A stretch of 64,000 nucleotides of DNA. Origin: Clostridiales bacterium. Lineage in GTDB: Bacteria; Bacillota; Clostridia; Lachnospirales; Lachnospiraceae. The DNA lies in contig JAJQCD010000008.1 of the NCBI GenBank assembly GCA_021202925.1, positions 1 through 64,000 on the forward strand, in the 5' to 3' direction. Below the pieces are notes generated by a model. That model searched no databases. It was given only the letters and a program-made list of their open reading frames with translations, and was not told where the DNA came from. Shown in pieces: positions 1 through 64,000 of the stretch; the first letter of the stretch is position 1, and each line of letters begins with the position of its first letter. Both the position numbers and the translations under genes were made by a program.

Positions 1-743
1 ACGAACACGCAGGTAAGCTGATCTCCGACTGCCTTCGACAGCAGGACAGCTGCCACCGAGGAATCTACACCACCGGAGAGCGCACACAGCACTTTACCGT
101 CGCCGACTTTCTCGCGGAGAACTTTGACCGTGTTCTCAACAAAGGCGTCCATCTTCCAGTCTCCCGCACAGCCACAGACACGATAGACAAAATTGGAAAT
201 CATCTTCGTCCCTTCGACCGTGTGAAGCACTTCGGGATGGAACTGGATGGCGTACAGATTCTTTTCGACATTCTGAGCCGCCGCTACCGGACAATCTGCC
301 GTGTGTGCCACGGAAGTAAAACCGGGGGCGATCGTTTCGATGTAATCGTTGTGGCTCATCCAACAGATGGTCTTCTCCGAAACATCAGCAAACAGTTTGC
401 CGGACGGATCCACAGTCACTTCAATCCTGCCATATTCCCGGACCGGCGCTTTGGACACTTTGCCGCCCAGAATATGCATCATCAGCTGAGCGCCGTAACA
501 AAGGCCAAGAACCGGAATGCCCAATTCAAACAGGCCTTTATCGCAGGTTGCCGCTCCTTCTTCATAACAGCTGTTTGGGCCGCCTGTCAAAATGATTCCC
601 TTCGGATTCATCTCTCTGATCTTATCCAACGCCGTCCGATAGGAATAAATTTCACAGTAAACGTTACATTCACGTACCCGGCGGGCTACCAGCTGATTAT
701 ACTGACCGCCGAAATCGATCACGATTATCTTTTCTCTTTTCAC
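1..743 (-). CDS. guaA: GMP synthase (glutamine-hydrolysing), N-terminal part
   Basis: Makes GMP from XMP, ATP and glutamine in the cytosol. The visible 247 residues hold the class I glutamine amidotransferase domain: an IDFGGQYNQLVARR start, the nucleophile loop LGLCYGAQ with its Cys at about residue 80, the FHPE His/Glu pair near residue 170, then the start of the ATP-pyrophosphatase domain with its P-loop ALSGGVDSS. The rest lies beyond the left edge of the window. The start is a GTG at 741-743 with AGGAGG 6 bases upstream (about 750-755); the more upstream in-frame codons lack a comparable site. It is divergent from the transglutaminase-like gene. guaB, the preceding step, is 14 kb away on the same strand. 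Confidence 0.95.
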   Translation of the reverse strand, partial: MKREKIIVIDFGGQYNQLVARRVRECNVYCEIYSYRTALDKIREMNPKGIILTGGPNSCYEEGAATCDKGLFELGIPVLGLCYGAQLMMHILGGKVSKAPVREYGRIEVTVDPSGKLFADVSEKTICWMSHNDYIETIAPGFTSVAHTADCPVAAAQNVEKNLYAIQFHPEVLHTVEGTKMISNFVYRVCGCAGDWKMDAFVENTVKVLREKVGDGKVLCALSGGVDSSVAAVLLSKAVGDQLTCVF

Positions 744-793
744 CTTATGCCTCCTGCTTTTGTCTGGTCTGAACCTGATTTCTGACTGAAATC

Positions 794-823
794 AGTATAC
801 CATAATCCATATCACACGGACAA
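794..823 (-). promoter_or_regulatory. probable guaA promoter
   Basis: On the minus strand TTGTCC (818-823) and TATACT (794-799) are separated by 18 bases. A perfect 7-bp dyad, CTGATTT and AAATCAG with a 7-base loop (775-795), overlaps the end of the -10 box and the expected transcript start. It could be an operator or a 5' stem-loop. It is inferred from consensus only. Confidence 0.5.
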
Positions 824-830
824 GTATTAT

Positions 831-858
831 TTGACTTGTGAAAATTTTATGCTACGAT
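831..858 (+). promoter_or_regulatory. probable promoter of the transglutaminase-like gene
   Basis: TTGACT (831-836), 16 bases, TACGAT (853-858). It lies just upstream of the ATG at 901 and inside the only in-frame 5' extension of that gene, which argues that the extension (from GTG 838) is not translated. Confidence 0.5.
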
Positions 859-900
859 ATAGATGTTACCTATTCCGATAATAAAAGAACGGAGCCATCC

Positions 901-1938
901 ATGAAGCCCTATTACTATAGCCAATTACCACGTCTGCAGCAGTCGGCCTATCACCTGATGCTGCAAGGCATGCAAAATCTGGACGAGGAGATCCGGATTC
1001 CGCGCATCGATCCTGCGGAACTGTACGATCTCTTCTTCCGCCTTCGCCTCGATCACCCGGAACTGTTCTGGGCGACCAGCTACCATTACTACTACTATGA
1101 GGATTCTCCCAATCTGATTTTCAAACCGGATTACCTGTTTGACCGAAACCGGATAAAGGAACATCAGAAGGCACTCGCATCCCGCGTCGAGAAACTGGTT
1201 CGTCCGGCCAGAACCCTTTCCGAATGGGAGAAAGAAAAATACATCCATGATTTCATCTGCGAAAATGTCCGCTATGACAAGCTGAAAAAGCCTTATTCCC
1301 ATGAGATCATCGGCCCGCTCGGTCAGGGCGTCGGCGTCTGTGAGGGAATCGCCAAATCTGTCAAGGTTCTCTGTGACGCCCTCGGTATCTGGTGTATGAT
1401 TGCCCTTTGCGGCAATAATCCGGAAAAGGGAATCAAATACCGTCACACCTGGAACATCGTTCGTATCGGCGGTGCATATTATCACCTGGACGCAACCTTC
1501 GACAACAGTCTGGGCAAATGCAGCTTCACGGGCGATGAAATCCGTTACGATTATTTTAACCTCGATGACCGGGCAATCTTCCGCGATCACGAGCCGCTGA
1601 TCGCTCCCGCTCCCGCCTGCACCGACAGCAGCCATTTCTATTACAAAGAGAAGAAACTCTCTTTCACCACAAAGGAAGATGTCTATCGGCGGGCGCTTCA
1701 GGCCGCCAAAAAAGGACGGGCACTGACCTTCCACTGGCGCGGCGGTTATCTGACCCGGGCCGTTCTGGATGAACTTTTAGAAGAGATTGAACGCGCCGGT
1801 CGGGAAAAGCAGAAGAAAGCGCGTGTCAGTCTCAACTGGCCGCAGGCCGTCATCCGCCTCCGCTATGTGCCTGCCCTGGAGAGCGGCAGCTTTACCATGG
1901 AACATGCAAACGAAGGGGAAGAATATCCCGTCCCATGA
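901..1938 (+). CDS. transglutaminase-like cysteine protease/peptidase fold protein
   Basis: A 345-residue protein with the transglutaminase-like (papain-fold) core. A Cys in GVGVCEGIA, a His in RHTWNIV and an Asp in YHLDATFD make a complete catalytic triad, spaced as in bacterial transglutaminase-core proteins. The N-terminal 100 residues are Tyr/Arg-rich and unassigned, and the C-terminal 100 residues are basic. There is no signal peptide or membrane segment, so it is probably cytosolic. The ATG at 901 is preceded by GGAG about 6 bases away; an in-frame GTG at 838 overlaps the promoter and is rejected. The substrate is unknown: members of the family act as proteases, deamidases or crosslinkers. 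Confidence 0.75.
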   Translation: MKPYYYSQLPRLQQSAYHLMLQGMQNLDEEIRIPRIDPAELYDLFFRLRLDHPELFWATSYHYYYYEDSPNLIFKPDYLFDRNRIKEHQKALASRVEKLVRPARTLSEWEKEKYIHDFICENVRYDKLKKPYSHEIIGPLGQGVGVCEGIAKSVKVLCDALGIWCMIALCGNNPEKGIKYRHTWNIVRIGGAYYHLDATFDNSLGKCSFTGDEIRYDYFNLDDRAIFRDHEPLIAPAPACTDSSHFYYKEKKLSFTTKEDVYRRALQAAKKGRALTFHWRGGYLTRAVLDELLEEIERAGREKQKKARVSLNWPQAVIRLRYVPALESGSFTMEHANEGEEYPVP

Positions 1939-2082
1939 AAAACAGAGGATTCTGTTACCGTTCCAAATTTATTAATAAATTCCTCAGAGATAATTTCAGA
2001 CAGTCCAGAGAAAACATGCTACAATGAGGTCAGAGAAACATTGGCAGCATGTTTTTCCATTCAGGTACGAGGAGGGATGATG

Positions 2083-3210
2083 ATGAAGAAGACAACTGCA
2101 ATACCATTACTGGCACTGCTGACTGCGGCGACGCTCATTGCGTCACTGACCGCATGCGGAAACAGATCCAGTGTTTCCGGCTCGACGGATGCAGTCATGT
2201 TCTCTGCCGCTGAAACTGCAGCAGGCACATATGAGATGGCGGATGGCGGCCTGAACCGGGCTGTCACCGAGGAAGCCGGTTATGAAATGGATCACGCAAT
2301 CACAGCCGATGAAAGCGGACTTTCATCCGAGACCGCGATTCAGCCGGTAAACACGACAAGAAAACTGATCCGCACCATTGATCTGACTGTGGAGACGACT
2401 GAGTTCGATACACTGCTCTCTTCTCTGAGCCAGACTGTCAGCGCAATGGACGGTTACACCGAACAGTCTGATGTCAGCGGCAACAGCCTGTATTCCGGTG
2501 GCGGTCACCGTCATGCCAGTCTCACCCTGCGGATTCCTTCTGACCGCCTGGACAGTTTCCTCATGCAGGTCGAAAACCAGGGAAATGTCATCAACAAATC
2601 TGAGACGACCAGAGACGTGACTCTCAGCTACACCGATATCGAGAGCCGCAAAAAAACACTCCAGATTGAGCAGAACCGGCTCCTGGAACTCCTTGCGGAA
2701 GCGGATTCCGTCGATGCGGTCATTGCCCTCGAATCCCGCCTCTCAGATATCCGTTATCAGCTGGAATCCATGGAGTCTCAGCTGTGCACCTATGACAATC
2801 AGGTCGACTACAGCACTGTGTATCTGTACATCAGTGAGGTCACCGTTCTGACGCCGACCGTACCGGATTCTGTGGCAACACGGATTCAGAAAGGACTTAA
2901 CGACAATATCCATGCGGTTGCCACATCGGCAACGAATGTGTTCGTCTGGTTTGTCAGTCACATTCCCTCTCTGATCCTGTTTCTCGTCCTTCTGGTGATC
3001 CTCGCTCAGATCATCCGCCTGCTCCATCGCGCATGGAGCCGCCGGTTCAGCAAAAACCAGTCCGGCCGATCTGCTCATAAGGACAAGTCACGGTTCCGGA
3101 TTCCATGGAAGAGAGCTACGGCATCTGCATCCACTTTTCATGAAGCGGAAGACCAGAAAACCGAATCCGACCTTATGGCCCATCCGGCTGAGAAAGAAAA
3201 GGAGCAATAA
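2083..3210 (+). CDS. DUF4349 lipoprotein
   Basis: A 375-residue predicted lipoprotein. It begins MKK, followed by a hydrophobic stretch and the lipobox LTAC with the lipidated Cys at about residue 25. A low-complexity Ala/Glu/Thr segment follows, then the DUF4349 region (about 90-265) with RKLIRTIDLTVET and a coiled-coil-like heptad stretch around LQIEQNRLLELLAEAD. A transmembrane helix (about 290-320) and a basic tail come last. ATG codons at 2077, 2080 and 2083 are in frame; AGGAGG at 2070-2075 best fits the third one (7-base spacing). A TACAAT -10 box is at 2020-2025. The family function is not established; it is probably an envelope protein anchored at both ends. Confidence 0.8.
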   Translation: MKKTTAIPLLALLTAATLIASLTACGNRSSVSGSTDAVMFSAAETAAGTYEMADGGLNRAVTEEAGYEMDHAITADESGLSSETAIQPVNTTRKLIRTIDLTVETTEFDTLLSSLSQTVSAMDGYTEQSDVSGNSLYSGGGHRHASLTLRIPSDRLDSFLMQVENQGNVINKSETTRDVTLSYTDIESRKKTLQIEQNRLLELLAEADSVDAVIALESRLSDIRYQLESMESQLCTYDNQVDYSTVYLYISEVTVLTPTVPDSVATRIQKGLNDNIHAVATSATNVFVWFVSHIPSLILFLVLLVILAQIIRLLHRAWSRRFSKNQSGRSAHKDKSRFRIPWKRATASASTFHEAEDQKTESDLMAHPAEKEKEQ

Positions 3211-3220
3211 TATATCCAAT

Positions 3221-3254
3221 GAGCGGGAGACAACCATCCAGTTATCTCCCGCTC
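3221..3254. terminator. bidirectional terminator
   Basis: GAGCGGGAGA at 3221-3230 pairs perfectly with TCTCCCGCTC at 3245-3254, with a 14-base loop, followed on the plus strand by a T-rich stretch. It sits between convergent genes, and its right arm overlaps the stop codon (3253-3255) of the minus-strand permease gene. Confidence 0.7.
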
Positions 3255-4386
3255 ATTCTTTCTCTTCCCCTTTTCGGAATCTGCGAATCTTCCCGATCAG
3301 TTCACAGGCGCTTTCCACCATGGAATCAAATGCTCCAAACTGATACAGATCAAGTACAAAGATACCGACTGGTACCGCAAGAATCATGCCGGAAATCCCA
3401 TGCAGCCGAAATCCCAGGAACAAAAAGAACAGCGTCGCAAGCGGCGGCAGCCCCATGCTATCTCCAACAATTTTCGGCTGAATCATCTGTCGCACCACCT
3501 GTGTCAGCCCATACAGCAACACAAGTCCCACAGCCAGCGCATATTTCCCGGTCAACAGTTCACAGATCGCCCATGGTATCAGAATCGTCCCGGTTCCAAA
3601 GACTGGCAGGAAATCCAGGAAAGCTACCCCAATCGCCAGCGGAACGGCATAACGTATTCCCAGCACAAGGAACCCGACCAGAAGCAGCAGCGCCACAATA
3701 AACATAATCCGAAACTGAGCCAGAAAATATCCGCTGATCAGCCGTCGTGTCTCACTCTTTACATGATTCCAGTAACGGCTTCCGTCCTGCGGCAGATATC
3801 TTTTCCAGAACGCCACAATCTTTTCCTGCTCCGCGATGAAAAAATACGATGACAGGATCATCACAACCGTATTGACCAGAATACTCGGAACCGATTTGGC
3901 GACGCTTCCCGCGATCGATACCGTCGGAGACGCGATCTGCTGTACCAGTACACTGGCACTGCGGCCGACATCCCCGGTAAATTCCCGCCAGACCTCCTGC
4001 AACGTATCCGGCAGGAAACTCAGCCGCCCGTCCAGACTCTGCAGCAGCTGATCTGCCTCTGCAGCTACGGTTTCATAGATCGACGGCAGGTCCCGCGCCA
4101 ATTCCATCGCCAGAATAATCAACCTTGAGACAAGCAGGTAACCAAGCCCGATAATCGCTGCCAGCACCACGATCACAATAAGAGCCGAACTGTGTCTGCG
4201 TACAAGCTTCACCCGGCTTTCCAGGAAACGCACCAGTGGATTGGCAATACACGCAATCACCCATCCGACCACAAACGGCATGAAGAACCGCAGAAGTTTC
4301 GGGCCAAGCAGACATACCAGCAGAATTTCAATTACCGGCATCACAATATTCAGGATCAGCCGCAGGTCATTTCGAAATTCTTCCAT
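3253..4386 (-). CDS. AI-2E family transporter (YtvI-like permease)
   Basis: A 377-residue polytopic membrane protein with about eight hydrophobic segments. The family-typical features are present: an N-terminal pair of helices, a long hydrophilic extracytoplasmic stretch (about 95-165), and a conserved C-terminal region carrying FLPVFGTGTILIPW and the motif PKIVGDSMGLPPL. These place it in the AI-2E/PerM family. Characterised relatives export AI-2 or act as Na+/H+ antiporters, so the substrate cannot be named from sequence. The ATG at 4386 has a GAGGTGAT site upstream. It is transcribed in the same direction as hisC, 65 bp away. Confidence 0.85.
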   Translation of the reverse strand: MEEFRNDLRLILNIVMPVIEILLVCLLGPKLLRFFMPFVVGWVIACIANPLVRFLESRVKLVRRHSSALIVIVVLAAIIGLGYLLVSRLIILAMELARDLPSIYETVAAEADQLLQSLDGRLSFLPDTLQEVWREFTGDVGRSASVLVQQIASPTVSIAGSVAKSVPSILVNTVVMILSSYFFIAEQEKIVAFWKRYLPQDGSRYWNHVKSETRRLISGYFLAQFRIMFIVALLLLVGFLVLGIRYAVPLAIGVAFLDFLPVFGTGTILIPWAICELLTGKYALAVGLVLLYGLTQVVRQMIQPKIVGDSMGLPPLATLFFLFLGFRLHGISGMILAVPVGIFVLDLYQFGAFDSMVESACELIGKIRRFRKGEEKE

Positions 4387-4451
4387 CCTGTCATCACCTC
4401 GTTTTCGGTTCCTGTCCGTTTTTCTCCATCTGTTCCAATCTTATCCGGATT

Positions 4452-5510
4452 TCAGCCCGGATATACCTTCAGAAACGCAAACAGAGCCTCCATCTCTTCC
4501 CGGGTTCCGATCGTGATCCGCAGATAATGATCCAGTCGCGGCTGCTTAAAATATCGCACATAAATCTGTTCCTTACGAAGGTCTTCAAACAGCTTCTCCG
4601 CCGGAAATTGTTCATGGGAAGCAAAGATAAAGTTTGAACTGGAATCCGGGAAGGAAAATCCCAGTTTCCGAAGCTCTCCTTTCGCCCATTCCCTGGTCTC
4701 CACAATCCTGGCCACGGTTTCCCGGAAATACGCCTCGTCTTTTACCGCTTCTACGCCCAGAATCTGCGACGGCATATTCATCGTATACGAATTGAATGAA
4801 TACTTTACATCATTTAATGCCCGGATCAGCGACGCATTTCCGATTGCATATCCAATCCGGATTCCGGCCATCGAACGTGATTTACTGAAGGTCTGCACCA
4901 CCAGAAGATTGTCGTACTTCCTGGTCAGTTCCAGCGCCGACATCCCTCCGGCAAAATCAATGTAGGCCTCATCCACGATCACGACCACATCCGGATTCCG
5001 CCGGATGATCTCCTCCACATCCTCGAGAGGAAGCAGCAGGCCGGTCGGTGCATTCGGATTTGGAAAGATGATGCCACCATTCGGTCTCTCGTAATCTTCT
5101 GTCCGAATGCGAAACGCTTCATCCAGCGCCGACGTCTCATACGGCACACGGAACAGATCCGCCCAGACCCGGTAGAAGGAATAGCTGATATCCGGAAACA
5201 GAATCGGCCGATCCGAATTAAAAAAAGTCAGAAACGCCATCGCGATCACATCATCCGAACCGACTCCCACAAAAACCTGATCCTCGTCCACGTCATATCG
5301 CTCTGCCAGCACTCGGACAAGGCTGGCGGAAGACGGATCTGGATACTTCCGGAACCGATCGGCTTCCATCTCCCGCAACGCCCGACACACTCCCGGCGCC
5401 GGAGGATATGGGTTTTCGTTCGTGTTCAGCTTGATCAGGTGATCCCCCTTCGGCTGATCTCCCGGCACATAAGGAACCACCCTTCTGACATTCGTCTCCC
5501 ATGCTCTCAT
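4452..5510 (-). CDS. hisC: histidinol-phosphate aminotransferase (HisC-like)
   Basis: A fold-type I PLP aminotransferase of 352 residues, the usual HisC length. Visible features are LNTNENPYPPAPGV at the N-terminus, the PLP-binding region VGVGSDDVIAM, PNPNAPTG, VDEAYIDFAG with the PLP-contacting Asp, the Schiff-base Lys in TFSKSRSMAGIRIGY, and a C-terminal LRITIGTREEM substrate Arg. In histidine synthesis it converts imidazole-acetol phosphate to histidinol phosphate. No other his genes are in the window, so a related role (for example on aromatic amino acids or threonine phosphate) remains possible. The start ATG has GGGAGG 7 bases upstream. Confidence 0.85.
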   Translation of the reverse strand: MRAWETNVRRVVPYVPGDQPKGDHLIKLNTNENPYPPAPGVCRALREMEADRFRKYPDPSSASLVRVLAERYDVDEDQVFVGVGSDDVIAMAFLTFFNSDRPILFPDISYSFYRVWADLFRVPYETSALDEAFRIRTEDYERPNGGIIFPNPNAPTGLLLPLEDVEEIIRRNPDVVVIVDEAYIDFAGGMSALELTRKYDNLLVVQTFSKSRSMAGIRIGYAIGNASLIRALNDVKYSFNSYTMNMPSQILGVEAVKDEAYFRETVARIVETREWAKGELRKLGFSFPDSSSNFIFASHEQFPAEKLFEDLRKEQIYVRYFKQPRLDHYLRITIGTREEMEALFAFLKVYPG

Positions 5511-5610
5511 TTCATTATCCTCCCTGCGGTTCTCCGCACAACAGATACCGCCGTTCCCTGACCAACCGGAAACAACGGCATCCAGTCTCTCCTTTCCGGA
5601 GCATGTATAC

Positions 5611-6810
5611 TTATGCTTTCAGTCCATACTCCGCTGCCAGCTTTTCAAATGCCTGCATGGATCGCTCGATCTGCTCATAGGAGACGCAATACGCAATCCG
5701 GACATACCCAGGGCAGGCAAAGGAACTGCCTGGCGCCATCAGCAGATTGTATTTCTGCGCCTTCGTGCAGAACGCCTTATCATCCGGCTCCGGCGACTTT
5801 AAGAACAGATAAAACGCTCCTTGCGGTTTGATACAGGAAAACCCACAGGACAGAAGCCCCTCATACAGTCGATTCCGGTTCCTGTCATAAGCAGCCAGAT
5901 TCACCTCGGCTCCCTTTTCAATACACTTCTTGATTACACGCTGCATCAGGGAAGGAGCGTTAACCGATCCCATCACGCGGTTCGCGATCGTCGCTGCAGT
6001 AAAGACCTCCTGGCTGCTGTCCAGTTCATCCGGAATCACCAGATAACCAATCCGCTCACCCGGCAGCGACAGGGATTTACTGTAAGAATAGCAGACCACC
6101 GTATTCGCATAATATTTCGTCACATAAGGAACCTCTGCACCGTCATACGCCAGTTCCCGGTAAGGCTCATCCGAGAGCAGGACAATCTTCGTCCCGAATT
6201 CCGCCTCTTTCGCCGTCAGAATGTCCGCCAGCTTCTTAAGCGTCGCATCTGAATAAATCACACCGGACGGATTGTTCGGCGTATTGATAATAACCGCCTT
6301 CGTCCTTGCCGTAATCTTCGTGGCAAATTCTTCCAGATTCGGCTGGAAGTCTACGGTATTCGCGCTGACAATCACAATCTTCCCGTCGTAATTGCGCACA
6401 TAATTGTTGTACTCCAGAAAATACGGTGCAAACACAATCACCTCATCCTCCGGATTCAACAGCGTTTTAAGGATAATGTTCAGTCCGCTCGCCGCGCCGA
6501 CCGTCATCAGAATATTTCCCTGATGGAACGCAGTCCCGAACCGGCGGTTCAGAGACTCTGCGATGGTTGCCCGCACATCCTCATAACCGGAATTACTCAT
6601 ATAACCATGGACAAAGGTAGATTCCTCCTCTTCCAGAACCTCCTTAATGGAATCCTCTACCTCCTGCGGCGCCGGCACGTTCGGGTTGCCCAAGCTGAAA
6701 TCATAGACATTTTCCCGTCCGTAAACAGCCGCCAGGCGATTGCCTTCCTCGAACATAATCCGAATGACGGAATTGTTCTCCACCAGTGGTCTCATTTTCT
6801 CAGATATCAT
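5611..6810 (-). CDS. pyridoxal-phosphate-dependent aminotransferase (aspartate aminotransferase-like)
   Basis: A 399-residue class I/II aminotransferase. It shows YDFSLGNPNVPAP, the PLP-phosphate region MTVGAASGLNI, NTPNNPSG with the cofactor-contacting Asn, LLSDEPYREL with Asp and Tyr, the Schiff-base Lys in YSYSKSLSLPGERIGY, and a C-terminal VRIAYC Arg. The amino donor and acceptor cannot be fixed from this. Two ATGs are possible; AGGAGG lies 2 bases before the first (6816) and 8 bases before the second (6810), so the second is chosen. hisC follows 100 bp downstream, so the two may be cotranscribed. Confidence 0.85.
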   Translation of the reverse strand: MISEKMRPLVENNSVIRIMFEEGNRLAAVYGRENVYDFSLGNPNVPAPQEVEDSIKEVLEEEESTFVHGYMSNSGYEDVRATIAESLNRRFGTAFHQGNILMTVGAASGLNIILKTLLNPEDEVIVFAPYFLEYNNYVRNYDGKIVIVSANTVDFQPNLEEFATKITARTKAVIINTPNNPSGVIYSDATLKKLADILTAKEAEFGTKIVLLSDEPYRELAYDGAEVPYVTKYYANTVVCYSYSKSLSLPGERIGYLVIPDELDSSQEVFTAATIANRVMGSVNAPSLMQRVIKKCIEKGAEVNLAAYDRNRNRLYEGLLSCGFSCIKPQGAFYLFLKSPEPDDKAFCTKAQKYNLLMAPGSSFACPGYVRIAYCVSYEQIERSMQAFEKLAAEYGLKA

Positions 6811-6840
6811 TTGCATTTCCTCCTTACTGCCCGCTCTTCC

Positions 6841-8145
6841 TCATCGGCGCCGGGCGCTCATACTATAGTAAACTGCCAGAATGGCAGTCACAATCAGGTA
6901 AAACCATGTCGTCGTGTTGCTGAACCAGGTGGTAAAAAAAGACAGCATCAGATATACCGCTACCTGCGCGTACAGAAGATACCCCATCGGATTGCGCATT
7001 TCCCGCAGCTTGATAACCAGCAAATACGACACAAATCCCAGAACCGCTGAAAACAGCAGAACCCCGATCCAGCCAAAATCGTAATAGGCGTCATAAAACA
7101 TCGTCAGCGTCGTCAATTCTGCCTTATCCACATAAATCGGGAAATTGATCAGCTGCGGAAAAAAGAACTTCAGGCCGGTCAGCGCCCACAGTGGGAACAG
7201 CCCTTTCAGTCCCAGGCTGTGCGAACCGAGCGCCTCCACCAGACAGTTGAAATTATCATAGTTATTGGCAATATACATGTATGGCTGGGAAAAAACAATT
7301 GGCAACTGCGCGTACTTCATCTCGAAAATCCCATTCAGATATTCCACATCATGGCTTCGAGCCACAGTCAGCAACAGATACACCGGAACCACAATCACCA
7401 GAAGTCCCACCAGGTAAAGCGGCTGAAATGATTTCTGAAGAGAGATGCAGGTGATTGCCGCCAGAACAACCGCAAACACAAACTGATACCGTGACACGCA
7501 CAGAATGGGAATGACCAGTGCGATCAGCGACAGAAGCCCCACAGCAATCAGTCTTCCCTCTCCGCCCCTTCCCTTCGAAGTATGGAAATACAGGACGGCC
7601 AGAGAAGGAACCAGGACACATGAGACCGTCACATAATGGACTCCCGTCAGATGAAACTCTGAATAAGCATGCGGCACTCCCCGTACCAGAAACGGCACAT
7701 ATCCAAGCACAAACGCCTCCAGCAGAAATGCAGCGAGCGAAACGACGGTAAGTACACAGATCATCCGAAAGACCGGAACACTGTCTGCCTCAAAGCTTCT
7801 CCATCTTCCATATCCATTGCTCCCGTCACCATAAACACGGCTCAGGATTTCAAATACAATCCAGAATCCGACATAGGCCAGGAAAAAACAGATCCAGGTC
7901 ATCAGCGTCCAGTCCGTCTGAAGATGGCTCAGCTTCAGACAGGCCAGCCCCTCTCCACCAACCCAGAACAGAGAAAAAATGCCTCGCAGATGAATCGGAT
8001 TTTTTGTTCTGCGCCAATCCGAACCATACAGCCAGACCGCCGCCATAAGCAATGCCAGCCCGGACAGCCAGTCATACTCCCATTTCGCCAACAGGAAGCT
8101 TGCCAGATAACAGATCACGTATACAATCATATACATCCCATCCAT
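6841..8145 (-). CDS. O-antigen polymerase-like polytopic membrane protein
   Basis: About 434 residues with roughly ten to twelve transmembrane segments and one longer extracytoplasmic loop (about 235-320, including QPYMYIANNYDNFNCLVEAL). This is the layout of Wzy-like oligosaccharide repeat-unit polymerases. No glycosyltransferase or flippase genes surround it, so its glycan substrate is unknown. The start is uncertain: candidate ATGs are at 8145, 8136 and 8130, all with weak ribosome sites. A further in-frame extension to 8190 would be encoded by a long inverted repeat and is rejected. It follows ptsI by about 80 bp on the same strand. Confidence 0.65.
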   Translation of the reverse strand: MDGMYMIVYVICYLASFLLAKWEYDWLSGLALLMAAVWLYGSDWRRTKNPIHLRGIFSLFWVGGEGLACLKLSHLQTDWTLMTWICFFLAYVGFWIVFEILSRVYGDGSNGYGRWRSFEADSVPVFRMICVLTVVSLAAFLLEAFVLGYVPFLVRGVPHAYSEFHLTGVHYVTVSCVLVPSLAVLYFHTSKGRGGEGRLIAVGLLSLIALVIPILCVSRYQFVFAVVLAAITCISLQKSFQPLYLVGLLVIVVPVYLLLTVARSHDVEYLNGIFEMKYAQLPIVFSQPYMYIANNYDNFNCLVEALGSHSLGLKGLFPLWALTGLKFFFPQLINFPIYVDKAELTTLTMFYDAYYDFGWIGVLLFSAVLGFVSYLLVIKLREMRNPMGYLLYAQVAVYLMLSFFTTWFSNTTTWFYLIVTAILAVYYSMSARRR

Positions 8146-8160
8146 ATTGATTATCGCAGA

Positions 8161-8191
8161 GATGCGCGTCATGCTCCGCATGACGCGCATC
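8161..8191. repeat. perfect 14-bp inverted repeat with 3-base loop
   Basis: GATGCGCGTCATGC, then TCC, then its exact reverse complement. It lies between ptsI and the polymerase-like gene. There is no T-run directly after it on either strand, so it is not a classical intrinsic terminator. It could be a processing or pause hairpin, or a weak transcription barrier. Confidence 0.6.
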
Positions 8192-8225
8192 CCGCAGCAC
8201 TCTTAAAAAAGCACCCCGTCTCGTT

Positions 8226-9944
8226 TTATGCAAGACTCTCCATATATTCCTTCATATAAGCTTCCACTTCTTTCGTGGTCACAAAACTCATGGCTTTCTC
8301 CGCAACCGCCTGCAGCTCCGCCTTGCTGGAATTGCAGATAATCTTCCTGGACTGAAGAATCGCAGAAGCACTCATGGAAAACTCATTCAGGCCAAACGCC
8401 AGCAGCAACGGAATCATCATCGGATCACTCGCAGCCTCTCCGCACATACCAACCATGATCCCCGCTTCATTTGCGCAACGGATGATGCGCTGAATGCTCC
8501 TCAATACAGCCGGATTGAAGGTGGAATACAGATAGGAAATTCTCTCATTTCCACGGTCGCAGGACATCGTATACTGCGTCAGATCGTTGGTTCCGATGCT
8601 GAAGAAATCAACCTCCTTCGCAAATACATCCGCCATCAGAGACGCAGCAGCCGTCTCCACCATGATACCGACCTGAATATCCTTGTTGTAAGGAATATCC
8701 TTGCGATCCAGCTCTGCCTTTGTCTCTTCAATAAGAGCCTTCGCCTCACGAATTTCATCAATGCAGGTCACCATCGGAATCATGATGCGGATATTGCCAT
8801 ACGCGCTCGCACGCAACAGCGCACGCAGCTGCGGACGATAGATATCATCCTTGCGGTCCAGGCAAAGGCGAATGGCACGGTAGCCCAGGAATGGATTCTC
8901 ATCCTTCGTCAGTCCCATATACGGAATCTCCTTGTCGCCACCGATATCCAGCGTCCGGATGATGACCGGTTTACCCGCCAGCTTCTCAGCGACTGCCTTA
9001 TATGCCTCAAACTGCTCGTCCTCCGTCGGCATGGCGCTCCGATCCATGAACAGGAACTCCGTGCGGAACAGGCCGACACCCTCACCGTCATACTCAATTA
9101 CCTTATCCACATCCTCCGGCTTACCGATGTTCGCAACAATCTCAACCTGTACGCCATCCTGCGTGATCGAAGGTTTGCCCACATACTTCTGCAGCTCCTC
9201 CTTCTCCTTCAGATAGGCAGCACGCTTCTCTGCATACGCGTTCGCTGTTGCCTCGTCCGGATTCACATAAACTTCTCCGGCATTTCCATCCACCACAACC
9301 GAATCGCCGTTCTTTACATTCTTCATAAAACCGGTCACTGCAACAACCGCCGGAATCTCCATCGCGCGGGCAAGAATCGCACTGTGCGAAGTCTTGCCGC
9401 CCAGCTCTGTCACAATACCGATAATGTTCTTTGGATTGATTCCTGCCGTCATGGACGGAGTCAGATCCTTCGCCACCAGGATGGTTCCCTCCGGAAGAGA
9501 AGCAATGTCCACGGTCTCGGCACCAAGCAGCACCCGCTGCATTCTGGTCTTAATATCCCGCATATCCGTCGCGCGCTGCTGCATCATCTCACTGTCCATC
9601 CCGGCAAAGACATCCGCATACATATTGCAAACCTGCTCAATCGCATATTCACTGCAGATGCTATCGTTCTTAACCGTATTCTCAATCTCGCCGGTCAGCA
9701 TCGGATCCATCAAAAGCATCATATGCCCCTGCATGATCTCCGCTTCTTTTTCTCCGACGTTCTCCGCCAGATCCTGAGCAAGCTTCTCCGTATCGCTGAT
9801 CGTCTTCTCCAACGCCCCCTTAAAGCGCTCCACCTCAGCTTCGACATCCGTCACAGCCCGCCGTTCAATCACCAGTTCCGTCTCTTCCACAATCACGGCT
9901 TTACCAATACCGATTCCGGCAGAAGCGTTTGTTCCCTTAAACAT
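8226..9944 (-). CDS. ptsI: phosphoenolpyruvate-protein phosphotransferase, Enzyme I of the PTS
   Basis: Cytosolic first enzyme of the sugar phosphotransferase system. It takes phosphate from phosphoenolpyruvate and passes it to HPr. At 572 residues it matches the family. The active His lies in GGKTSHSAILARA (about residue 187). The PEP-binding C-terminal barrel shows GVGLFRTEFLFMDR, GYRAIRLCLDR, SIGTNDLTQY and the Cys of GMCGEAASDP. The ATG at 9944 has GAGGAGG 7 bases upstream. It lies about 110 bp downstream of ptsH and completes the ptsHI pair. Confidence 0.97.
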   Translation of the reverse strand: MFKGTNASAGIGIGKAVIVEETELVIERRAVTDVEAEVERFKGALEKTISDTEKLAQDLAENVGEKEAEIMQGHMMLLMDPMLTGEIENTVKNDSICSEYAIEQVCNMYADVFAGMDSEMMQQRATDMRDIKTRMQRVLLGAETVDIASLPEGTILVAKDLTPSMTAGINPKNIIGIVTELGGKTSHSAILARAMEIPAVVAVTGFMKNVKNGDSVVVDGNAGEVYVNPDEATANAYAEKRAAYLKEKEELQKYVGKPSITQDGVQVEIVANIGKPEDVDKVIEYDGEGVGLFRTEFLFMDRSAMPTEDEQFEAYKAVAEKLAGKPVIIRTLDIGGDKEIPYMGLTKDENPFLGYRAIRLCLDRKDDIYRPQLRALLRASAYGNIRIMIPMVTCIDEIREAKALIEETKAELDRKDIPYNKDIQVGIMVETAAASLMADVFAKEVDFFSIGTNDLTQYTMSCDRGNERISYLYSTFNPAVLRSIQRIIRCANEAGIMVGMCGEAASDPMMIPLLLAFGLNEFSMSASAILQSRKIICNSSKAELQAVAEKAMSFVTTKEVEAYMKEYMESLA

Positions 9945-10055
9945 AAAAATACCTCCTCATTAATTATATATGTGAACTCCACTGCACGGCTCGGTACTCT
10001 CTCCCCTGTCCACGCCGCAGAATTTTCACACCACGTTGCGCAAAGTTCCCTGCGC

Positions 10056-10319
10056 TTATTCGCCAAGCCCGCTGTTTACCAGATTCACCATGGCGTCCAT
10101 TGCCTCCTGCTCATCTTCCCCATCACACACGAACTCGATCTCGTCGCCACATTTCACACAGGCCCCCAGAACACTCAACACACTCTTTGCGTTGGTCTCC
10201 GTATGGCCAAACCGGAATTTAACCGATGATTTGTACTTGATTGCTTCGTTGCAAAACATCCCCGTAGGACGCAGATGCAATCCCGACACATTTTTTATCA
10301 AAACCTTCTGTGTAATCAC
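10056..10319 (-). CDS. ptsH: phosphocarrier protein HPr
   Basis: An 87-residue HPr. Starting from the GTG at 10317-10319, the active-site His in SGLHLRPTG falls exactly at position 15 and the regulatory Ser in NAKSVLSV exactly at position 46, as in canonical HPr. This decides the start over an ATG at 10346 that would overlap cdaR. The gene begins one base after the cdaR stop, so translation is probably coupled. The site reads HLRP rather than the more usual HARP. Ser46 implies possible control by HPr kinase, as in other Bacillota. Confidence 0.93.
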   Translation of the reverse strand: MITQKVLIKNVSGLHLRPTGMFCNEAIKYKSSVKFRFGHTETNAKSVLSVLGACVKCGDEIEFVCDGEDEQEAMDAMVNLVNSGLGE

Positions 10320-10320
10320 A

Positions 10321-11745
10321 TTATCCCTCTTTCTGCTGTTCATCATTCCCGTTGCTTTCCGGTTCCACCGATTCCTCTTCCGTCACAGGCTCTTCCGTCT
10401 CATGTATTTCTTCGCCGGAAGCGCTCTCCTCACCGGGAGCACGCTCTTCCCCGGAAACGCTCTCTTCACTCACGTCAGCCTCTGCATCCGGCGATCCGGC
10501 AACAATGACACCGCTCTTAGTCGTCACAATCAGAGTGAAACCTGTATAAGAAACCACATCATAATTCCAGCTGTCTGTAAATCGCAAAGACCCCGTATAA
10601 GTTCCCGTTGTCAGGTTCGTTACGTTAATCGTCGCTCCCAGATCAGAAGCATCCAGATCCTGGATTTCATTCTCCAGTCCCCGAATCACAACACTGATCT
10701 GTGCCGGTACAAACTCATAATTCAGATCTTCCGATGCATTCTGAAGTTCGATCTCATCACCTGTCAGCAAAACAGTCCGTTCCAACAGCTGCTCAATGTG
10801 TAACGTAATCTCTGCCTGCCCGATTTCGGTAGATGCAAGCGTCACGCCCTCCGGCAGATAATCGGCCAGCTCCAGTGTAATGACCTGATCTCCCGTTGCA
10901 CCGGTAATATCCAGTTCCGTAGACGGAATCTCAATTTTGTTGATGGAAGCCAGCGTTTCTTCCGCTCCGGTAATCATAACCGTGCGGATGCTGATCTCAC
11001 TTCCGGTATACTGATAACCGGAAGCCACCGTTCCTGTTACCTCATACTCGACCGGAACCATCTTTACCTTATTCACCGACAGATAATACTGAATTTCTTC
11101 CGTATTTACCGTGATGCGATCACTGAGAGTAATCTGATTGCCGTTCGCGTCATAGAAAATCGGAGCCGTCACGCCGGATATCCCGCTGTCCAGATTGTCC
11201 TTACTCAGGCTGACTCCCACATAACTGATCAGCCCCACCTGTGAAGTCGGTCCCTTCACCGTCACCTCAGCCGGTTCCAGGGAAATACCGGTCAGAACAT
11301 AACCATCGCTCTCCGATCCCGTCGTCGAAATCCGCAGTTCAAATGTCTTCTCCTGCAAATCCTCCGTCTCCACACGGACAACGCCCGGCTTTGCCTCTGC
11401 GCTGACCAGCAGATCCTTATTGTTGACGATCTCTACCGTAACCGGCACAGAACCGGTCACCGAATACAGATTCGCCAGATCAACGGTCGCCTTAAAATCG
11501 GACGCCTTGATCAGATACGAATCCCGGGTATGCACCTGATAGGAAACCGTAGTGGTTCCCTTTCCGCTGATCTCGTAAGTCTTGCCCGCGCCCGTCAGAA
11601 TCTGCTCATTCAGGATCTCCAGCGTCACTTCCTTGCTGGCAGTAATCACCGGATTCGAGACATTGACCACAACAAGCCACACAAAAAATGCCAAAAAAAT
11701 CGAAAGAATCTTCAAGCTGAGATTATTTAACAGTTTTTCTTTCAT
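10321..11745 (-). CDS. cdaR: YbbR-domain protein, CdaA regulator CdaR
   Basis: A 474-residue protein with an N-terminal membrane anchor (about 12-30, LSIFLAFFVWLVVVNVSNP) and then three to four YbbR repeats of beta-rich sequence outside the membrane. Each repeat has the pattern of an EILN/RIST-like strand, a GxSLEPAEVTVKGP-type segment and a DLxxGxxxxTV end. A Glu/Ser-rich C-terminal tail of about 50 residues follows. CdaR proteins bind and modulate the diadenylate cyclase CdaA. The gene overlaps cdaA by 23 bp and is followed directly by ptsH. Confidence 0.88.
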   Translation of the reverse strand: MKEKLLNNLSLKILSIFLAFFVWLVVVNVSNPVITASKEVTLEILNEQILTGAGKTYEISGKGTTTVSYQVHTRDSYLIKASDFKATVDLANLYSVTGSVPVTVEIVNNKDLLVSAEAKPGVVRVETEDLQEKTFELRISTTGSESDGYVLTGISLEPAEVTVKGPTSQVGLISYVGVSLSKDNLDSGISGVTAPIFYDANGNQITLSDRITVNTEEIQYYLSVNKVKMVPVEYEVTGTVASGYQYTGSEISIRTVMITGAEETLASINKIEIPSTELDITGATGDQVITLELADYLPEGVTLASTEIGQAEITLHIEQLLERTVLLTGDEIELQNASEDLNYEFVPAQISVVIRGLENEIQDLDASDLGATINVTNLTTGTYTGSLRFTDSWNYDVVSYTGFTLIVTTKSGVIVAGSPDAEADVSEESVSGEERAPGEESASGEEIHETEEPVTEEESVEPESNGNDEQQKEG

Positions 11746-12619
11746 TTTTCCGCTTTCCCTTCCAAATCATGAACCGGCTGGAACCGGCTTCGGGCTGATT
11801 TTCCATCACTGCCAGTTCCCGCTTCAGCGACTCCATATCCGGAATCCTGCGAAGCCCGCCGCCCTCTACCAGGGATACACGTCCGGTCTCCTCCGAAACC
11901 ACGACCGTAATGCTGTCTGTCACCTCGCTGACGCCGACCGCTGCACGATGTCTGGTTCCCAAATCCTTGCTGATTTCCATATTATCCGAAAGCGGAAGGT
12001 AACAGGTCGCCGCTGCTACACGGTTCCCACGAACCACCACTGCCCCATCATGCAAAGGCGTATTCTTTTCAAAGATATTGATCAGCAGCTGACTTGTCAC
12101 CAGACCATCCACTTCAATCCCGGTTCTCTCGATTTCTCTAAGCGAAACATTTCGCTCAATCACAATCAGGGCTCCTGTCTTCACCTTCGCCATTTCAAAG
12201 CTTGCCTTCGTGATCTCAGCAACGGTCTTTTCCGTAAACCCCCGGTTCTCCAGGTTCTCGTCGATGGAAAAAATCTCTGAAATGAAATTCTTATTGCCAA
12301 GCTGTTCCAGCGCTTTCCGCAACTCCGGCTGAAAGATAATCACCAGCGCCATAACAGCAATGCTGCCCGTCTTCTCCAGAATCCACAAAATCGTATCAAA
12401 GTGAAACAGCGCCGCAGCGGCAGCAAACGCCAGAATCATGGCGATTCCCTTCAGAAGCGACCACGCACGGCTGCTCTTGAACCACAGCATGGCAAAATAC
12501 ACCAGCACTGCGATAATCACAATTTCCATCGCATTACTCAGTGTGATTCTCGGCACAAATGAGAGCCAGGAATATGCTCCCTGGAATGTGCTTTCCAGAT
12601 TCTGGAAAATGCTTTCCAT
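11723..12619 (-). CDS. cdaA: diadenylate cyclase CdaA (c-di-AMP synthase)
   Basis: Converts two ATP to cyclic di-AMP, a second messenger for potassium, osmotic and wall control. The 298 residues carry three N-terminal transmembrane helices (about 30-100), a short coiled coil, and the DisA_N domain with both signature motifs: LHDGAVVVRGNR (about residue 200) and LGTRHRAAVG (about 232). The ATG at 12619 has GAGAGG about 8 bases upstream and removes a poorly conserved 16-residue extension. It overlaps cdaR. The usual third partner, glmM, is absent; ptsH and ptsI follow instead. Confidence 0.95.
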   Translation of the reverse strand: MESIFQNLESTFQGAYSWLSFVPRITLSNAMEIVIIAVLVYFAMLWFKSSRAWSLLKGIAMILAFAAAAALFHFDTILWILEKTGSIAVMALVIIFQPELRKALEQLGNKNFISEIFSIDENLENRGFTEKTVAEITKASFEMAKVKTGALIVIERNVSLREIERTGIEVDGLVTSQLLINIFEKNTPLHDGAVVVRGNRVAAATCYLPLSDNMEISKDLGTRHRAAVGVSEVTDSITVVVSEETGRVSLVEGGGLRRIPDMESLKRELAVMENQPEAGSSRFMIWKGKRKNERKTVK

Positions 12620-12676
12620 ACTTATGCCTCTCTTTCCTGCGTCATTTTCCCCTGCAATTCCCCACATCCGTTCATC

Positions 12677-13660
12677 TTATGAACGCTCCCTGCGCGAACG
12701 CTTCGCGTCCTGCTGGCGGGAGCGCCGTCTCTTTCCCGGATCGTTGATTCGCTGAACCTTCACTTCCGACTTTGTCACCGCTACTTTCGGGACGGCCTTC
12801 ACATAATATACATAATCATCGTCTTCAAACTGCGTATATTCAGTTCTCGTATAATCCACCGCAAAGACAAAGAAATGATACACCCCGGCAATGGCAACAG
12901 CCACCAGAGTCCCCAGCACCAGTTCCCCAATCGGGTATGATACATCAAACAGATAATCACCTGCCAGAATCACCGCCAGCTGAATCACTGTCCCCAGCGT
13001 AATCGCAACGATCCACGCATAATCCACAGACAACGTCCGGATCAGATATACGATCAGGATTCCGAGAATGCAGGACACAATCATCACGCCCATCTCCCGA
13101 TTCGTCACCAGCGTCCGGATAATCTGCAGATATTTCTGTGTAATATCAATGGAAGCATCATTGGTCAGAACACCCGCATTCTGCTTCACATACATCAGAA
13201 TATAATACAGAACCACGCCGCAGCTCACCGGAACAACCGAAAGCAGACTTCCGGAAAGCCCAACCAGCAACGGCGCCGCAAATGGTATCTTCAGGATCAG
13301 GAAAACCGGCGTCAGCACAAGCCAGTAATTGTCTCCCGGCTGAAATCCATAGTAAAACAGCACGACAATTACCAGGAAAGCAACTGTCAGCAGCATGATC
13401 TCCAGCGAAACCGCGTAAATATGCATCAGCATCACCAGAGCAAGAATACATCCGATTACACCATAAGGCAAAAACGCACATACCAAAGCAAGCAATGGCG
13501 GAACATAGATCCGTTTCAGAAATTCTGCGAATCCGATATTCTGATTCAGAATCAAAACCGCCACAAGGCTGTAAGCAAATTTAATCGCCCCTGTAGCAAG
13601 TGCCGCATGCTTTCCGTAAAAAGAGCGCATCGACTCTTTAAGTTCCAGCAGCGTCATCAT
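12677..13660 (-). CDS. conserved polytopic membrane protein upstream of cdaA
   Basis: A 327-residue protein with about eight hydrophobic segments between residues 20 and 275, then a charged cytosolic tail. The tail has an acidic EDDDYVYYVKAVPK stretch and an Arg/Lys-rich C-terminus (KRRRSRQQDAKRSRRERS). I cannot assign it to a characterised family. The start ATG at 13660 has AAGGAGG 9 bases upstream, inside the end of the preceding gene, with which it overlaps by 23 bp. The tight coupling with the gene upstream and with cdaA downstream (57 bp) suggests one operon and possibly a membrane complex. Confidence 0.7.
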   Translation of the reverse strand: MMTLLELKESMRSFYGKHAALATGAIKFAYSLVAVLILNQNIGFAEFLKRIYVPPLLALVCAFLPYGVIGCILALVMLMHIYAVSLEIMLLTVAFLVIVVLFYYGFQPGDNYWLVLTPVFLILKIPFAAPLLVGLSGSLLSVVPVSCGVVLYYILMYVKQNAGVLTNDASIDITQKYLQIIRTLVTNREMGVMIVSCILGILIVYLIRTLSVDYAWIVAITLGTVIQLAVILAGDYLFDVSYPIGELVLGTLVAVAIAGVYHFFVFAVDYTRTEYTQFEDDDYVYYVKAVPKVAVTKSEVKVQRINDPGKRRRSRQQDAKRSRRERS

Positions 13661-14084
13661 GGCGGCCGCCCTCCTTCGAAAGTTCTCTGGTACGGTTCTG
13701 GAAATCATACCGTTTCTCCAGACGCCGCAGCTTCGCAACATACACGCGCATCCTGCGCTGGGCGTACTCGTACCTTCTGCGCGCAATATACCAGGTAATC
13801 ACGAAATATACAGCCAGGCCTGCGACATAGATCAGCAATGCTGTCTTCGCCATCGCTCCGATTCTCTCCAGATCAATCGTATCCAGCAGACTGTCAAACC
13901 TGTATATTCCCCAAAGCAACGCACATAACAGCCAGGATACCGTATAGGCGAAAAATGACCGCAGCATACAGTCGCTGATGTAATCCCCCTGAAAGAAACG
14001 TCTTGCCGGATCCATCTGCCTGCCTTCCCGTTTCTCAAAGGAGGCAATGCTGTTCATCAATTTGATCTTATCTTCACTCAGCAT
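13638..14084 (-). CDS. small two-helix membrane protein, first gene of the cdaA operon
   Basis: A 148-residue protein with two transmembrane helices (about 45-63 and 82-103) flanked by charged ends. The C-terminal part is basic (ARRRYEYAQRRMRVYVAKLRR). No family is recognised. The ATG at 14084 has AGGAG 5-7 bases upstream and removes nine residues of an upstream extension. A minus-strand TATACT box sits at 14117-14122. It overlaps the next membrane gene and so heads the chain leading to cdaA, cdaR, ptsH and ptsI. Confidence 0.65.
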   Translation of the reverse strand: MLSEDKIKLMNSIASFEKREGRQMDPARRFFQGDYISDCMLRSFFAYTVSWLLCALLWGIYRFDSLLDTIDLERIGAMAKTALLIYVAGLAVYFVITWYIARRRYEYAQRRMRVYVAKLRRLEKRYDFQNRTRELSKEGGRHDDAAGT

Positions 14085-14142
14085 ATCCTCTCCTGTCTTT
14101 GTACGCACCACCAGTTAGTATAACATAATTATTCCCTGTGCG

Positions 14143-14982
14143 CTAGACTTCCCCGTATATTTTTTGCAGATAGGCCACATCCCTGTCATATCGTTTCGGA
14201 TCCGCGCTTTCAAGAAGAATCGTAATATAAGGCTTATTCTGTTTCAGCCATTTCAGGCAGGGTTCATAATGGAAAAGGCCGTCGTTCACACGCGCAAACT
14301 GTGGTTCTCCATCCACCATGACAAAATCCTTCATATGAACCATCGAAATCTGATCTCCATAGAGATCAAACGCCCTCCCGATTACCGCCTCCTGATTCGT
14401 GTAATTCTCCGCACTGATCAGATTGATCGGATCAAAAATTGCTTCTACATTTGGAGAATCGATATCATCCAGGAAACGGCGCATCATCTCCGGGCTGTAC
14501 AGCGTATGATCATGAACCGCTTCCACACCCACAGTCACACCAAGCTTCTCTGCCGCGTCAACAATCTCCCACATGCTTTTTAAAAGCAGATTGTAACACG
14601 TTTCCGTATAAGTCTCCGGACATACGTGAAAATCGCTGCTGTATCGCCCGGTTTCCGTTCCTACCATATCCGCGCCGATAATCTTACAGTATTTCAGGTG
14701 TTCAATAAATTTCGCAATGGAAGCCTTCCTGCGCGTCTCATCCGGATCCGTCGGATTGATATAACACCCAAGAATAGCCACATGAATATCCCGTGCTTTC
14801 AGCTTGTCAGCAATCATGTGCGCAAACCCCGGTGAATAATGCCCTGCCTCGAAATTGTACCCCGCAAATGACTTTCCAAGCGCCAGCTGGATCTGATGAA
14901 TTCCGTTTTCTTTCACGGCATCCAAAACGGTATCGATATCCCCCTTCTTACAGATATCATGACAACGCATCCCATAATTCAT
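14143..14982 (-). CDS. sugar phosphate isomerase/epimerase family protein (AP endonuclease 2-type TIM barrel)
   Basis: A 279-residue xylose-isomerase-like TIM barrel. The likely metal ligands are visible: Glu in VGTETGRY, Glu in VGVEAVHDHT, Asp in AIFDPINLI, His in MVHMKDFV and Glu in ILLESADP. Family members isomerise or epimerise sugars and inositols, so the substrate cannot be inferred. Its neighbours (guaB upstream, the cdaA operon downstream) give no pathway clue. The start ATG at 14982 is preceded by GGAGAG about 8 bases upstream. It lies downstream of the guaB terminator and is probably transcribed on its own. Confidence 0.8.
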   Translation of the reverse strand: MNYGMRCHDICKKGDIDTVLDAVKENGIHQIQLALGKSFAGYNFEAGHYSPGFAHMIADKLKARDIHVAILGCYINPTDPDETRRKASIAKFIEHLKYCKIIGADMVGTETGRYSSDFHVCPETYTETCYNLLLKSMWEIVDAAEKLGVTVGVEAVHDHTLYSPEMMRRFLDDIDSPNVEAIFDPINLISAENYTNQEAVIGRAFDLYGDQISMVHMKDFVMVDGEPQFARVNDGLFHYEPCLKWLKQNKPYITILLESADPKRYDRDVAYLQKIYGEV

Positions 14983-15054
14983 ATATTCTCACTCTCCTTA
15001 TCGTTCTGTTCGACGCGCCATTCCCTGCGTCGTTTTTCTCATTCAGTATAGCAC

Positions 15055-15090
15055 AAAAAGACCGCCATGAAAACCACGGCGGTCTTTTTT
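15055..15090 (-). terminator. guaB intrinsic terminator (near-symmetric)
   Basis: A-rich and T-rich flanks surround GACCGCC (15060-15066) and GGCGGTC (15078-15084) with an 11-base loop. The minus-strand transcript of guaB runs into it 23 bp after its stop codon. It is symmetric enough to work in both directions. Confidence 0.8.
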
Positions 15091-15112
15091 CCGAAAATAA
15101 ATTTGCCGGAAA

Positions 15113-16612
<1,500 letters not shown>

Positions 16613-16652
16613 TCAGACTGTCTTTGTCGCACAGACACAGTTTCTTTATTTA

Positions 16653-16688
16653 GTTACATAATGTAACAAAAATGCTTCATCTTGTCAA
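16653..16688 (-). promoter_or_regulatory. guaB promoter with palindrome over the -10 box
   Basis: On the minus strand TTGACA (16683-16688), 17 bases, TACATT (16660-16665). GTTACAT-A-ATGTAAC (16653-16667) is a perfect 15-bp palindrome centred on the -10 box, so a dimeric repressor could block the promoter. The regulator is unknown. Confidence 0.65.
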
Positions 16689-16701
16689 GCGGTTTCTCTG
16701 T

Positions 16702-17196
16702 TCAGAGAACAACTTTTCCGGGAGAGAGCTGTCGCATACACTGAAGGATCTTTTCGTTTGGTTCAAGAAGGATACGGCTGGTATTCCCATCCTTCTGAAC
16801 AATCATGGTATACGTCTTCGCTCCTTCTCTCTGCGATGTATAATCTGCCGTCTTCGTCACATTCCTGTAATTGTCCAGCATATAATTGCCAGTCGGCGCC
16901 ATGATCTCAAGCTCAGACACGCTGCATTCAAATGCCTTCTTTCTCTTTGCTCTGCCCAGAATCGCATCGATGGTCAGACTCCTGTCAACATACAGGTACT
17001 CATACTCTACATGCGCATTCCGCCAGGACAGATACGTCAGAACCCCGAAAACCAGCATCAGAATTATGGATATCGGCGACACAGTCAATGCAAGCAAAAC
17101 AAATGCAGCTGTGACCAGCCCCAGGATTCCGGTAACAATATAAGTATAAAACGGAGTCTTTCGTTGAATGAGATGTTCTACATAAGTATCATTCAT
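16702..17196 (-). CDS. small two-helix membrane protein (DUF6106-like)
   Basis: A 164-residue protein with two adjacent transmembrane helices (about 18-58) and a cytosolic beta-rich domain with YEYLYVDRSLTIDAILGRAKRKKAFEC and a C-terminal NTSRILLEPNEKILQ. The second part resembles bacterial PH-like domains. It matches what I recall of DUF6106 proteins from Lachnospiraceae, with moderate certainty. The ATG at 17196 has AAGGAG 9 bases upstream. It sits between the groEL terminator and the guaB promoter, on the same strand as both. Confidence 0.6.
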   Translation of the reverse strand: MNDTYVEHLIQRKTPFYTYIVTGILGLVTAAFVLLALTVSPISIILMLVFGVLTYLSWRNAHVEYEYLYVDRSLTIDAILGRAKRKKAFECSVSELEIMAPTGNYMLDNYRNVTKTADYTSQREGAKTYTMIVQKDGNTSRILLEPNEKILQCMRQLSPGKVVL

Positions 17197-17310
17197 GGGA
17201 TTCTTCTCCTTTCGGTATTTGGACTGTCCTCCGGTCTGGCTCTGCATGCCTCTGCGGGCAGTAAACTGCAGAACCTGCTACCGGCGATCTCTTTTGCATG
17301 CCGTGTCAAA

Positions 17311-17362
17311 CAAAAACGCCTGCCACAAAAAGAGAACTTGACTGCTTTCTTCTGTGGCAGGC
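17311..17362 (-). terminator. groES-groEL operon terminator
   Basis: GCCTGCCACA (17318-17327) pairs with TGTGGCAGGC (17353-17362) around a long 25-base loop. On the minus strand it is followed by GTTTTTGTTT. It lies about 58 bp after the groEL stop. Confidence 0.6.
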
Positions 17363-17419
17363 TGTTGTCTTCCCATTCTGCAACCGGATACAGAAAACCA
17401 GATCGTTTCAGACAACCAG

Positions 17420-19057
<1,638 letters not shown>

Positions 19058-19102
19058 TCAATATAAGATTTTAATAAATAATTCCATTCACCGGGTGGCT
19101 GA

Positions 19103-19387
19103 TCACTCGATCACAGCCAGAATATCGTTCTGCTTGACGATGACATACTTCTCATCGTCAACCTCAACCTCAGTGCCTGAATACTTGGAATAGATCACTT
19201 TGTCGCCGACCTTTACCTGCATCGTCACTTCTTTGCCGTCGATCACACCGCCCGGGCCAACCGCTACAACCTCGGCCTGCTGAGGCTTCTCCTTCGCCTG
19301 TCCCGGAAGAACGATACCAGACTTGGTCGTCTCTTCGGCAATCAGCTGCTTTAATACAACACGGTCAAATAATGGTGTTAACTTCAT
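19103..19387 (-). CDS. groES: 10 kDa co-chaperonin GroES
   Basis: A 94-residue lid of the GroEL chamber. It begins MKLTPLFDRVVLKQL, carries the mobile loop EETTKSGIVLPGQAKEKP and ends DEKYVIVKQNDILAVIE. The ATG at 19387 has AGGAGG 7-8 bases upstream. It is the first gene of the groES-groEL operon, about 75 bp downstream of a strong promoter overlapping a CIRCE element. Confidence 0.98.
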   Translation of the reverse strand: MKLTPLFDRVVLKQLIAEETTKSGIVLPGQAKEKPQQAEVVAVGPGGVIDGKEVTMQVKVGDKVIYSKYSGTEVEVDDEKYVIVKQNDILAVIE

Positions 19388-19460
19388 GGATATTTCCTCC
19401 TTGCAATCAATCTTTTTTCCATCGGAACCCTTTCGATTCCATCTCTGAAACACAATACCT

Positions 19461-19489
19461 TTTATAACACGTTTTGTTAGCACTGTCAA
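19461..19489 (-). promoter_or_regulatory. groES-groEL promoter
   Basis: Minus-strand TTGACA (19484-19489), exactly 17 bases, TATAAA (19461-19466): a near-consensus sigma-A promoter. The -35 box lies inside the CIRCE operator. Confidence 0.85.
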
Positions 19490-19503
19490 GACTTGAGTGC
19501 TAA
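19477..19503. promoter_or_regulatory. CIRCE operator (HrcA site)
   Basis: TTAGCACTG, 9 bases, GAGTGCTAA. This matches the CIRCE inverted repeat (TTAGCACTC-N9-GAGTGCTAA) with one mismatch, at the inner end of the left arm. It overlaps the groES -35 box, as expected for repression by HrcA. hrcA itself is not in the window. Confidence 0.93.
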
Positions 19504-19518
19504 TTTTATATTTTTTTT

Positions 19519-19535
19519 CGATAAATTTTTTATCG
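19519..19535. repeat. short dyad in AT-rich groES upstream region
   Basis: CGATAAA, 3 bases, TTTATCG, in an AT-rich tract between CIRCE and the divergent gene at 19652. Its position would suit an operator or part of the upstream region of either gene. It is AT-rich enough to arise by chance. Confidence 0.35.
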
Positions 19536-19651
19536 ATGTCCCCTTTCTTTTTTTTACCATTCGTATTACAATACAGATTAAGAAGGTCCGAACGGCAGCC
19601 GGATGACGGTGATTCGGAACGTAAACGGACTGGCGAAAGGAGAACTGTCAT

Positions 19652-20344
19652 ATGGCAAAAAGAGGGTTTGGTAAACTGATGGCACTGACTGCCATCGCGG
19701 GCGCAGCGGCAGCGGGTGTTTCTTATCTCAGAAAGTATCGCTCATTCCATGACGAGCTGGACGAAGATTTTCACGATTTTGAAGACGAAGGCGAAGAAGA
19801 TGATGAGGATGAGAATGATGCCGGATCTGCCGCAGACACAGCGGCTGACCGCAGCTACGCTTCTCTTCACGCGGACAGGGATGAGTTTCTTGTCGCCGCT
19901 GGCGATATGGTGACAGCCACAAAGGGCGTTGCCGGTGCGGCAAAGAATGTAGTAAAGGATGCGGCGGCCATCGTAGCCGACGTCACCAGAGACGCGGTCA
20001 GCGCTGCTGCCGATACGGCGGCTGCGGCCAAAGGCGCCATCCGCAATGTAGTGAAGGACAGCGGAGAGGAAACCGAAGACCAGGAGGAAACATCCGCGGA
20101 CGAATTCGAATCAGACTTTGAAGATATCACAGCAGCCGTGGAAGATGCCACAGAGGATGTGGCAGATGATGTACAGGAAGCGGCACAGGACATCGCAGAC
20201 GATATCCAGGACGCAGTACAGGATATCCAGGACACCGTGACAGAAGAAAAGAACGCTGCAGCAGAAGCCGTGGAAGAAATCAGCATTGAACTGGATCACG
20301 ATGCACTGGAAGCAGAGGCAGCTGACACCGAAGAGACTCCGTAA
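19652..20344 (+). CDS. acidic alanine-rich protein, divergent from groES
   Basis: A 230-residue protein with a short hydrophobic N-terminal stretch (LMALTAIAGAAAAGVSYL, about residues 9-26), then runs of Asp/Glu (about 34-55). The long remainder has Ala/Val/Asp heptad-like repeats (AATKGVAGAAKNVVKDAA; DVQEAAQDIADDIQDAVQDI) that predict extended amphipathic helices, like apolipoprotein- or LEA-type proteins. No enzymatic motif is seen. The ATG has AAAGGAG about 9 bases upstream. Location is uncertain: the N-terminus could be a membrane anchor. It is followed by a strong hairpin. Its proximity to CIRCE makes stress induction a fair guess only. Confidence 0.65.
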   Translation: MAKRGFGKLMALTAIAGAAAAGVSYLRKYRSFHDELDEDFHDFEDEGEEDDEDENDAGSAADTAADRSYASLHADRDEFLVAAGDMVTATKGVAGAAKNVVKDAAAIVADVTRDAVSAAADTAAAAKGAIRNVVKDSGEETEDQEETSADEFESDFEDITAAVEDATEDVADDVQEAAQDIADDIQDAVQDIQDTVTEEKNAAAEAVEEISIELDHDALEAEAADTEETP

Positions 20345-20370
20345 TTGATTCCGTTTTATCCGACCACACA

Positions 20371-20413
20371 GAGACCGGGAAGGCAGACACGCAGCGTCTG
20401 TCTTCCCGGTCTC
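20371..20413. terminator. long hairpin, probable bidirectional terminator
   Basis: An 18-bp stem (20371-20388 with 20396-20413, one G-T pair) starting GAGACCGGGAAGG, loop of 7 bases. It lies between the convergent genes ending at 20344 (+) and 20466 (-). The following T content is modest. Confidence 0.6.
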
Positions 20414-20465
20414 TGTCGTTTGCCATGACATACGAGGAACTGCCGATGGCAGGTTCTGTCGCTTT

Positions 20466-20684
20466 CTACCACTCTCTCCGGATTTCTTCCTCCCTGACAT
20501 CATAGAGTCGCAGGAATTCCCGCAAATCCGCGTCGGATCGAATCACCATCTGATCTTCAAAACGGCCTGTCGTATTGTCGCGAAACCCGGCCACCTTCTC
20601 GCCGGTGCAGATACTGGCACGAATAACCGGCGTCTTCCCTGTCCTGTCATAGGAAACCTTCTTTTCCTTTCGTTTCCAGAACAT
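20466..20684 (-). CDS. small conserved protein of unknown function
   Basis: A 72-residue charged protein beginning MFWKRKEKKVSYD, with a central PVIRASICTGEKVAGFRD and GRFEDQMVIRSDADLREFL. The pattern looks like a small family I recall from Lachnospiraceae genomes without an experimental function. The ATG at 20684 has GGAGGG about 6 bases upstream. It is 17 bp behind the S51 peptidase gene on the same strand, so probably cotranscribed. Confidence 0.65.
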   Translation of the reverse strand: MFWKRKEKKVSYDRTGKTPVIRASICTGEKVAGFRDNTTGRFEDQMVIRSDADLREFLRLYDVREEEIRREW

Positions 20685-20701
20685 TCTTTCCCTCCGATCT
20701 G

Positions 20702-21439
20702 TTACCCGCGATACAGCAAGGTCTTATCTGTCTCACAAATCTGCCGCATGCGGCCATCCACGATCTCATATGCCTCACCCCAGACAGACTCCTGTCCGTT
20801 CGCAATCCGCAGGTAGCTGCCATCCGGCAGCACAAGGAAATGCTTTCCATAGCTGTCACCACAGGAAATATCCTCAAACAGCCGCATTCCATCCAGAATG
20901 TTGTCTTTCACCATCTGGTAATGTGGAAGAATCATCGTCTTTGTCAGTCCCAGTCCGGTCAGCCAGCGGACATACTCCGGATCCGCCGCCTCTCCCGGAA
21001 GCTCCGGCTGGGCATAGACCACATCCGCACTGTTCATGCTGCCGGCACTGATTCCGATTACAATGCCGTCATATCCCTTTATGTTCTCCCGCAGCCCAAT
21101 CCGATGAAAGAATGCGTTCTGTGTCGGTACATGGCCGCCTCCCAGAAGCACCGCATCAAAGGAATGTAACGCTTCCCGTGACGTATCCTCCGTTCTGGAA
21201 TCCCACACGTCAAATGCAGCAACCGAAAGCCCCGCCCGCCGCAACGCAGAGACAAAAAACTCCGCCATCTCATCGTTGCGTTCACAATCGTCCGGCGACG
21301 CCGCAACGATCACGCAACGGGAATCCGGTTTCCAGTCTGTCCGCAGATTCTCCACAAACCGGTTCATCGAATCCAGCCCGTCAACCAGACGGCTTCCGTC
21401 CAGAGGGCCAGTCGGGCTGCTCGTCAAATAGATCTCCAT
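20702..21439 (-). CDS. peptidase family S51 (dipeptidase E-like)
   Basis: A 245-residue cytosolic peptidase. It has GGGHVPTQNAFF (about 110), the nucleophile elbow GISAGSMNSADV with the catalytic Ser (about 135), and a downstream LPHYQM His, as in aspartyl dipeptidase PepE and cyanophycinase. These enzymes cleave dipeptides with N-terminal Asp or cyanophycin. The ATG at 21439 follows an AAGGG site by 8 bases; a nine-residue upstream extension is rejected. It follows the Gfo/Idh oxidoreductase and the PepV-like dipeptidase, suggesting peptide catabolism in this stretch. Confidence 0.8.
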   Translation of the reverse strand: MEIYLTSSPTGPLDGSRLVDGLDSMNRFVENLRTDWKPDSRCVIVAASPDDCERNDEMAEFFVSALRRAGLSVAAFDVWDSRTEDTSREALHSFDAVLLGGGHVPTQNAFFHRIGLRENIKGYDGIVIGISAGSMNSADVVYAQPELPGEAADPEYVRWLTGLGLTKTMILPHYQMVKDNILDGMRLFEDISCGDSYGKHFLVLPDGSYLRIANGQESVWGEAYEIVDGRMRQICETDKTLLYRG

Positions 21440-21484
21440 TGTTCGTTCCCTTCCCGTATTTCTCATGGTTTCATCGCTGACACG

Positions 21485-22450
21485 TCAGCGCTGCTGCGCC
21501 GCAGCCTCCAGGACAGCCTCTACCAACAGCGTATGTTCCAGCATCTCATAGCAGAAATCAAGATCACCTTGCCGCTGCTTCTGCTCAAACACACGCAGTT
21601 CATCCGTCAGTGACCCGTCCGTACGGTCTTCCGCCAGACGAACCACGCTGCCATCGTTATATACCAGCTCCGCAAAACGGCCCGCACTGACCGGTCCCTG
21701 AATGCGGATATATCCCTTTGTTCCCTGAATCACGCCATAACAGGGACTTCCGGAATCCTTCACCGCCGTACAGACGCCCAGTACCGGACCAAAGCGAAGC
21801 ACTACCGTTCCCGATGTATCAATGCCGTTGTAGCCCTGATTGGCAAAATATTGCACCTGATCCGGTCTGCCAAACAGTGCCGTCACAAAATGCAGATTAT
21901 AAATATTCAGGTCATACAGGCTTCCGCCTCCGCATTCCGGATCAAACGCCGGCGTAATGATCCCTGCCTGATATCGCTCATACCGGCTGGAAAACTGGCT
22001 GTAGTTGCACTGAACCATCCGGATCTCGCCGATCTTTTCCAGGTTTTCTTTTACCGCCGGGAATAACGGCCCATACGGAATTTTAAATGCTTCCCAGAGG
22101 AAGCGCTGCCCCTCGCGGGCGATCCGCGCCAGTTCCCCGGCCTCCTTAGTACTCAGCGTAAACGGCTTCTCACAGATCACATGCTTCCCTGCCAGAAGAG
22201 CCTGCTTCACATAAGAATAATGCATCCGGTTTGCGATGCCGATATAAACCGTGTCAAAATCACCCTTTGCAAGAAATTGCCCGTAATCCGTATAAAGCTC
22301 CGGCACGCCATTAATTTTCGCCAGTTCTGTTCCCTTTTCCCGGCTCTTCTCCCTTACGCAGAGTGCCGTCGCCGTAATCTCCGGTATCACCTTTATATCA
22401 CGGAACAGCCAGCCCACGATCATGCCATTGCCCACAACTCCCAGTTTCAA
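21485..22450 (-). CDS. Gfo/Idh/MocA family oxidoreductase
   Basis: A 321-residue NAD(P)-dependent sugar or cyclitol dehydrogenase-like protein. It has an N-terminal Rossmann domain (VVGNGMIVGW), the EKPFTLS motif with the catalytic Lys (about 95), and the C-terminal region GGGSLYDLNIYNLHFV carrying the Asp/His of the family. The substrate is unknown. It starts at a TTG (22450) with GGGAGGG 7 bases upstream; a nearby ATG is out of frame. It sits 29 bp behind the PepV-like gene. Confidence 0.85.
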   Translation of the reverse strand: MKLGVVGNGMIVGWLFRDIKVIPEITATALCVREKSREKGTELAKINGVPELYTDYGQFLAKGDFDTVYIGIANRMHYSYVKQALLAGKHVICEKPFTLSTKEAGELARIAREGQRFLWEAFKIPYGPLFPAVKENLEKIGEIRMVQCNYSQFSSRYERYQAGIITPAFDPECGGGSLYDLNIYNLHFVTALFGRPDQVQYFANQGYNGIDTSGTVVLRFGPVLGVCTAVKDSGSPCYGVIQGTKGYIRIQGPVSAGRFAELVYNDGSVVRLAEDRTDGSLTDELRVFEQKQRQGDLDFCYEMLEHTLLVEAVLEAAAQQR

Positions 22451-22479
22451 GGCTCATCCCTCCCTTTCTGCTGATGCGT

Positions 22480-23889
22480 TCATCCGCACAGTTTTACTAT
22501 CGCCAGAGCAAAGATTTTCGCACTGGTTACCAGGTCATAGATATTCACAAACTCATCCGGTCCGTGCATCCGGTTATCGACTCCCGGCATGGACGCACCA
22601 AAAGCAACTCCATTCTTCAGATCATGAACATAGGTACCCCCGCCCATAGCCATGCACTCGCCCTTTTCGCCGGTATAAGCCTCATACGCGTCCAGTAATG
22701 TACGCACAAATACAGAATCCCCCGGTACATGATGCGGCGGCGTCATACTGTCATTCTCCAGCTTCAGGCCGACGGCCTTAAGACTTGTCCGGGCAGCTTC
22801 CAGCACATTCTCCTTCGTTCCGCACACCGGAACCCTCGCGTCAAATACCGCGTCAAACGACTCTGCGTCTATGGTCAGCATATCCAGAGACAACGTCATT
22901 CTTCCGGAAACCGCATCCTCCATATCCACGCCCAGCGCCTCTCCGTGAACTTTGCCATGCGGAAAAACCGCTGCCGCTGCTTTCACCGCTTCGACCTGCG
23001 GACAGGGTGCAAACGGCAGTCTGGCCAGTAACGTCAGTAGGGCCGTGATCGCATTATTCCCATCCTCCGGTATGGACGCATGTGCTCCCTTACCGATTGC
23101 ATTCACCGTCGCCCTTTCGCCATCCCGGGTCATATCGAAACAGACGCCGGTCTGCGCAGTCACTTCCGCGACCGCTTCCTTAAGCGCCTCGCTCTCCATA
23201 CCGAAAAGCACCGCCTTTGCCCGTCCCGGAACCACATTCTCCTTCGTTCCGGCCTCGACACGAATCAGGGCAGGACTCCCGTCCGATGCTTCGAAACGCG
23301 CAGTCACATGTCCCGGCAGGCGCCCCTTCTCCACATTCACCAATGGATAACTCGCATCCGGTGAAAATGTCATCGGCGCCTCTTTCTCCATACTGTAATA
23401 ATGCCTGATATCAGAGCTGCCACATTCCTCATCCGTACCCAGAATCAGCCGCACGTTTTTCTTCAGCGGAATCCCCAGATCCCTCACTGCCCGCATTCCA
23501 TAAAGCGCCGCGACTGCCGGTCCCTTATCGTCCGCAGTTCCACGTCCATACAGCTTTCCGTCTTTCTCGACCGGCTCAAACGGCTCCGTCACAGTCCAGC
23601 CTTCGCCGGCCGGAACCACATCCAGGTGTGCCAGGATATCCAGCCCTTTGGGAAGTTCCTCACTGAAATCCACACAGCCCACATACCCGTCATAGTCGCA
23701 GGTCGCAAAGCCATATCCCTCCGCCATATCAAGCGCTGCGTCCAGGCACTCCGCCGCCCCCGGTCCAAACGGCATGTCATCCTCTTCCGGCATCTTCTCG
23801 CTGTCAATGCGGCACAATTCCCGGATATCTTCAATCATCTCCTGCCGATGGGCCTTCATGTATCGATCAATCTTCTCTTTCCAGATCAT
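22480..23889 (-). CDS. pepV: Sapep/PepV family metal-dependent dipeptidase (M20)
   Basis: A 469-residue M20 peptidase. Metal-site motifs are in order: DILAHLDVVPAGEGW, GRGTADDKGP (bridging Asp), GTDEECGSSD with the catalytic and ligand Glu residues, and near the C-terminus GGTYVHDLKNGVAFG and MHGPDEF. It cleaves dipeptides in the cytosol and probably uses Zn or Mn. The ATG at 23889 has AAGGA about 5 bases upstream; an eight-residue extension is rejected. It is 24 bp behind the Rrf2 regulator, apparently the third gene of the cysK operon. Confidence 0.88.
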   Translation of the reverse strand: MIWKEKIDRYMKAHRQEMIEDIRELCRIDSEKMPEEDDMPFGPGAAECLDAALDMAEGYGFATCDYDGYVGCVDFSEELPKGLDILAHLDVVPAGEGWTVTEPFEPVEKDGKLYGRGTADDKGPAVAALYGMRAVRDLGIPLKKNVRLILGTDEECGSSDIRHYYSMEKEAPMTFSPDASYPLVNVEKGRLPGHVTARFEASDGSPALIRVEAGTKENVVPGRAKAVLFGMESEALKEAVAEVTAQTGVCFDMTRDGERATVNAIGKGAHASIPEDGNNAITALLTLLARLPFAPCPQVEAVKAAAAVFPHGKVHGEALGVDMEDAVSGRMTLSLDMLTIDAESFDAVFDARVPVCGTKENVLEAARTSLKAVGLKLENDSMTPPHHVPGDSVFVRTLLDAYEAYTGEKGECMAMGGGTYVHDLKNGVAFGASMPGVDNRMHGPDEFVNIYDLVTSAKIFALAIVKLCG

Positions 23890-23913
23890 GATTTTCCTTT
23901 CTCCGCCTGCCAT

Positions 23914-24360
23914 TCAGATATAGTACATATTTTCAGCAAAATCACTGTACTCCAGCGCTTCTCTCTCCAGATCAGCCAGTGTCAGATTCGTCAGAATCTG
24001 CTCCAGTTCTTCATTCACCCGATCGATCAGAAGCTTCTGGATCGCCGCCGCACCACCTCTGAATCGGCACTCCCCGGGAACGGTCTCCTCCGCCAGCCAG
24101 TACGCTCCCTCCAGCGCTTCAATAATTGACGCCACGGTAATTTCCTTTGCCTCGACAGCAAGAAGGTATCCGCCCTGCGGTCCCTTGATGCTCTTAACAA
24201 TTCCGGCCTTTCTGAGACTTGCAAATACCTGTTCCAGATACTGTGGTGAGATTGCGTTTCTCTCGGCGATGCTGTTTAACGCCACATGCTCCCTTTTGGA
24301 ATGAATCGAAAGATCGATCAGGGCACGCAGGCCATATCGGCTCTTCATGGAAAACTTCAT
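23914..24360 (-). CDS. Rrf2 family transcriptional regulator (CymR-like)
   Basis: A 148-residue winged-helix regulator beginning MKFSMKSRYGLRALIDL, with the recognition region ISPQYLEQVFASLRKAG and wing SIKGPQGGYLL. Only one Cys is visible in the effector region (GECRFRGG), so the three-Cys iron-sulfur site of IscR is missing. It starts 3 bp after cysK. In Bacillus, CymR represses sulfur genes in complex with CysK, so a CymR-type role in cysteine control is a good inference. A candidate operator lies over the cysK promoter. Confidence 0.88.
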   Translation of the reverse strand: MKFSMKSRYGLRALIDLSIHSKREHVALNSIAERNAISPQYLEQVFASLRKAGIVKSIKGPQGGYLLAVEAKEITVASIIEALEGAYWLAEETVPGECRFRGGAAAIQKLLIDRVNEELEQILTNLTLADLEREALEYSDFAENMYYI

Positions 24361-24363
24361 CCA

Positions 24364-25299
24364 TCACTCCTCCCCAAACAAAGGCGTGGAGTAATAGCGG
24401 TCTCCGGTATCCGGAAGCAGGGCAACGATTGTCTTGCCTTTATTCTCCGGTCTCTTCGCCAGCTGAATCGCCGCATGCAACGCGGCGCCGGAAGAAATGC
24501 CGACCAGAATCCCCTCCTGCTTCGCAAACAGCCTGCCGGTTGCAAACGCGTCGTCATTCTCTATGGTAATGACCTCGTCATAAATGTCCGTGTTCAATAC
24601 GTCCGGAACAAAACCCGCGCCGATGCCCTGAATCTTGTGCGGACCGCCCTTTCCCTCGGAAAGCACCGGAGAACCCGCCGGCTCCATCGCCACAATCTTC
24701 ACATCCGGTTTCCGGGATTTCAGATATTCACCCACGCCAGTCAGCGTACCGCCGGTACCCACACCGGCAACAAACACATCAACCTCACCGTCCGTATCGT
24801 TCCAGATCTCCGGCCCGGTCGTCGCTCTGTGAGCCGCAGGGTTGGCCGGATTCACAAACTGCCCCGGAACAAAGCTGTTCGGTATTTCCCGCGCCAGTTC
24901 ATCCGCTTTTTCAATCGCGCCCGTCATGCCCTTCGCTCCATCCGTCAGAACCACTTCCGCGCCATATGCCTTCAGGATGTTCCTGCGCTCAACGCTCATC
25001 GTCTCCGGCATCGTCAGAATCATACGATATTTCTTCACCGCTGCAATCGCCGCCAGGCCGATACCGGTATTGCCGGAGGTCGGCTCAATGATAACGGAAC
25101 CTTCCTTCAGGAGTCCCTTCGCTTCCGCATCCTCAATCATTGCCTTCGCGACCCGGTCCTTCACGCTTCCCGCCGGATTGAGATACTCCAGCTTGACCAG
25201 AATTCTTGCCTCCAGCCCCAGTTCCTTCTCAAGGTTCACTGCCTCCAGAAGAGGCGTCCTGCCAATCAGTTCCAATGCTGACTTATGAATATTCGCCAT
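24364..25299 (-). CDS. cysK: cysteine synthase (O-acetylserine sulfhydrylase)
   Basis: Makes cysteine from O-acetylserine and sulfide with PLP. The 311 residues carry the PLP Lys in [11 protein letters not shown] (about 44), the phosphate loop [26 protein letters not shown] and SSGAALHAA. The ATG at 25299 has an AAGGATGG site upstream; a 29-residue extension would cross the promoter region and is rejected. It heads an operon with the Rrf2 regulator. The C-terminus ends [12 protein letters not shown], as is usual for CysK. Confidence 0.95.
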
Positions 25300-25357
25300 T
25301 GTGTGATGCCATCCTTTCTTCCTGTTTATGCGGTCTCCGGTTTCTGAATCTGATGTC

Positions 25358-25386
25358 ATTGTATACCTATTAAACCTACTTGTCAA
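25358..25386 (-). promoter_or_regulatory. cysK promoter with possible regulator site
   Basis: Minus-strand TTGACA (25381-25386), exactly 17 bases, TACAAT (25358-25363). The spacer contains a direct repeat, TAGGTTTAATAGGTA, which could be the site for the Rrf2 protein encoded in the operon. The promoter is well supported; the operator is a guess. Confidence 0.75.
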
Positions 25387-25421
25387 CTATACTTTATAGA
25401 GAGATTCCCTCCTCCACGCAC

Positions 25422-26063
25422 TTAATACCCTCTTTCCGCCGGTTCCGACCAGATCACATCCGAACCGCGCTCATATTCGAAGATATAGTGGCTGTACGCA
25501 TTGATCACCGTTGTCTCGCCCAGACGGTCCACCCGTCTGAAGTCCGAACCGTAAGTCGCATGCACATGTCCGTGGATAAATAACTCCGGCTGATAATTTT
25601 CGATCAGCTTCCGAAAGCAGCCAAACCCCTGATGAGGAACATCCTCCATATCGTTGCAGTCTTTCGCCGGGGAATGACTCACAAGGATATCAAACCCCCG
25701 CATCCGAAACAGCTTCCACCACAACTTTCGAACGCGTCTGGCCATCTCTGCCTCCGAATACTGATTGCGTGCGTTCCGCTGATAACGCATGGAGCCGCCA
25801 AGCCCCATGATCCGTATCCCCTTGTAGACGACAATATCATCCTCCAGGCAGACGCATCCCGGAAGTCTCTCTGTCTTGTCCCAGGCATCATGGTTTCCGA
25901 GAACGTAAAAAACCGGCGCATGGCAGACCGAAGCAAAAAAATCCAGATAACTTTTCCGCAGATCGCCACACGCGATAATCAGATCCACACCCTTCAGTTT
26001 TTCCGGCCTGTAGTATTCATACAGCGATTTTGATTCCTCATCCGCCAGTGCCAGGATTTTCAT
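25422..26063 (-). CDS. metallophosphoesterase family protein
   Basis: A 213-residue calcineurin-like phosphoesterase with ALADEES at the N-terminus (the first Asp-x-His motif appears altered to DEE), IIACGDLRKSYLDF, VLGNHDAWD, VSHSPAKD and the C-terminal HGHVHATYG. Most metal ligands are in place, but the N-terminal DxH is not obvious, so one metal site may be modified. Substrate unknown. The ATG at 26063 has GGAGG about 9 bases upstream and overlaps the end of the preceding gene by 26 bp, so they are cotranscribed. Confidence 0.8.
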   Translation of the reverse strand: MKILALADEESKSLYEYYRPEKLKGVDLIIACGDLRKSYLDFFASVCHAPVFYVLGNHDAWDKTERLPGCVCLEDDIVVYKGIRIMGLGGSMRYQRNARNQYSEAEMARRVRKLWWKLFRMRGFDILVSHSPAKDCNDMEDVPHQGFGCFRKLIENYQPELFIHGHVHATYGSDFRRVDRLGETTVINAYSHYIFEYERGSDVIWSEPAERGY

Positions 26064-27993
26064 GATTCGCTTCCTCCGCATGGTTTTCCCTCCGGATTCG
26101 GATCTGCGAGCGGATATCCTCTCTGAACTGATCCGCCGGCGGAATCTCTCCCACCACGCTCTTCGCCAGCCATTCCATCCGCACAACCTCTCCCGGTGAC
26201 AGGACATGGCCATCCTCCGCAACAATAATACCGTCATGCGCGTCAATCGGTCCCTCAAACGGCTGGATCGCACCGTTGCGGATCGCATTCTTCAGGAAAC
26301 GGGCCAGACGCTGCGTCGGAATCGGCAGTCCCTTGGAACAGATCACATCAATCACATCTGCTGACATCCCCCACCAGTAATTGATCGATTTCTTCCCCTT
26401 CTGTCCCTTTGGATCCAGCGATCGTCTGCAAAGAAGCCGGAGCAGGCGCTCGTAAAATTTCCCCCAGTCGCACACCGGCATTGCCAGATTTTCGATCGTC
26501 CCGTCCGCCCTGTACGCAAACAGTCCGTATTCCCTGGACGCTTTCCCCGGCGTAATCAGATCCTCTCCGGAAATATGAGTGATGCCCTGCTCCCTTAACG
26601 ATTTCCCCTGGAACTCCGGTTTCATCGCCGCCCACTTCAGGTGAATCCGCACCCGCGGATTGATCATTCGCGCGCCAATCGCGAATGCATTGATATTCGC
26701 GATCCTTCCATAACTCGGGAAATCAGCCACATAGCCCAGATCATCCGTCTCGCACAGCGATGCCGCCAGTGCTCCGGTGACAAACTTCGCCTCAAAAAGG
26801 CGGGCATGATAAGTATAAATCGACGTATACGACATCAGCACCGAACAATTGAAAAACTGAATCTCCGGATGTTCCACCGCAGCTTTTACCGTGTGCGCCG
26901 CCATCTGCGGTGTGGTAGTAAAAATCACGTTGCAGTGCGCATCAATCGCCTGGGAAATGGCCTCTGACAGCTTCTCCTGCGTATCCACATCGTAATATGC
27001 TTCCGTCTTCAACGCCCCGTCAAAGCACTGATCCAGATACATGCGGCCAAGTTCATGGGAATAAATTTCATTCGACGTTTCCCGGTTCCCACAGTAGATA
27101 AATCCGGCCCGCAGCATCTCCGGCAGGATCGCAGTCGAAGGAAGCAGCCAGTTGATCAGCTTCGGAGCCGCTTCTTCCGCCGGCTGCTCGATCACATCAA
27201 TCTCATCACCATTGGATTTCAGCAGCAGCTCGTCCCAGATTCGTGTCAGATCCTTTTTCATCTGATCGTGGGTGCGTTCCCGGACAACCGGATAGCCAAA
27301 GATATCAATGTAGATCAGGAAAGCGTCGGACGCCGTCATTTCGATATCTGCCGTCCGCTTCGCAGCAAAAAGCATGGAAAAGGAATCGTAGGCCCCCTTG
27401 AAATTGATCTGATCATCATGGCTCCAGGGTTCGCCCGGTTTCTTGCCCATCGCTTCCAGCAGCCGCATGTAGCTGCCTTCCCGGCTGAACCAGACGTCAC
27501 TGTTGAAAGACACCTGATAAAAATCCAGGAACTCATAATACAGACGAATATCGTGGTCGTCCGTACGGCGCGGAATCAGCCTCGTCACCTGGGCGCAAAT
27601 GCTGTATGCCTTCACATATTTCAGGACGCTGACCCGCTTATTGCCCTCCTGTACATAATACTTGTTCATAAACTCATAGGCAATAATCGGATCATGAATC
27701 CCCTCGTTCATCTGATGATCATAGAGATACGCCCATTTCGCACCAAATTCGGTTTTTTCTCCCAGAAGAGGCATAAAATTGCCGGCAAAGGCCTGCGTCC
27801 TTCCCCTGGTCTTTGTCCCCACAACCTTTTCAAGCGGAATATCCTGCATGCCCAAATTCACTTCAGAAACGATATCGGTGTTCGACAGAATATCATCCAG
27901 AACCGGCAAATACGGATATTCGCCCTTCGAAGTCGCCGTCTGATACTGCTTTCGCCCCAGACGCAGTGCGCCGGAATAATCGTAAAGTGCCAT
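26038..27993 (-). CDS. cytosolic fusion of a ParB-like domain and a BMP/PnrA-type binding domain
   Basis: A 651-residue protein without signal peptide, lipobox or transmembrane segment. Residues about 55-170 look like a ParB/sulfiredoxin-type domain, with PIIAYEFMNKYYVQEGNKRVSVLKY where ParB-like folds bind nucleotide. Residues about 275-540 match the Bmp/PnrA nucleoside-binding fold (VIFTTTPQMAAHTVKAA; ARLFEAKFVTGALAASL; GYVADFPSYGRIANINAFAIGARM), normally an exported lipoprotein. The C-terminus (about 560-650) is unassigned. The ATG at 27993 has AAGGAG 7 bases upstream. It is 87 bp behind argS and overlaps the phosphoesterase gene. The function is not known; a cytosolic ligand sensor is one reading. 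Confidence 0.7.
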   Translation of the reverse strand: MALYDYSGALRLGRKQYQTATSKGEYPYLPVLDDILSNTDIVSEVNLGMQDIPLEKVVGTKTRGRTQAFAGNFMPLLGEKTEFGAKWAYLYDHQMNEGIHDPIIAYEFMNKYYVQEGNKRVSVLKYVKAYSICAQVTRLIPRRTDDHDIRLYYEFLDFYQVSFNSDVWFSREGSYMRLLEAMGKKPGEPWSHDDQINFKGAYDSFSMLFAAKRTADIEMTASDAFLIYIDIFGYPVVRERTHDQMKKDLTRIWDELLLKSNGDEIDVIEQPAEEAAPKLINWLLPSTAILPEMLRAGFIYCGNRETSNEIYSHELGRMYLDQCFDGALKTEAYYDVDTQEKLSEAISQAIDAHCNVIFTTTPQMAAHTVKAAVEHPEIQFFNCSVLMSYTSIYTYHARLFEAKFVTGALAASLCETDDLGYVADFPSYGRIANINAFAIGARMINPRVRIHLKWAAMKPEFQGKSLREQGITHISGEDLITPGKASREYGLFAYRADGTIENLAMPVCDWGKFYERLLRLLCRRSLDPKGQKGKKSINYWWGMSADVIDVICSKGLPIPTQRLARFLKNAIRNGAIQPFEGPIDAHDGIIVAEDGHVLSPGEVVRMEWLAKSVVGEIPPADQFREDIRSQIRIRRENHAEEANHENPGTGG

Positions 27994-28080
27994 TCGCACG
28001 CTCCTTTCCTGTCATCCTTGCACGCGACTCTCCGCCTGTTCCGGACAAAGCTTCGCGCGTCAATCTGCCTGGCTGATCCG

Positions 28081-29847
28081 TCACATACGGTCAGGAGCCG
28101 AAAAACCAAGCGCGTCAATACAGGTCTCCAGCACATCCTTCACCAGTGTAATCAGCTGAATCCAGCTTGCCTTTCGCTGCGAATCCTCCTCTGCCAATAT
28201 CCGGTTATCATGATAAAAGCCGTTAAACGCATTGGACAGCTCGTAAATATACTGACACAGCTTATGCGGAGCCAGATCGGCAAAGGCCGTCTCCATCGCG
28301 TCATTGTACTTCGCCAGTGACAGCATCAGCTCCTTCTCTCCTGCTCCGGTAGCCGGGAGGATTGCCGTTGCAGCAGAGTCAGCTTTTGACGAAGCATACT
28401 TGCCCAGAATCGACTTGATCCGCACGATCGTATACAGAATATACGGCCCTGTATTTCCCTCAAAAGAAATAAAACGGTCAATATCAAAAATATAATCCTT
28501 CGCCGCCTGATTGGAGAGATCGCCATATTTCAGGGCAGCCAGCCCGACAATCTTTGCCGTCTCTTTGGCCTCCTCCTCCGAGACAGTCCGGTTCTCCATA
28601 ATCCGCTCATAAACTGCTTCATTGATATCCGCAATCAGCCGCTCCAGGCGCATGACTCCGCCGTCACGGGTCCGGAATGGCTTTCCGTCCCGACCATTCA
28701 TGGTGCCAAACCCCACATGCTTCATCGGCGTATCACAAGCTACATATCCGGCCTTCTTCGCCACCCGGAATACCTGCGTGAAATGCAGCTCCTGCCGTTT
28801 ATCCGCTACATAGATGTATGCCGTCGGCTTCATGTCTTTTTCACGTTCCAGAATCGTTCCCAGATCCGATGTCGCGTACAGCGCCGCTCCATCTGATTTA
28901 CGGACAATACACGGCGGCAGTTCCTTTGAGTCGGTCGGCTCCGCAATATCAACAACCAGAGCGCCCTGGCTCTCATACGCCAGCCCCCGGTCTTTCAGAT
29001 CCTGAATCAGCCCCGGAATATATGGCTGCGCGTCACTCTCTCCCTTCCACAAATCAAAATGCACATCCAGGTTATCGTAATTCTTTCTTAAGTCGGCCAG
29101 AGACACACGCATAATATGTCTCCAGATCGCCTGAAACGGCGCATACCCGTTCTGCAGCAGGAAGGTGGCCGTCTGCGCCCGTTCCTTAAATGCCTCGTCC
29201 TTTTTGGACTTCTCGCTTGCCGCCGGATAGATCTCCTCCAGTTCGCCGATCGTAAATGGCGCTTCCTGCGGATATTCACCAGAGTAATTCTCATCAAAAT
29301 AGACCAGCTCCGGCCTGCGGTCACGCAGCTCCTCAATGATCAGGCCCATCTGCAGGCCCCAGTCGCCCAGGTGCACATCGCCGATCATGCGGTATCCAAG
29401 GAAATTCCCCATACGCCGGATGCTTTCCCCAATCACCGCTGAGCGCAGGTGGCCGACATGGAGCGGTTTTGCCACGTTGGCTCCACCATAATCGACAACG
29501 ATCGTCCGACCGTTCCCGCTCTCCTCCAGTCCCAGCTTCTTTTCCTCCCGCATCCCGTTCATGTAGTCTGCCAGATAGCCCGCGCTAAGCCGGATATTGA
29601 TAAACCCGGGCATCACCGCGTGAATCTCCTCAAACATCTCATTTCCCTGCAGGCAGTCTGCTACCGCATTCGCTATATCGATCGGCTTCTTTCTGTATGT
29701 CTTTGCAGCCGCCATCGCGCCATTGCACTGATATTCGCACAGATCCGGGCGGTTGGACAAAACAACCTTCGCGTAAGTCTCGTCATAACCACAGGCCGAA
29801 AATGCAGCGCGCATCTGAAGCGCAATCAAATCCAGAATCTTTTTCAA
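28081..29847 (-). CDS. argS: arginine-tRNA ligase
   Basis: Class I aminoacyl-tRNA synthetase, 588 residues. The HIGH motif is HVGH within GANVAKPLHVGHLRSAVIGES (shown in part); the N-terminal tRNA-binding domain and a C-terminal anticodon-binding domain ending ALGFSAPDRM are typical. As in many ArgS proteins there is no clear KMSK. The start is a TTG at 29847 with AAGGAAG upstream; the next ATG is 11 codons in and lacks a site. It follows efp after that gene's terminator. Confidence 0.95.
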   Translation of the reverse strand: MKKILDLIALQMRAAFSACGYDETYAKVVLSNRPDLCEYQCNGAMAAAKTYRKKPIDIANAVADCLQGNEMFEEIHAVMPGFINIRLSAGYLADYMNGMREEKKLGLEESGNGRTIVVDYGGANVAKPLHVGHLRSAVIGESIRRMGNFLGYRMIGDVHLGDWGLQMGLIIEELRDRRPELVYFDENYSGEYPQEAPFTIGELEEIYPAASEKSKKDEAFKERAQTATFLLQNGYAPFQAIWRHIMRVSLADLRKNYDNLDVHFDLWKGESDAQPYIPGLIQDLKDRGLAYESQGALVVDIAEPTDSKELPPCIVRKSDGAALYATSDLGTILEREKDMKPTAYIYVADKRQELHFTQVFRVAKKAGYVACDTPMKHVGFGTMNGRDGKPFRTRDGGVMRLERLIADINEAVYERIMENRTVSEEEAKETAKIVGLAALKYGDLSNQAAKDYIFDIDRFISFEGNTGPYILYTIVRIKSILGKYASSKADSAATAILPATGAGEKELMLSLAKYNDAMETAFADLAPHKLCQYIYELSNAFNGFYHDNRILAEEDSQRKASWIQLITLVKDVLETCIDALGFSAPDRM

Positions 29848-29885
29848 TGTTTCCGTCTTCCTTTCTGTCCGATATCTTCCGTCTT

Positions 29886-29915
29886 AAAAACCCGGGGACG
29901 ACAACATTCCCCGGG
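29886..29915 (-). terminator. efp intrinsic terminator
   Basis: CCCGGGGA (29891-29898) pairs with TCCCCGGG (29908-29915), loop 9 bases, and the minus-strand transcript then runs into five T residues (29886-29890). It lies about 32 bp after the efp stop and before argS. Confidence 0.85.
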
Positions 29916-29946
29916 CTCTTCCGTTAACTTATTCAATTTCCCGTCA

Positions 29947-30504
29947 TCATACGCGGGACAGATACTCTCCGGTACGGGTGTCGATCTTGATCTTGTCGCC
30001 GTTGTCCACAAACAGCGGCACATAGACCGTCGCGCCAGTCTCTACCATCGCCGGCTTGGTCGCGCCCTGCGCAGTGTCTCCCTTGAAGCCCGGCTCTGTA
30101 TTGGTAATCTCCAGTTCCACAAACAGCGGCGGCTCTACAGAAAATACCTTGCCATTGTAACTGCAGATCTTAACCGTCTCATTCTCCTTCACAAACTTCA
30201 GCGCGTCGCCGATCACATCGTTCGCCAGGGCAATCTGCTCATAATTCTCCATATTCATAAAGTTGTACAGATCTCCATCTGCATACAGATACTGCATATC
30301 CACCCGGTCGATTCTCGCGGACGGGAATTTCTCAGTCGGGCGGAAGGTTCTCTCAACAACCGCTCCGGTCATAACATTCTTAATCTTGGTCCGGACAAAC
30401 GCTGCGCCCTTCCCCGGCTTTACATGCTGAAATTCCACAATCTGATACACTGCACCATCAATATCCAGTGTAATACCGTTCCTAAAATCACCTGCTGAAA
30501 TCAT
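29947..30504 (-). CDS. efp: elongation factor P
   Basis: A 185-residue translation factor that relieves ribosome stalling at polyproline. It begins [17 protein letters not shown]. The tip loop of domain I is [13 protein letters not shown], with the conserved Lys at about residue 32, the position modified in some bacteria. It ends [17 protein letters not shown], the usual EF-P signature region. The ATG has AGGAGG about 9 bases upstream. It has its own promoter and terminator. Confidence 0.97.
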
Positions 30505-30551
30505 CTGTGATGTTCCTCCTTGAATTTGTGTACTCGCTCATAATCTACTTT

Positions 30552-30580
30552 ATTTTATAATAAACGCCGCCGATTTTCAA
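30552..30580 (-). promoter_or_regulatory. efp promoter
   Basis: Minus-strand TTGAAA (30575-30580), 17 bases, TAAAAT (30552-30557), about 48 bp upstream of the efp start. Confidence 0.65.
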
Positions 30581-30735
30581 CTGTTTTTTGCGCGATTTCC
30601 CACATCTGATCCATCCCCGGTCTGTCACCTCGGCCAATCGCCCTGACCCACAGAAAAACAGATGGCTTTTTCTGCCTGAATGTTCTATAATGAAAAGCAT
30701 TCATACAGACAATTACCGGAAAAGGAGAATGAACC

Positions 30736-31500
30736 ATGAATCATTGTGTGGAAATACGAGGAATCCGAATCGGGGAAGGCGCCCCCAGGATCTGCGTCCC
30801 CATCGTCGAACGAACGAAATCAGAGATCCGGAACACGGCCGAAACCATCTGTACCACCAAAGCAGATATCGCCGAGTGGCGGGCCGACTGGTTCGACGGT
30901 ACGCCGGATTTTGCCCTGGTCAGGGATGTTCTCACGGATCTGCGCGCCACACTGGACAGGATCCCGCTTCTGTTTACCTGCCGCACGGCAAAGGAAGGCG
31001 GCGAAACCGCCATCGCCCCGGATGCCTACGCATCACTGAACAAGGCGGTGGCAGCGACCGGCCTGGTCGATCTGATCGACGTGGAGCTGTTCACCGGCGA
31101 TGAAATCGTCAGAGATATCATCGCATTCGCGCACGCACACAATACCCGGGTCATCGTCTCCAACCACGATTTTTATCAGACACCGGATAAGGATGAACTG
31201 ATCCGACGATTGCTGCGGATGCAGGAGCTCGGCGCCGACATTCCCAAAATTGCCGTCATGCCACGTTGCAGAAAAGACGTCCTCACTTTGCTGGAAGCAA
31301 CCCGGGAAATGTCCGAAGAATATGCAGACCGCCCGATCATCACCATGTCCATGTCCGGAACCGGACTGGTCAGCCGTCTATGCGGAGAAGTCTTTGGCTC
31401 CGCGCTGACCTTTGGCGCGGTTGGTAAGACCTCCGCCCCCGGACAGATCGATGCTTCCGAACTGCATACGATTCTTACTGCGATTCACCGCAACCTGTAA
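30736..31500 (+). CDS. aroD: 3-dehydroquinate dehydratase, type I
   Basis: Converts 3-dehydroquinate to 3-dehydroshikimate through a Schiff base. The 254 residues show the type I features: EWRADWFD (Glu, Arg, Asp), VIVSNHDFYQTP with the catalytic His, the Schiff-base Lys in IPKIAVMPR, and MSMSGTGLVSRL. The ATG at 30736 has AAAAGGAG about 8 bases upstream, and a TATAAT box lies at 30686-30691. Its last 26 bp overlap the convergent aroK. A type I enzyme can serve synthesis or, in quinate users, catabolism. Confidence 0.95.
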   Translation: MNHCVEIRGIRIGEGAPRICVPIVERTKSEIRNTAETICTTKADIAEWRADWFDGTPDFALVRDVLTDLRATLDRIPLLFTCRTAKEGGETAIAPDAYASLNKAVAATGLVDLIDVELFTGDEIVRDIIAFAHAHNTRVIVSNHDFYQTPDKDELIRRLLRMQELGADIPKIAVMPRCRKDVLTLLEATREMSEEYADRPIITMSMSGTGLVSRLCGEVFGSALTFGAVGKTSAPGQIDASELHTILTAIHRNL

Positions 31501-32011
31501 CGCCAAGAGCGGTTCTGGCAACCTCCCTGGCAACCTGCCGGATGGTCTTATCATCCGTATCGATGACAATATGCGCTGCCTCCCTATAAAGCGGACTGCG
31601 AAACGCCAGGAGATCATTCACCCGTTTCTCCTTATCGTCCGCATAGAGCATCGGACGGGTGGTATCTCCTTCCAGGCGCTTCAGCACAGTCTCCGCCTTC
31701 ACATTCAGGAAGACGACGGTTCCCAGCTCGCGCATCAGCCTGCGGTTGATCTCCCGTACCGGAAGTCCTCCGCCAACCGATATGACTGAATGATCGGTCT
31801 CACGGATCAGCTTCTCAAGCATCTCGGTCTCCATCTGCCGGAAGCGCTCCTCCCCGTAGAGCCGGAATATCTCGGATGCCACCATTCCGGCTTCCTTCTC
31901 AATCATCTCGTCGATATCCACCAGCGGCAGATTCTCTGCCTTGGCAAGCGCCCTGCTCACACTGGTCTTGCCCGCTCCCATAAATCCAATCAGGATTACA
32001 TTATCCTTCAT
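31475..32011 (-). CDS. aroK: shikimate kinase
   Basis: Phosphorylates shikimate with ATP. The 178 residues have the P-loop GFMGAGKTSVSRAL, the shikimate-binding DIDEMIE and RLYGEERFRQME, SVGGGLPVRE, and the lid region GDTTRPMLYAD. It starts one base after the yqeG stop, implying coupled translation. Its 3' end overlaps aroD in antisense. Confidence 0.95.
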   Translation of the reverse strand: MKDNVILIGFMGAGKTSVSRALAKAENLPLVDIDEMIEKEAGMVASEIFRLYGEERFRQMETEMLEKLIRETDHSVISVGGGLPVREINRRLMRELGTVVFLNVKAETVLKRLEGDTTRPMLYADDKEKRVNDLLAFRSPLYREAAHIVIDTDDKTIRQVAREVARTALGVTGCGESQ

Positions 32012-32012
32012 C

Positions 32013-32519
32013 TCATTCCATCCTCATGCTCTTTCTGTAAAAATGTAAAACAATCGCCTCCAGATACCGTTTCAGCACAATCTGAATCTCTTCCTTCGGG
32101 TCAATCGGTTTCACCAGAATCCCATATATACCGGCACGATTCGCGCCATAGATATCCGTAAACAGCTGGTCACCGACAAACAGCGTCGTCCGGGTATCGG
32201 TTCCCATCATCTCCATCGCTCTTCGATAGTTCTTCACCAGAGGCTTGTCTGCCTGACAGATATACAGGGAGTCCACCTGTGCGGCAAAGGCTGCTACCCG
32301 CGGCTCCCTGTTGTTGGACAGCAGACAGGTCTTCATTCCCAGGTCATGCAATGTCCCGAACAGACCAAGTGCCCGCTCATCAGCCGGCGCCCCATGCGGC
32401 ACCAGCGTATTGTCAATATCAAAAATAACGCCGCGAATCCCCTTCGCATACCACGTTCTCCAGTCAATCCGATAGGTGCTGTCCCGCCATTCCCGCGGAT
32501 AGAATCGTTCCAGTATCAA
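32013..32519 (-). CDS. yqeG: YqeG family HAD-type phosphatase
   Basis: A 168-residue HAD-superfamily phosphatase (subfamily IIIA). Motif I is FDIDNTLVPHG (about 36-46), motif II is CLLSNNRE, and motif III/IV is ADKPLVKNYRRAM with VGDQLFTDIYGAN. The start appears to be TTG at 32519 with an AGAGGATGG site 7 bases upstream. In Bacilli yqeG sits near aroE and ribosome-assembly genes; here it is coupled to aroK and follows nrdR. The physiological substrate is not settled; phosphatidylglycerol phosphate has been proposed for relatives. Confidence 0.88.
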   Translation of the reverse strand: MILERFYPREWRDSTYRIDWRTWYAKGIRGVIFDIDNTLVPHGAPADERALGLFGTLHDLGMKTCLLSNNREPRVAAFAAQVDSLYICQADKPLVKNYRRAMEMMGTDTRTTLFVGDQLFTDIYGANRAGIYGILVKPIDPKEEIQIVLKRYLEAIVLHFYRKSMRME

Positions 32520-32537
32520 AATATGACCATCCTCTGC

Positions 32538-33002
32538 TCATTGCGTCTGCTTATTCTTCAGAAGCTTCCCCAGTTCTTCCATAAAGGTATTGACATCCTT
32601 GAACTCACGGTATACAGATGCAAAGCGCACATATGCCACTTCATCCAGTGATTTCAGGCGTTCCATCACCCGTTCGCCGATCACGGATGTCGCAATCTCC
32701 CTTTCCTCCATGCCATAAATCATATTCTCCACTTCATCGGCAATTGCGGATATCTGCTCCGAAGATACCGGACGCTTGTGGCAGGCATGCAGGATCTTGG
32801 TCTCCAGCTTCGAGCGGTCAAACAATTCCCGTGACCGGTCCTTTTTGACTACCATCAGCGGCATCGTCTCCAGCTTCTCATAGGTCGTAAAACGGCGAAG
32901 GCAGGTCTCACACTGTCTCCGTCGGCGAATCGAACTGTTGTCATCAACCGGTCTGGAATCGATTACCCTGGTATCCGGTGCATTGCAATATGGACATTTC
33001 AC
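32538..33002 (-). CDS. nrdR: transcriptional repressor NrdR
   Basis: A 154-residue repressor of ribonucleotide reductase genes. It has an N-terminal zinc ribbon (CPYC at the start and CETCLRRF about 30 residues on) with the DSRP motif, and an ATP-cone domain (about 48-138) where dATP/ATP binding sets DNA binding. The start is GTG at 33002 with GGAGG 9 bases upstream. It is 18 bp ahead of yqeG. NrdR boxes were not found in this window, which holds no nrd genes. Confidence 0.95.
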   Translation of the reverse strand: MKCPYCNAPDTRVIDSRPVDDNSSIRRRRQCETCLRRFTTYEKLETMPLMVVKKDRSRELFDRSKLETKILHACHKRPVSSEQISAIADEVENMIYGMEEREIATSVIGERVMERLKSLDEVAYVRFASVYREFKDVNTFMEELGKLLKNKQTQ

Positions 33003-33091
33003 GGTGTACAGCCTCCCCCATCGCTTTTTCTCATGCGATTATACCCTGAAAGCAGGAGATATGCAAGCCTGTTTTTGCCAACGGCAATTCC

Positions 33092-33355
33092 TTATCCTTC
33101 ACAGTTTCTTTCTGCTTCCTCCGGTTTGGGAAGATCAACAAGCACCAGATCCTCCCCAATCTGTTTCACGTCGCCAAAGGGAATTACCCACTCCTTCTCT
33201 CTTCCGAATATACCGCACAGACAACCCGGACCGGGAACCACCAGATCGGTAATCCGGCCGGTCGCCGGATCGAACTGCACGTCCCCCACATACCCCAGGC
33301 GTTTGCAGTCACAGATGTTGATCACTTCTTTTCGTTTCAAATCAAACATGCGCAT
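33092..33355 (-). CDS. YlmC/YmxH family PRC-barrel protein
   Basis: An 87-residue single PRC-barrel domain beginning MRMFDLKRKEVINI, with RLGYVGDVQFDPATGRITDLVVPG and IPFGDVKQIGEDLVLVD. In sporulating Clostridia and Bacilli such proteins (YlmC/YmxH) are common near cell-division or sporulation genes, with no settled function. The ATG at 33355 has GGAGG 7 bases upstream. It lies between thrH and nrdR on the same strand. Confidence 0.82.
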   Translation of the reverse strand: MRMFDLKRKEVINICDCKRLGYVGDVQFDPATGRITDLVVPGPGCLCGIFGREKEWVIPFGDVKQIGEDLVLVDLPKPEEAERNCEG

Positions 33356-33444
33356 AAGATATCCTCCGGTCTCTCCCTGATCTATCTTATGCGCATTCCC
33401 TGTCTGCATTGATTCATACGGCACAGAAACCCTCCGTCACCGCC

Positions 33445-34047
33445 TTACGCCAGTTCCTTCTTCAATGCCGTCAGCAGATCGTCAAACTCTTCAAACACCG
33501 GCAGGTCCGGATTGTCCCTGCGGATCGTCTCCGTCGTCCGGAACAGAAAACCATACTTTCCCGCACGGATCATTCCCAGATCGTTGTAGCTGTCTCCGCC
33601 GGAAATGGTTTCAAAGCCAATCGACTGAAGTGCTTTCACGGTCGCCAGCTTCGAATTCTCCGTCCGCATCCGGAAACCGGTAATCTCGCCGTCTTCTGCA
33701 ACCTCCAGAGAATTGCAGAACAACGTCGGCCATCCCAGCTTCTCCATCAGCGGTTTTGCAAACTGTGTAAAGGTATCGCTGATCACGATCACCTGTGTCA
33801 TCGTACGCAGCTCATCCAGAAACGCACGCGCACCCGGGAACGGATCAATCGTCGCAATCGTCTCCTGAATTTCCTTCAGGCCAAGACCATGTTCCTTCAG
33901 AATACCCAGCCGCCAGTTCATCAGTTTGTTGTAATCCGGTTCATCACGCGTCGTCCGCTTCAATTCCGGTATCCCGCTGGCCTTCGAAAAAGCAATCCAA
34001 ATCTCCGGTACCAGCACGCCTTCCATATCCAGACAAACAATCTTCAT
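33445..34047 (-). CDS. thrH: bifunctional phosphoserine phosphatase/homoserine phosphotransferase ThrH
   Basis: A 200-residue HAD-superfamily enzyme. Motif I is CLDMEGVLVPEIW (nucleophile Asp), motif II is VIVISDTFTQF, and motif III/IV is the SGGDSYNDLGM loop. The LDMEGVLVPEIW start and the 200-residue length are typical of ThrH rather than SerB. ThrH dephosphorylates phosphoserine and can transfer the phosphate to homoserine. It has its own promoter. Confidence 0.9.
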   Translation of the reverse strand: MKIVCLDMEGVLVPEIWIAFSKASGIPELKRTTRDEPDYNKLMNWRLGILKEHGLGLKEIQETIATIDPFPGARAFLDELRTMTQVIVISDTFTQFAKPLMEKLGWPTLFCNSLEVAEDGEITGFRMRTENSKLATVKALQSIGFETISGGDSYNDLGMIRAGKYGFLFRTTETIRRDNPDLPVFEEFDDLLTALKKELA

Positions 34048-34102
34048 ACTGCCATTTACTCCTCTAAACGTTTATTTTCTTCCTGTGTTTCCATCCAAAA
34101 GC

Positions 34103-34131
34103 AGTATAGCGGAAAAAGCCAGGCTTGACAA
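34103..34131 (-). promoter_or_regulatory. thrH promoter
   Basis: Minus-strand TTGTCA (34126-34131), 17 bases, TATACT (34103-34108), about 55 bp upstream of thrH. It probably drives thrH and possibly the PRC-barrel, nrdR, yqeG and aroK genes. Confidence 0.7.
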
Positions 34132-34184
34132 GCATCATTTTTTCATTGAAATTGTGAATTGTTTACAGTTTTCTTTCGATTTTC

Positions 34185-34213
34185 TTTACATTTTCAAACA
34201 TATATGATAAGAT
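34185..34213 (+). promoter_or_regulatory. promoter of the unknown membrane protein gene
   Basis: TTTACA (34185-34190), 17 bases, TAAGAT (34208-34213), in AT-rich DNA. It is divergent from the thrH promoter and about 90 bp before the ATG at 34305. Confidence 0.6.
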
Positions 34214-34304
34214 AAAATCAGAAGTCAGAATTTTTGTCCATTGATCGATTCATCCATTTCATACATGGATTCATAAATTCAGAATCACAAAGGAGGAAAA
34301 CCCT

Positions 34305-34799
34305 ATGCCAGGAAACGATTCTGTGTCTCATGCATTCCAAACCTATGCCGAAGCCAACCCGGATCTCACTCCCATTAAGCTCGCGGAGAATTTCAGTTTC
34401 CGAAGTGGCCTGCACCATTTCTACCGACGCACCGCCATGCTGGTTCTCGCACTGGCCATCGTCCTGCTTGCCGGTTTTCTGATCGTCCTTTCCGCCCTGA
34501 GCTTTCACACCATGACCCGTCCCGAGGTCAATCAGTATGCATTCCGATCCAGCATTCTTGAGATTGCCAATTCACGGACCGATATCCGGGAGATTGTTCT
34601 CAAAGAAGACGACAGTTATTACGTCTACATGAATGCCGCCTCCTGGGAAAGCTACAACACGACTCAGCAGGAACACATCTACCAGAAGGTGTCCGCCGAA
34701 ATCAATGACTCCTGTCACGCATACCGCATTCTTCCAAAGAACGATGCGGCCGACGTGTACTTCTTCGATACGACCGGTTCTCTGCTCATGGAACCCTGA
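34305..34799 (+). CDS. single-pass membrane protein of unknown function
   Basis: A 164-residue protein. The first 40 residues are polar, then comes one transmembrane helix (about 45-66, MLVLALAIVLLAGFLIVLSA) and an extracytoplasmic domain of about 95 residues with DDSYYVYMNAASWESYNTT and VYFFDTTGSLLMEP. I do not recognise a family. The ATG has AGGAGG about 7 bases upstream. It is a single-gene unit with its own promoter and a strong terminator after it. Confidence 0.7.
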   Translation: MPGNDSVSHAFQTYAEANPDLTPIKLAENFSFRSGLHHFYRRTAMLVLALAIVLLAGFLIVLSALSFHTMTRPEVNQYAFRSSILEIANSRTDIREIVLKEDDSYYVYMNAASWESYNTTQQEHIYQKVSAEINDSCHAYRILPKNDAADVYFFDTTGSLLMEP

Positions 34800-34835
34800 C
34801 ATTCTGGCAACTGCTTCTCAGATTCACCGGGAAAC

Positions 34836-34863
34836 AACGGGGCTGTCATAAGACAGCCCCGTT
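34836..34863. terminator. bidirectional terminator
   Basis: AACGGGGCTGTC (34836-34847), a four-base loop ATAA, then GACAGCCCCGTT (34852-34863): a perfect 12-bp stem. It serves the plus-strand gene ending at 34799 and the minus-strand gene ending at 34846, whose stop codon it overlaps. Confidence 0.75.
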
Positions 34864-35808
34864 TCCCTCTGTATTCGGTTCGCTCTGCATGGAGCAAACC
34901 AGTCGCTCATGATACGAACTCACGATATAGAAAAATCCGAAAATCATCTCCATATACGGAACGGTAAACAACCCCAGCACCGCCAGAACAATTCCCAGAA
35001 CACGAAACCGCCCAGCCCTGACTTTCAATACCAGCAGAATCCCGATAAAGCCAAAGCACACCAGGTAAAGGTATCCGAAAATTCCAACCATCATGATCAG
35101 ATTCTGCTGCCATTCATTCGCCATTGGATGCGCCAGCAGAAATCCATACCCGATAAATGCGGCAAATGCCAGGCAGCCGGACCATTTCGGCGGATAATAG
35201 AGATATACGGACTTTGGTTTCTGCACATGAAAACGCAATCTGCGCAGAATCAGCAGGCTGATCTCATAGACAAGGAATCCCTGTACCAACCCGAAAACAG
35301 TCATGGAAATCACGATCATCTGCTTTAAATAGCTGACTGACAGCAGGGCATCCGGCATGGCGGTGCCTGCCTGTTCAAAGACTTCGCTCATCATCGTCTG
35401 CATTTCAGCCACTTCCTGATCCAGGTTGACACCGAACAGAAAGCCCAGCACAATCGTATTGAGAACATTCACAAGGGCAGACAGTGCCATCACCAGAAAC
35501 AGGGTTTTCGTCATATCTACCCTGTGATACAGGCAACCGCCAAAGATCAGGCCGATCGCCGCCTGAGTGATCGCGTAAAAAACCGAGGTGAGATTTCCAA
35601 AAAGAAAAGAAATCAGTGACATCGCGATCAGCACCGGCGCGCCGCTTTTCAACCCGTACATCGCCGCGTATGAGACCAGCGGAAGCGGATAGAGAAAGAT
35701 CAAAAGGTCTTCGAACATCGCTCCGGTCTGCCGGTTCAGCAGCATCATGGCGCCAAAGATCGCCGTAGCCATCGCGCCAGTCGTAATTTTTAAAGCCTGT
35801 TGATTCAT
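34846..35808 (-). CDS. DUF2232 (YybS-like) membrane protein
   Basis: A 320-residue polytopic protein with about eight transmembrane segments. Early helices include LNRQTGAMFEDLLIFLYPLPLVSYAA (the FLYPLP turn is typical), then VLIAMSLISFLFGN, a middle polar loop with DQEVAEMQTMMSEVF, and late helices near 225-300. The topology resembles ECF-type S components and YybS. Its substrate is unknown. The ATG at 35808 has a weak GGGGAA site. It is separate from the tannase-like gene upstream. Confidence 0.7.
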   Translation of the reverse strand: MNQQALKITTGAMATAIFGAMMLLNRQTGAMFEDLLIFLYPLPLVSYAAMYGLKSGAPVLIAMSLISFLFGNLTSVFYAITQAAIGLIFGGCLYHRVDMTKTLFLVMALSALVNVLNTIVLGFLFGVNLDQEVAEMQTMMSEVFEQAGTAMPDALLSVSYLKQMIVISMTVFGLVQGFLVYEISLLILRRLRFHVQKPKSVYLYYPPKWSGCLAFAAFIGYGFLLAHPMANEWQQNLIMMVGIFGYLYLVCFGFIGILLVLKVRAGRFRVLGIVLAVLGLFTVPYMEMIFGFFYIVSSYHERLVCSMQSEPNTEGNGAVL

Positions 35809-35967
35809 ATATGCAATTCCCCTGTTCCTTTGTAGTCAATGAATAACCGTTCCGGGCAACACTTTCCCGGCCGATATGTTGATTCTAATCCATCTACAGG
35901 GAAATTGCAAGCAAAGATCCCGTAACTACTGCCCGATTGTATTCAACAGGACAGATTATCTGTCTGT

Positions 35968-38355
35968 TTATCTGTTGTTAAACAACGGTTCCAGTACATC
36001 CGCATGTTCCTCAAAGATCTCCAGCAGACGCCCATTCCAGTGGCGCGCATCGCGTTCCGTATTTCCAAACACATAATCCTCCTGCCCATAATCGATCACA
36101 TCGAAACCGGGAATCGCCTTACTCGCGCCCTTCGTCCGGTATGCCACCGCGTCCGCCAGTGAAAACGTAACGTTATCCGGGTCGGAGGCGTCTACCCAGG
36201 CGGTCAGATCGCTTCCGGAAGGTGCCTCATCCGTCCCATTTTCCGTCTGCGGCTCAGCTGCCGGCGTCTCGATTGCCATTCCATTTACATGCTTACCGTA
36301 CATCTGATCCACATACAGAGCGAACGACTCGCTGAATATCTCGGACGGTACATGGCCACCGTCCCACTGCCACTCAATATTGGCATCCACGCCTGCATTC
36401 AGCATCGCAATCTGCAGGTTCAGAGAATTGAACATGGACATATCTCCCTCGGCCGCTCCCATCAGAATCCGCACCCAGGCCGGGTCCTTTGTGCCTTCCG
36501 CACCGATATAGTTCAACGGATTATACAGATCGACCGGATTTTTCCCATAGCGGTCGCCCGCCTGAAGCTCCTCGATATCCGCAGAATAAGCCTCCACCAT
36601 TTCTTCATAAGAAGAATAATTCGCGGAATCTGTGCCGCTTCCGGCTGCCTGTGTCGTGCCCGCATCCGGCGTTCCGACATCCATGGTATCTCCGGCGCTG
36701 TTTTCCGCTACGGCGCCGTTTGCGAAACTGCGTTCTTTGTCTCCAGCGGGGTCTCCGGCTCCCGGCATCAGGCCGTCCGGCTGAGCATCGCCTGGCAACT
36801 GTCCGTCGTCCGGCATTCCTCCGGTCCGGTCCCGGCCACCATCCGACATTCCTCCATCCGGTCGTCCGCCATCCGGCCGACCGCCGTTCATTCCGTCCGG
36901 ACCGGCAAAATCAGCCGCGCCGTTCATACCGCTCGGCAACCCGCCGCCCATACCGCCGGGGCCTCCCCTGGCCGCTTCCTTTTTCGCATACCGGCCTTCC
37001 AGAAAAGCTTCTGCCCGGTCAGCTGCAGTCATTGTCGCAACATCTGCATCACTCAGAGCCGCGCCAGTCTCGTCAAACCAGGTCCAGCCATCCGCATACT
37101 CCAGATTGTCCAGGTACCACTGAAGATTGGAGCAAAACTCCGCCAGATACAGATCCAGATAGCTTCCATGATAACCGTTGGTCTCCGGATAGTCATCCGG
37201 ATCATACGCAATTGTCAGCGCAATCGTATCATCCAGATCCCCGTCACCATCCAGGTCAAAACCGACATCCGCCTCCTTCACACTCAGGTTCTGACCATTG
37301 ATATATTCCATATAAGCCGCGGACAGATATTCGGCCAGCTGAGCCTGAAACGGCGTCCCGAAATCATAGGTGGTATCCATGTAATATTCGAACGCCATGG
37401 CCATATCCCCTTCTGCTAACGGAGTGATTGCGCTGTAGGCCATACATCCCCACGCACCGTCTGAGATCTCATGCTCTTCGCTGTCAATCGTCACCGTCGT
37501 TGAATATGTCCCGTCATCCAGTCGATAGACGCCGACTGCTCCCGCCTCGATCTCATAATCATAGAAATCCGGATTGTCCGATGTTGCGGCAAACATGGTT
37601 GCGTGTGCGCCGCCGCCAGATCCTCCGGTGGAAACGAAATAATCTGTGCTGCCGGGCAGATTTCCCAGCAGAATGTTATATTTTACAAAGCGGGTCGCGT
37701 TTTTCTGATCCACCAGACAGGACGGCGCATCTCCGGTATAATACGTGTTTCCGTCTGCATCCTCTGCCGTATCCTGCTTTCCACGATTTCCGCAGGACAC
37801 ATTAATATATCCCTCCGCAGCGTAAGTCGTCGCCGCCGCCGTGTTCGTACTGGAACCATAACCGGCCGCACCGGTATTCAGAATCACCGGCGCCGTCATC
37901 GCCGTGTAAATCTGACCGTGTGTGCTGACTATCTGCGCGTCGTAATCGATCACCAGCCTGCCCGCTGCCGCACCCGTAACGCTGTCCGCCACGACATCCT
38001 CCAGACCGTCTCCGTCTGTATCGATACCGACAACATACGCACCCGGCACACAGACCGATACCCCCTGCTGATCCGGCAGTTCCGGATTCGTCACAGCAGG
38101 CACAACGGAAAGCACCCACGCATCTGCGTCCGCCTGATACGTCCACTCCTGTTCTTCATTGTTCGCCAGGTTCAGCTCCGACTCAATCGCATCCTTCTCC
38201 GAAATCACAGCCGGTTCTTCTTCCACTGTTTCCTCTGTCTCTTCCACAGTCTGCTCTACTGTCTCAGCGCTGCTTTGCGAATTTGCGCTGCCGCTGCAGG
38301 CCGACAGTCCGACTGCTACGGCCAGCAAAGGAAATATGCAAAACCGTTTCTTCAT
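35968..38355 (-). CDS. tannase-family alpha/beta hydrolase lipoprotein (subtype B-like)
   Basis: A 795-residue predicted lipoprotein: MKKRFCIFPLLAV signal with the lipobox LSAC near residue 20, then a Thr/Glu-rich linker (about 25-70). The hydrolase core contains STGGSGGGAHATMF with the nucleophile Ser (about 270), preceded by a GDAPSCLVDQKNATRFVKYN stretch and followed by PLAEGDMAMAFEYYM. This order resembles subtype B tannases/feruloyl esterases. A C-terminal EWQWDGGHVPSEIF supplies the likely catalytic His. An insert of about 75 residues rich in Gly, Pro, Asp and Met (roughly 475-550) splits the core. Exact substrate unknown; galloyl or other aryl esters are plausible. Confidence 0.7.
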   Translation of the reverse strand: MKKRFCIFPLLAVAVGLSACSGSANSQSSAETVEQTVEETEETVEEEPAVISEKDAIESELNLANNEEQEWTYQADADAWVLSVVPAVTNPELPDQQGVSVCVPGAYVVGIDTDGDGLEDVVADSVTGAAAGRLVIDYDAQIVSTHGQIYTAMTAPVILNTGAAGYGSSTNTAAATTYAAEGYINVSCGNRGKQDTAEDADGNTYYTGDAPSCLVDQKNATRFVKYNILLGNLPGSTDYFVSTGGSGGGAHATMFAATSDNPDFYDYEIEAGAVGVYRLDDGTYSTTVTIDSEEHEISDGAWGCMAYSAITPLAEGDMAMAFEYYMDTTYDFGTPFQAQLAEYLSAAYMEYINGQNLSVKEADVGFDLDGDGDLDDTIALTIAYDPDDYPETNGYHGSYLDLYLAEFCSNLQWYLDNLEYADGWTWFDETGAALSDADVATMTAADRAEAFLEGRYAKKEAARGGPGGMGGGLPSGMNGAADFAGPDGMNGGRPDGGRPDGGMSDGGRDRTGGMPDDGQLPGDAQPDGLMPGAGDPAGDKERSFANGAVAENSAGDTMDVGTPDAGTTQAAGSGTDSANYSSYEEMVEAYSADIEELQAGDRYGKNPVDLYNPLNYIGAEGTKDPAWVRILMGAAEGDMSMFNSLNLQIAMLNAGVDANIEWQWDGGHVPSEIFSESFALYVDQMYGKHVNGMAIETPAAEPQTENGTDEAPSGSDLTAWVDASDPDNVTFSLADAVAYRTKGASKAIPGFDVIDYGQEDYVFGNTERDARHWNGRLLEIFEEHADVLEPLFNNR

Positions 38356-38496
38356 AAAAATCCCTCCCATCAAACACATTTTTCTGTATCTCTATCCGTT
38401 TTCGCTAACAGAGATACCCTTTTTTATTTACCCCTTTTATGTGAATTCTATGTGAAAAACAGAATATCATTTCAAAATCCGTTCTGTCTGTGATGT

Positions 38497-38525
38497 CAAA
38501 AAGCGGCTGCTCAAAGTCAGCCGCT
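38497..38525 (-). terminator. purD terminator
   Basis: AGCGGCTG (38502-38509) pairs with CAGCCGCT (38518-38525) around an 8-base loop, and the minus-strand transcript continues into a T-run (38497-38501). It is about 30 bp after the purD stop. Confidence 0.8.
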
Positions 38526-38555
38526 TATCCTTACGTATCTGTTATATTCACCGTT

Positions 38556-39830
38556 TTATGCTTCGTCAATCGCCTTCCCGATATCATGCCGCATATACTG
38601 ATTTTGAAATGTCACCCACTCCGTTGCTGCGTAAGCATTCGCCCGGGCTGTCTTCAGATCCGGACCGGTCGCGGTCACGCCCAGCACACGTCCTCCATTG
38701 GTGACAATATTCCCGTCCGCGTCAAATTTGCTTCCTGCATGGAAAACATAGTAACCATCCGCGCCACGGAATTTCTCAAGGCCGGAAATCCGGAATCCCT
38801 TCTCATAATGTTCCGGATAGCCACCCGACGCAAGCACAACGCAAACCGCCGCATTGTCCTCAAATTCCAGTTCAATCTGATCGAGCGTTCCGTCAATGCA
38901 GGCCTCAAAGACATCGACGAGATCATTTTTCATCCGCGGCAGAACCACCTGCGTCTCCGGGTCTCCGAAACGCGCATTATACTCCAGAACGCGGGGACCG
39001 TCTTTGGTCAGAATCAGGCCAAAGAAAATGACGCCACGGAACTCACGGCCTTCCGCCCGCATCGCGTCAACCGTAGGCTGATAAATGTGTTCGCGGCAGA
39101 AGGCGTCCACCTCCTCCGTGTAGAACGGACTCGGCGAAAACGTCCCCATTCCGCCGGTATTGAGGCCCTGATCGCCGTCCTTTGCCCGCTTATGATCCTG
39201 AGCGGAAGTCATGATACGGATCGTCTTCCCGTCCACAAAAGAAAGCACCGATACCTCCCGCCCGGTCAGGAACTCCTCGATGACGATTCGGTTGCCGGCC
39301 GCGCCAAACTGTTTGTCCAGCATCAGGGTTTTCACTCCCGCCTTCGCTTCCTCCAGCGTATTGCAGATCAGGACGCCCTTGCCGAGAGCCAGTCCGTCCG
39401 CCTTCAGCACGATCGGCATCGGCGCCGTCTCAAGATAGACAAGCGCTGCCTCCGCCGAATCAAAGGTTTCGTAAGCTGCCGTCGGAATCCCGTATTTCTT
39501 CATCAGATCCTTGGAAAACGCCTTCGATCCTTCGAGAATCGCCGCGTTCTTCCTCGGTCCGAACGCACGCAGGCCAGCCGCCTCGAACGCGTCCACCGCA
39601 CCGGCCGCCAGCGGGTCATCCGGTGCGACAACCGTCAGGTCAATCGCATGCTCCTTCGCGAATGCAACCAGTCTGTCAAATTCCATCACGCCAATATCCA
39701 CACATTCGGCGATCTCCGCAATTCCCGCATTGCCCGGCGCACAGTAAATCTTTTCCGCCTTCGGGCTCTGCGCCAGCTTCCAGGCGATGGCATGCTCTCT
39801 TCCCCCGCCTCCGACGATTAACAGTTTCAT
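38556..39830 (-). CDS. purD: phosphoribosylamine-glycine ligase
   Basis: Second committed step of purine synthesis: joins glycine to phosphoribosylamine using ATP. The 424 residues show LIVGGGGREHAIAWKL, the ATP-grasp GLALGKGV and EEFLTGREVSVLSF, TGGMGTFSPSPFY, and the metal-binding YNARFGDPETQ. The ATG at 39830 has AAGGAG 6 bases upstream. It is the last gene of the purE-purM-purN-purD run, followed by a terminator. Confidence 0.97.
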   Translation of the reverse strand: MKLLIVGGGGREHAIAWKLAQSPKAEKIYCAPGNAGIAEIAECVDIGVMEFDRLVAFAKEHAIDLTVVAPDDPLAAGAVDAFEAAGLRAFGPRKNAAILEGSKAFSKDLMKKYGIPTAAYETFDSAEAALVYLETAPMPIVLKADGLALGKGVLICNTLEEAKAGVKTLMLDKQFGAAGNRIVIEEFLTGREVSVLSFVDGKTIRIMTSAQDHKRAKDGDQGLNTGGMGTFSPSPFYTEEVDAFCREHIYQPTVDAMRAEGREFRGVIFFGLILTKDGPRVLEYNARFGDPETQVVLPRMKNDLVDVFEACIDGTLDQIELEFEDNAAVCVVLASGGYPEHYEKGFRISGLEKFRGADGYYVFHAGSKFDADGNIVTNGGRVLGVTATGPDLKTARANAYAATEWVTFQNQYMRHDIGKAIDEA

Positions 39831-39845
39831 CCTCTGCTCCTTTCT

Positions 39846-40439
39846 CTACACCCGTCCATTCGCGATCCGATCGATCGCCTGCGGCAGAATCACCCACTCT
39901 GCCTGTTCCATCACCCGCCGTTGAAGGATCTCGGGCGTATCGCCCTCGCATACCTCCACGGCCTTCTGTAAAAGAATCGGTCCTGTATCCATTCCATTGT
40001 CCACAAAATGCACCGTCGCCCCGGTCACCTTCACGCCGCGCGCCAGCGCGGCCTCGTGTACTTTCAGGCCATAGAACCCAACCCCGCAAAAGGACGGAAT
40101 CAGGGACGGATGAATGTTGATGATCCGACGCTCGTATTTTTCAACCAGTTCATCCGGAATGCGAACCAGAAAACCGGCCAGCACAATCAGATCCAGCTCA
40201 TATTCGTCTACTTTTGCCACCAATGCCCGGTTGAAAGCCGCCCGATCCGGGAAATCCTTCGGTGAAAGACACAAAGCCTCGATTCCATGTCTTCTCGCCC
40301 GCTCCAGGGCATAGGCGCCAGGATTGTTGCTGATGACAATCTCCACCCTGGCGTTTGTAATCGTTCCCGCGTCAATCGCGTCCAGAATCGCCTGCAGGTT
40401 CGTCCCGCCGCCAGATACCATCACTCCGACTCTCAGCAT
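39846..40439 (-). CDS. purN: phosphoribosylglycinamide formyltransferase
   Basis: Transfers the formyl group from 10-formyl-tetrahydrofolate to GAR. The 197 residues carry the N-terminal GGGTNLQAI, the catalytic Asn-His-Asp set in INIHPSLIPSFCGVGFYG and VDNGMDTGPI, and the expected length. The ATG overlaps the end of purM by 7 bp, so translation is probably coupled. It uses the folate pool that the folT gene at 52 kb would help supply. Confidence 0.96.
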   Translation of the reverse strand: MLRVGVMVSGGGTNLQAILDAIDAGTITNARVEIVISNNPGAYALERARRHGIEALCLSPKDFPDRAAFNRALVAKVDEYELDLIVLAGFLVRIPDELVEKYERRIINIHPSLIPSFCGVGFYGLKVHEAALARGVKVTGATVHFVDNGMDTGPILLQKAVEVCEGDTPEILQRRVMEQAEWVILPQAIDRIANGRV

Positions 40440-41464
40440 AAGGTCACTCCCTTTTCGCCCGTTTCGATGCTTCCCACCACATACGGAGTCTCTCCGGCTC
40501 CCCGGATGGCTTCCATGGCCCGGCCGACATCCGCCGGATCCAGGGCAACGATCATACCAAGGCCCATATTAAACGTATTGTACATCATATGCTCTTCCAC
40601 ATCGCCTTTTTCAGCCAACATGGAAAAGATCGGCGGAACCGGATAGCTGTCCTTCTTCACAACCGCATGCGTTCCTTCCTTCAGCATACGCGGGATATTC
40701 TCATAGAAACCGCCCCCCGTAATATGACTGCAGGCCTTCACGGTTACACCGGCCGCCTTCACTGCCTTCAGTGCCTTCACATAGATCCTGGTCGGCGCCA
40801 GAAGCGTCTCTCCCAGAGTCGACCCCAACTCCTCGTAATAGGTATCTAGGCCTTCCTTCGTCATCTCCTTCTCGAAGATCTTACGCACCAGAGAAAACCC
40901 ATTCGAATGGACGCCGGATGAAGCCAGGCCAATCAATACATCTCCACTTTTCAGGTTTTCACCGGTAATCATATCCCGGCGGTCGCAGACTCCCACGGCA
41001 AAACCAGCCAGGTCATAATCTTCTTCCGGCATCAGTCCGGGATGCTCTGCCGTCTCGCCCCCAATCAGGGCAGCCTCAGACTGCATGCAGCCCTCCGCCA
41101 CGCCCTTGACAATCGAAGCGATCTTTTGCGGATAATTCTTTCCACAGGCAATGTAATCCAGGAAAAACAACGGTTCCGCACCCGCGCAGGCAATATCGTT
41201 CACACACATCGCGACCGCGTCAATTCCGATCGTATCGTGTCTGTCCATCAGAATCGCCAGCCGGACCTTTGTCCCGCAGCCATCCGTTCCTGATAAAAGA
41301 ACCGGATCCTCCATCTCCTTAATCTTCGCCAGGGAAAAAGCACCGGAAAATCCGCCCAGTCCACCCAGCACCTCCGGGCGCAACGTCGCCGCGACATGCT
41401 TCTTCATTAATTCCACCGACTGATATCCTGCCTCGATATCGACTCCGGCCTTCTTGTAATCCAT
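40433..41464 (-). CDS. purM: phosphoribosylformylglycinamidine cyclo-ligase
   Basis: Makes aminoimidazole ribotide (AIR) from FGAM. The 343 residues include the PurM/PurL-superfamily motifs GTDGCGTKVRLA, AMCVNDIACAGAEPLFFLDY, GGETAEHPGLM and the C-terminal ITGGGFYENIPRML. The ATG at 41464 has GGAGG 8 bases upstream; another ATG five codons up lacks spacing. It follows purE by about 90 bp and overlaps purN. Confidence 0.96.
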   Translation of the reverse strand: MDYKKAGVDIEAGYQSVELMKKHVAATLRPEVLGGLGGFSGAFSLAKIKEMEDPVLLSGTDGCGTKVRLAILMDRHDTIGIDAVAMCVNDIACAGAEPLFFLDYIACGKNYPQKIASIVKGVAEGCMQSEAALIGGETAEHPGLMPEEDYDLAGFAVGVCDRRDMITGENLKSGDVLIGLASSGVHSNGFSLVRKIFEKEMTKEGLDTYYEELGSTLGETLLAPTRIYVKALKAVKAAGVTVKACSHITGGGFYENIPRMLKEGTHAVVKKDSYPVPPIFSMLAEKGDVEEHMMYNTFNMGLGMIVALDPADVGRAMEAIRGAGETPYVVGSIETGEKGVTLC

Positions 41465-41554
41465 ATTCTTATCCTCCATTCCGATGACTCAGCCGCGTGC
41501 ATATGGCCGCCGTACATGCGGTCATACAGACTCAGCCGCACAAGAATACACCTC

Positions 41555-42067
41555 TTACATCTGCTGCAGATATTCCCGATACCCGATGCGTTCCAGCTTC
41601 TCTGCCTTCTTCACCACATCCCCCTTCAGGGACTCGGAGTATGCCTTCAGCTTCTCCAGCAGCGCGTCATCCGATACGGCGAGAATCTTTGCCGCCAGAA
41701 TACCGGCATTCGCTCCGCCATTGATCGCCACCGTCGCCACCGGAATCCCGGACGGCATCTGCACAATCGAATACAGGGAATCCACGCCGCCCAGATCGGA
41801 TGTCTTCATCGGAATTCCGATGACCGGAAGCGAAAACAGCGCCGCGCACATGCCCGGCAGATGAGCCGCCTTGCCCGCGCCGGCAATGATCACGCGGATT
41901 CCTCTTTCCTCCGCTCCTTTCGCCCACGCAAAGAAAATATCGGGCTCCCGGTGCGCGGAAATAATCGTCATCTCGTACTCGATTCCAAACCGTTCCAGCA
42001 TCTCCGCCGCCTTCGCCATCACCGGCATATCGGAATCGCTGCCCATCACAATACCAACTTTCGCCAT
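41555..42067 (-). CDS. purE: N5-carboxyaminoimidazole ribonucleotide mutase
   Basis: Class I PurE, 170 residues: [14 protein letters not shown], the SAHREPD loop with the catalytic His, [15 protein letters not shown] and [17 protein letters not shown]. The loop reads SAHREP where most class I enzymes read SAHRTP, a mild variant. Being class I it needs PurK to make N5-CAIR, and purK is not in the window. The ATG at 42067 has GAGGAG 7-8 bases upstream. The M29 peptidase gene ends 58 bp upstream on the same strand. Confidence 0.95.
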
Positions 42068-42125
42068 TTTCTGATCTCCTCTGCCATTATTTTCATCACA
42101 ATCATACCGGCTTTTCAAAATCCTG

Positions 42126-44204
42126 TCAACATTGTCTGTCCAATTCTGCATTCAATTTTTCTGTCCCCGGCACGACAAATCTTCCCTGACGGATGACCGG
42201 AAGCTCGCACCCGTCCGCTGTCACAGCGACAATATCTCCCAGTTCGGAATAGGGAATGGTAATATCCGTATGACATCCAAAATATGCCTTTGAAACGTCT
42301 TCCCTGCGCAAGCGGGAAACTTCATTATCCCTGGCGATTACTTCGCGCCCGTCCGGATTGTACATCGGGGAATCTTCGCTCCAGCTGTAACAGGTGTCGC
42401 CGACCGCAAAATGCGGCCCCATCTTCTCCGCGATCAGAATCGGCAGTTTCTGTGCAATCCCAAATCGCTCCGCCATGGCAAAAGCCGCCGTATTCGTTCC
42501 GATCGCAAATTCTCCGAGCGGCAACGTCTCATGATTTTTCAGGATCTCCTGGCGGATCAGTTTACGCCCTTCCTCCAGATTTTCAAAATTGTCACAGCTG
42601 TAATCCGTTACCATGCCGTCTTCCAGGTAAATCCGCAAATTGGTAAACGAGTAATTTCCCAGATAGACCCTTCCCACATGCAGAAGCCCTGTTGTTCCCG
42701 CAAGCACCGGGGAAGTAAAGACTTCCCCCAGCGGAATATTCACATCTGCCACACAGTTTTCAAAATTCGTCTCCTTCGTGATATCCCAAAGGGGATGAAG
42801 CGAGACCAGGATATTTGTCTCATTTGTCCCCCGTCCGGTCACATGCACCTGCGACGCCCGATCCAGCGTATCGATGATTTTCTGCTGGATCTCCTGATAC
42901 ACCTCGTAATCCAGTGTGTTGATCCGAATCGTTTCCGCAAAAATCTCCGCAAAGTTCTTCCCAATCGCCGGAACCGGAAAAGCGATGATCGTAAAACTTG
43001 TCTCCTCGCCCGGAATATACCGGTTTACAATCGGCATGGCCTCATTCGAATATGCAATCGCAATCTGCTCCTGTTTCGGACTCCAGGCAAGTGCTTCCGC
43101 ATGATTCACCGGTTCAAACCCATCTTCGCCGAAGGTCTCCACAACTGCCGGCCCCGCATAGCGGGCTGCCTCCTTCCGATACCTCTCATAAGCCGTCCGC
43201 AGTACGCCCAGTTTACGCTCCTGAAACGCCTTATCCAGATAAATCGCACTGTCGTAGCGATGATCATACTCAAACTGCCGGTTCGGAGAAGAGCTGTGAT
43301 ACCCGGTTTTCCGGCCCACATTCTGATTCACCGACCACACGGCCGCCCGGTACAGAATTACTTCTAACCCCATCTCCGCAAACTGCCGGATCGCGGCGCG
43401 GATCATGCGTTCAAATCCCAGCTCATAGCGAATCGCTACCGTGCCCTTCTTTGACAGGTCACGCCGCATCACCGCAAACCCTCTCCGGTAGCCTTCCGTA
43501 AAGGTACGCGCCATCCTCTCAATGGTCTCCTCCGGAAACGAATTCAGATAAGACGCCACCGCAAGCTCCGATTCCGAAATATACTCTCCGAATCGATACA
43601 GATAACGCAGATCTGACAAGTCGCTCTCCATGATGATGTCCCTTGCAAAAGAAAGTGTCGGATCCAGCTGCTCTCTCAGCCGGTATGTGAGCGTCACATC
43701 CGTATAATCGCTGAAGAACCAGTAAAGCACATCACGCACCGAATCTGCCGAAGGCACGTCTTCCTCAAATAACGTATAAATCTGCAGAAAGGTTTCGCAG
43801 AGAATCGTGATATCCGTCAGCCGACACTCATATGCGAAGACCACCACCGCACGGAACTGCGTGTAAAAGGCAGCCAGTAACGGTCCCATCTCTTCACCCA
43901 GGCAGCGCGCCGCAAATACGGGATTCGCATAGCTTTCCCCGTAATGATCCGGAAGGATATCCACAAACAGGCTGTGATTCAGTTGCTTAAGCTCCGCCAG
44001 AGAAAGCGCATCCAGCTCATCCCGCATACAATGCCGTCCCAGCTCGTCAATCTGTGCCGCCCATCCCGCCAGCATGACAAAATACGCCCGATACGGTTCC
44101 TCCACGGCCGTCTCCGACGGAACTGCCAGAATCCGTTCCATCGCCAGATCATATCTCTCCTGTATCCGTGTATTTTCCTCACCAAATAATTCCTGAACAT
44201 TCAT
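42126..44204 (-). CDS. M29-type aminopeptidase with long N-terminal extension
   Basis: A 692-residue protein. The C-terminal 400 residues match family M29 (AmpS/AmpT) metallo-aminopeptidases: [49 protein letters not shown] and [11 protein letters not shown] supply the Glu, Glu, His, His and Asp metal ligands. The first 270 residues are helical, Tyr/Arg/Glu-rich and not in typical family members (about 410 residues). Cytosolic: no signal. The ATG has a GGTAAG site only. It is downstream of the small membrane genes and upstream of purE. Confidence 0.82.
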
Positions 44205-44263
44205 CTTACCAACCCTCGATCCACCTGATCATTCGATCCTTCCAACACCAGTCCATCCCGGAC

Positions 44264-44587
44264 TCACAGCAGGAGCCCCAGGAGCACCATACACACCCAG
44301 AAAACGAGTAGCACCGTCCCGATCCCCAGGCCGATCCTCGCCAGAAGCATATTTACCTCTTTCTCGGTAAAGGACACTGCGCCGTAGCACACGGCAACCA
44401 CGGAAAAAACCAGGCTTGAAAAGCCCCAGGCGGCTACATTCAGTTCCGCATTTCCCATGGCGTAGACGCTGATTCCCAGGCTTACGCCAAAGCAAACCAG
44501 CGCCGCGGCCGCGAACCCTGCGCTCACAAACCCGCGTCTCGCAAAGGGCTTGCGGATATAAGAAATTCTCTGTCTCTCATCGTCCAC
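44264..44587 (-). CDS. small three-helix membrane protein
   Basis: A 107-residue hydrophobic protein, starting from the GTG at 44587 with AGGAGG 7 bases upstream, inside the end of the VanZ gene (11-bp overlap). Three transmembrane segments lie at about 20-40, 50-70 and 84-106. It resembles DUF6142-like proteins, but I am unsure. Probably the last gene of the pyr transcription unit. Confidence 0.6.
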   Translation of the reverse strand: MDDERQRISYIRKPFARRGFVSAGFAAAALVCFGVSLGISVYAMGNAELNVAAWGFSSLVFSVVAVCYGAVSFTEKEVNMLLARIGLGIGTVLLVFWVCMVLLGLLL

Positions 44588-45044
44588 GGCTTCGCCTCCT
44601 CACCCGCATCCACTGAACCAGGCAATGAACCAGGTAGCCCAGCACACCGCCCAGGGTATTTAACAGCAGATCATCCACATCAAAGCTTCCCACCCGGAAT
44701 ACCAGCTGTGTCGTCTCAATACAGAAGCTTAAAAGAAAACACAGCAGAAACGTATTGTACCACTTCCTGCTTCTGCGGCTGACGATCGGCAGGAAAAAAC
44801 CACACGGCACAAACGCCGCCACATTCCCTACCACGTTCAGCAGAAACGCCTGCATCCCGAGCAATTCTCTATAAGTATAGAACCGCCGGATCTCCCGAAA
44901 CGGTTCCAGATTATACGCATATTCCCGCAACTCCGGATCCCTGCCAAAGGACTCCGCAAAAAACATAAAATAAACCAGAAATGCCAGATATACTACAAAC
45001 AGGATCCAGCCCAGTTTCTGATTTCGAGTCGTATTCCTGATCAT
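44577..45044 (-). CDS. VanZ-like family membrane protein
   Basis: A 155-residue protein with four transmembrane helices. Family features are the NLEPFREI region after the first helix, LNVVGNVAAFVPCGFFLPI, SFCIETTQLVFRVGSFDVDDLLLNTLGGVLGYL. VanZ proteins lower susceptibility to teicoplanin in some strains, but most homologues have no known role. The ATG at 45044 has AAGGA directly upstream, a tight site. A hairpin separates it from the small protein gene upstream. Confidence 0.82.
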   Translation of the reverse strand: MIRNTTRNQKLGWILFVVYLAFLVYFMFFAESFGRDPELREYAYNLEPFREIRRFYTYRELLGMQAFLLNVVGNVAAFVPCGFFLPIVSRRSRKWYNTFLLCFLLSFCIETTQLVFRVGSFDVDDLLLNTLGGVLGYLVHCLVQWMRVRRRSRGR

Positions 45045-45083
45045 TCCTTCACATCCAAACCGCTCTTTCTATTGTCGCGGAAA

Positions 45084-45113
45084 GGGAAGGCGGCGCAGGC
45101 CACGCCCCTTCCC
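45084..45113 (-). terminator. possible attenuating hairpin after the 49-residue protein gene
   Basis: GGGAAGG..GGCG (45084-45095, one bulged C) can pair with CGCCCCTTCCC (45103-45113). The T content after it is low, so it may act as a partial terminator or 3'-end stabiliser between the pyr genes and VanZ. Confidence 0.4.
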
Positions 45114-45119
45114 ATATTC

Positions 45120-45269
45120 CTAAAATGTAATCTCACTCTTTCTTTTCAACAGAAGCGCGCCGCACACAATCGACAGAATCCCCACGGTCACGCCAGTCAC
45201 CAGAATAACAATCCCGGCCGCAATCGAACACGTGCCTGTGCGCCCCATCGTGCGATAGACTTTTTCCAT
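45120..45269 (-). CDS. 49-residue membrane protein downstream of pyrE
   Basis: Begins MEKVYRTMGRTGTCSI, then one or two transmembrane segments (about 15-42, GIVILVTGVTVGILSIVCGA) and a short basic tail ending KRKSEITF. The ATG at 45269 has AGGAGG 6 bases upstream, a strong site. It lies 16 bp after pyrE, so it is expressed with the pyrimidine genes. I recall similar small proteins beside pyrE in other Lachnospiraceae, but no function is known. Confidence 0.7.
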   Translation of the reverse strand: MEKVYRTMGRTGTCSIAAGIVILVTGVTVGILSIVCGALLLKRKSEITF

Positions 45270-45285
45270 ACCAGACCTCCTGGGT

Positions 45286-45966
45286 TTATTCATTCTCCGC
45301 GCCATACTGCACATAATACGCATCAATCGCTTCCTTCAGACGATCGTCAATGATCACCCTTCCCCGGCAGGGCCTGTTGTAAAGATGTTCCACCACGTCT
45401 GCCATCGTCACGATCGCCGTCGTCCGAAAACCATACTTCTCCTCGATCTCCTTCAGCGCGGATTTCTTCCCCTGTCCCCGCTCCATACGGTCAACCGAGA
45501 CAACCATGCCCAGCACATCCACATCGCCCTGTGCGCGGATGATCGGCAGGGTCTCTTCGATGGAAGTTCCCGCCGTGGTCACATCCTCAATGATCACCAC
45601 CCGGTCATGATCCCGGATCGGACTGCCAAGCAAAATACCCTTGTCCCCGTGATCCTTGATCTCCTTGCGGTTGGAGCAGTACCGGATATCCGTGTCATAG
45701 AACTCACTGATCGCCATGGTCGCCGCCACAGACAGTGGAATCCCCTTATAGGCCGGTCCAAACAGTACATCAAAATCCGTTCCGAATGTGCTGATGATCG
45801 CCTTCGCGTAATATTCTCCGAGACGACGCAGCTGCGTCCCGGTGCGGTAGAATCCGGTGTTCACAAAGAACGGCGTCTTTCGACCGCTCTTCGTCACGAA
45901 ATCTCCAAATTTGAGGACCTCACTGTCAATCATAAACTCAATAAATTCTTTCTTATACTCTTCCAT
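45286..45966 (-). CDS. pyrE: orotate phosphoribosyltransferase
   Basis: Adds the ribose-phosphate from PRPP to orotate, giving OMP. The 226 residues include TKSGRKTPFFVNTG (orotate-binding), FGPAYKGIPLSVA, and the PRPP motif VVIIEDVTTAGTSIEE. The ATG at 45966 has GGAAAGGAAGA upstream. It follows pyrD by about 58 bp on the same strand; OMP then goes to PyrF, encoded first in the operon. Confidence 0.97.
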   Translation of the reverse strand: MEEYKKEFIEFMIDSEVLKFGDFVTKSGRKTPFFVNTGFYRTGTQLRRLGEYYAKAIISTFGTDFDVLFGPAYKGIPLSVAATMAISEFYDTDIRYCSNRKEIKDHGDKGILLGSPIRDHDRVVIIEDVTTAGTSIEETLPIIRAQGDVDVLGMVVSVDRMERGQGKKSALKEIEEKYGFRTTAIVTMADVVEHLYNRPCRGRVIIDDRLKEAIDAYYVQYGAENE

Positions 45967-46024
45967 CTTCGTCTTCCTTTCCCGATTTCCGGCTCCTTAA
46001 GCCAGGTTCCCGTCGGATCGTCCC

Positions 46025-46927
46025 TTATTTCACACAGCCGATCAGTTCCCGGATATCTTCCACGCCATGCTCTGCCATAAACCGCTCAATCCCGTCGGCA
46101 ATTTCCACAGTCGCGTAAGGATTGAAGAAATTCGCCGTTCCCACCGACACCGCTGTCGCACCTGCCATCAGGAACTCAACCGCATCCTCCGCCGTTGTAA
46201 TTCCTCCCATCCCAATCACCGGGATCCGCACCGCGTTCGCGGTCTGATAGACCATTCGCACCGCCACCGGCTTCACGGCCGGTCCGGAAAAACCGCCGGT
46301 CCGGTTCGCCAGCGCAAAGGTGCGCCGGTTGATATCGATCTTCATGCCGGTCAGTGTATTGATCAGCGAGAGGGCATCGGCTCCTCCCGCCTCCGCAGCC
46401 TTCGCCATCACCGTAATATCCGTCACATTCGGACTCAGCTTCATGATAACCGGCTGCTTCGCATGCCGTCGGACCTCGCGGGTAATCGCTTCCACTGCCT
46501 TCGGATCCTGACCGAAGGCAATGCCGCCCTCCTTTACATTCGGGCAGGAGATATTGATTTCCAGCAGATCCACCGGCTCGTCGCCCAGGCGCTCCACAAC
46601 CTCCAGATAATCCTCCGTCGTCCGGCCGCAGACATTGACAATGATCTTCGTGTCAAACTGCTTCAAAAACGGAATGTCCCGCTTCACAAACACATCGATG
46701 CCTGGATTCTGCAAGCCGATCGCGTTCAGCATCCCCCCGTACACCTCTGCGACGCGCGGCGTCGGATTTCCCGGCCAGGGAACATTCGCCACGCCCTTGG
46801 TCACCACCGCGCCCAGACGGTTCAGGTCGACAAACTCGCTGTATTCCACGCCGCTTCCGAATGTCCCGGAAGCCGTCATAACCGGATTTTTCAGTTCCAC
46901 TCCCGCAAGGGTCACTTTTGTATTCAT
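46025..46927 (-). CDS. pyrD: dihydroorotate dehydrogenase B, catalytic subunit
   Basis: Class 1B enzyme that oxidises dihydroorotate to orotate through FMN and hands electrons to PyrK and NAD+. The 300 residues show LKNPVMTASGTFGSG, LEINISCPNVKEGG with the active-site Cys, the FMN region VIGMGGITTAEDAVEFLMAGA, and MKLSPNVTD. Start: ATG 46927 sharing a base with the pyrK stop (TGATG); GTG 46930 is also possible with GGAGG 7 bases upstream. The tight link to pyrK fits a two-subunit complex. Confidence 0.96.
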   Translation of the reverse strand: MNTKVTLAGVELKNPVMTASGTFGSGVEYSEFVDLNRLGAVVTKGVANVPWPGNPTPRVAEVYGGMLNAIGLQNPGIDVFVKRDIPFLKQFDTKIIVNVCGRTTEDYLEVVERLGDEPVDLLEINISCPNVKEGGIAFGQDPKAVEAITREVRRHAKQPVIMKLSPNVTDITVMAKAAEAGGADALSLINTLTGMKIDINRRTFALANRTGGFSGPAVKPVAVRMVYQTANAVRIPVIGMGGITTAEDAVEFLMAGATAVSVGTANFFNPYATVEIADGIERFMAEHGVEDIRELIGCVK

Positions 46928-47697
46928 CACAAATCCACCTCCCCGGCCGCAAACACCGGGCCGTCCTTACAGATTCGTTTGTTGTGAACATGGGAGTGAT
47001 CATCCACTTCCGTTGACTGGCACACACATGCCAGACACGCGCCCACGCCGCATGCCATGCGTTCTTCCATGGAAATCCAGCAGGCAATGCCGTTTTCCTG
47101 CGCGTACGCTTTCACTGCACGAAGCATCGGCGTCGGACCACAGGCGTAAATGACATCTGCCTGAATTCCCTCTTCGCGGATGGCGTCCAGCACGGTTCCC
47201 CGTGTCCCCGCACTGCCATCTTCCGTTGCCACATACACCTTCGCGTATTGCTCCAGGTCTTCCCGCAGAAACTGCGTATTGCGGTATCCCAGCACCGCCT
47301 GTTTCTCTCCGGGAAGGCGCCTGGCCAATTCGAGCATCGGCGGAATTCCAATGCCGCCGCCGATCAGAAGCGCCCGCCTGCCTTGCACCGCATCCAGCGG
47401 GAATCCGTTCCCCAGAGGGCCTAACACTTCGATCCGATCTCCCGCCTGATAAGTCGAAAACTCTCCGGTTCCCGCTCCCGCAATCCGGTATACCACGCGC
47501 AGCCGCCCCCGCTCTGCATCCACCTCACACAGACTGATCGGCCGCGGCAGAATCCGGCTCTTATCTCTGGTATATACAGAAATAAACTGTCCGGGCACCG
47601 CCTCCTTCGCAATCGCGTCGGCCTGAATCCACATGCTGTAAATATCATCGGACAGAGTCTCCTGACGGATCACCCTGGCCGTAAGCTTCGTCTTCAT
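46927..47697 (-). CDS. pyrK: dihydroorotate dehydrogenase B, electron transfer subunit
   Basis: Carries FAD and a [2Fe-2S] cluster and passes electrons from PyrD to NAD+. The 256 residues have the FAD-binding RPISLCEVDAERG, the NAD-binding LIGGGIGIPPMLELARRL, and a C-terminal cluster with CGVGACLACVC and a fourth Cys in RICKDGPVF. The ATG at 47697 has GAGGAG 9 bases upstream (a GTG two codons up is too close). It ends overlapping pyrD. Confidence 0.96.
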   Translation of the reverse strand: MKTKLTARVIRQETLSDDIYSMWIQADAIAKEAVPGQFISVYTRDKSRILPRPISLCEVDAERGRLRVVYRIAGAGTGEFSTYQAGDRIEVLGPLGNGFPLDAVQGRRALLIGGGIGIPPMLELARRLPGEKQAVLGYRNTQFLREDLEQYAKVYVATEDGSAGTRGTVLDAIREEGIQADVIYACGPTPMLRAVKAYAQENGIACWISMEERMACGVGACLACVCQSTEVDDHSHVHNKRICKDGPVFAAGEVDL

Positions 47698-47716
47698 CTC
47701 CACTGGCTCCTCTCTG

Positions 47717-48634
47717 TCACAACACGCTGTTGATATCTGCGATCATATCAACGACCGCCTGTCTGGAAGCCTCTGCGAAATGCTCCGCGCCAAACTTCGC
47801 GTAAGCATCCTTCCGATACGCCGCAATGATACCGCGCGAGGAATTCACCACCGCACCCAGTCCATCCTTATTGAAGCAGGCTTTCAGATCCTGTGCCGTG
47901 CCGCCCTGCGCACCGTAACCCGGAACCAGGAAATAGGTATGCGGCATCAGCCGGCGCAGAATGGCTCCCATCTCCGGATAGGTCGCGCCCACGACCGCTC
48001 CCACATTGCTGTACGCTCCTTCGATGGTATCAGCGCCCCATTCGACTACCTTCGCCGCCACATGTTCATACAAAGGCTTTCCATCGATCAACTGATCCTG
48101 GAATTCCCCGCTTGACGGATTGGAGGTCTTCACCAGCACGAAAATCCCCTTATTCTCCGACCGGCAGACGTCCACAAACGGTTTCACGCCATCCGTTCCC
48201 AGATACGGATTCACCGTCAGGAAATCGGTGTCGAATGCCCGGCAGACCGTACTCCCGACCGTTACACTGCCCAGATGCGCCGTCGCATAAGCCGCAGACG
48301 TAGAGCCGATATCACCGCGCTTCGCATCACCAATCACAATCAGTCCCTTGCTCTGGCAATAACGCACCGTCTTCTCGTAAGCCCTAAGCCCCTCAATTCC
48401 AAACTGCTCGTACATCGCGATCTGCGGCTTTACGGAAGGAATCAGATCCCATGTCGCGTCTACAATCTCTTTATTAAAATTCCAGATGGCATCCGCCGCG
48501 CCTGCCAGCGTCTCGCCAAACTCCCCGAAGGATCGCTTTAGGATATGCTCCGGGATGTAACTCAGCATCGGGTCAAGGCCGACACAGATCGGCGCCTTCG
48601 TCTTCTGTATCTTTTCAATCAGCTTCTGAATCAT
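47717..48634 (-). CDS. pyrF: orotidine 5'-phosphate decarboxylase, type 2
   Basis: Removes CO2 from OMP to give UMP. The 305-residue length and the motifs ICVGLDPML, VIGDAKRGDIGST (catalytic Lys/Asp) and YGAQGGTAQDL are those of the larger type 2 enzymes. The ATG at 48634 has AGGAGG about 8 bases upstream; an eight-codon extension is rejected. It is the first gene of pyrF-pyrK-pyrD-pyrE. Confidence 0.96.
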   Translation of the reverse strand: MIQKLIEKIQKTKAPICVGLDPMLSYIPEHILKRSFGEFGETLAGAADAIWNFNKEIVDATWDLIPSVKPQIAMYEQFGIEGLRAYEKTVRYCQSKGLIVIGDAKRGDIGSTSAAYATAHLGSVTVGSTVCRAFDTDFLTVNPYLGTDGVKPFVDVCRSENKGIFVLVKTSNPSSGEFQDQLIDGKPLYEHVAAKVVEWGADTIEGAYSNVGAVVGATYPEMGAILRRLMPHTYFLVPGYGAQGGTAQDLKACFNKDGLGAVVNSSRGIIAAYRKDAYAKFGAEHFAEASRQAVVDMIADINSVL

Positions 48635-48678
48635 AACAAAAATCCTCCTGCTCATCAAATCTTCCAGTCATGGTTATT

Positions 48679-48707
48679 AGCTTACCATAAAGCAGTCGGC
48701 TTAGCAA
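48679..48707 (-). promoter_or_regulatory. possible pyr operon promoter
   Basis: Minus-strand TTGCTA (48702-48707), 17 bases, TAAGCT (48679-48684). The match is weak. I did not see a PyrR-type attenuator in the short leader, although a modest GCC-rich hairpin lies further upstream near 48721-48740. Confidence 0.4.
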
Positions 48708-48760
48708 GCGAAGCTTTTGAACCGCCTGCCGAAAGGCAATCTCCCTTCTCCATTTTCTGC

Positions 48761-48789
48761 TTGACGGACTCCTCCCATTCCGCTACACT
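48761..48789 (+). promoter_or_regulatory. promoter of the GNAT gene
   Basis: TTGACG (48761-48766), 17 bases, TACACT (48784-48789), about 40 bp before the ATG at 48829. Confidence 0.65.
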
Positions 48790-48828
48790 GAAATCCTGTA
48801 AAACATTGTTAAGGAAAGGGAACACACC

Positions 48829-49605
48829 ATGCACGACGAATCCATCCTCCGCACGAACTCACTGTCTGACAGCTCACTCCGTGATATACTCGATCTCATT
48901 CATCTCTGCGAATGTCACGACAACCAGCCGTTTGACTACCCCTTACACGAAGACGGGCAACTCCACTGGCTCCTGTATGCCGGACCGGGGAGCTGTCTGA
49001 AAGCTGTACTGACCCTGATTCCCATAGATGGAGAAACCGTCGAATGCTGCGCCTTCACCTGTCCGGCGATGCGAAGAAACGGCTGTTTTTCGCGTCTTCT
49101 GGAACAGGCCGAAGAAGAAGCCGGCGATCGATACCTTCTTTTTGCCGTCAGGCCGGTTCCAGACACACTGGCCGTGCTGGATGCGCTTTCCGCGGAATGC
49201 ATTTCTGTCGAACACCGGATGGAACGGACGCTTTCTGATGACGATCGACACCTTCCGGAACGGTTCCGGCGGTTGGATGCCACTTCTGCACTGTTAACCG
49301 ATGTCATGGGAACCGATGAGCGCTGGGAACTCATCACCAATCCCCCCACAGACGCCCCCCTCGCCTCCTGCCTGCTCACTCCGGCCGGAGATTCCTGTGT
49401 CTGCCTGCACCATGTGGAAGTGACAGAATCCATGCGCGGGCAGGGATACGGCTCGGCGCTGCTGTTTTTTCTCTTTCAGAAACTTGCCTGCCGCAATATC
49501 CGCTCGATCGTCCTTCATGTCTCCGGAGACAACTCCGCCGCCATCGCCCTGTACAGAAAAACAGGGTTCCGCATCACCGAAACCCTGTCCTGTTATCTCT
49601 GTTAA
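48829..49605 (+). CDS. GNAT family N-acetyltransferase
   Basis: A 258-residue protein. The C-terminal half is a clear GNAT domain with the acetyl-CoA loop MRGQGYGSALL, an LHVSGDNSAAIALYRKTGF stretch and a Tyr/Phe-rich end. The N-terminal half (about 40-135) looks like a weak second GNAT copy (AMRRNGCFSRLLEQAEEEAG), so it may be a tandem protein. The substrate is unknown. The ATG has GGAAAGGGAA about 10 bases upstream. Single-gene unit with its own promoter. Confidence 0.8.
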   Translation: MHDESILRTNSLSDSSLRDILDLIHLCECHDNQPFDYPLHEDGQLHWLLYAGPGSCLKAVLTLIPIDGETVECCAFTCPAMRRNGCFSRLLEQAEEEAGDRYLLFAVRPVPDTLAVLDALSAECISVEHRMERTLSDDDRHLPERFRRLDATSALLTDVMGTDERWELITNPPTDAPLASCLLTPAGDSCVCLHHVEVTESMRGQGYGSALLFFLFQKLACRNIRSIVLHVSGDNSAAIALYRKTGFRITETLSCYLC

Positions 49606-49680
49606 CCGACACTGCCACACTGCATATTCCAACCGGCAGAACCCGCCACGCCGATCCGCCGCTGTCCTTCTCTTACAGTG

Positions 49681-50517
49681 TTACAGTGCGTCGATCTGCT
49701 GCGCAGCCGCATCCAGCCAGTCCACATCCAGATACTCGATTGTCCCTTCGTCCACATGCTGCGCGACCTTCGGCTCCATCGGAATCTTCGCAAGCACCGG
49801 AATTCCGAACTCTTTGGCAATTTCATCGATATGACTCTCACCGAAAACCGAAATCTTCTGTCCGCAGCACGGGCAGACCACATAACTCATGTTCTCCACC
49901 AGTCCGAGAATCGGAATGTCCATCTTTCTCGCCATGTTCACGGCCTTTTCCACGATCATGGATACCAGTTCCTGCGGAGACGTCACAATGATAATGCCGT
50001 CCACCGGCAGCGACTGAAATACAGTCAGGGGCACATCCCCGGTGCCTGGCGGCATATCCACGAACATACAGTCAATGTCCTGCCAGAGAGTCTGGTTCCA
50101 GAACTGCTTCACCACTCCCGCAAGAACCGGTCCTCTCCAGATGACCGGATCCGTCTCGTGATCCAGAAGCAGATTGGAGGATATGATCTGAATCCCGGTC
50201 GCTGTCGTTGCCGGAACCATCAGATTATCCCTCGTTACGGAAAGACCGTCGATCCCCAGTCCGAACGACTTCGGAATCGAAGGCCCGGTGATATCCGCAT
50301 CCAGAATCGCCGTCCGCTTTCCCTTACTGTTCATCTTCACCGCCATCAGCGATGTGATCAATGACTTACCAACACCGCCCTTGCCGCTGACAACACCAAT
50401 CACCTTACCGACACGGCTGCCCTTCGCAAGCTTCTCCTGCATGCTTGCCGGCGCCATGCGGCTCGGACAATCCTCCCCGCAGCTGCTGCACTGCGACGGG
50501 GTACAATTCTCACTCAT
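49681..50517 (-). CDS. Mrp/Nbp35 family iron-sulfur carrier ATPase
   Basis: A 278-residue P-loop protein that binds and delivers Fe-S clusters. It has an N-terminal Cys cluster (ENCTPSQCSSCGEDC), the deviant Walker A GKGGVGKSLITS, the switch VDMPPGTGDVPLT, and a C-terminal CPCC pair in VVCPCCGQKISVFG. The N-terminal Cys cluster is the Nbp35-like feature. The ATG at 50517 has GGAGGAG about 8 bases upstream. It lies convergent with the GNAT gene and divergent from the alarmone synthetase gene. Confidence 0.92.
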   Translation of the reverse strand: MSENCTPSQCSSCGEDCPSRMAPASMQEKLAKGSRVGKVIGVVSGKGGVGKSLITSLMAVKMNSKGKRTAILDADITGPSIPKSFGLGIDGLSVTRDNLMVPATTATGIQIISSNLLLDHETDPVIWRGPVLAGVVKQFWNQTLWQDIDCMFVDMPPGTGDVPLTVFQSLPVDGIIIVTSPQELVSMIVEKAVNMARKMDIPILGLVENMSYVVCPCCGQKISVFGESHIDEIAKEFGIPVLAKIPMEPKVAQHVDEGTIEYLDVDWLDAAAQQIDAL

Positions 50518-50676
50518 TTCCAACTCCTCCATTTCAAATGACAGTTTTAAACGGTTCTGACCCATTGCTCAAAACCATCTTAATCCGACCCTTGCAAAAA
50601 AGCAAGTTCTTTATTCTATACACATCCATTCAAAACCATTTTTCCACCGTTCACAGAAATTTTACCAATCAGAAGC

Positions 50677-50704
50677 TTGTATGTCATTCCGAATCTGGTA
50701 TAAT
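50677..50704 (+). promoter_or_regulatory. promoter of the alarmone synthetase gene
   Basis: TTGTAT (50677-50682), 16 bases, TATAAT (50699-50704), about 20 bp before the start codon. Confidence 0.6.
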
Positions 50705-50725
50705 AAAAAAAAGGATGTTGAAACC

Positions 50726-51442
50726 ATGAACGTGAATATCAATCCCAACGGTGAATTAACCCAATCCGCCGTCAATGTCCCCAATCTGGCTCCGGTTCCA
50801 AAGGCTCTGATGCACGAGGCCGCCGGTTTTCAGAATGCGATGATGATGTACACCTGCGCGATTCGTGAAGTCAAGACAAAGCTTGAGGTCCTCAACGACG
50901 AGCTTTCCATCCGCCACCAGAGGAACCCCATCGAGATGATCAAGTCCAGGGTCAAACGGCCATCCAGCATCGTTGACAAACTGGAGCGCCGGGGGCACCC
51001 GGTCACCCTCGAATCCATGCAGAAAAATCTGGATGATATTGCAGGAATTCGCGTGATCTGTTCCTTTCTCGATGACATTTACACGGTTTCTGACATGCTT
51101 GTCCGCCAGGACGACGTGACCGTCATCGCAATCAAGGACTACATAAAGAATCCCAAACCAAACGGATACCGCAGCTATCACCTGATCATCGAAGTGCCCG
51201 TCTACTTCTCCAATGAAAAGCGCAACATCCGCGTAGAAGTTCAGGTTCGCACAATTGCCATGGATTTCTGGGCCAGTCTCGATCATCAGCTCAAATACAA
51301 AAAGAACATCCAGGTTGACGCGGACCAGATCAGTGAAGAGCTTCGCCAATGCGCCGAGACCATCGCACAGACAGACCAGCGCATGCTGCAGATCCGGAAA
51401 AGCATCGAATCACACAGTGACGTGTCGGAAAACAATCCATAA
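50726..51442 (+). CDS. GTP pyrophosphokinase family protein (small alarmone synthetase, RelQ/YjbM type)
   Basis: A 238-residue single-domain (p)ppGpp synthetase. RelA/SpoT synthetase motifs are visible: SRVKRPSSIVDKLERR, NLDDIAGIRVICSFLDDIY, KNPKPNGYRSYHLIIEVPV, and the EVQVRTIAMDFWASLDHQL end motif. No hydrolase, TGS or ACT domains are present. These enzymes make alarmone from ATP and GDP/GTP under envelope or starvation stress. The ATG at 50726 has AAGGATG 8 bases upstream. A strong hairpin follows. Confidence 0.93.
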   Translation: MNVNINPNGELTQSAVNVPNLAPVPKALMHEAAGFQNAMMMYTCAIREVKTKLEVLNDELSIRHQRNPIEMIKSRVKRPSSIVDKLERRGHPVTLESMQKNLDDIAGIRVICSFLDDIYTVSDMLVRQDDVTVIAIKDYIKNPKPNGYRSYHLIIEVPVYFSNEKRNIRVEVQVRTIAMDFWASLDHQLKYKKNIQVDADQISEELRQCAETIAQTDQRMLQIRKSIESHSDVSENNP

Positions 51443-51470
51443 ACACATCGCTTACAGCAGACACAACATC

Positions 51471-51506
51471 AGCCGGACAGTCGGGAAAAGCTCCCGATGT
51501 CCGGCT
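51471..51506. terminator. bidirectional hairpin terminator
   Basis: AGCCGGACAGTCGGGA (51471-51486) pairs with TCCCGATGTCCGGCT after the loop AAAGC (one unpaired base). It lies between convergent genes ending at 51442 (+) and 51546 (-). Confidence 0.65.
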
Positions 51507-51545
51507 GATTATCATTTGACTGACATCATCAAAAAATCCCCTCTG

Positions 51546-52073
51546 TCAGTGATTCTCCTCAAAAGAAGGTCTGACGACTCCCCAGAATACCCAGCCCTCC
51601 GCCTGATACCACTCATAGTTGCAGGTATCCAGATGAACCGGGTCCGGATTCTGTCCATAATAAGTAAAGCCATCCTCCAGATTCTCACACACGATTCCGA
51701 CATGGCCATATAACTCTCCCCAGGTCAGCCCGGTCGTCTCATCCACCTTATCATAATTCGATACCGTCCACACACATACGTCTCCCGGCATCACCTCGAA
51801 CGGTTCTCCTTCCACATATTCCAGCTGTGTCCAGTCCTCCCCCATATTGTTCATATAATATTTGGCGTCACCGTCCACACTCAGTCCAAACAACTCTTCA
51901 TAATACTGTTCGAGAAGCGCGACGCATTCCTGATTTCTGCCCACATAAGTTCCTTCCCGCTCCTTCAGCCAGTCCATCGCCTGATCCCGCGTCACGGCAA
52001 ACGCCTGCAAGGGCAAAACCGCCGTCATCATCAACACCGCTGCCGCAACCGCCAGCCAGTTTTTCCGTCTCAT
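51546..52073 (-). CDS. secreted CHAP-domain hydrolase
   Basis: A 175-residue protein with a cleavable signal peptide (MRRKNWLAVAAAVLMM, with an AFA-type cleavage site near residue 26). A CHAP/NlpC-like domain follows: the catalytic Cys in GRNQECVALLEQYYEEL and His in LYGHVGIVCENL, with a VMPGDVCVW motif. Such enzymes cleave peptidoglycan cross-links or stems. It starts 3 bp after the folT stop with GGAGAGAAGGA upstream, so it is probably cotranscribed with the folate transporter component. Confidence 0.82.
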   Translation of the reverse strand: MRRKNWLAVAAAVLMMTAVLPLQAFAVTRDQAMDWLKEREGTYVGRNQECVALLEQYYEELFGLSVDGDAKYYMNNMGEDWTQLEYVEGEPFEVMPGDVCVWTVSNYDKVDETTGLTWGELYGHVGIVCENLEDGFTYYGQNPDPVHLDTCNYEWYQAEGWVFWGVVRPSFEENH

Positions 52074-52076
52074 TGG

Positions 52077-52676
52077 TTATCCTTCTCTCCTTCCGCGGCA
52101 GGCCGACGCCTCCCGCATGCCAACCGCCTCCCGCAGGAGACGAAATACTCCGGCCGCCTCCAACGCCCGCGCAATCGAATAAAACAACAGCGAATTGATC
52201 GGCCACATCACCAGGTTCTTCATCACACGCATGGGCAAGAGCGCCATAAATCCCTTCCCATACAGAATACTCAGACAGAACGTCGTCATCAGCATATTGC
52301 AGATCACACTGACCATCAGCTCCGCCATCAGAATGCGCCGGATGGTCAGCTTCCTGCGATAATAAAAGCAGCCGTAAATCAGGCCACCCACCATTGGCAC
52401 AAGGGTCAGCGGCGGAAAATATCCTCCCGTCGGTTTGATCAGATATTTCAGAATATCCAGCGCACCTCCAAAGATACAGCCAACCGCCGGTCCAAACAGG
52501 TAATACACGAATTGATTTGAAATCATGGAAAATCCAATCTTGATATAATCCCCGACAGCGATCGTAAAATAGCCCAGAACCACAGATATCGCCGCAAACA
52601 TGGCACAGACCGTGATTGTCCGGGTATTACTGAATTCGCGACAGGAATCCGAGAATAAAGCAATCGTTTTTCTCAT
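52077..52676 (-). CDS. folT: folate-family ECF transporter S component
   Basis: A 199-residue integral membrane protein with five to six helices. It has an FSNTRTITVCAMFAAISVVLGYF-type start (given in part), then IKIGFSMISNQFVYYLFGPAVG and PTGGYFPPLTLVPMVGGLIYG. It binds folate and works with a shared ECF energising module not seen here. The ATG at 52676 has AAGGAGG about 8 bases upstream, and that site is held by a hairpin below a THF riboswitch, which strongly supports the folate assignment. Confidence 0.88.
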   Translation of the reverse strand: MRKTIALFSDSCREFSNTRTITVCAMFAAISVVLGYFTIAVGDYIKIGFSMISNQFVYYLFGPAVGCIFGGALDILKYLIKPTGGYFPPLTLVPMVGGLIYGCFYYRRKLTIRRILMAELMVSVICNMLMTTFCLSILYGKGFMALLPMRVMKNLVMWPINSLLFYSIARALEAAGVFRLLREAVGMREASACRGRREG

Positions 52677-52686
52677 AAAAAATGAC

Positions 52687-52718
52687 CTCCTTTGCAGAAT
52701 TCTCGAACCACAAAGGAG
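52687..52718 (-). promoter_or_regulatory. Shine-Dalgarno-sequestering hairpin of folT
   Basis: On the minus strand CTCCTTTG (complement of 52711-52718) pairs perfectly with CAAAGGAG (52687-52694), the latter containing the folT ribosome binding site. With the THF riboswitch upstream this is the likely off-switch: a translational control rather than a transcription terminator. Confidence 0.7.
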
Positions 52719-52741
52719 ATACGGCGCAAGGCCTCTATTCT

Positions 52742-52851
52742 CTTCGCAGCGGGATGCGGAATATGCACCGCAAGGAACTCTCCGGCTCCTTTTCGTCCTG
52801 CCGACAACTCCCTGTCCGGCTGGCACTTAACGCGCACACTCCTACTCTGCT
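52742..52851 (-). promoter_or_regulatory. tetrahydrofolate (THF) riboswitch
   Basis: On the minus strand the RNA starts GCAGAGUAGGAG, has the conserved CGCGUUAAGUGCC (complement of 52822-52834), a stem with GGACAGGGAGUUGUC, GGACGAAAAGGAGCC, and closes with UGCGGUGCAUAUUCCGCAU and CCGCUGCGAAG, whose CUGC pairs with GCAG at the start. Element order and conserved GAGUAG and GUUAAGUG blocks match the THF-I class found before folT. It lies directly before the sequestering hairpin. Confidence 0.88.
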
Positions 52852-52873
52852 CATATGCTGTTTTCTGTCCTTC

Positions 52874-52901
52874 ATTCTACCATAGTTTGCGCTTTTGTAA
52901 A
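52874..52901 (-). promoter_or_regulatory. folT promoter
   Basis: Minus-strand TTTACA (52896-52901), 16 bases, TAGAAT (52874-52879), about 25 bp upstream of the riboswitch 5' end. Confidence 0.65.
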
Positions 52902-52910
52902 GCGAAATTT

Positions 52911-53192
52911 TCATGGTGATTCCACATGCTCGTCTTCCTCTTCTTCCCTCCTCCCCTGCTCTGCCTGCCTCAACCGCTTTCGCTCCATCGCGAGCCGTCT
53001 TTCTTCCTCCTCCAGAACCTCCAGTATCTGACGCAGGGTCACCTGGCTTCTGTTCTTTCCGGAAATCACATCACAGATCGTCCCATCTGTCTTCCCGATT
53101 CGCAGCGCGAGATCGCGGGCCGTCATATTGTACGTCCACAGCTTAATCTTAATTCGCTCTCCGTCCGGTGTCAGTTTTCTCGTGCGTCTCAC
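52911..53192 (-). CDS. small HTH (XRE-type) protein with charged tail
   Basis: A 93-residue protein. Residues about 20-60 form a helix-turn-helix (YNMTARDLALRIGKTDGTI, then SGKNRSQVTLRQILEVL). The last 35 residues are a highly charged helix (EEERRLAMERKRLRQAEQ). It starts at a GTG (53192) with AGGAG upstream. It is divergent from an XRE regulator gene with a 255-bp AT-rich region between them. Confidence 0.65.
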   Translation of the reverse strand: MRRTRKLTPDGERIKIKLWTYNMTARDLALRIGKTDGTICDVISGKNRSQVTLRQILEVLEEEERRLAMERKRLRQAEQGRREEEEDEHVESP

Positions 53193-53286
53193 TGCTCCAC
53201 CTCTCCTTGCTGATTACCCATACTTGCTTTATCTCAATGAAACTCATTTTTCAAAAAGACAGCTTTTTCCCAACAGAAACATTCGG

Positions 53287-53307
53287 AAATATCATTTACC
53301 GATATTT
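53287..53307. promoter_or_regulatory. operator-like dyad, left site
   Basis: AAATATC, 7 bases, GATATTT: perfect 7-bp arms. It lies just downstream of the -10 box of the minus-strand HTH promoter. The ATATCA half-site recurs in the other dyad of this intergenic region. Confidence 0.55.
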
Positions 53308-53313
53308 ATTTTT

Positions 53314-53342
53314 ATATTACATCGATACATGATATTTGTCAA
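53314..53342 (-). promoter_or_regulatory. promoter of the small HTH gene
   Basis: Minus-strand TTGACA (53337-53342), 17 bases, TAATAT (53314-53319). The spacer holds another ATATCA-type half-site. Confidence 0.7.
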
Positions 53343-53357
53343 TGTATTTTCAATCTC

Positions 53358-53399
53358 TTGACTTTGTCATCATCCACTGATATCATAGTTCAATATCAG
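53358..53399 (+). promoter_or_regulatory. promoter and operator-like dyad of the XRE gene
   Basis: TTGACT (53358-53363), 17 bases, TATCAT (53381-53386). CTGATAT, 9 bases, ATATCAG (53377-53399) is a perfect dyad lying across the -10 box, as expected for autorepression. The XRE start codon is about 50 bp downstream. Confidence 0.65.
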
Positions 53400-53447
53400 G
53401 TTATTGGGGTCACAAGTATTTGACCGGCAAAAATTGGAGGCTCTTAC

Positions 53448-53807
53448 ATGAATGATCGGATTCGAATGATACGAACAGAACTGGGACTGACCCAGAAACA
53501 ATTTGCTGAAAAGCTGGGATTGAAGCAAAATTCGATCAGTAATCTGGAAAAAGACGGCTATACCGTGACTCCGCAAAACATCCGGGCGATCTGTGCCCAG
53601 TTCAATGTTGACGAACACTGGCTGAGAACCGGCGAAGGCAGCATATTCCACTCCGATGACAACACCGACCGAAACGAACAGACCTTACTCAAGGTTTATT
53701 CCAGTCTCTCTCCTGATTTCCGCGACTGCCTGATCCAGAATGCACGGAATCTGCTCTCATTGCAAAAGAGTCTGGCTCCATCCAATTCTTTCGGTTCTCG
53801 GCGATAA
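53448..53807 (+). CDS. XRE family transcriptional regulator
   Basis: A 119-residue protein with an N-terminal Cro/CI-type helix-turn-helix (LGLTQKQFAEKLGLKQNSIS, about 13-32) and the NLEKDGYTVTPQNIRAICAQF extension, then a short C-terminal part (about 65-119) with LIQNARNLLSLQKSL. The DEHWLRTGEGSIF end of the HTH domain is typical of phage-type repressors. The ATG has TTGGAGG about 8 bases upstream. It is divergent from the small HTH gene and shares an operator-rich region with it. Confidence 0.8.
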   Translation: MNDRIRMIRTELGLTQKQFAEKLGLKQNSISNLEKDGYTVTPQNIRAICAQFNVDEHWLRTGEGSIFHSDDNTDRNEQTLLKVYSSLSPDFRDCLIQNARNLLSLQKSLAPSNSFGSRR

Positions 53808-53884
53808 TCCAATTATTCCGGTTCCTATCCGGCGTAAGAATTCAATACAGGCTCTGTCTCAGGTAACAGGCAAATTAATGATCC

Positions 53885-53908
53885 AGGCGCAATCATCTCC
53901 TTGCGCCT
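53885..53908. terminator. possible hairpin at the end of the trp operon
   Basis: AGGCGCAA (53885-53892) pairs with TTGCGCCT (53901-53908), loop 8 bases. It overlaps the trpF stop codon region. Little T-run follows on the minus strand, so terminator strength is doubtful. Confidence 0.4.
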
Positions 53909-54519
53909 CTCACCGCCTCTACCATCCGCCGCATCTTCTCCGGATCCTTGACGCCGTCGCTCTCCACGCCGCTGCTGACGTCAACCGCATACGGATGAAA
54001 GCGGCGGATGGCCTCGGGGGCCGTTTCCGGACTCATGCCTCCGGCAAGGAACCAGGGTTTCACAAGTTCCCCTGCTTCACCAATCAATTCATGATCAAAG
54101 GCTTCTCCCGTTCCTCCCGCTCCCTGATCGAGAAGCAGAAAGTCGGCGTCACTCCTCTCCCACAACCGCAAATCAACGCCCGGCTCCATACGCACCGCCT
54201 TAATCACCGGAATGGTTCCATATGATTCCAGTCGGCGTTTTAACGCATTCACATACGCCGGCATCTCGGAACCATGAAGCTGCACTGCGCGAATGATACC
54301 GGCCTGGACGATGCGGCAAATCCGTTCCGGTTCTTCATTCACAAAGACGCCAACCGGCGTAATGGCCGGACTTAAGAGCGCTGACAGCTCTGCCGCCTGT
54401 TCTTCCGTCACCTGTCGCCTGCTTTTTGCAAAAAGGAAACCGATATAATCCGGCAGATACCGGTTCACCGCCTCGATGTCTTCCCTTCGTTTCAGACCGC
54501 AGATTTTTACCTTTGTCAT
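53893..54519 (-). CDS. trpF: phosphoribosylanthranilate isomerase
   Basis: Third step of the trp-specific branch: an Amadori rearrangement of PRA. The 208-residue TIM barrel starts VKICGLKRREDIEAVN with the catalytic Cys and has FVNE, AVQLHGSE with the catalytic region, LLLDQGAGGTGEAFDHEL, and the phosphate loops FLAGGMSPET and VDVSSGVES. It is 25 bp behind trpC. No trpB or trpA follows: an XRE gene in the opposite orientation comes next. Confidence 0.96.
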   Translation of the reverse strand: MTKVKICGLKRREDIEAVNRYLPDYIGFLFAKSRRQVTEEQAAELSALLSPAITPVGVFVNEEPERICRIVQAGIIRAVQLHGSEMPAYVNALKRRLESYGTIPVIKAVRMEPGVDLRLWERSDADFLLLDQGAGGTGEAFDHELIGEAGELVKPWFLAGGMSPETAPEAIRRFHPYAVDVSSGVESDGVKDPEKMRRMVEAVRGARR

Positions 54520-54544
54520 TGCTCCCTCTTCTCCCTTCGCTCGC

Positions 54545-55321
54545 TTATCCTCTCAGCTCATCCAGCGTTGCCTTCTTATCCCTGCTGCGCATCAATGTTT
54601 CACCAATCAGCACCGCGTCCGTTCCGTTTTCGTAGAGACGTTTCGTGTCCGTCGCCCCTCTGATCCCACTCTCTGAGACAAAAACGATGGACTTTGGTAC
54701 CATCGCCCGCAGACGGACGGAATTGTTCACATCGACCTGAAAGGTCCGCAGGTCGCGGTTATTGACGCCAATGATATGGGCGCCGGTCTGAAGCGCCCGC
54801 TCCACCTCCCGCTCATCGTGCGCCTCCACCAGAGCCGACAAACCCAGTTCATGCGCCCGCGCCAGATACTCTGCAAGCTGCCCGTCGTCCAGAATCGCAC
54901 AGATCAGAAGAACCGCGGAAGCGCCGAGTAGCTTCGCCTGATCGATCATATAGCTGTCCACGGTGAAGTCCTTGCGGATCGCCGGAATAGAAACCGTCTC
55001 CGTAATTTCTTTCAGATACCGGTCGCTTCCCTGAAAATCATACGGTTCCGTCAGCACTGAGACGGCAGACGCGCCTGCCGCCTCGTATTCCCTAGCAATG
55101 TCCAGATATGGGAAATCCGGCGCAATGAGCCCCTTCGATGGAGACGCCTTTTTCACCTCACAGATAAACGACAGCCCCGGCGCGCGAAGTGCCGCCTCAA
55201 AGGGAAAGCCCGTGTCCGATGGGCATGCCTCGGCCAGTCGTCTCATCTCGGCCGCCGGGACCTGTTCCTTTTCCCGGCGGACGCGTTCCCGCGTCCGCTC
55301 CGCTATCTCATCCAGAATCAT
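54545..55321 (-). CDS. trpC: indole-3-glycerol phosphate synthase
   Basis: Closes the indole ring from CdRP. The 258 residues carry [19 protein letters not shown] (Glu and the catalytic Lys), [45 protein letters not shown] and [11 protein letters not shown]. The ATG overlaps the trpD stop by 4 bp (ATGA), implying translational coupling. Confidence 0.96.
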
Positions 55322-56340
55322 GCCTGTTCCTCCACATTCGTCTGCGCGATAAACTGTTCCAGCTTTTCCTTCGCCCGGCCGGAATCAATGATCTCCTTTG
55401 CCATTTCGATGCCCTCGGCGATGGAAGCCGCCTTGCCGCCCAGGTATATCGCGGCGCCCGCATTCAGCAATACTGCCGTGCGCTTTGCTCCCCGCTCCTC
55501 GCCGCTTAAAATCGCCATCGTAATCTTCGCATTTTCCTCCGGAGTACCGCCGACCAGTTCCTCTTTCTTACAACGGACGAAGCCAAACTGCTCCGGTGTA
55601 ATCTCATAAGACGCAAAGGTTCCATCCTTCACCTCACAGACCTTCGTCGCCGCACTCGCGGAAATCTCATCCATCCGGTCTTCGCCGTAGACAACCAGCG
55701 CCCGTTTGACGCCGAGATTCGCCAGCACATGCGCCAGCGGCTCTACCACTTCTCCGTCGAAAACCCCCATCAGTTCCATGCTCGCAGCCGCCGGATTCGC
55801 CAGCGGTCCGAGAATATTAAAGATGGTGCGGATACCCAGCTCCTTGCGGACCGGTCCCACAAAACGCATCGCGGTGTGATATTTCTGCGCGTGCAGGAAA
55901 CAGATGCCGATTTCGCTCAAAATCTGCGTGCTTCGCTGCGGGGAAATCATAATATTCGCACCAAGCGCCTCCAGGACATCCGCCGCACCACATTTACTCG
56001 AAGCGCTGCGATTGCCATGCTTCGCCACATAGACGCCGGAACAGGCGATGACCATGGATGAGGTTGTGGAAATATTAAACGTATTCGAATTGTCCCCGCC
56101 GGTTCCCACGATCTCCAGCACATCCATGTCATGCTCCAGTCTCATGCCAACCGCACGCATTGCGGAGGCGGACGCCGTAATTTCCTCGACGGTCTCGCCC
56201 TTCATGGCCAGCGCCGTCAGGTAGGAGCTGACCTGTACCTGAGACGCCTCGCCACGCATGATTTCGTACATGGTCTGCTCCGCCTCCTCATACGTCAAAT
56301 CCTCTTTCCTGTTCACCTTCAAAATCGCTTCTTTAATCAT
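55318..56340 (-). CDS. trpD: anthranilate phosphoribosyltransferase
   Basis: Joins anthranilate to PRPP. The 340 residues show the glycine-rich [38 protein letters not shown], and [24 protein letters not shown] (quoted in part). It is a stand-alone TrpD, not fused to TrpG. The ATG at 56340 has AGGAG about 10 bases upstream; an 11-codon extension is rejected. It lies 51 bp behind trpG and overlaps trpC. Confidence 0.96.
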
Positions 56341-56391
56341 TGTCTTTTTTCTCCTTTTTTTCTCTCTATGCAAACATTCCAGATTGTACCT

Positions 56392-56979
56392 TTACCTGCC
56401 CTGTCTGGTGCGGACCATTTTCAGAAAATTGGCCACAATCTCCGGGCCATCCGGCGTCAGAATCGATTCCGGATGGAACTGCAATCCGAATACCAGTCCA
56501 TTTGTATGCTCAACCGCCATGATTTCATGATCCATCGTCTCTGCCGTCACCCGCAGGCAATCCGGCATGGTTTTCTCATCGACAGCCAGCGAATGATAGC
56601 GTCCGACGACGATCGTATCCTTCATTCCACGAAACAGCACGCTGTCCGTATCCAGTTTCGTCTCTGAAACCTTGCCGTGCATCAGCTGCTTCGCATATGT
56701 GACGGTCGCACCGTATGCCGCACAAATGGACTGATGCCCCAGACATACGCCCAGAATCGGAATCCGGTCGCCCAGCTTCTGCACGGTCTCCATGCAGATT
56801 CCGGCCTTTTCCGGCCGACCCGGCCCCGGCGACAGGATAATCGCTTCCGGACCAAGCGCCGCCAGTTCTTCCACCGTGATCCGGTCGTTACGAATCACAC
56901 GGGTATCCGCTTCCATGCTTCCCACGACCTGATAGAGGTTGTAAGAAAAACTGTCGTAATTATCAATCAGAACAATCAT
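56392..56979 (-). CDS. trpG: anthranilate synthase component II (glutamine amidotransferase)
   Basis: Supplies ammonia from glutamine to TrpE. The 195 residues contain IDNYDSFSYNLYQ, LSPGPGRPEKAG, the nucleophile loop GVCLGHQSI (Cys about 79), and the His/Glu pair in LQFHPESILTPDG. It may also serve para-aminobenzoate synthesis, as in many Bacillota, if no separate pabA exists. It starts one base after the trpE stop. Confidence 0.95.
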   Translation of the reverse strand: MIVLIDNYDSFSYNLYQVVGSMEADTRVIRNDRITVEELAALGPEAIILSPGPGRPEKAGICMETVQKLGDRIPILGVCLGHQSICAAYGATVTYAKQLMHGKVSETKLDTDSVLFRGMKDTIVVGRYHSLAVDEKTMPDCLRVTAETMDHEIMAVEHTNGLVFGLQFHPESILTPDGPEIVANFLKMVRTRQGR

Positions 56980-56980
56980 A

Positions 56981-58450
56981 TTAATCCTCCATTCCGGCCT
57001 GCGCCTTTTCCACTGCCTGCACCACGGCTCTGATCTTGTTCAGACACTCCTGATGCTCGGTAAGCGGCACACTGTCTGCCACGATTCCGGCTCCGGAGCG
57101 GGCATACAGCTTCCCTTTCTTCGCGTAGGCGATGCGAATGCCGATGCAGGTATCCAGATTCCCTGCAAGATCCAGATAACCAATCGCCCCGCCATAGATC
57201 CCGCGCCGGCCGCCTTCCAGTTCCTGAATGATCTCACATGCACGCAGCTTCGGTGCGCCGGACAGGGTCCCGGCCGGAAGGATCACGTCAACCGCATCCA
57301 GCGCATCCATGTCATCCCGAATCTCCCCTTCCACTGTTGAACCTATGTGCATCACATGGGAATAGCGCTCGATTGCCATGTATTTTTCCACCTTCACACT
57401 GCCGATTTTGCTGATCCGCCCGATATCGTTGCGTCCCAGATCGACCAGCATATTGTGCTCCGCCCGCTCCTTCTCATCCGCCAGCAATTCCCGCTCCAGC
57501 CGCTCGTCTTCCTCTTTTGTCTTTCCCCGCGGCCGGGTTCCGGCAAGCGGATAGGTGAACAGCTTTCCATCCTCCAGCTTAACCAGCGTCTCCGGCGATG
57601 CGCCCGCGATTTCAATATCATCGCTGGAGAAATAAAACATATATGGCGAAGGGTTCGTCGTCCGGGTCACACGGTAGGCATCGAGCAGGCTGCCTTCCAT
57701 CTCCGCCTCCAGGCAGTTCGAAAGCACGACCTGAAACACATCCCCCTCATGAATGTAATGCTTTCCTTTTTCCACCATCGCGCAGTATTCTTCCTGTGAG
57801 AACTTCGGTCGGAAATCACTGAGCAGCTTCAACGGCTGTTCCGGCGCAGGCGTACCGCAGCGGATCAGATGAACCAGCCGGTCCAGTTCCAGTTCTGCCT
57901 TGTGATATTCCTCCTCCAGCGCATCCGTCTTCATGTTGACGATCAGAATGATTTTCTGCCGGTAATTGTCAAAGGCAATCACCTTGTCAAACAGCATCAG
58001 ATCAACATCGTTAAAGGAATCCTCATCCGCCGCAGCCAATTGCAGGGTCGGTTCTCCGTATTTGATATAATCATAGGCAAAATATCCCACCAGGCCTCCG
58101 GTAAAGGTCGGAAGCCCCTCAATCCTCGGGCTTCGGTTTTCCTTCAGGATTCTGCGGATGGCATCCGCCGGATGTGCCACCTTCTGCTCAATCGTCGTGG
58201 CTCCCCTGATCCGCAGGTTCCCGTCTATACAGGTTACTTCCAGAATCGGATCAAACCCAAGGAACGTATAGCGTCCCCAGTGCTGAACCTCCTCCGCGCT
58301 TTCCAGCATGTAGCAGTGTCTGCTGACCTGCTTTAAAATCCGCAGCACCTCGATCGGCGTGCGAATATCCGAATAAATTTCTTTGGCGAGAGGAATCCGC
58401 CCGTAGCTGTCCTCTGCCGCTAACGCCTTTACCTGCTCCAATGTCATCAT
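56981..58450 (-). CDS. trpE: anthranilate synthase component I
   Basis: Converts chorismate to anthranilate. The 489 residues contain the chorismate-binding domain: EGDVFQVVLSNC, NPSPYMFYF, AGASPETLVKLEDGKL, PLAGTRPRGKT, MLVDLGRNDIGRISKIGSV and LPAGTLSGAPKLRA. The N-terminal ESAE motif (MLESAEEVQHWGRYTFLG) suggests feedback inhibition by tryptophan, where the Ser contacts Trp. The ATG at 58450 has AGGAG 9 bases upstream. It is the first gene after the T-box leader. Confidence 0.96.
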   Translation of the reverse strand: MMTLEQVKALAAEDSYGRIPLAKEIYSDIRTPIEVLRILKQVSRHCYMLESAEEVQHWGRYTFLGFDPILEVTCIDGNLRIRGATTIEQKVAHPADAIRRILKENRSPRIEGLPTFTGGLVGYFAYDYIKYGEPTLQLAAADEDSFNDVDLMLFDKVIAFDNYRQKIILIVNMKTDALEEEYHKAELELDRLVHLIRCGTPAPEQPLKLLSDFRPKFSQEEYCAMVEKGKHYIHEGDVFQVVLSNCLEAEMEGSLLDAYRVTRTTNPSPYMFYFSSDDIEIAGASPETLVKLEDGKLFTYPLAGTRPRGKTKEEDERLERELLADEKERAEHNMLVDLGRNDIGRISKIGSVKVEKYMAIERYSHVMHIGSTVEGEIRDDMDALDAVDVILPAGTLSGAPKLRACEIIQELEGGRRGIYGGAIGYLDLAGNLDTCIGIRIAYAKKGKLYARSGAGIVADSVPLTEHQECLNKIRAVVQAVEKAQAGMED

Positions 58451-58561
58451 CAACGTTGTCTCCTTTCCTTTCGTGCAGCCGTATTCGGGACGCCTGCGCA
58501 TACCCGGCACAGCTTTGCACTTTTGTAAGTCTATGGCGTCAGGAAAAGGATTTATAAACAC

Positions 58562-58607
58562 AAAAAACCGTCCCTGACAAACCATGCCAACAGTTTGTCA
58601 AGGACGG
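58562..58607 (-). terminator. T-box-controlled terminator of the trp leader
   Basis: CCGTCCCTGACAAAC (58568-58582) pairs with GTTTGTCAAGGACGG (58593-58607), one G-T pair, loop 10 bases. The minus-strand transcript then enters six T residues (58562-58567). It lies just after the T-box sequence, as in other tRNA-controlled leaders. Confidence 0.9.
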
Positions 58608-58898
58608 GCCATCATCTGTCACCCGCGGTGCCACCTTGATTCACCACACCCGGACAGAAACGCCCGGCTGTAGATGCGCTTTGCAGAATACCAACATATT
58701 CCCGGCAACTGACGTATGCCCTCACGTCGCAGAATACTCGGCTGTCCATATCTGATCTATAAAATGGCAAACCTTTGACTGCGCCCTCCACGGTCCATTT
58801 AACAGGCTGCGTAATGACGGTTCTCAGCATCCCGTCTCTCTGTAAATGCACGACAAGTTTTTATCTCCGTTTCAACGGTTTCAAATGTTATTCAGTTC
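58562..58898 (-). promoter_or_regulatory. T-box riboswitch for tryptophan (trp leader)
   Basis: On the minus strand the leader contains the AG-rich Stem I motif AGAGAGACGGGAUGCUGAGAA (given in part), a likely specifier UGG at 58795-58797 in the context AAAUGGACC, and the T-box AAGGUGGCACCGCGG (complement of 58623-58637), followed by a terminator. Uncharged tRNA-Trp would stabilise the antiterminator and allow trpE-G-D-C-F transcription. This fills most of the 605-bp gap between trpE and aroE. Confidence 0.92.
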
Positions 58899-58904
58899 TT
58901 TTTT

Positions 58905-58933
58905 ATTTTAAGCGCTGCTTTTTCTTTTGTCAA
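58905..58933 (-). promoter_or_regulatory. trp operon promoter
   Basis: Minus-strand TTGACA (58928-58933), 17 bases, TAAAAT (58905-58910), directly upstream of the T-box leader. Confidence 0.8.
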
Positions 58934-58962
58934 TCATTTTTTTCCACGTCGGAACAAAGCGC

Positions 58963-58991
58963 TTGCACTTGGGGAATGATTCGGTTAGAAT
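58963..58991 (+). promoter_or_regulatory. aroE promoter
   Basis: TTGCAC (58963-58968), 17 bases, TAGAAT (58986-58991), about 65 bp before the aroE start. It is back to back with the trp promoter, 30 bp away. Confidence 0.65.
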
Positions 58992-59055
58992 AGCAATAGC
59001 GATTGCGGACGGCACGCCTGTCCCGAACCATCGAGGAAAAGAAAGGGGATTATCA

Positions 59056-59922
59056 ATGGAAATCAATGGACATACACAAATGCTGTGTCTGATCGGCAGC
59101 CCGGTCGGACACTCCGGTTCACCCGCCATGTACAATTACAGCTTCAACCGGCTCGGACTGGACTACGCTTATCTGGCCTTCGATATCAAGGAAGAGGAGA
59201 CCGCCGAAGCCATCCGGGCTCTGCGTCTGCTCAACGTCCGGGGCTTTAATATCACCATGCCCTGCAAGACTGCGACACTGGCCTGCTGCGACCGTCTCTC
59301 CAAAGCCGCGGAACTCATCGGCGCGGTGAATACCGTTGTAAATGAAGATGGAAAGCTGATCGGACACAATACAGACGGTCTCGGATGGGTGCGCAACTGC
59401 CGTGAGCACGGCTTCACGATTGAAGGAAAGAAGATGACCATCGCCGGCTCCGGCGGCGCGGCCACAGCGATCGAGATCACTGCCGCTCTGCAGGGTCTGA
59501 AGGAGATGTCCATCTTCGCCTTAAAGGATTCCTTCTTTGCCAATGCACAGAATACGGTAGAGAAAATCCGCGCCAACGTCCCCGGCTGCACTGTCAATCT
59601 CTACGACCTGGCCGACAAAGACACCTTTTACCGCGAAATCGCGGACAGCGATATCTTCACCAATGCCACCCGCGTAGGCATGAAACCGATGGACGACCAG
59701 AGCCTCATCGAAGATCCAGGCGCCTTCCGCAAAGATCTGACAATCTCCGACGTCGTCTACAACCCCCGCGAGACGAAGCTGATCGCCGAGGCGGCCGCCG
59801 CCGGCTGCCGGACCATCCCCGGAATCGGCATGCTTCTCTGGCAGGGCGCGGAGGCATTCCACCTCTACACCGGAATGGAGATGCCAACGGAAGAGGTCCG
59901 GGAAAAATATTTCGCAGAATAA
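59056..59922 (+). CDS. aroE: shikimate/quinate dehydrogenase, YdiB-like AroE family
   Basis: A 288-residue AroE-family enzyme reducing 3-dehydroshikimate (or 3-dehydroquinate). It has SPVGHSGSPAMYN (substrate Ser pair), NITMPCKTA with the catalytic Lys, NTDGLGW with the catalytic Asp, the nucleotide loop AGSGGAATAIEI, and GIGMLLWQGAEAF. The sequence resembles YdiB more than AroE in the MKPMDDQSLI and VVYNPRETKLI regions. The segment after the Gly loop reads FALKD, where YdiB has FNRRD, so the Arg residues that hold the NADP phosphate are mostly lost and NAD use is likely. The ATG at 59056 follows an AAAGGGG site. Confidence 0.85.
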   Translation: MEINGHTQMLCLIGSPVGHSGSPAMYNYSFNRLGLDYAYLAFDIKEEETAEAIRALRLLNVRGFNITMPCKTATLACCDRLSKAAELIGAVNTVVNEDGKLIGHNTDGLGWVRNCREHGFTIEGKKMTIAGSGGAATAIEITAALQGLKEMSIFALKDSFFANAQNTVEKIRANVPGCTVNLYDLADKDTFYREIADSDIFTNATRVGMKPMDDQSLIEDPGAFRKDLTISDVVYNPRETKLIAEAAAAGCRTIPGIGMLLWQGAEAFHLYTGMEMPTEEVREKYFAE

Positions 59923-59934
59923 ATAACAGACAGG

Positions 59935-59970
59935 AAAAGCGGTCTGCTCCGATGCATGCAGCCGCTTTTT
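59935..59970. terminator. terminator between aroE and the LysR gene
   Basis: GCGG-CTGC (from 59939, one bulged base) pairs with GCAG-CCGC (to 59965), loop 10 bases, followed on the plus strand by TTTTT. It serves aroE, and by symmetry the convergent LysR gene ending at 59985. Confidence 0.65.
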
Positions 59971-59984
59971 CCATGTCAGCCACC

Positions 59985-60878
59985 CTATTCAAACCGGTAG
60001 CGCGACACATATCTGGTGAAAGCCCGCACCGACGGATATTCCACCAGTTCCTTTAACGTCACATAATAAATCGGCCGGTAGATGACTTCCTTTAACGGCA
60101 CAATCGCATATGCATCTGTCTTCAGTGCCAGGGCAATCGACCGGGAGGAAAATCCGATGCCAAGATTCTGGGATGCCAGCTGAATCACGACATCCGACTG
60201 GCTGCTTTCGCAAAGAATGTTCGGTGTCAGGAAATGACGTGCAAAAATCCCCTCTACTTCCCGACGAAACGCAGAAGCCTTTGCCGGCATGATAATGTTC
60301 TCATTCTGCAAATCCTCGGTCTGAAGAACTTCTTTGCGGGAAAGAGGATTCTGTGTGGAAACAACGGCCACATAATAGTCATCCTGAAGTTTGCGATAAT
60401 ACAATTCCTCATCCTTTGCCAGCCGGTTCTCCTCTCCGATGACAAAAGCGCCGTGAATCATGCAGTTTGAGAGAAGCTTCAGCAGATTCGCACTGCCATC
60501 CACGGTCAGCGAATACTTGATGTTCGGATAGAGACGATGATAGCTTGCCAGAAGTTCAGGCAGATGCAGGTATCCGCCAACCCACAACATTCCGATTTTC
60601 AACGTCCCGGCCTGGAGCAGGCTGTGCTTCTGCATCAGATCCGACAGCTGATCGACGCCGCCGATAATCCGTTGTGCGTGCTGTGCAAACTGCTCTCCCG
60701 CATTTGTGAGAGACACCGACTTGGAATGCCGCACCAGCAGCTGGATTCCCAGCTCTTCCTCTAATTTAATGATCTGCTGGGAAAGCGACGGCTGAGAGAT
60801 ATAAAGGCTTTTGGCGGCCGCCGTAATATTCCCCAGCCGCGCGATTTCCAGAAAATAACGTAATTGTTGTATTTGCAT
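59985..60878 (-). CDS. LysR family transcriptional regulator
   Basis: A 297-residue LysR-type regulator: winged helix-turn-helix at the N-terminus (QQLRYFLEIARLGNITAAAKSL, YISQPSLSQQIIKLEEELG) and the two-lobed effector domain (about 90-297). The ATG at 60878 has GGGAGGGG upstream; an 18-codon extension is rejected. It is divergent from the transporter operon and convergent with aroE, so it probably controls the transporter, FAD oxidoreductase and chorismate-mutase-like genes, maybe in response to their substrate. Confidence 0.88.
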   Translation of the reverse strand: MQIQQLRYFLEIARLGNITAAAKSLYISQPSLSQQIIKLEEELGIQLLVRHSKSVSLTNAGEQFAQHAQRIIGGVDQLSDLMQKHSLLQAGTLKIGMLWVGGYLHLPELLASYHRLYPNIKYSLTVDGSANLLKLLSNCMIHGAFVIGEENRLAKDEELYYRKLQDDYYVAVVSTQNPLSRKEVLQTEDLQNENIIMPAKASAFRREVEGIFARHFLTPNILCESSQSDVVIQLASQNLGIGFSSRSIALALKTDAYAIVPLKEVIYRPIYYVTLKELVEYPSVRAFTRYVSRYRFE

Positions 60879-60968
60879 AAATACAATTTCCCCTCCCAAA
60901 TTTTTCTGAGCAATGATTGTGAATTTAGCCAAAAATTTCTCGTGAAATAGTTTTTACCTATCGATTTT

Positions 60969-60997
60969 ATAATATTACAGTATTTTACAAATGTCAA
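60969..60997 (-). promoter_or_regulatory. LysR gene promoter
   Basis: Minus-strand TTGACA (60992-60997), 17 bases, TATTAT (60969-60974). The opposite strand has a TATAAT box (60968-60973) without a good -35 element, which would fit an activator-dependent promoter for the transporter operon. Confidence 0.6.
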
Positions 60998-61122
60998 GAA
61001 AACGGATAAGCTTACCTTAACAAACAAGTCATAACCCATGTACGAGAGGATGAAACGGATCGAAAACCGGCAAAGGTGACTGACACTCCGATTCGTACAT
61101 AAAAAACGAAAGGAGATTGATT

Positions 61123-62586
61123 ATGGCTAAGACAAATGTAAAGGATACCGTATTTCTTGTTCTGGCGATCGCGATTATGATTGGCTCCAGACTGATCCCA
61201 CCCTTCGGAGGACTTTCCTCAGAAGCAATCGGCGTACTGGGCGTCTTCTTCGGCTCCCTGCTCATGTGGATCACGATATCCATCGACTGGCCCAGCATGA
61301 TTACCCTGTTGGCTCTGGGATTCATTCCCACCTTCGGTTTTTCCAAGACCTTTTCCGGCGCCTTTGGAAATTCCACCGTTGCTTTTCTGATTTTCACCTT
61401 CATGCTGGTCTACCCGCTTTCCAAGACCAATTTTGTACGGCGGTGTACCGTATCTTTTATCACCAACAAAATTGCCCGCAAGGGACCATGGTATTTTGTC
61501 TGTTTCCTCTTCGCGGCTGTCACCTTTATGGGCCTGTTCGTATCTCCCTCCGTCCTCTTCGTCGCCTTCATGCCCTTCCTTGAGGACATCTTCTCTGTCC
61601 TGGAAGTGAAAAAAGGCGGTAAGACCGGTAACATGATCATGATGGGAACTGCGATCTGCATCAGCCTTTCCTCCGGCATGACCGCCATCGGCCATGTATG
61701 GCCGACTATGGCAATCGGTTATTACACTGCCGCAACCGGAAACGACGTCAATCAGTTCCAGTTCATGGCAATGGGTATCCCGACCGGCATCCTGCTGATC
61801 ATCCTGCTCATTCTCGCATTCAAATTCATTTACCGTCCGGATGACATCCATGACATTCACCCGGAAAAAGCAATGGGTCTTCGTGGCACCGTTCCGGCTG
61901 CCGATCTGAAGGAAAAAATCGTCCTCGCAACCATGGGTCTCACCGTTCTCCTGTGGGTCGGCCCGAGCCTGATCAAAGGCATTCTTCCAGATGTTTATAC
62001 CACAATCAACAGCTGGTCCACCGCCATGCCGCCGCTTCTTGGCTGCATTATCCTCTTCATCACCAAAGTTGACGGTGAGCGTCTCCTGAGTTTCAAGGAA
62101 GGAACGACTAAGGGTATTCTCTGGGGCAGCATCCTCATGACTGGTGCCGCTACCTGGCTTGGCTCCTGCCTGACCAACGCAGATATCGGCATCAGCGACT
62201 GGCTGACCGCCTCCCTGTCTCCGCTTACCGCAGCCATGCCGGTCACCGGTATGATCCTGTTCTTCATGACCTGGGCAATCATTGAGACCAATTTCTCTTC
62301 CAATATCGTGACAACAACCGTTGTCAGTGCAGTTGCCCTCTCCGTTCTGACTGCCCTCCCGGCAGGCAGCGTCAGTGTCGGCTCCGTTGTATGTATGGTT
62401 GGCATCTGCGCGGCAATCTGCAGCATGACTCCGGCCGGCCAGAGTACCATCAACACCGTAGCCATCGGTTCCGGGTGGACAAACACAAAATCCATGTTTA
62501 TCTGGGGCGGTATTTTTGCCCTGATGGGCATCGTTGTACTGACCTTTATCACCTATCCGCTTGGAGCGCTCATTCTCGGTTACTAA
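61123..62586 (+). CDS. SLC13/DASS family anion:sodium symporter
   Basis: A 487-residue polytopic transporter with about eleven to twelve helices in an inverted repeat. DASS-like features: early GVLGVFFGSLLMWITISIDWPSM, the FGNSTVAFLIFTFMLVYPL helix, SLSSGMTAIGHVWPTMAIGY, and near the C-terminus the second repeat with ETNFSSNIVTTTVV and MTPAGQSTINTVAIGSGW, where Ser/Asn/Thr residues line the substrate and Na+ sites. Family members move di- and tricarboxylates, sulfate or similar anions. The ATG at 61123 has AAAGGAG 7 bases upstream. It is the first gene of the terminal operon. Confidence 0.85.
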   Translation: MAKTNVKDTVFLVLAIAIMIGSRLIPPFGGLSSEAIGVLGVFFGSLLMWITISIDWPSMITLLALGFIPTFGFSKTFSGAFGNSTVAFLIFTFMLVYPLSKTNFVRRCTVSFITNKIARKGPWYFVCFLFAAVTFMGLFVSPSVLFVAFMPFLEDIFSVLEVKKGGKTGNMIMMGTAICISLSSGMTAIGHVWPTMAIGYYTAATGNDVNQFQFMAMGIPTGILLIILLILAFKFIYRPDDIHDIHPEKAMGLRGTVPAADLKEKIVLATMGLTVLLWVGPSLIKGILPDVYTTINSWSTAMPPLLGCIILFITKVDGERLLSFKEGTTKGILWGSILMTGAATWLGSCLTNADIGISDWLTASLSPLTAAMPVTGMILFFMTWAIIETNFSSNIVTTTVVSAVALSVLTALPAGSVSVGSVVCMVGICAAICSMTPAGQSTINTVAIGSGWTNTKSMFIWGGIFALMGIVVLTFITYPLGALILGY

Positions 62587-62619
62587 ACCAGTGTCGGACA
62601 CACAGACAGGAGGATCAAT

Positions 62620-63879
62620 ATGAATAGAACTTATGAATATGATGTAGTTGTTGTCGGCGGAGGAACGGCCGGCGTGTCAGCGGCGGTCGGCGCCAGACGA
62701 AGCGGCGCCAGAACTCTTTTGATCGAACGCAACGCCTATCTTGGCGGCGAAGCGACCCACTCCGGGGTCGGCGCTTTCTGCGGATTCTTCTCCTGCGGGG
62801 AAAATCCGGTGCAGGTTGTTGCCGGTGTCGGCGAGATGGTTCTGGAGGAAATGAAAAAACTTGGCCCAACCATCGATGTCATCATTTCTGCCGTTGGAAA
62901 TAAAAACATCAATTTTCAGCCGGAGTATCTGAAATGCGCCATGGAAAATCTTCTGGATAAGGAGGACGTAACCTGTCTCCTGCACGCCAGAGTCATTGAC
63001 GCCAACGTAGAAAACGGAACGATTCAGTCTATCCTCTGTGTCGATGACGAAGGGATGTTCACCGTCCGGGCGGCCACCTTTGTGGATACCTCTGGTGACG
63101 CGAACCTGGCGCACATGGCAGGTGCCAGCACAAACTGGGGCGATGCGGATGGTAATGTCCAGGCAGCCACCCTCCCCTTCCGCTTAAGCGGCGTCGACAC
63201 CTCTCAGGATATGACCCCGGCCGCAGTTGAACGCGCCGTAAAAAAGGCCAAAGAGTCCGGCATTCCGAATCTGACCAAAGAAAAAGGATTCATTCTGAAA
63301 AAAATCGACTCCAATATTGTGTCCGTGCTGCTTCCCAGTGTAATCCCACAGGGAATGACGGCAGAGGATCTGACCGAAATGGAAAAGAATACCAGGAAAC
63401 AGGTGCTTTACTATGTGCAGGCCCTGAAAACCTACATGCCCGGTATGGAAAACTGTGAACTGGCCATGATCGGTCCATCCATTGGTTTCCGTGAAACGAG
63501 AAGACTCGTCGGGCGTGAGACCATCACCGTAGACGACGTCCTCAACCGACGCAAACGTGACGACAGTGTCGCCCGTGGTGGCTGGAAACCGGAAATTCAC
63601 AAGGACGTCAACAAGATGGGAACCTATCTGGAAGTGACAGGAGGCAGTTATTTCGACATTCCTCTTGGCGCACTGCAGTCAGCGGATATCGATAACCTCT
63701 ATGGCGCCGGTCGGATGGTCTCTTCCGACGAAGCCGCCTTCGCTGCTGTCCGCGTCATGGGCACATGCTTCGCCACCGGCCATGCGGCCGGAGTCGCCGC
63801 CGCATGCCAGGCTCTCAACGGAACTGCTGACATTGAACGGGTACGGGCGGAACTGCTCCGCCAGAACGCCCTGGTCTGA
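62620..63879 (+). CDS. FAD-dependent oxidoreductase (FAD_oxidored type)
   Basis: A 419-residue flavoprotein. The dinucleotide fold is VVVVGGGTAGVSAAVGARRSG with the acidic ribose site LIERNAYLGGEATHSGVGAF. A middle domain contains TFVDTSGDANLAHMAGA, and the C-terminus carries LGALQSADIDNLYGAGRM and RVMGTCFATGHAAGVAAA, closing the FAD site. It lacks a visible Fe-S cluster or a signal peptide. Homologues oxidise or reduce diverse acids. The ATG has AGGAGG 6 bases upstream. It lies 33 bp after the transporter. Confidence 0.85.
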   Translation: MNRTYEYDVVVVGGGTAGVSAAVGARRSGARTLLIERNAYLGGEATHSGVGAFCGFFSCGENPVQVVAGVGEMVLEEMKKLGPTIDVIISAVGNKNINFQPEYLKCAMENLLDKEDVTCLLHARVIDANVENGTIQSILCVDDEGMFTVRAATFVDTSGDANLAHMAGASTNWGDADGNVQAATLPFRLSGVDTSQDMTPAAVERAVKKAKESGIPNLTKEKGFILKKIDSNIVSVLLPSVIPQGMTAEDLTEMEKNTRKQVLYYVQALKTYMPGMENCELAMIGPSIGFRETRRLVGRETITVDDVLNRRKRDDSVARGGWKPEIHKDVNKMGTYLEVTGGSYFDIPLGALQSADIDNLYGAGRMVSSDEAAFAAVRVMGTCFATGHAAGVAAACQALNGTADIERVRAELLRQNALV

Positions 63880-63894
63880 GAAAGGAGACAAAAC

Positions 63895-64000
63895 ATGACA
63901 CTGCCTGAAGTACGAGTCATCATTGACGAAGTAGACGCACAGATCAAACCCCTGTTTCTGAAACGAATGGAGTGCGCAACCTGTGTAGCCGAAGCAAAAG
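63895..64000 (+). CDS. chorismate mutase-like protein (AroQ class), N-terminal part
   Basis: The first 35 residues read MTLPEVRVIIDEVDAQIKPL, then FLKRMECATCVAEAK before the window edge. This matches the first helix of the AroQ chorismate mutase fold, with its IDxxDxxIxxLFxxRM pattern and the Arg and Lys of the active site. The ATG at 63895 has AAGGAG about 8 bases upstream and follows the flavoprotein by 15 bp. Whether it converts chorismate or a related substrate, or is fused to a second domain, cannot be told from this part. Confidence 0.72.
   Translation, partial: MTLPEVRVIIDEVDAQIKPLFLKRMECATCVAEAK

Follow-up and report, generated by a model that had tools for sequence, protein, structure and literature searches.

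A putatively mobile flavoprotein–carrier cassette of gut bacteria with candidate links to the shikimate pathway

Organization of the Locus

Which acid is handled by a gene cluster that places a carboxylate carrier and a flavoprotein beside a chorismate mutase, and which of the neighboring genes belong to it? The question was raised by the end of a 64,000-nucleotide stretch (the window) of contig JAJQCD010000008.1 from a Clostridiales bacterium, where an earlier note had proposed a five-gene cluster for uptake and conversion of an acid such as quinate or shikimate. The open frames of a dehydrogenase, a LysR regulator, a DASS-type carrier, a flavoprotein, and an AroQ-type gene were found at the positions that the note had assigned (Table 1), and the intergenic gaps were 33 bp (62587–62619) and 15 bp (63880–63894), as it had claimed. 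The proposal as a whole was supported in part: the unit, the AroQ protein, and the link to the shikimate pathway stood, while membership of the dehydrogenase did not. The suggested catabolic or respiratory role is putative, as are the substrate and the direction of the redox reaction. The regulator, carrier, flavoprotein, and AroQ-type protein formed one unit with a promoter region in common, in agreement with the operon that had been suggested. The AroQ-type gene was cut by the window edge, with 106 bases inside and its stop at 64455 on the contig. Past 64000, the cluster went on with an OYE-family enzyme and then a second DASS-like carrier (DASS2), after which the contig ended at 68120.

Table 1. 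Features of the locus, with positions counted from the first letter of the window.
Feature	Position	Strand	Basis and remarks
YdiB/AroE-type shikimate dehydrogenase, 288 aa	59056..59922	+	Profile and structure matches; ATG at 59056, downstream of 58963, used as start; neighbor, probably not a cassette member
LysR-type regulator, 297 aa	59985..60878	-	Divergent from the operon; adjacent in 14/16 related loci
Putative LysR box ATAG-N7-CTAT (ATAGTTTTTACCTAT)	60947..60961	.	Divergent intergenic region; conserved in alignment
DASS1, divergent DASS/SLC13-type carrier, 487 aa	61123..62586	+	Pfam profiles, motif alignment
Flavoprotein, FAD_oxidored PF12831, 419 aa	62620..63879	+	Pfam profile
AroQ-type chorismate mutase with ACT-like domain, 186 aa	63895..64455 (window holds 63895..64000)	+	CM_2 profile
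OYE/BaiCD-like enzyme	64551-66566, outside window	+	Oxidored_FMN and Pyr_redox_2
DASS2, second DASS-like carrier	66604-68007, outside window	+	Profile search

Conservation and Spread of the Cassette

Across related loci, the conserved unit proved to be narrower than the five genes of the note: LysR divergent from DASS1–flavoprotein (PF12831)–chorismate mutase. Among 16 related loci, defined by a flavoprotein at least 60% identical, DASS1 was present in 14, the mutase in 12, and the shikimate dehydrogenase in one (L036, a MAG contig whose end cuts the dehydrogenase gene). The same gene order was seen in 14 loci, including the window, across seven different flanks, which indicated that the arrangement exceeds chance. 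Of 16 Lachnospiraceae-type intergenic regions, 11 contained the strict ATAG-N7-CTAT box and the remaining five a relaxed form; the strict box would be expected by chance in 0.3–1.2% per region.

The dehydrogenase contained the Shikimate_dh_N and SDH_C domains and scored 443.5 bits for the PRK12548 subfamily (cut-off 432 bits). It matched YdiB-type structures at ~262–269 bits and 3tnl at 316 bits. In contrast to YdiB quinate/shikimate dehydrogenase, its cofactor loop reads ALKD in place of NRRD/NRKD, and its gene sits outside the conserved cassette. The genome, which has chorismate synthase, contains just one other gene of this kind. No LysR box was found near the dehydrogenase gene, which adjoins the cassette only in the window and in L036. 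Thus, this gene, next to trp, is probably a housekeeping biosynthetic aroE rather than the cassette member that had been supposed. A catabolic pathway for quinate or shikimate would place a quinate/shikimate dehydrogenase within the conserved unit, and this was observed in 1/16 related loci.

The distribution of the flavoprotein was patchy. It was present in 6 of 397 family genomes, in five of them within the cassette, and it extended to Synergistota and Negativicutes; relatives were paired with other carriers (MFS, tripartite, and Opp). Cultured carriers of the cassette include Dorea phocaeensis and Claveliimonas species, with a flavoprotein orthologue in Claveliimonas bilis. DASS1 was 79–81% identical to its Synergistota counterparts (76% in one cut gene), against only 61–65% for the flavoprotein. 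In the tree, the Synergistota rows were placed beside one Lachnospiraceae row. In L050, which is sister to the Synergistota rows, TctC-TctB-TctA stood instead of DASS1. The group therefore seems to be a transferable one in gut bacteria, whose predicted role is to import an organic acid and carry out a redox step on it.

Carriers and Flavoprotein

DASS1 passed the Pfam cut-offs for CitMHS and Na_sulph_symp. For the NCBIfam dass model (TIGR00785; cut-off 198.6 bits), DASS1 scored 80.3 bits and DASS2 74.7 bits; DASS1 is therefore termed DASS-type and is not placed in TIGR00785. Like DASS/SLC13 carriers, represented by 5uld (presumably VcINDY, a NadC-family carrier), it showed a whole-length match and a second SNT-like motif, the reading of the motifs being built on a weak alignment (32.9 bits). 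We take two SNT motifs to be the carboxylate signature of the family. In DASS1, the first is SPS and the second SSN-VTT, and in DASS2 the first is PQP. Across 24 DASS1 rows, the first motif was SPS in 22, SPV in one, and unreached in one, while SSN of the second was kept in all 24; in the 39% identical relative of L133, the second motif was SSH. Since one of the two carboxylate-binding motifs is altered, the substrate of DASS1 is probably not a plain C4-dicarboxylate, and an acid with a single carboxylate and other polar groups would fit. DASS2 had no match among solved structures at E up to 1. The MFS carrier of L170 was nearest to the D-galactonate model, with an aromatic-acid/H+ symporter third, both under their cut-offs.

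The flavoprotein matched PF12831 along its full length (residues 8–413, 325.8 bits; cut-off 27 bits). Together with orthologues of at least about 42% identity, it separated from two carbohydrate-cluster rows that served as the outgroup of the tree. Relatives below 40% identity adjoin glycoside hydrolase genes (L134, L135, L137, and L138), and one at 43% is grouped with tripartite-carrier, LarA, and galactarate-dehydratase-like genes. This indicated that the PF12831 family is not bound to hydroaromatic compounds.

Chorismate Mutases and the Shikimate Pathway

The AroQ-type protein scored 55.5 bits for CM_2 (PF01817; cut-off 27 bits). The catalytic residues, which we take to be R11, R28, K39, R51, E52, S84, and Q88 in E. 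coli numbering, were kept as R7, R24, K35, R47, E48, S78, and Q82 in 13/13 aligned orthologues and, read by eye, in the window protein, so that the AroQ assignment held. Asp48, presumably also catalytic, was not kept at its position in the aligned AroQ-type orthologues. The C-terminal half was predicted as an ACT-like alpha/beta domain. In these features the protein is like AroQ-class mutases with ACT, but it falls under the NCBIfam equivalog cut-offs, lacks a prephenate dehydratase domain between its CM and ACT parts, and is a second genomic copy inside an operon. It is predicted to convert chorismate to prephenate.

The mutase beside the flavoprotein is AroQ with ACT in Lachnospiraceae, whereas 3/6 Negativicutes have the unrelated AroH fold there. 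The AroH gene immediately follows the MFS gene, and CM_1 was confirmed in 3/3. Each of these three genomes has another AroH elsewhere, while two flavoprotein-MFS genomes without an adjacent AroH have only one. Judging from these sequences, a mutase seems to have been recruited to the flavoprotein at least twice.

Neither chorismate synthase (0/9 hosts) nor a cassette mutase (0/9 operons) was found in Synergistota. This suggested that the mutase is a host-dependent addition and that the flavoprotein and its carrier work on an acid from outside, with no need of chorismate from the host; the Synergistota hosts demonstrate only this independence. The mutase was also lacking in two chorismate makers (G895 and G635). 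Flavoprotein orthologues elsewhere lie close to AroH, AroA, AroD, or a shikimate-kinase-like gene, which argues that the shikimate-pathway link of the earlier note is real. AroA, above its cut-off, is separated by one gene from the flavoprotein of L051; AroD, above its cut-off, is three genes away in L170; an AroK-like gene, under its cut-off, adjoins it in L036, so that these three links come from one locus each.

Proposed Function and Alternatives

The following order of events may be envisaged. LysR would sense the acid and, through the ATAG-N7-CTAT box, open the divergent promoter; the acid would enter through DASS1 or, in relatives, an MFS or tripartite carrier, as the families suggest; and the cytoplasmic PF12831 flavoprotein would carry out a two-electron redox step on it. 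In many chorismate-making hosts, the operon adds a second chorismate mutase, predicted to carry out the step from chorismate to prephenate. The product of a hydroaromatic acid would feed into the shikimate pathway of hosts that possess it. In Synergistota, it could not feed amino acids because chorismate synthase is lacking, and in hosts without the pathway it would serve as electron donor or acceptor only. Our best guess for the acid, a tentative one with less than an even chance, is one of the hydroaromatic quinate/shikimate class, imported by a horizontally moved, LysR-controlled uptake-and-redox unit; the two parts are judged jointly. It is rather doubtful that the mobile cassette connects prephenate metabolism with a hydroaromatic acid from the environment, through a flavoprotein whose activity toward a shikimate-family acid would be undescribed, and that two unrelated mutase folds were independently drafted to serve it in chorismate-making hosts. 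If the acid belongs to the quinate/shikimate class, these are concrete candidate genes for the uptake and change of such plant acids by Clostridia, Negativicutes, and Synergistota of the gut, an idea that the scattered occurrence of the cassette makes testable. Whichever acid it is, non-homologous chorismate mutases have apparently been drawn to one flavoprotein more than once and are missing where the host lacks chorismate synthase; together, this is an unusual hint at a reaction without a match to a known one.

Three other explanations were weighed. The carrier (DASS1, MFS, or tripartite) may import a di- or tricarboxylate, e.g., aconitate or tricarballylate, whose C=C and C–C bonds the flavoprotein interconverts like a soluble relative of fumarate reductase, the extra mutase being a reserve in case the acid inhibits the native enzyme. 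Among solved sequences, the flavoprotein is most like flavocytochrome c fumarate reductases, in the N-terminal FAD domain only, but this likeness spans at most residues 6–85 and is generic for FAD proteins. The CitMHS/Na_sulph_symp matches of the carrier, the Tct genes replacing DASS1 in L050, TctC and TctA adjoining the cassette in L166, and Pfam-confirmed MmgE/PrpD genes downstream of the flavoprotein in L051 and L186 are consistent with such a module, which would also function in hosts without chorismate. However, the altered DASS1 motif argues against it, AroA, AroD, AroH, and AroQ near the gene are left without a direct reason, and mutase inhibition by such acids is conjecture; we consider it unlikely.

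It is less probable still that an extra mutase for aromatic amino acid supply landed by an unrelated acid-uptake operon and spread along with it. CM-ACT proteins stand alone in other Lachnospiraceae, and no mutase is found in L036, L050, or any Synergistota cassette, which agrees with a mere passenger. Against this, AroH and AroQ types were separately recruited to the same flavoprotein, a further CM-ACT (35% identical; CM_2 57.1 bits) occurs in L184 with a changed gene order, and mutase presence needs at least six gains or losses on the tree. The two unrelated folds beside one flavoprotein could also mean that its substrate is prephenate or a closely related cyclohexadienyl acid, supplied by the cassette mutase or, without host chorismate, imported by DASS1, with DASS2 moving the product. 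The mutase and DASS2 genes overlap as ATGA in L062, which points to translational coupling, and are separated by 3 bp in L049. This account appears improbable: the Synergistota, with chorismate synthase missing in 9/9 hosts, would need outside prephenate, for which we know of no source, and the mutase is missing in 2/5 flavoprotein-MFS operons.

At this locus, the operon carries two extra genes past the window, an OYE-family enone reductase and the second carrier. The OYE gene was found in 0/16 related loci in the locus DNA examined. The enzyme scored 443 bits for its best NCBIfam match, the BaiCD bile-acid reductase model (NF041087), well under the cut-off of 825. It has the same Oxidored_FMN plus Pyr_redox_2 layout as the BaiCD/FadH/NCR-type enone reductases, and its best solved match was NCR.

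Gene organization of the locus

The contig belongs to a draft genome of 3.17 Mb (in which it is contig C28) and extends to position 68120. After the trp genes, the order from left to right was shikimate dehydrogenase, LysR regulator, a first DASS-type carrier (DASS1), flavoprotein, chorismate mutase, OYE-family enzyme and a second DASS-like carrier (DASS2). An earlier note had proposed a five-gene cluster for an aromatic or alicyclic acid, reaching from the dehydrogenase to the mutase. The observation of a gene cluster was right, the intergenic distances of 33 and 15 bp were confirmed on the open frames, and LysR, DASS1, flavoprotein and mutase were retained as members. The proposed cluster included one gene too many on the left (the dehydrogenase) and missed two on the right, where extension past 64000 added the OYE-family enzyme and DASS2 before the contig ended. 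A THF riboswitch (RF01831, 86.6 bits) lay elsewhere in the window, ahead of a membrane protein gene which we take to resemble an ECF folate carrier subunit.

Positions of the genes and sequence elements on contig JAJQCD010000008.1
Feature	Position	Strand	Remark
Inverted repeat ATAG-N7-CTAT	859-873		far from the cassette
Membrane protein gene	52077-52826		after the THF riboswitch
THF riboswitch RF01831	52745-52851	-	
Shikimate dehydrogenase	59056-59922	+	PRK12548/YdiB type
LysR regulator	59985-60878	-	
Inverted repeat ATAG-N7-CTAT	60947-60961		LysR/operon intergenic region
DASS1	61123-62586	+	DASS-type carrier
Flavoprotein	62620-63879	+	PF12831
Chorismate mutase	63895-64455	+	AroQ class
OYE-family enzyme	64551-66566		671 aa; past the window end
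DASS2	66604-68007		DASS-like; past the window end; contig stops 113 bases later

Conserved unit across related loci

A single search of the species genome collection, using the flavoprotein as query, returned 49 loci. The related set comprised 16 of these (L036-L050 and L052), with flavoproteins at least 60% identical over nearly all or much of their length; locus L062 was left out, as it kept only the last 75 flavoprotein residues. Neighbors were counted within at most 8 kb to either side, or within the shorter stretch available where contigs were short. DASS1 was directly upstream of the flavoprotein in 14 of the 16 loci (exceptions L036 and L050), a LysR gene was present in 14 (exceptions L036 and L041), and an AroQ-type gene followed in 12 (exceptions L036, L041, L048, and L050). 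Within the same limits, DASS2 was found in one locus (L049) and the OYE gene in none of the 16. The part of the proposed gene set that recurred in other bacteria was LysR, DASS1, flavoprotein and mutase; of the 16 loci, only L036 had the dehydrogenase near the flavoprotein.

The order LysR/DASS1-flavoprotein-mutase was the same in 14 loci, including the window and L182 and excluding the near-copies L085 and L183. Seven different flanks were counted among the ordered loci, one common to L043-L047 and another to L039, L042, and L052; L038 was too short for assignment. Locus L184 had the order LysR/flavoprotein-mutase-DASS1, and its mutase was only 35% identical to that of the window. In L062 (an Enterocloster MAG; 7838-10012), the end of LysR was joined to the last 75 flavoprotein codons and DASS1 was gone, which seems to be the product of a deletion; the mutase and a shortened DASS2 were retained, overlapping by ATGA.

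The intergenic inverted repeat ATAG-N7-CTAT occurred in strict form in 11 of 16 Lachnospiraceae-type regions and in relaxed form (ATAA-N7-CTAT) in the other five, some of the regions being from close relatives. Mono-nucleotide shuffles produced the strict form in 0.3-1.2% of trials for each region. This form was also present in locus L172, and was found in none of the five Synergistota and four Negativicutes MFS-type regions tested. The 64-kb window contained a single other strict copy, and none preceded the dehydrogenase.

Distribution and phylogeny

At E up to 1e-80, six of the 397 family genomes had a flavoprotein orthologue; five of these orthologues belonged to the cassette, and that of L185 lay in a different cluster. 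Among 398 genomes of the phylum, 2 had one (the genome itself and one Opp-type locus), and the other genus member searched had none. The flavoprotein was also found in 9 of 185 Synergistota genomes, where it was 61-65% identical to that of the window and DASS1 was 79-81% identical (76% in one cut gene). A tree built from 36 flavoprotein sequences placed the Synergistota together with a single Lachnospiraceae row (L050; 100/100), and this group within the Lachnospiraceae-type clade (100/97); the MFS-type Negativicutes formed a separate clade. The distribution of the mutase on this tree required at least six changes, five of them forced by well-supported branches, compared with a mean of 12 in shuffles. 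We read this pattern as probable lateral movement of the cassette, the mutase having been gained and lost on separate occasions. In the Synergistota locus L162 (7873-11178), DASS1 was followed by a tandem pair of unlike flavoproteins, of which the first (9157-10416) grouped with the L185 type. The listings of the open PMC literature included no description of the cassette.

Chorismate mutases and their hosts

The cassette mutase consisted of a CM_2 domain (55.5 bits, cut-off 27) and an ACT-like domain. The predicted structure of the Claveliimonas bilis orthologue had a mean pLDDT of 94.3, and weak fold matches included ACT-bearing proteins. Seven residues that we take to be AroQ-catalytic were invariant in all 13 aligned orthologues, and the Asp48 position, presumed to be likewise catalytic, was not kept. 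A second CM_2 gene elsewhere in the genome (a 390-aa frame resembling P-protein) indicated that the operon mutase is an extra copy. CM-ACT proteins without other domains also occurred apart from the flavoprotein in many Lachnospiraceae genomes (L010-L024 and L086-L102), and five longer forms (284-299 aa) had an additional middle part and unrelated surroundings.

DASS1 adjoined the flavoprotein in all nine Synergistota (next but one in L162) and LysR was present in six, one contig ending before its position; none of the nine cassettes had a mutase. Chorismate synthase was not found in any of these nine genomes. Some of them are MAGs whose completeness is not given, yet gaps could hardly account for its absence from all nine, which argues that the flavoprotein and carrier need no host chorismate. 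Chorismate synthase was likewise not found in genome G612, which had flavoprotein-DASS1 (47% and 39%) without a mutase. Chorismate synthase was detected in the window's genome, G634, G895, G635, and all 14 control genomes. The mutase occurred only where the host tested as, or is likely to be, a chorismate maker; G895 and G635 had chorismate synthase and an operon without a mutase, and the operons of L168 and L170 likewise had none.

The class of the Selenomonadales genome, which we take to be Negativicutes, had the flavoprotein in 6 of 300 genomes, with an MFS carrier in five and with DASS1 (38% identical) in one. An AroH-type chorismate mutase directly followed the MFS gene in three of the six (CM_1 138-147 bits, cut-off 27; TIGR01796 139.7 vs. 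82 bits in L077). These three genomes each had two AroH genes, the two other flavoprotein-MFS genomes one each, and the DASS-type genome none. The glutamate of the GTxE motif was kept in all aligned sequences (three operon AroH copies and four others). Further neighbors, each at a single locus, were AroA next but one downstream of the flavoprotein in L051 (371.5 vs. 287.25 bits), AroD in L170 (199.5 vs. 139.3 bits), three genes away past a thioesterase-type gene and LysR, and a shikimate-kinase-like gene converging on the flavoprotein in L036 (156.6 bits, below the cut-off of 204). The non-homologous mutases and these shikimate-pathway neighbors lend independent support to the earlier idea of a hydroaromatic acid as the putative substrate.

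Putative substrate

Two classes of imported acid were weighed. A polyhydroxylated hydroaromatic acid of the quinate/shikimate class is our preferred, if tentative, reading; a tri- or dicarboxylate appears rather unlikely. The flavoprotein has a common FAD fold, and no specific solved relative was found. DASS1 aligned weakly to 5uld (32.9 bits). Among 24 DASS1 rows, including two near-copies, the first SNT motif was SPS in 22, SPV in one and unreached in one, and the second was SSN in all 24; this pattern would suit an acid held by one carboxylate. The 39% relative in L133 had SPS and SSH, and DASS2 had PQP and SNT. The MFS carrier of L170 came closest to the D-galactonate model; the aromatic-acid symporter model ranked third, and none of these scores reached cut-off.

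Several neighborhoods favor a tri- or dicarboxylate and count against the hydroaromatic acid: TctC-TctB-TctA replaced DASS1 in L050, TctC and TctA genes adjoined the cassette in L166, and MmgE/PrpD genes followed the flavoprotein in L051 and L186. Also counted against the hydroaromatic acid was L185 (1727-9473), where a 43% flavoprotein relative occurred with TctCBA, a cupin, a LarA-type racemase (575.9 vs. 460 bits) and a split galactarate-dehydratase-like gene; this is perhaps a different acid pathway using the same flavoprotein family. So were relatives of less than 40% identity that lay near glycoside hydrolase genes in L134, L135, L137, and L138; the neighborhood of L136 was like that of L135 by eye, and L139 and L140 were ambiguous in this respect.

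Shikimate dehydrogenases

The window's genome contained two genes with a shikimate-dehydrogenase N-domain, one in the window and a second on contig C31, adjacent to TRAP-carrier genes. Since chorismate synthase is also present, one of the two should serve biosynthesis, and this is more probably the copy next to trp, which stands outside the conserved cassette. Its cofactor loop was ALKD, whereas YdiB-type structures have NRRD or NRKD, which hints at a changed cofactor preference. On contig C31 (L005, 7158-10834), the second dehydrogenase directly preceded an apparently full TRAP carrier set (DctQ, DctM, and DctP, named by eye), which makes this locus another candidate, distinct from the cassette, for the uptake of hydroaromatic acids.
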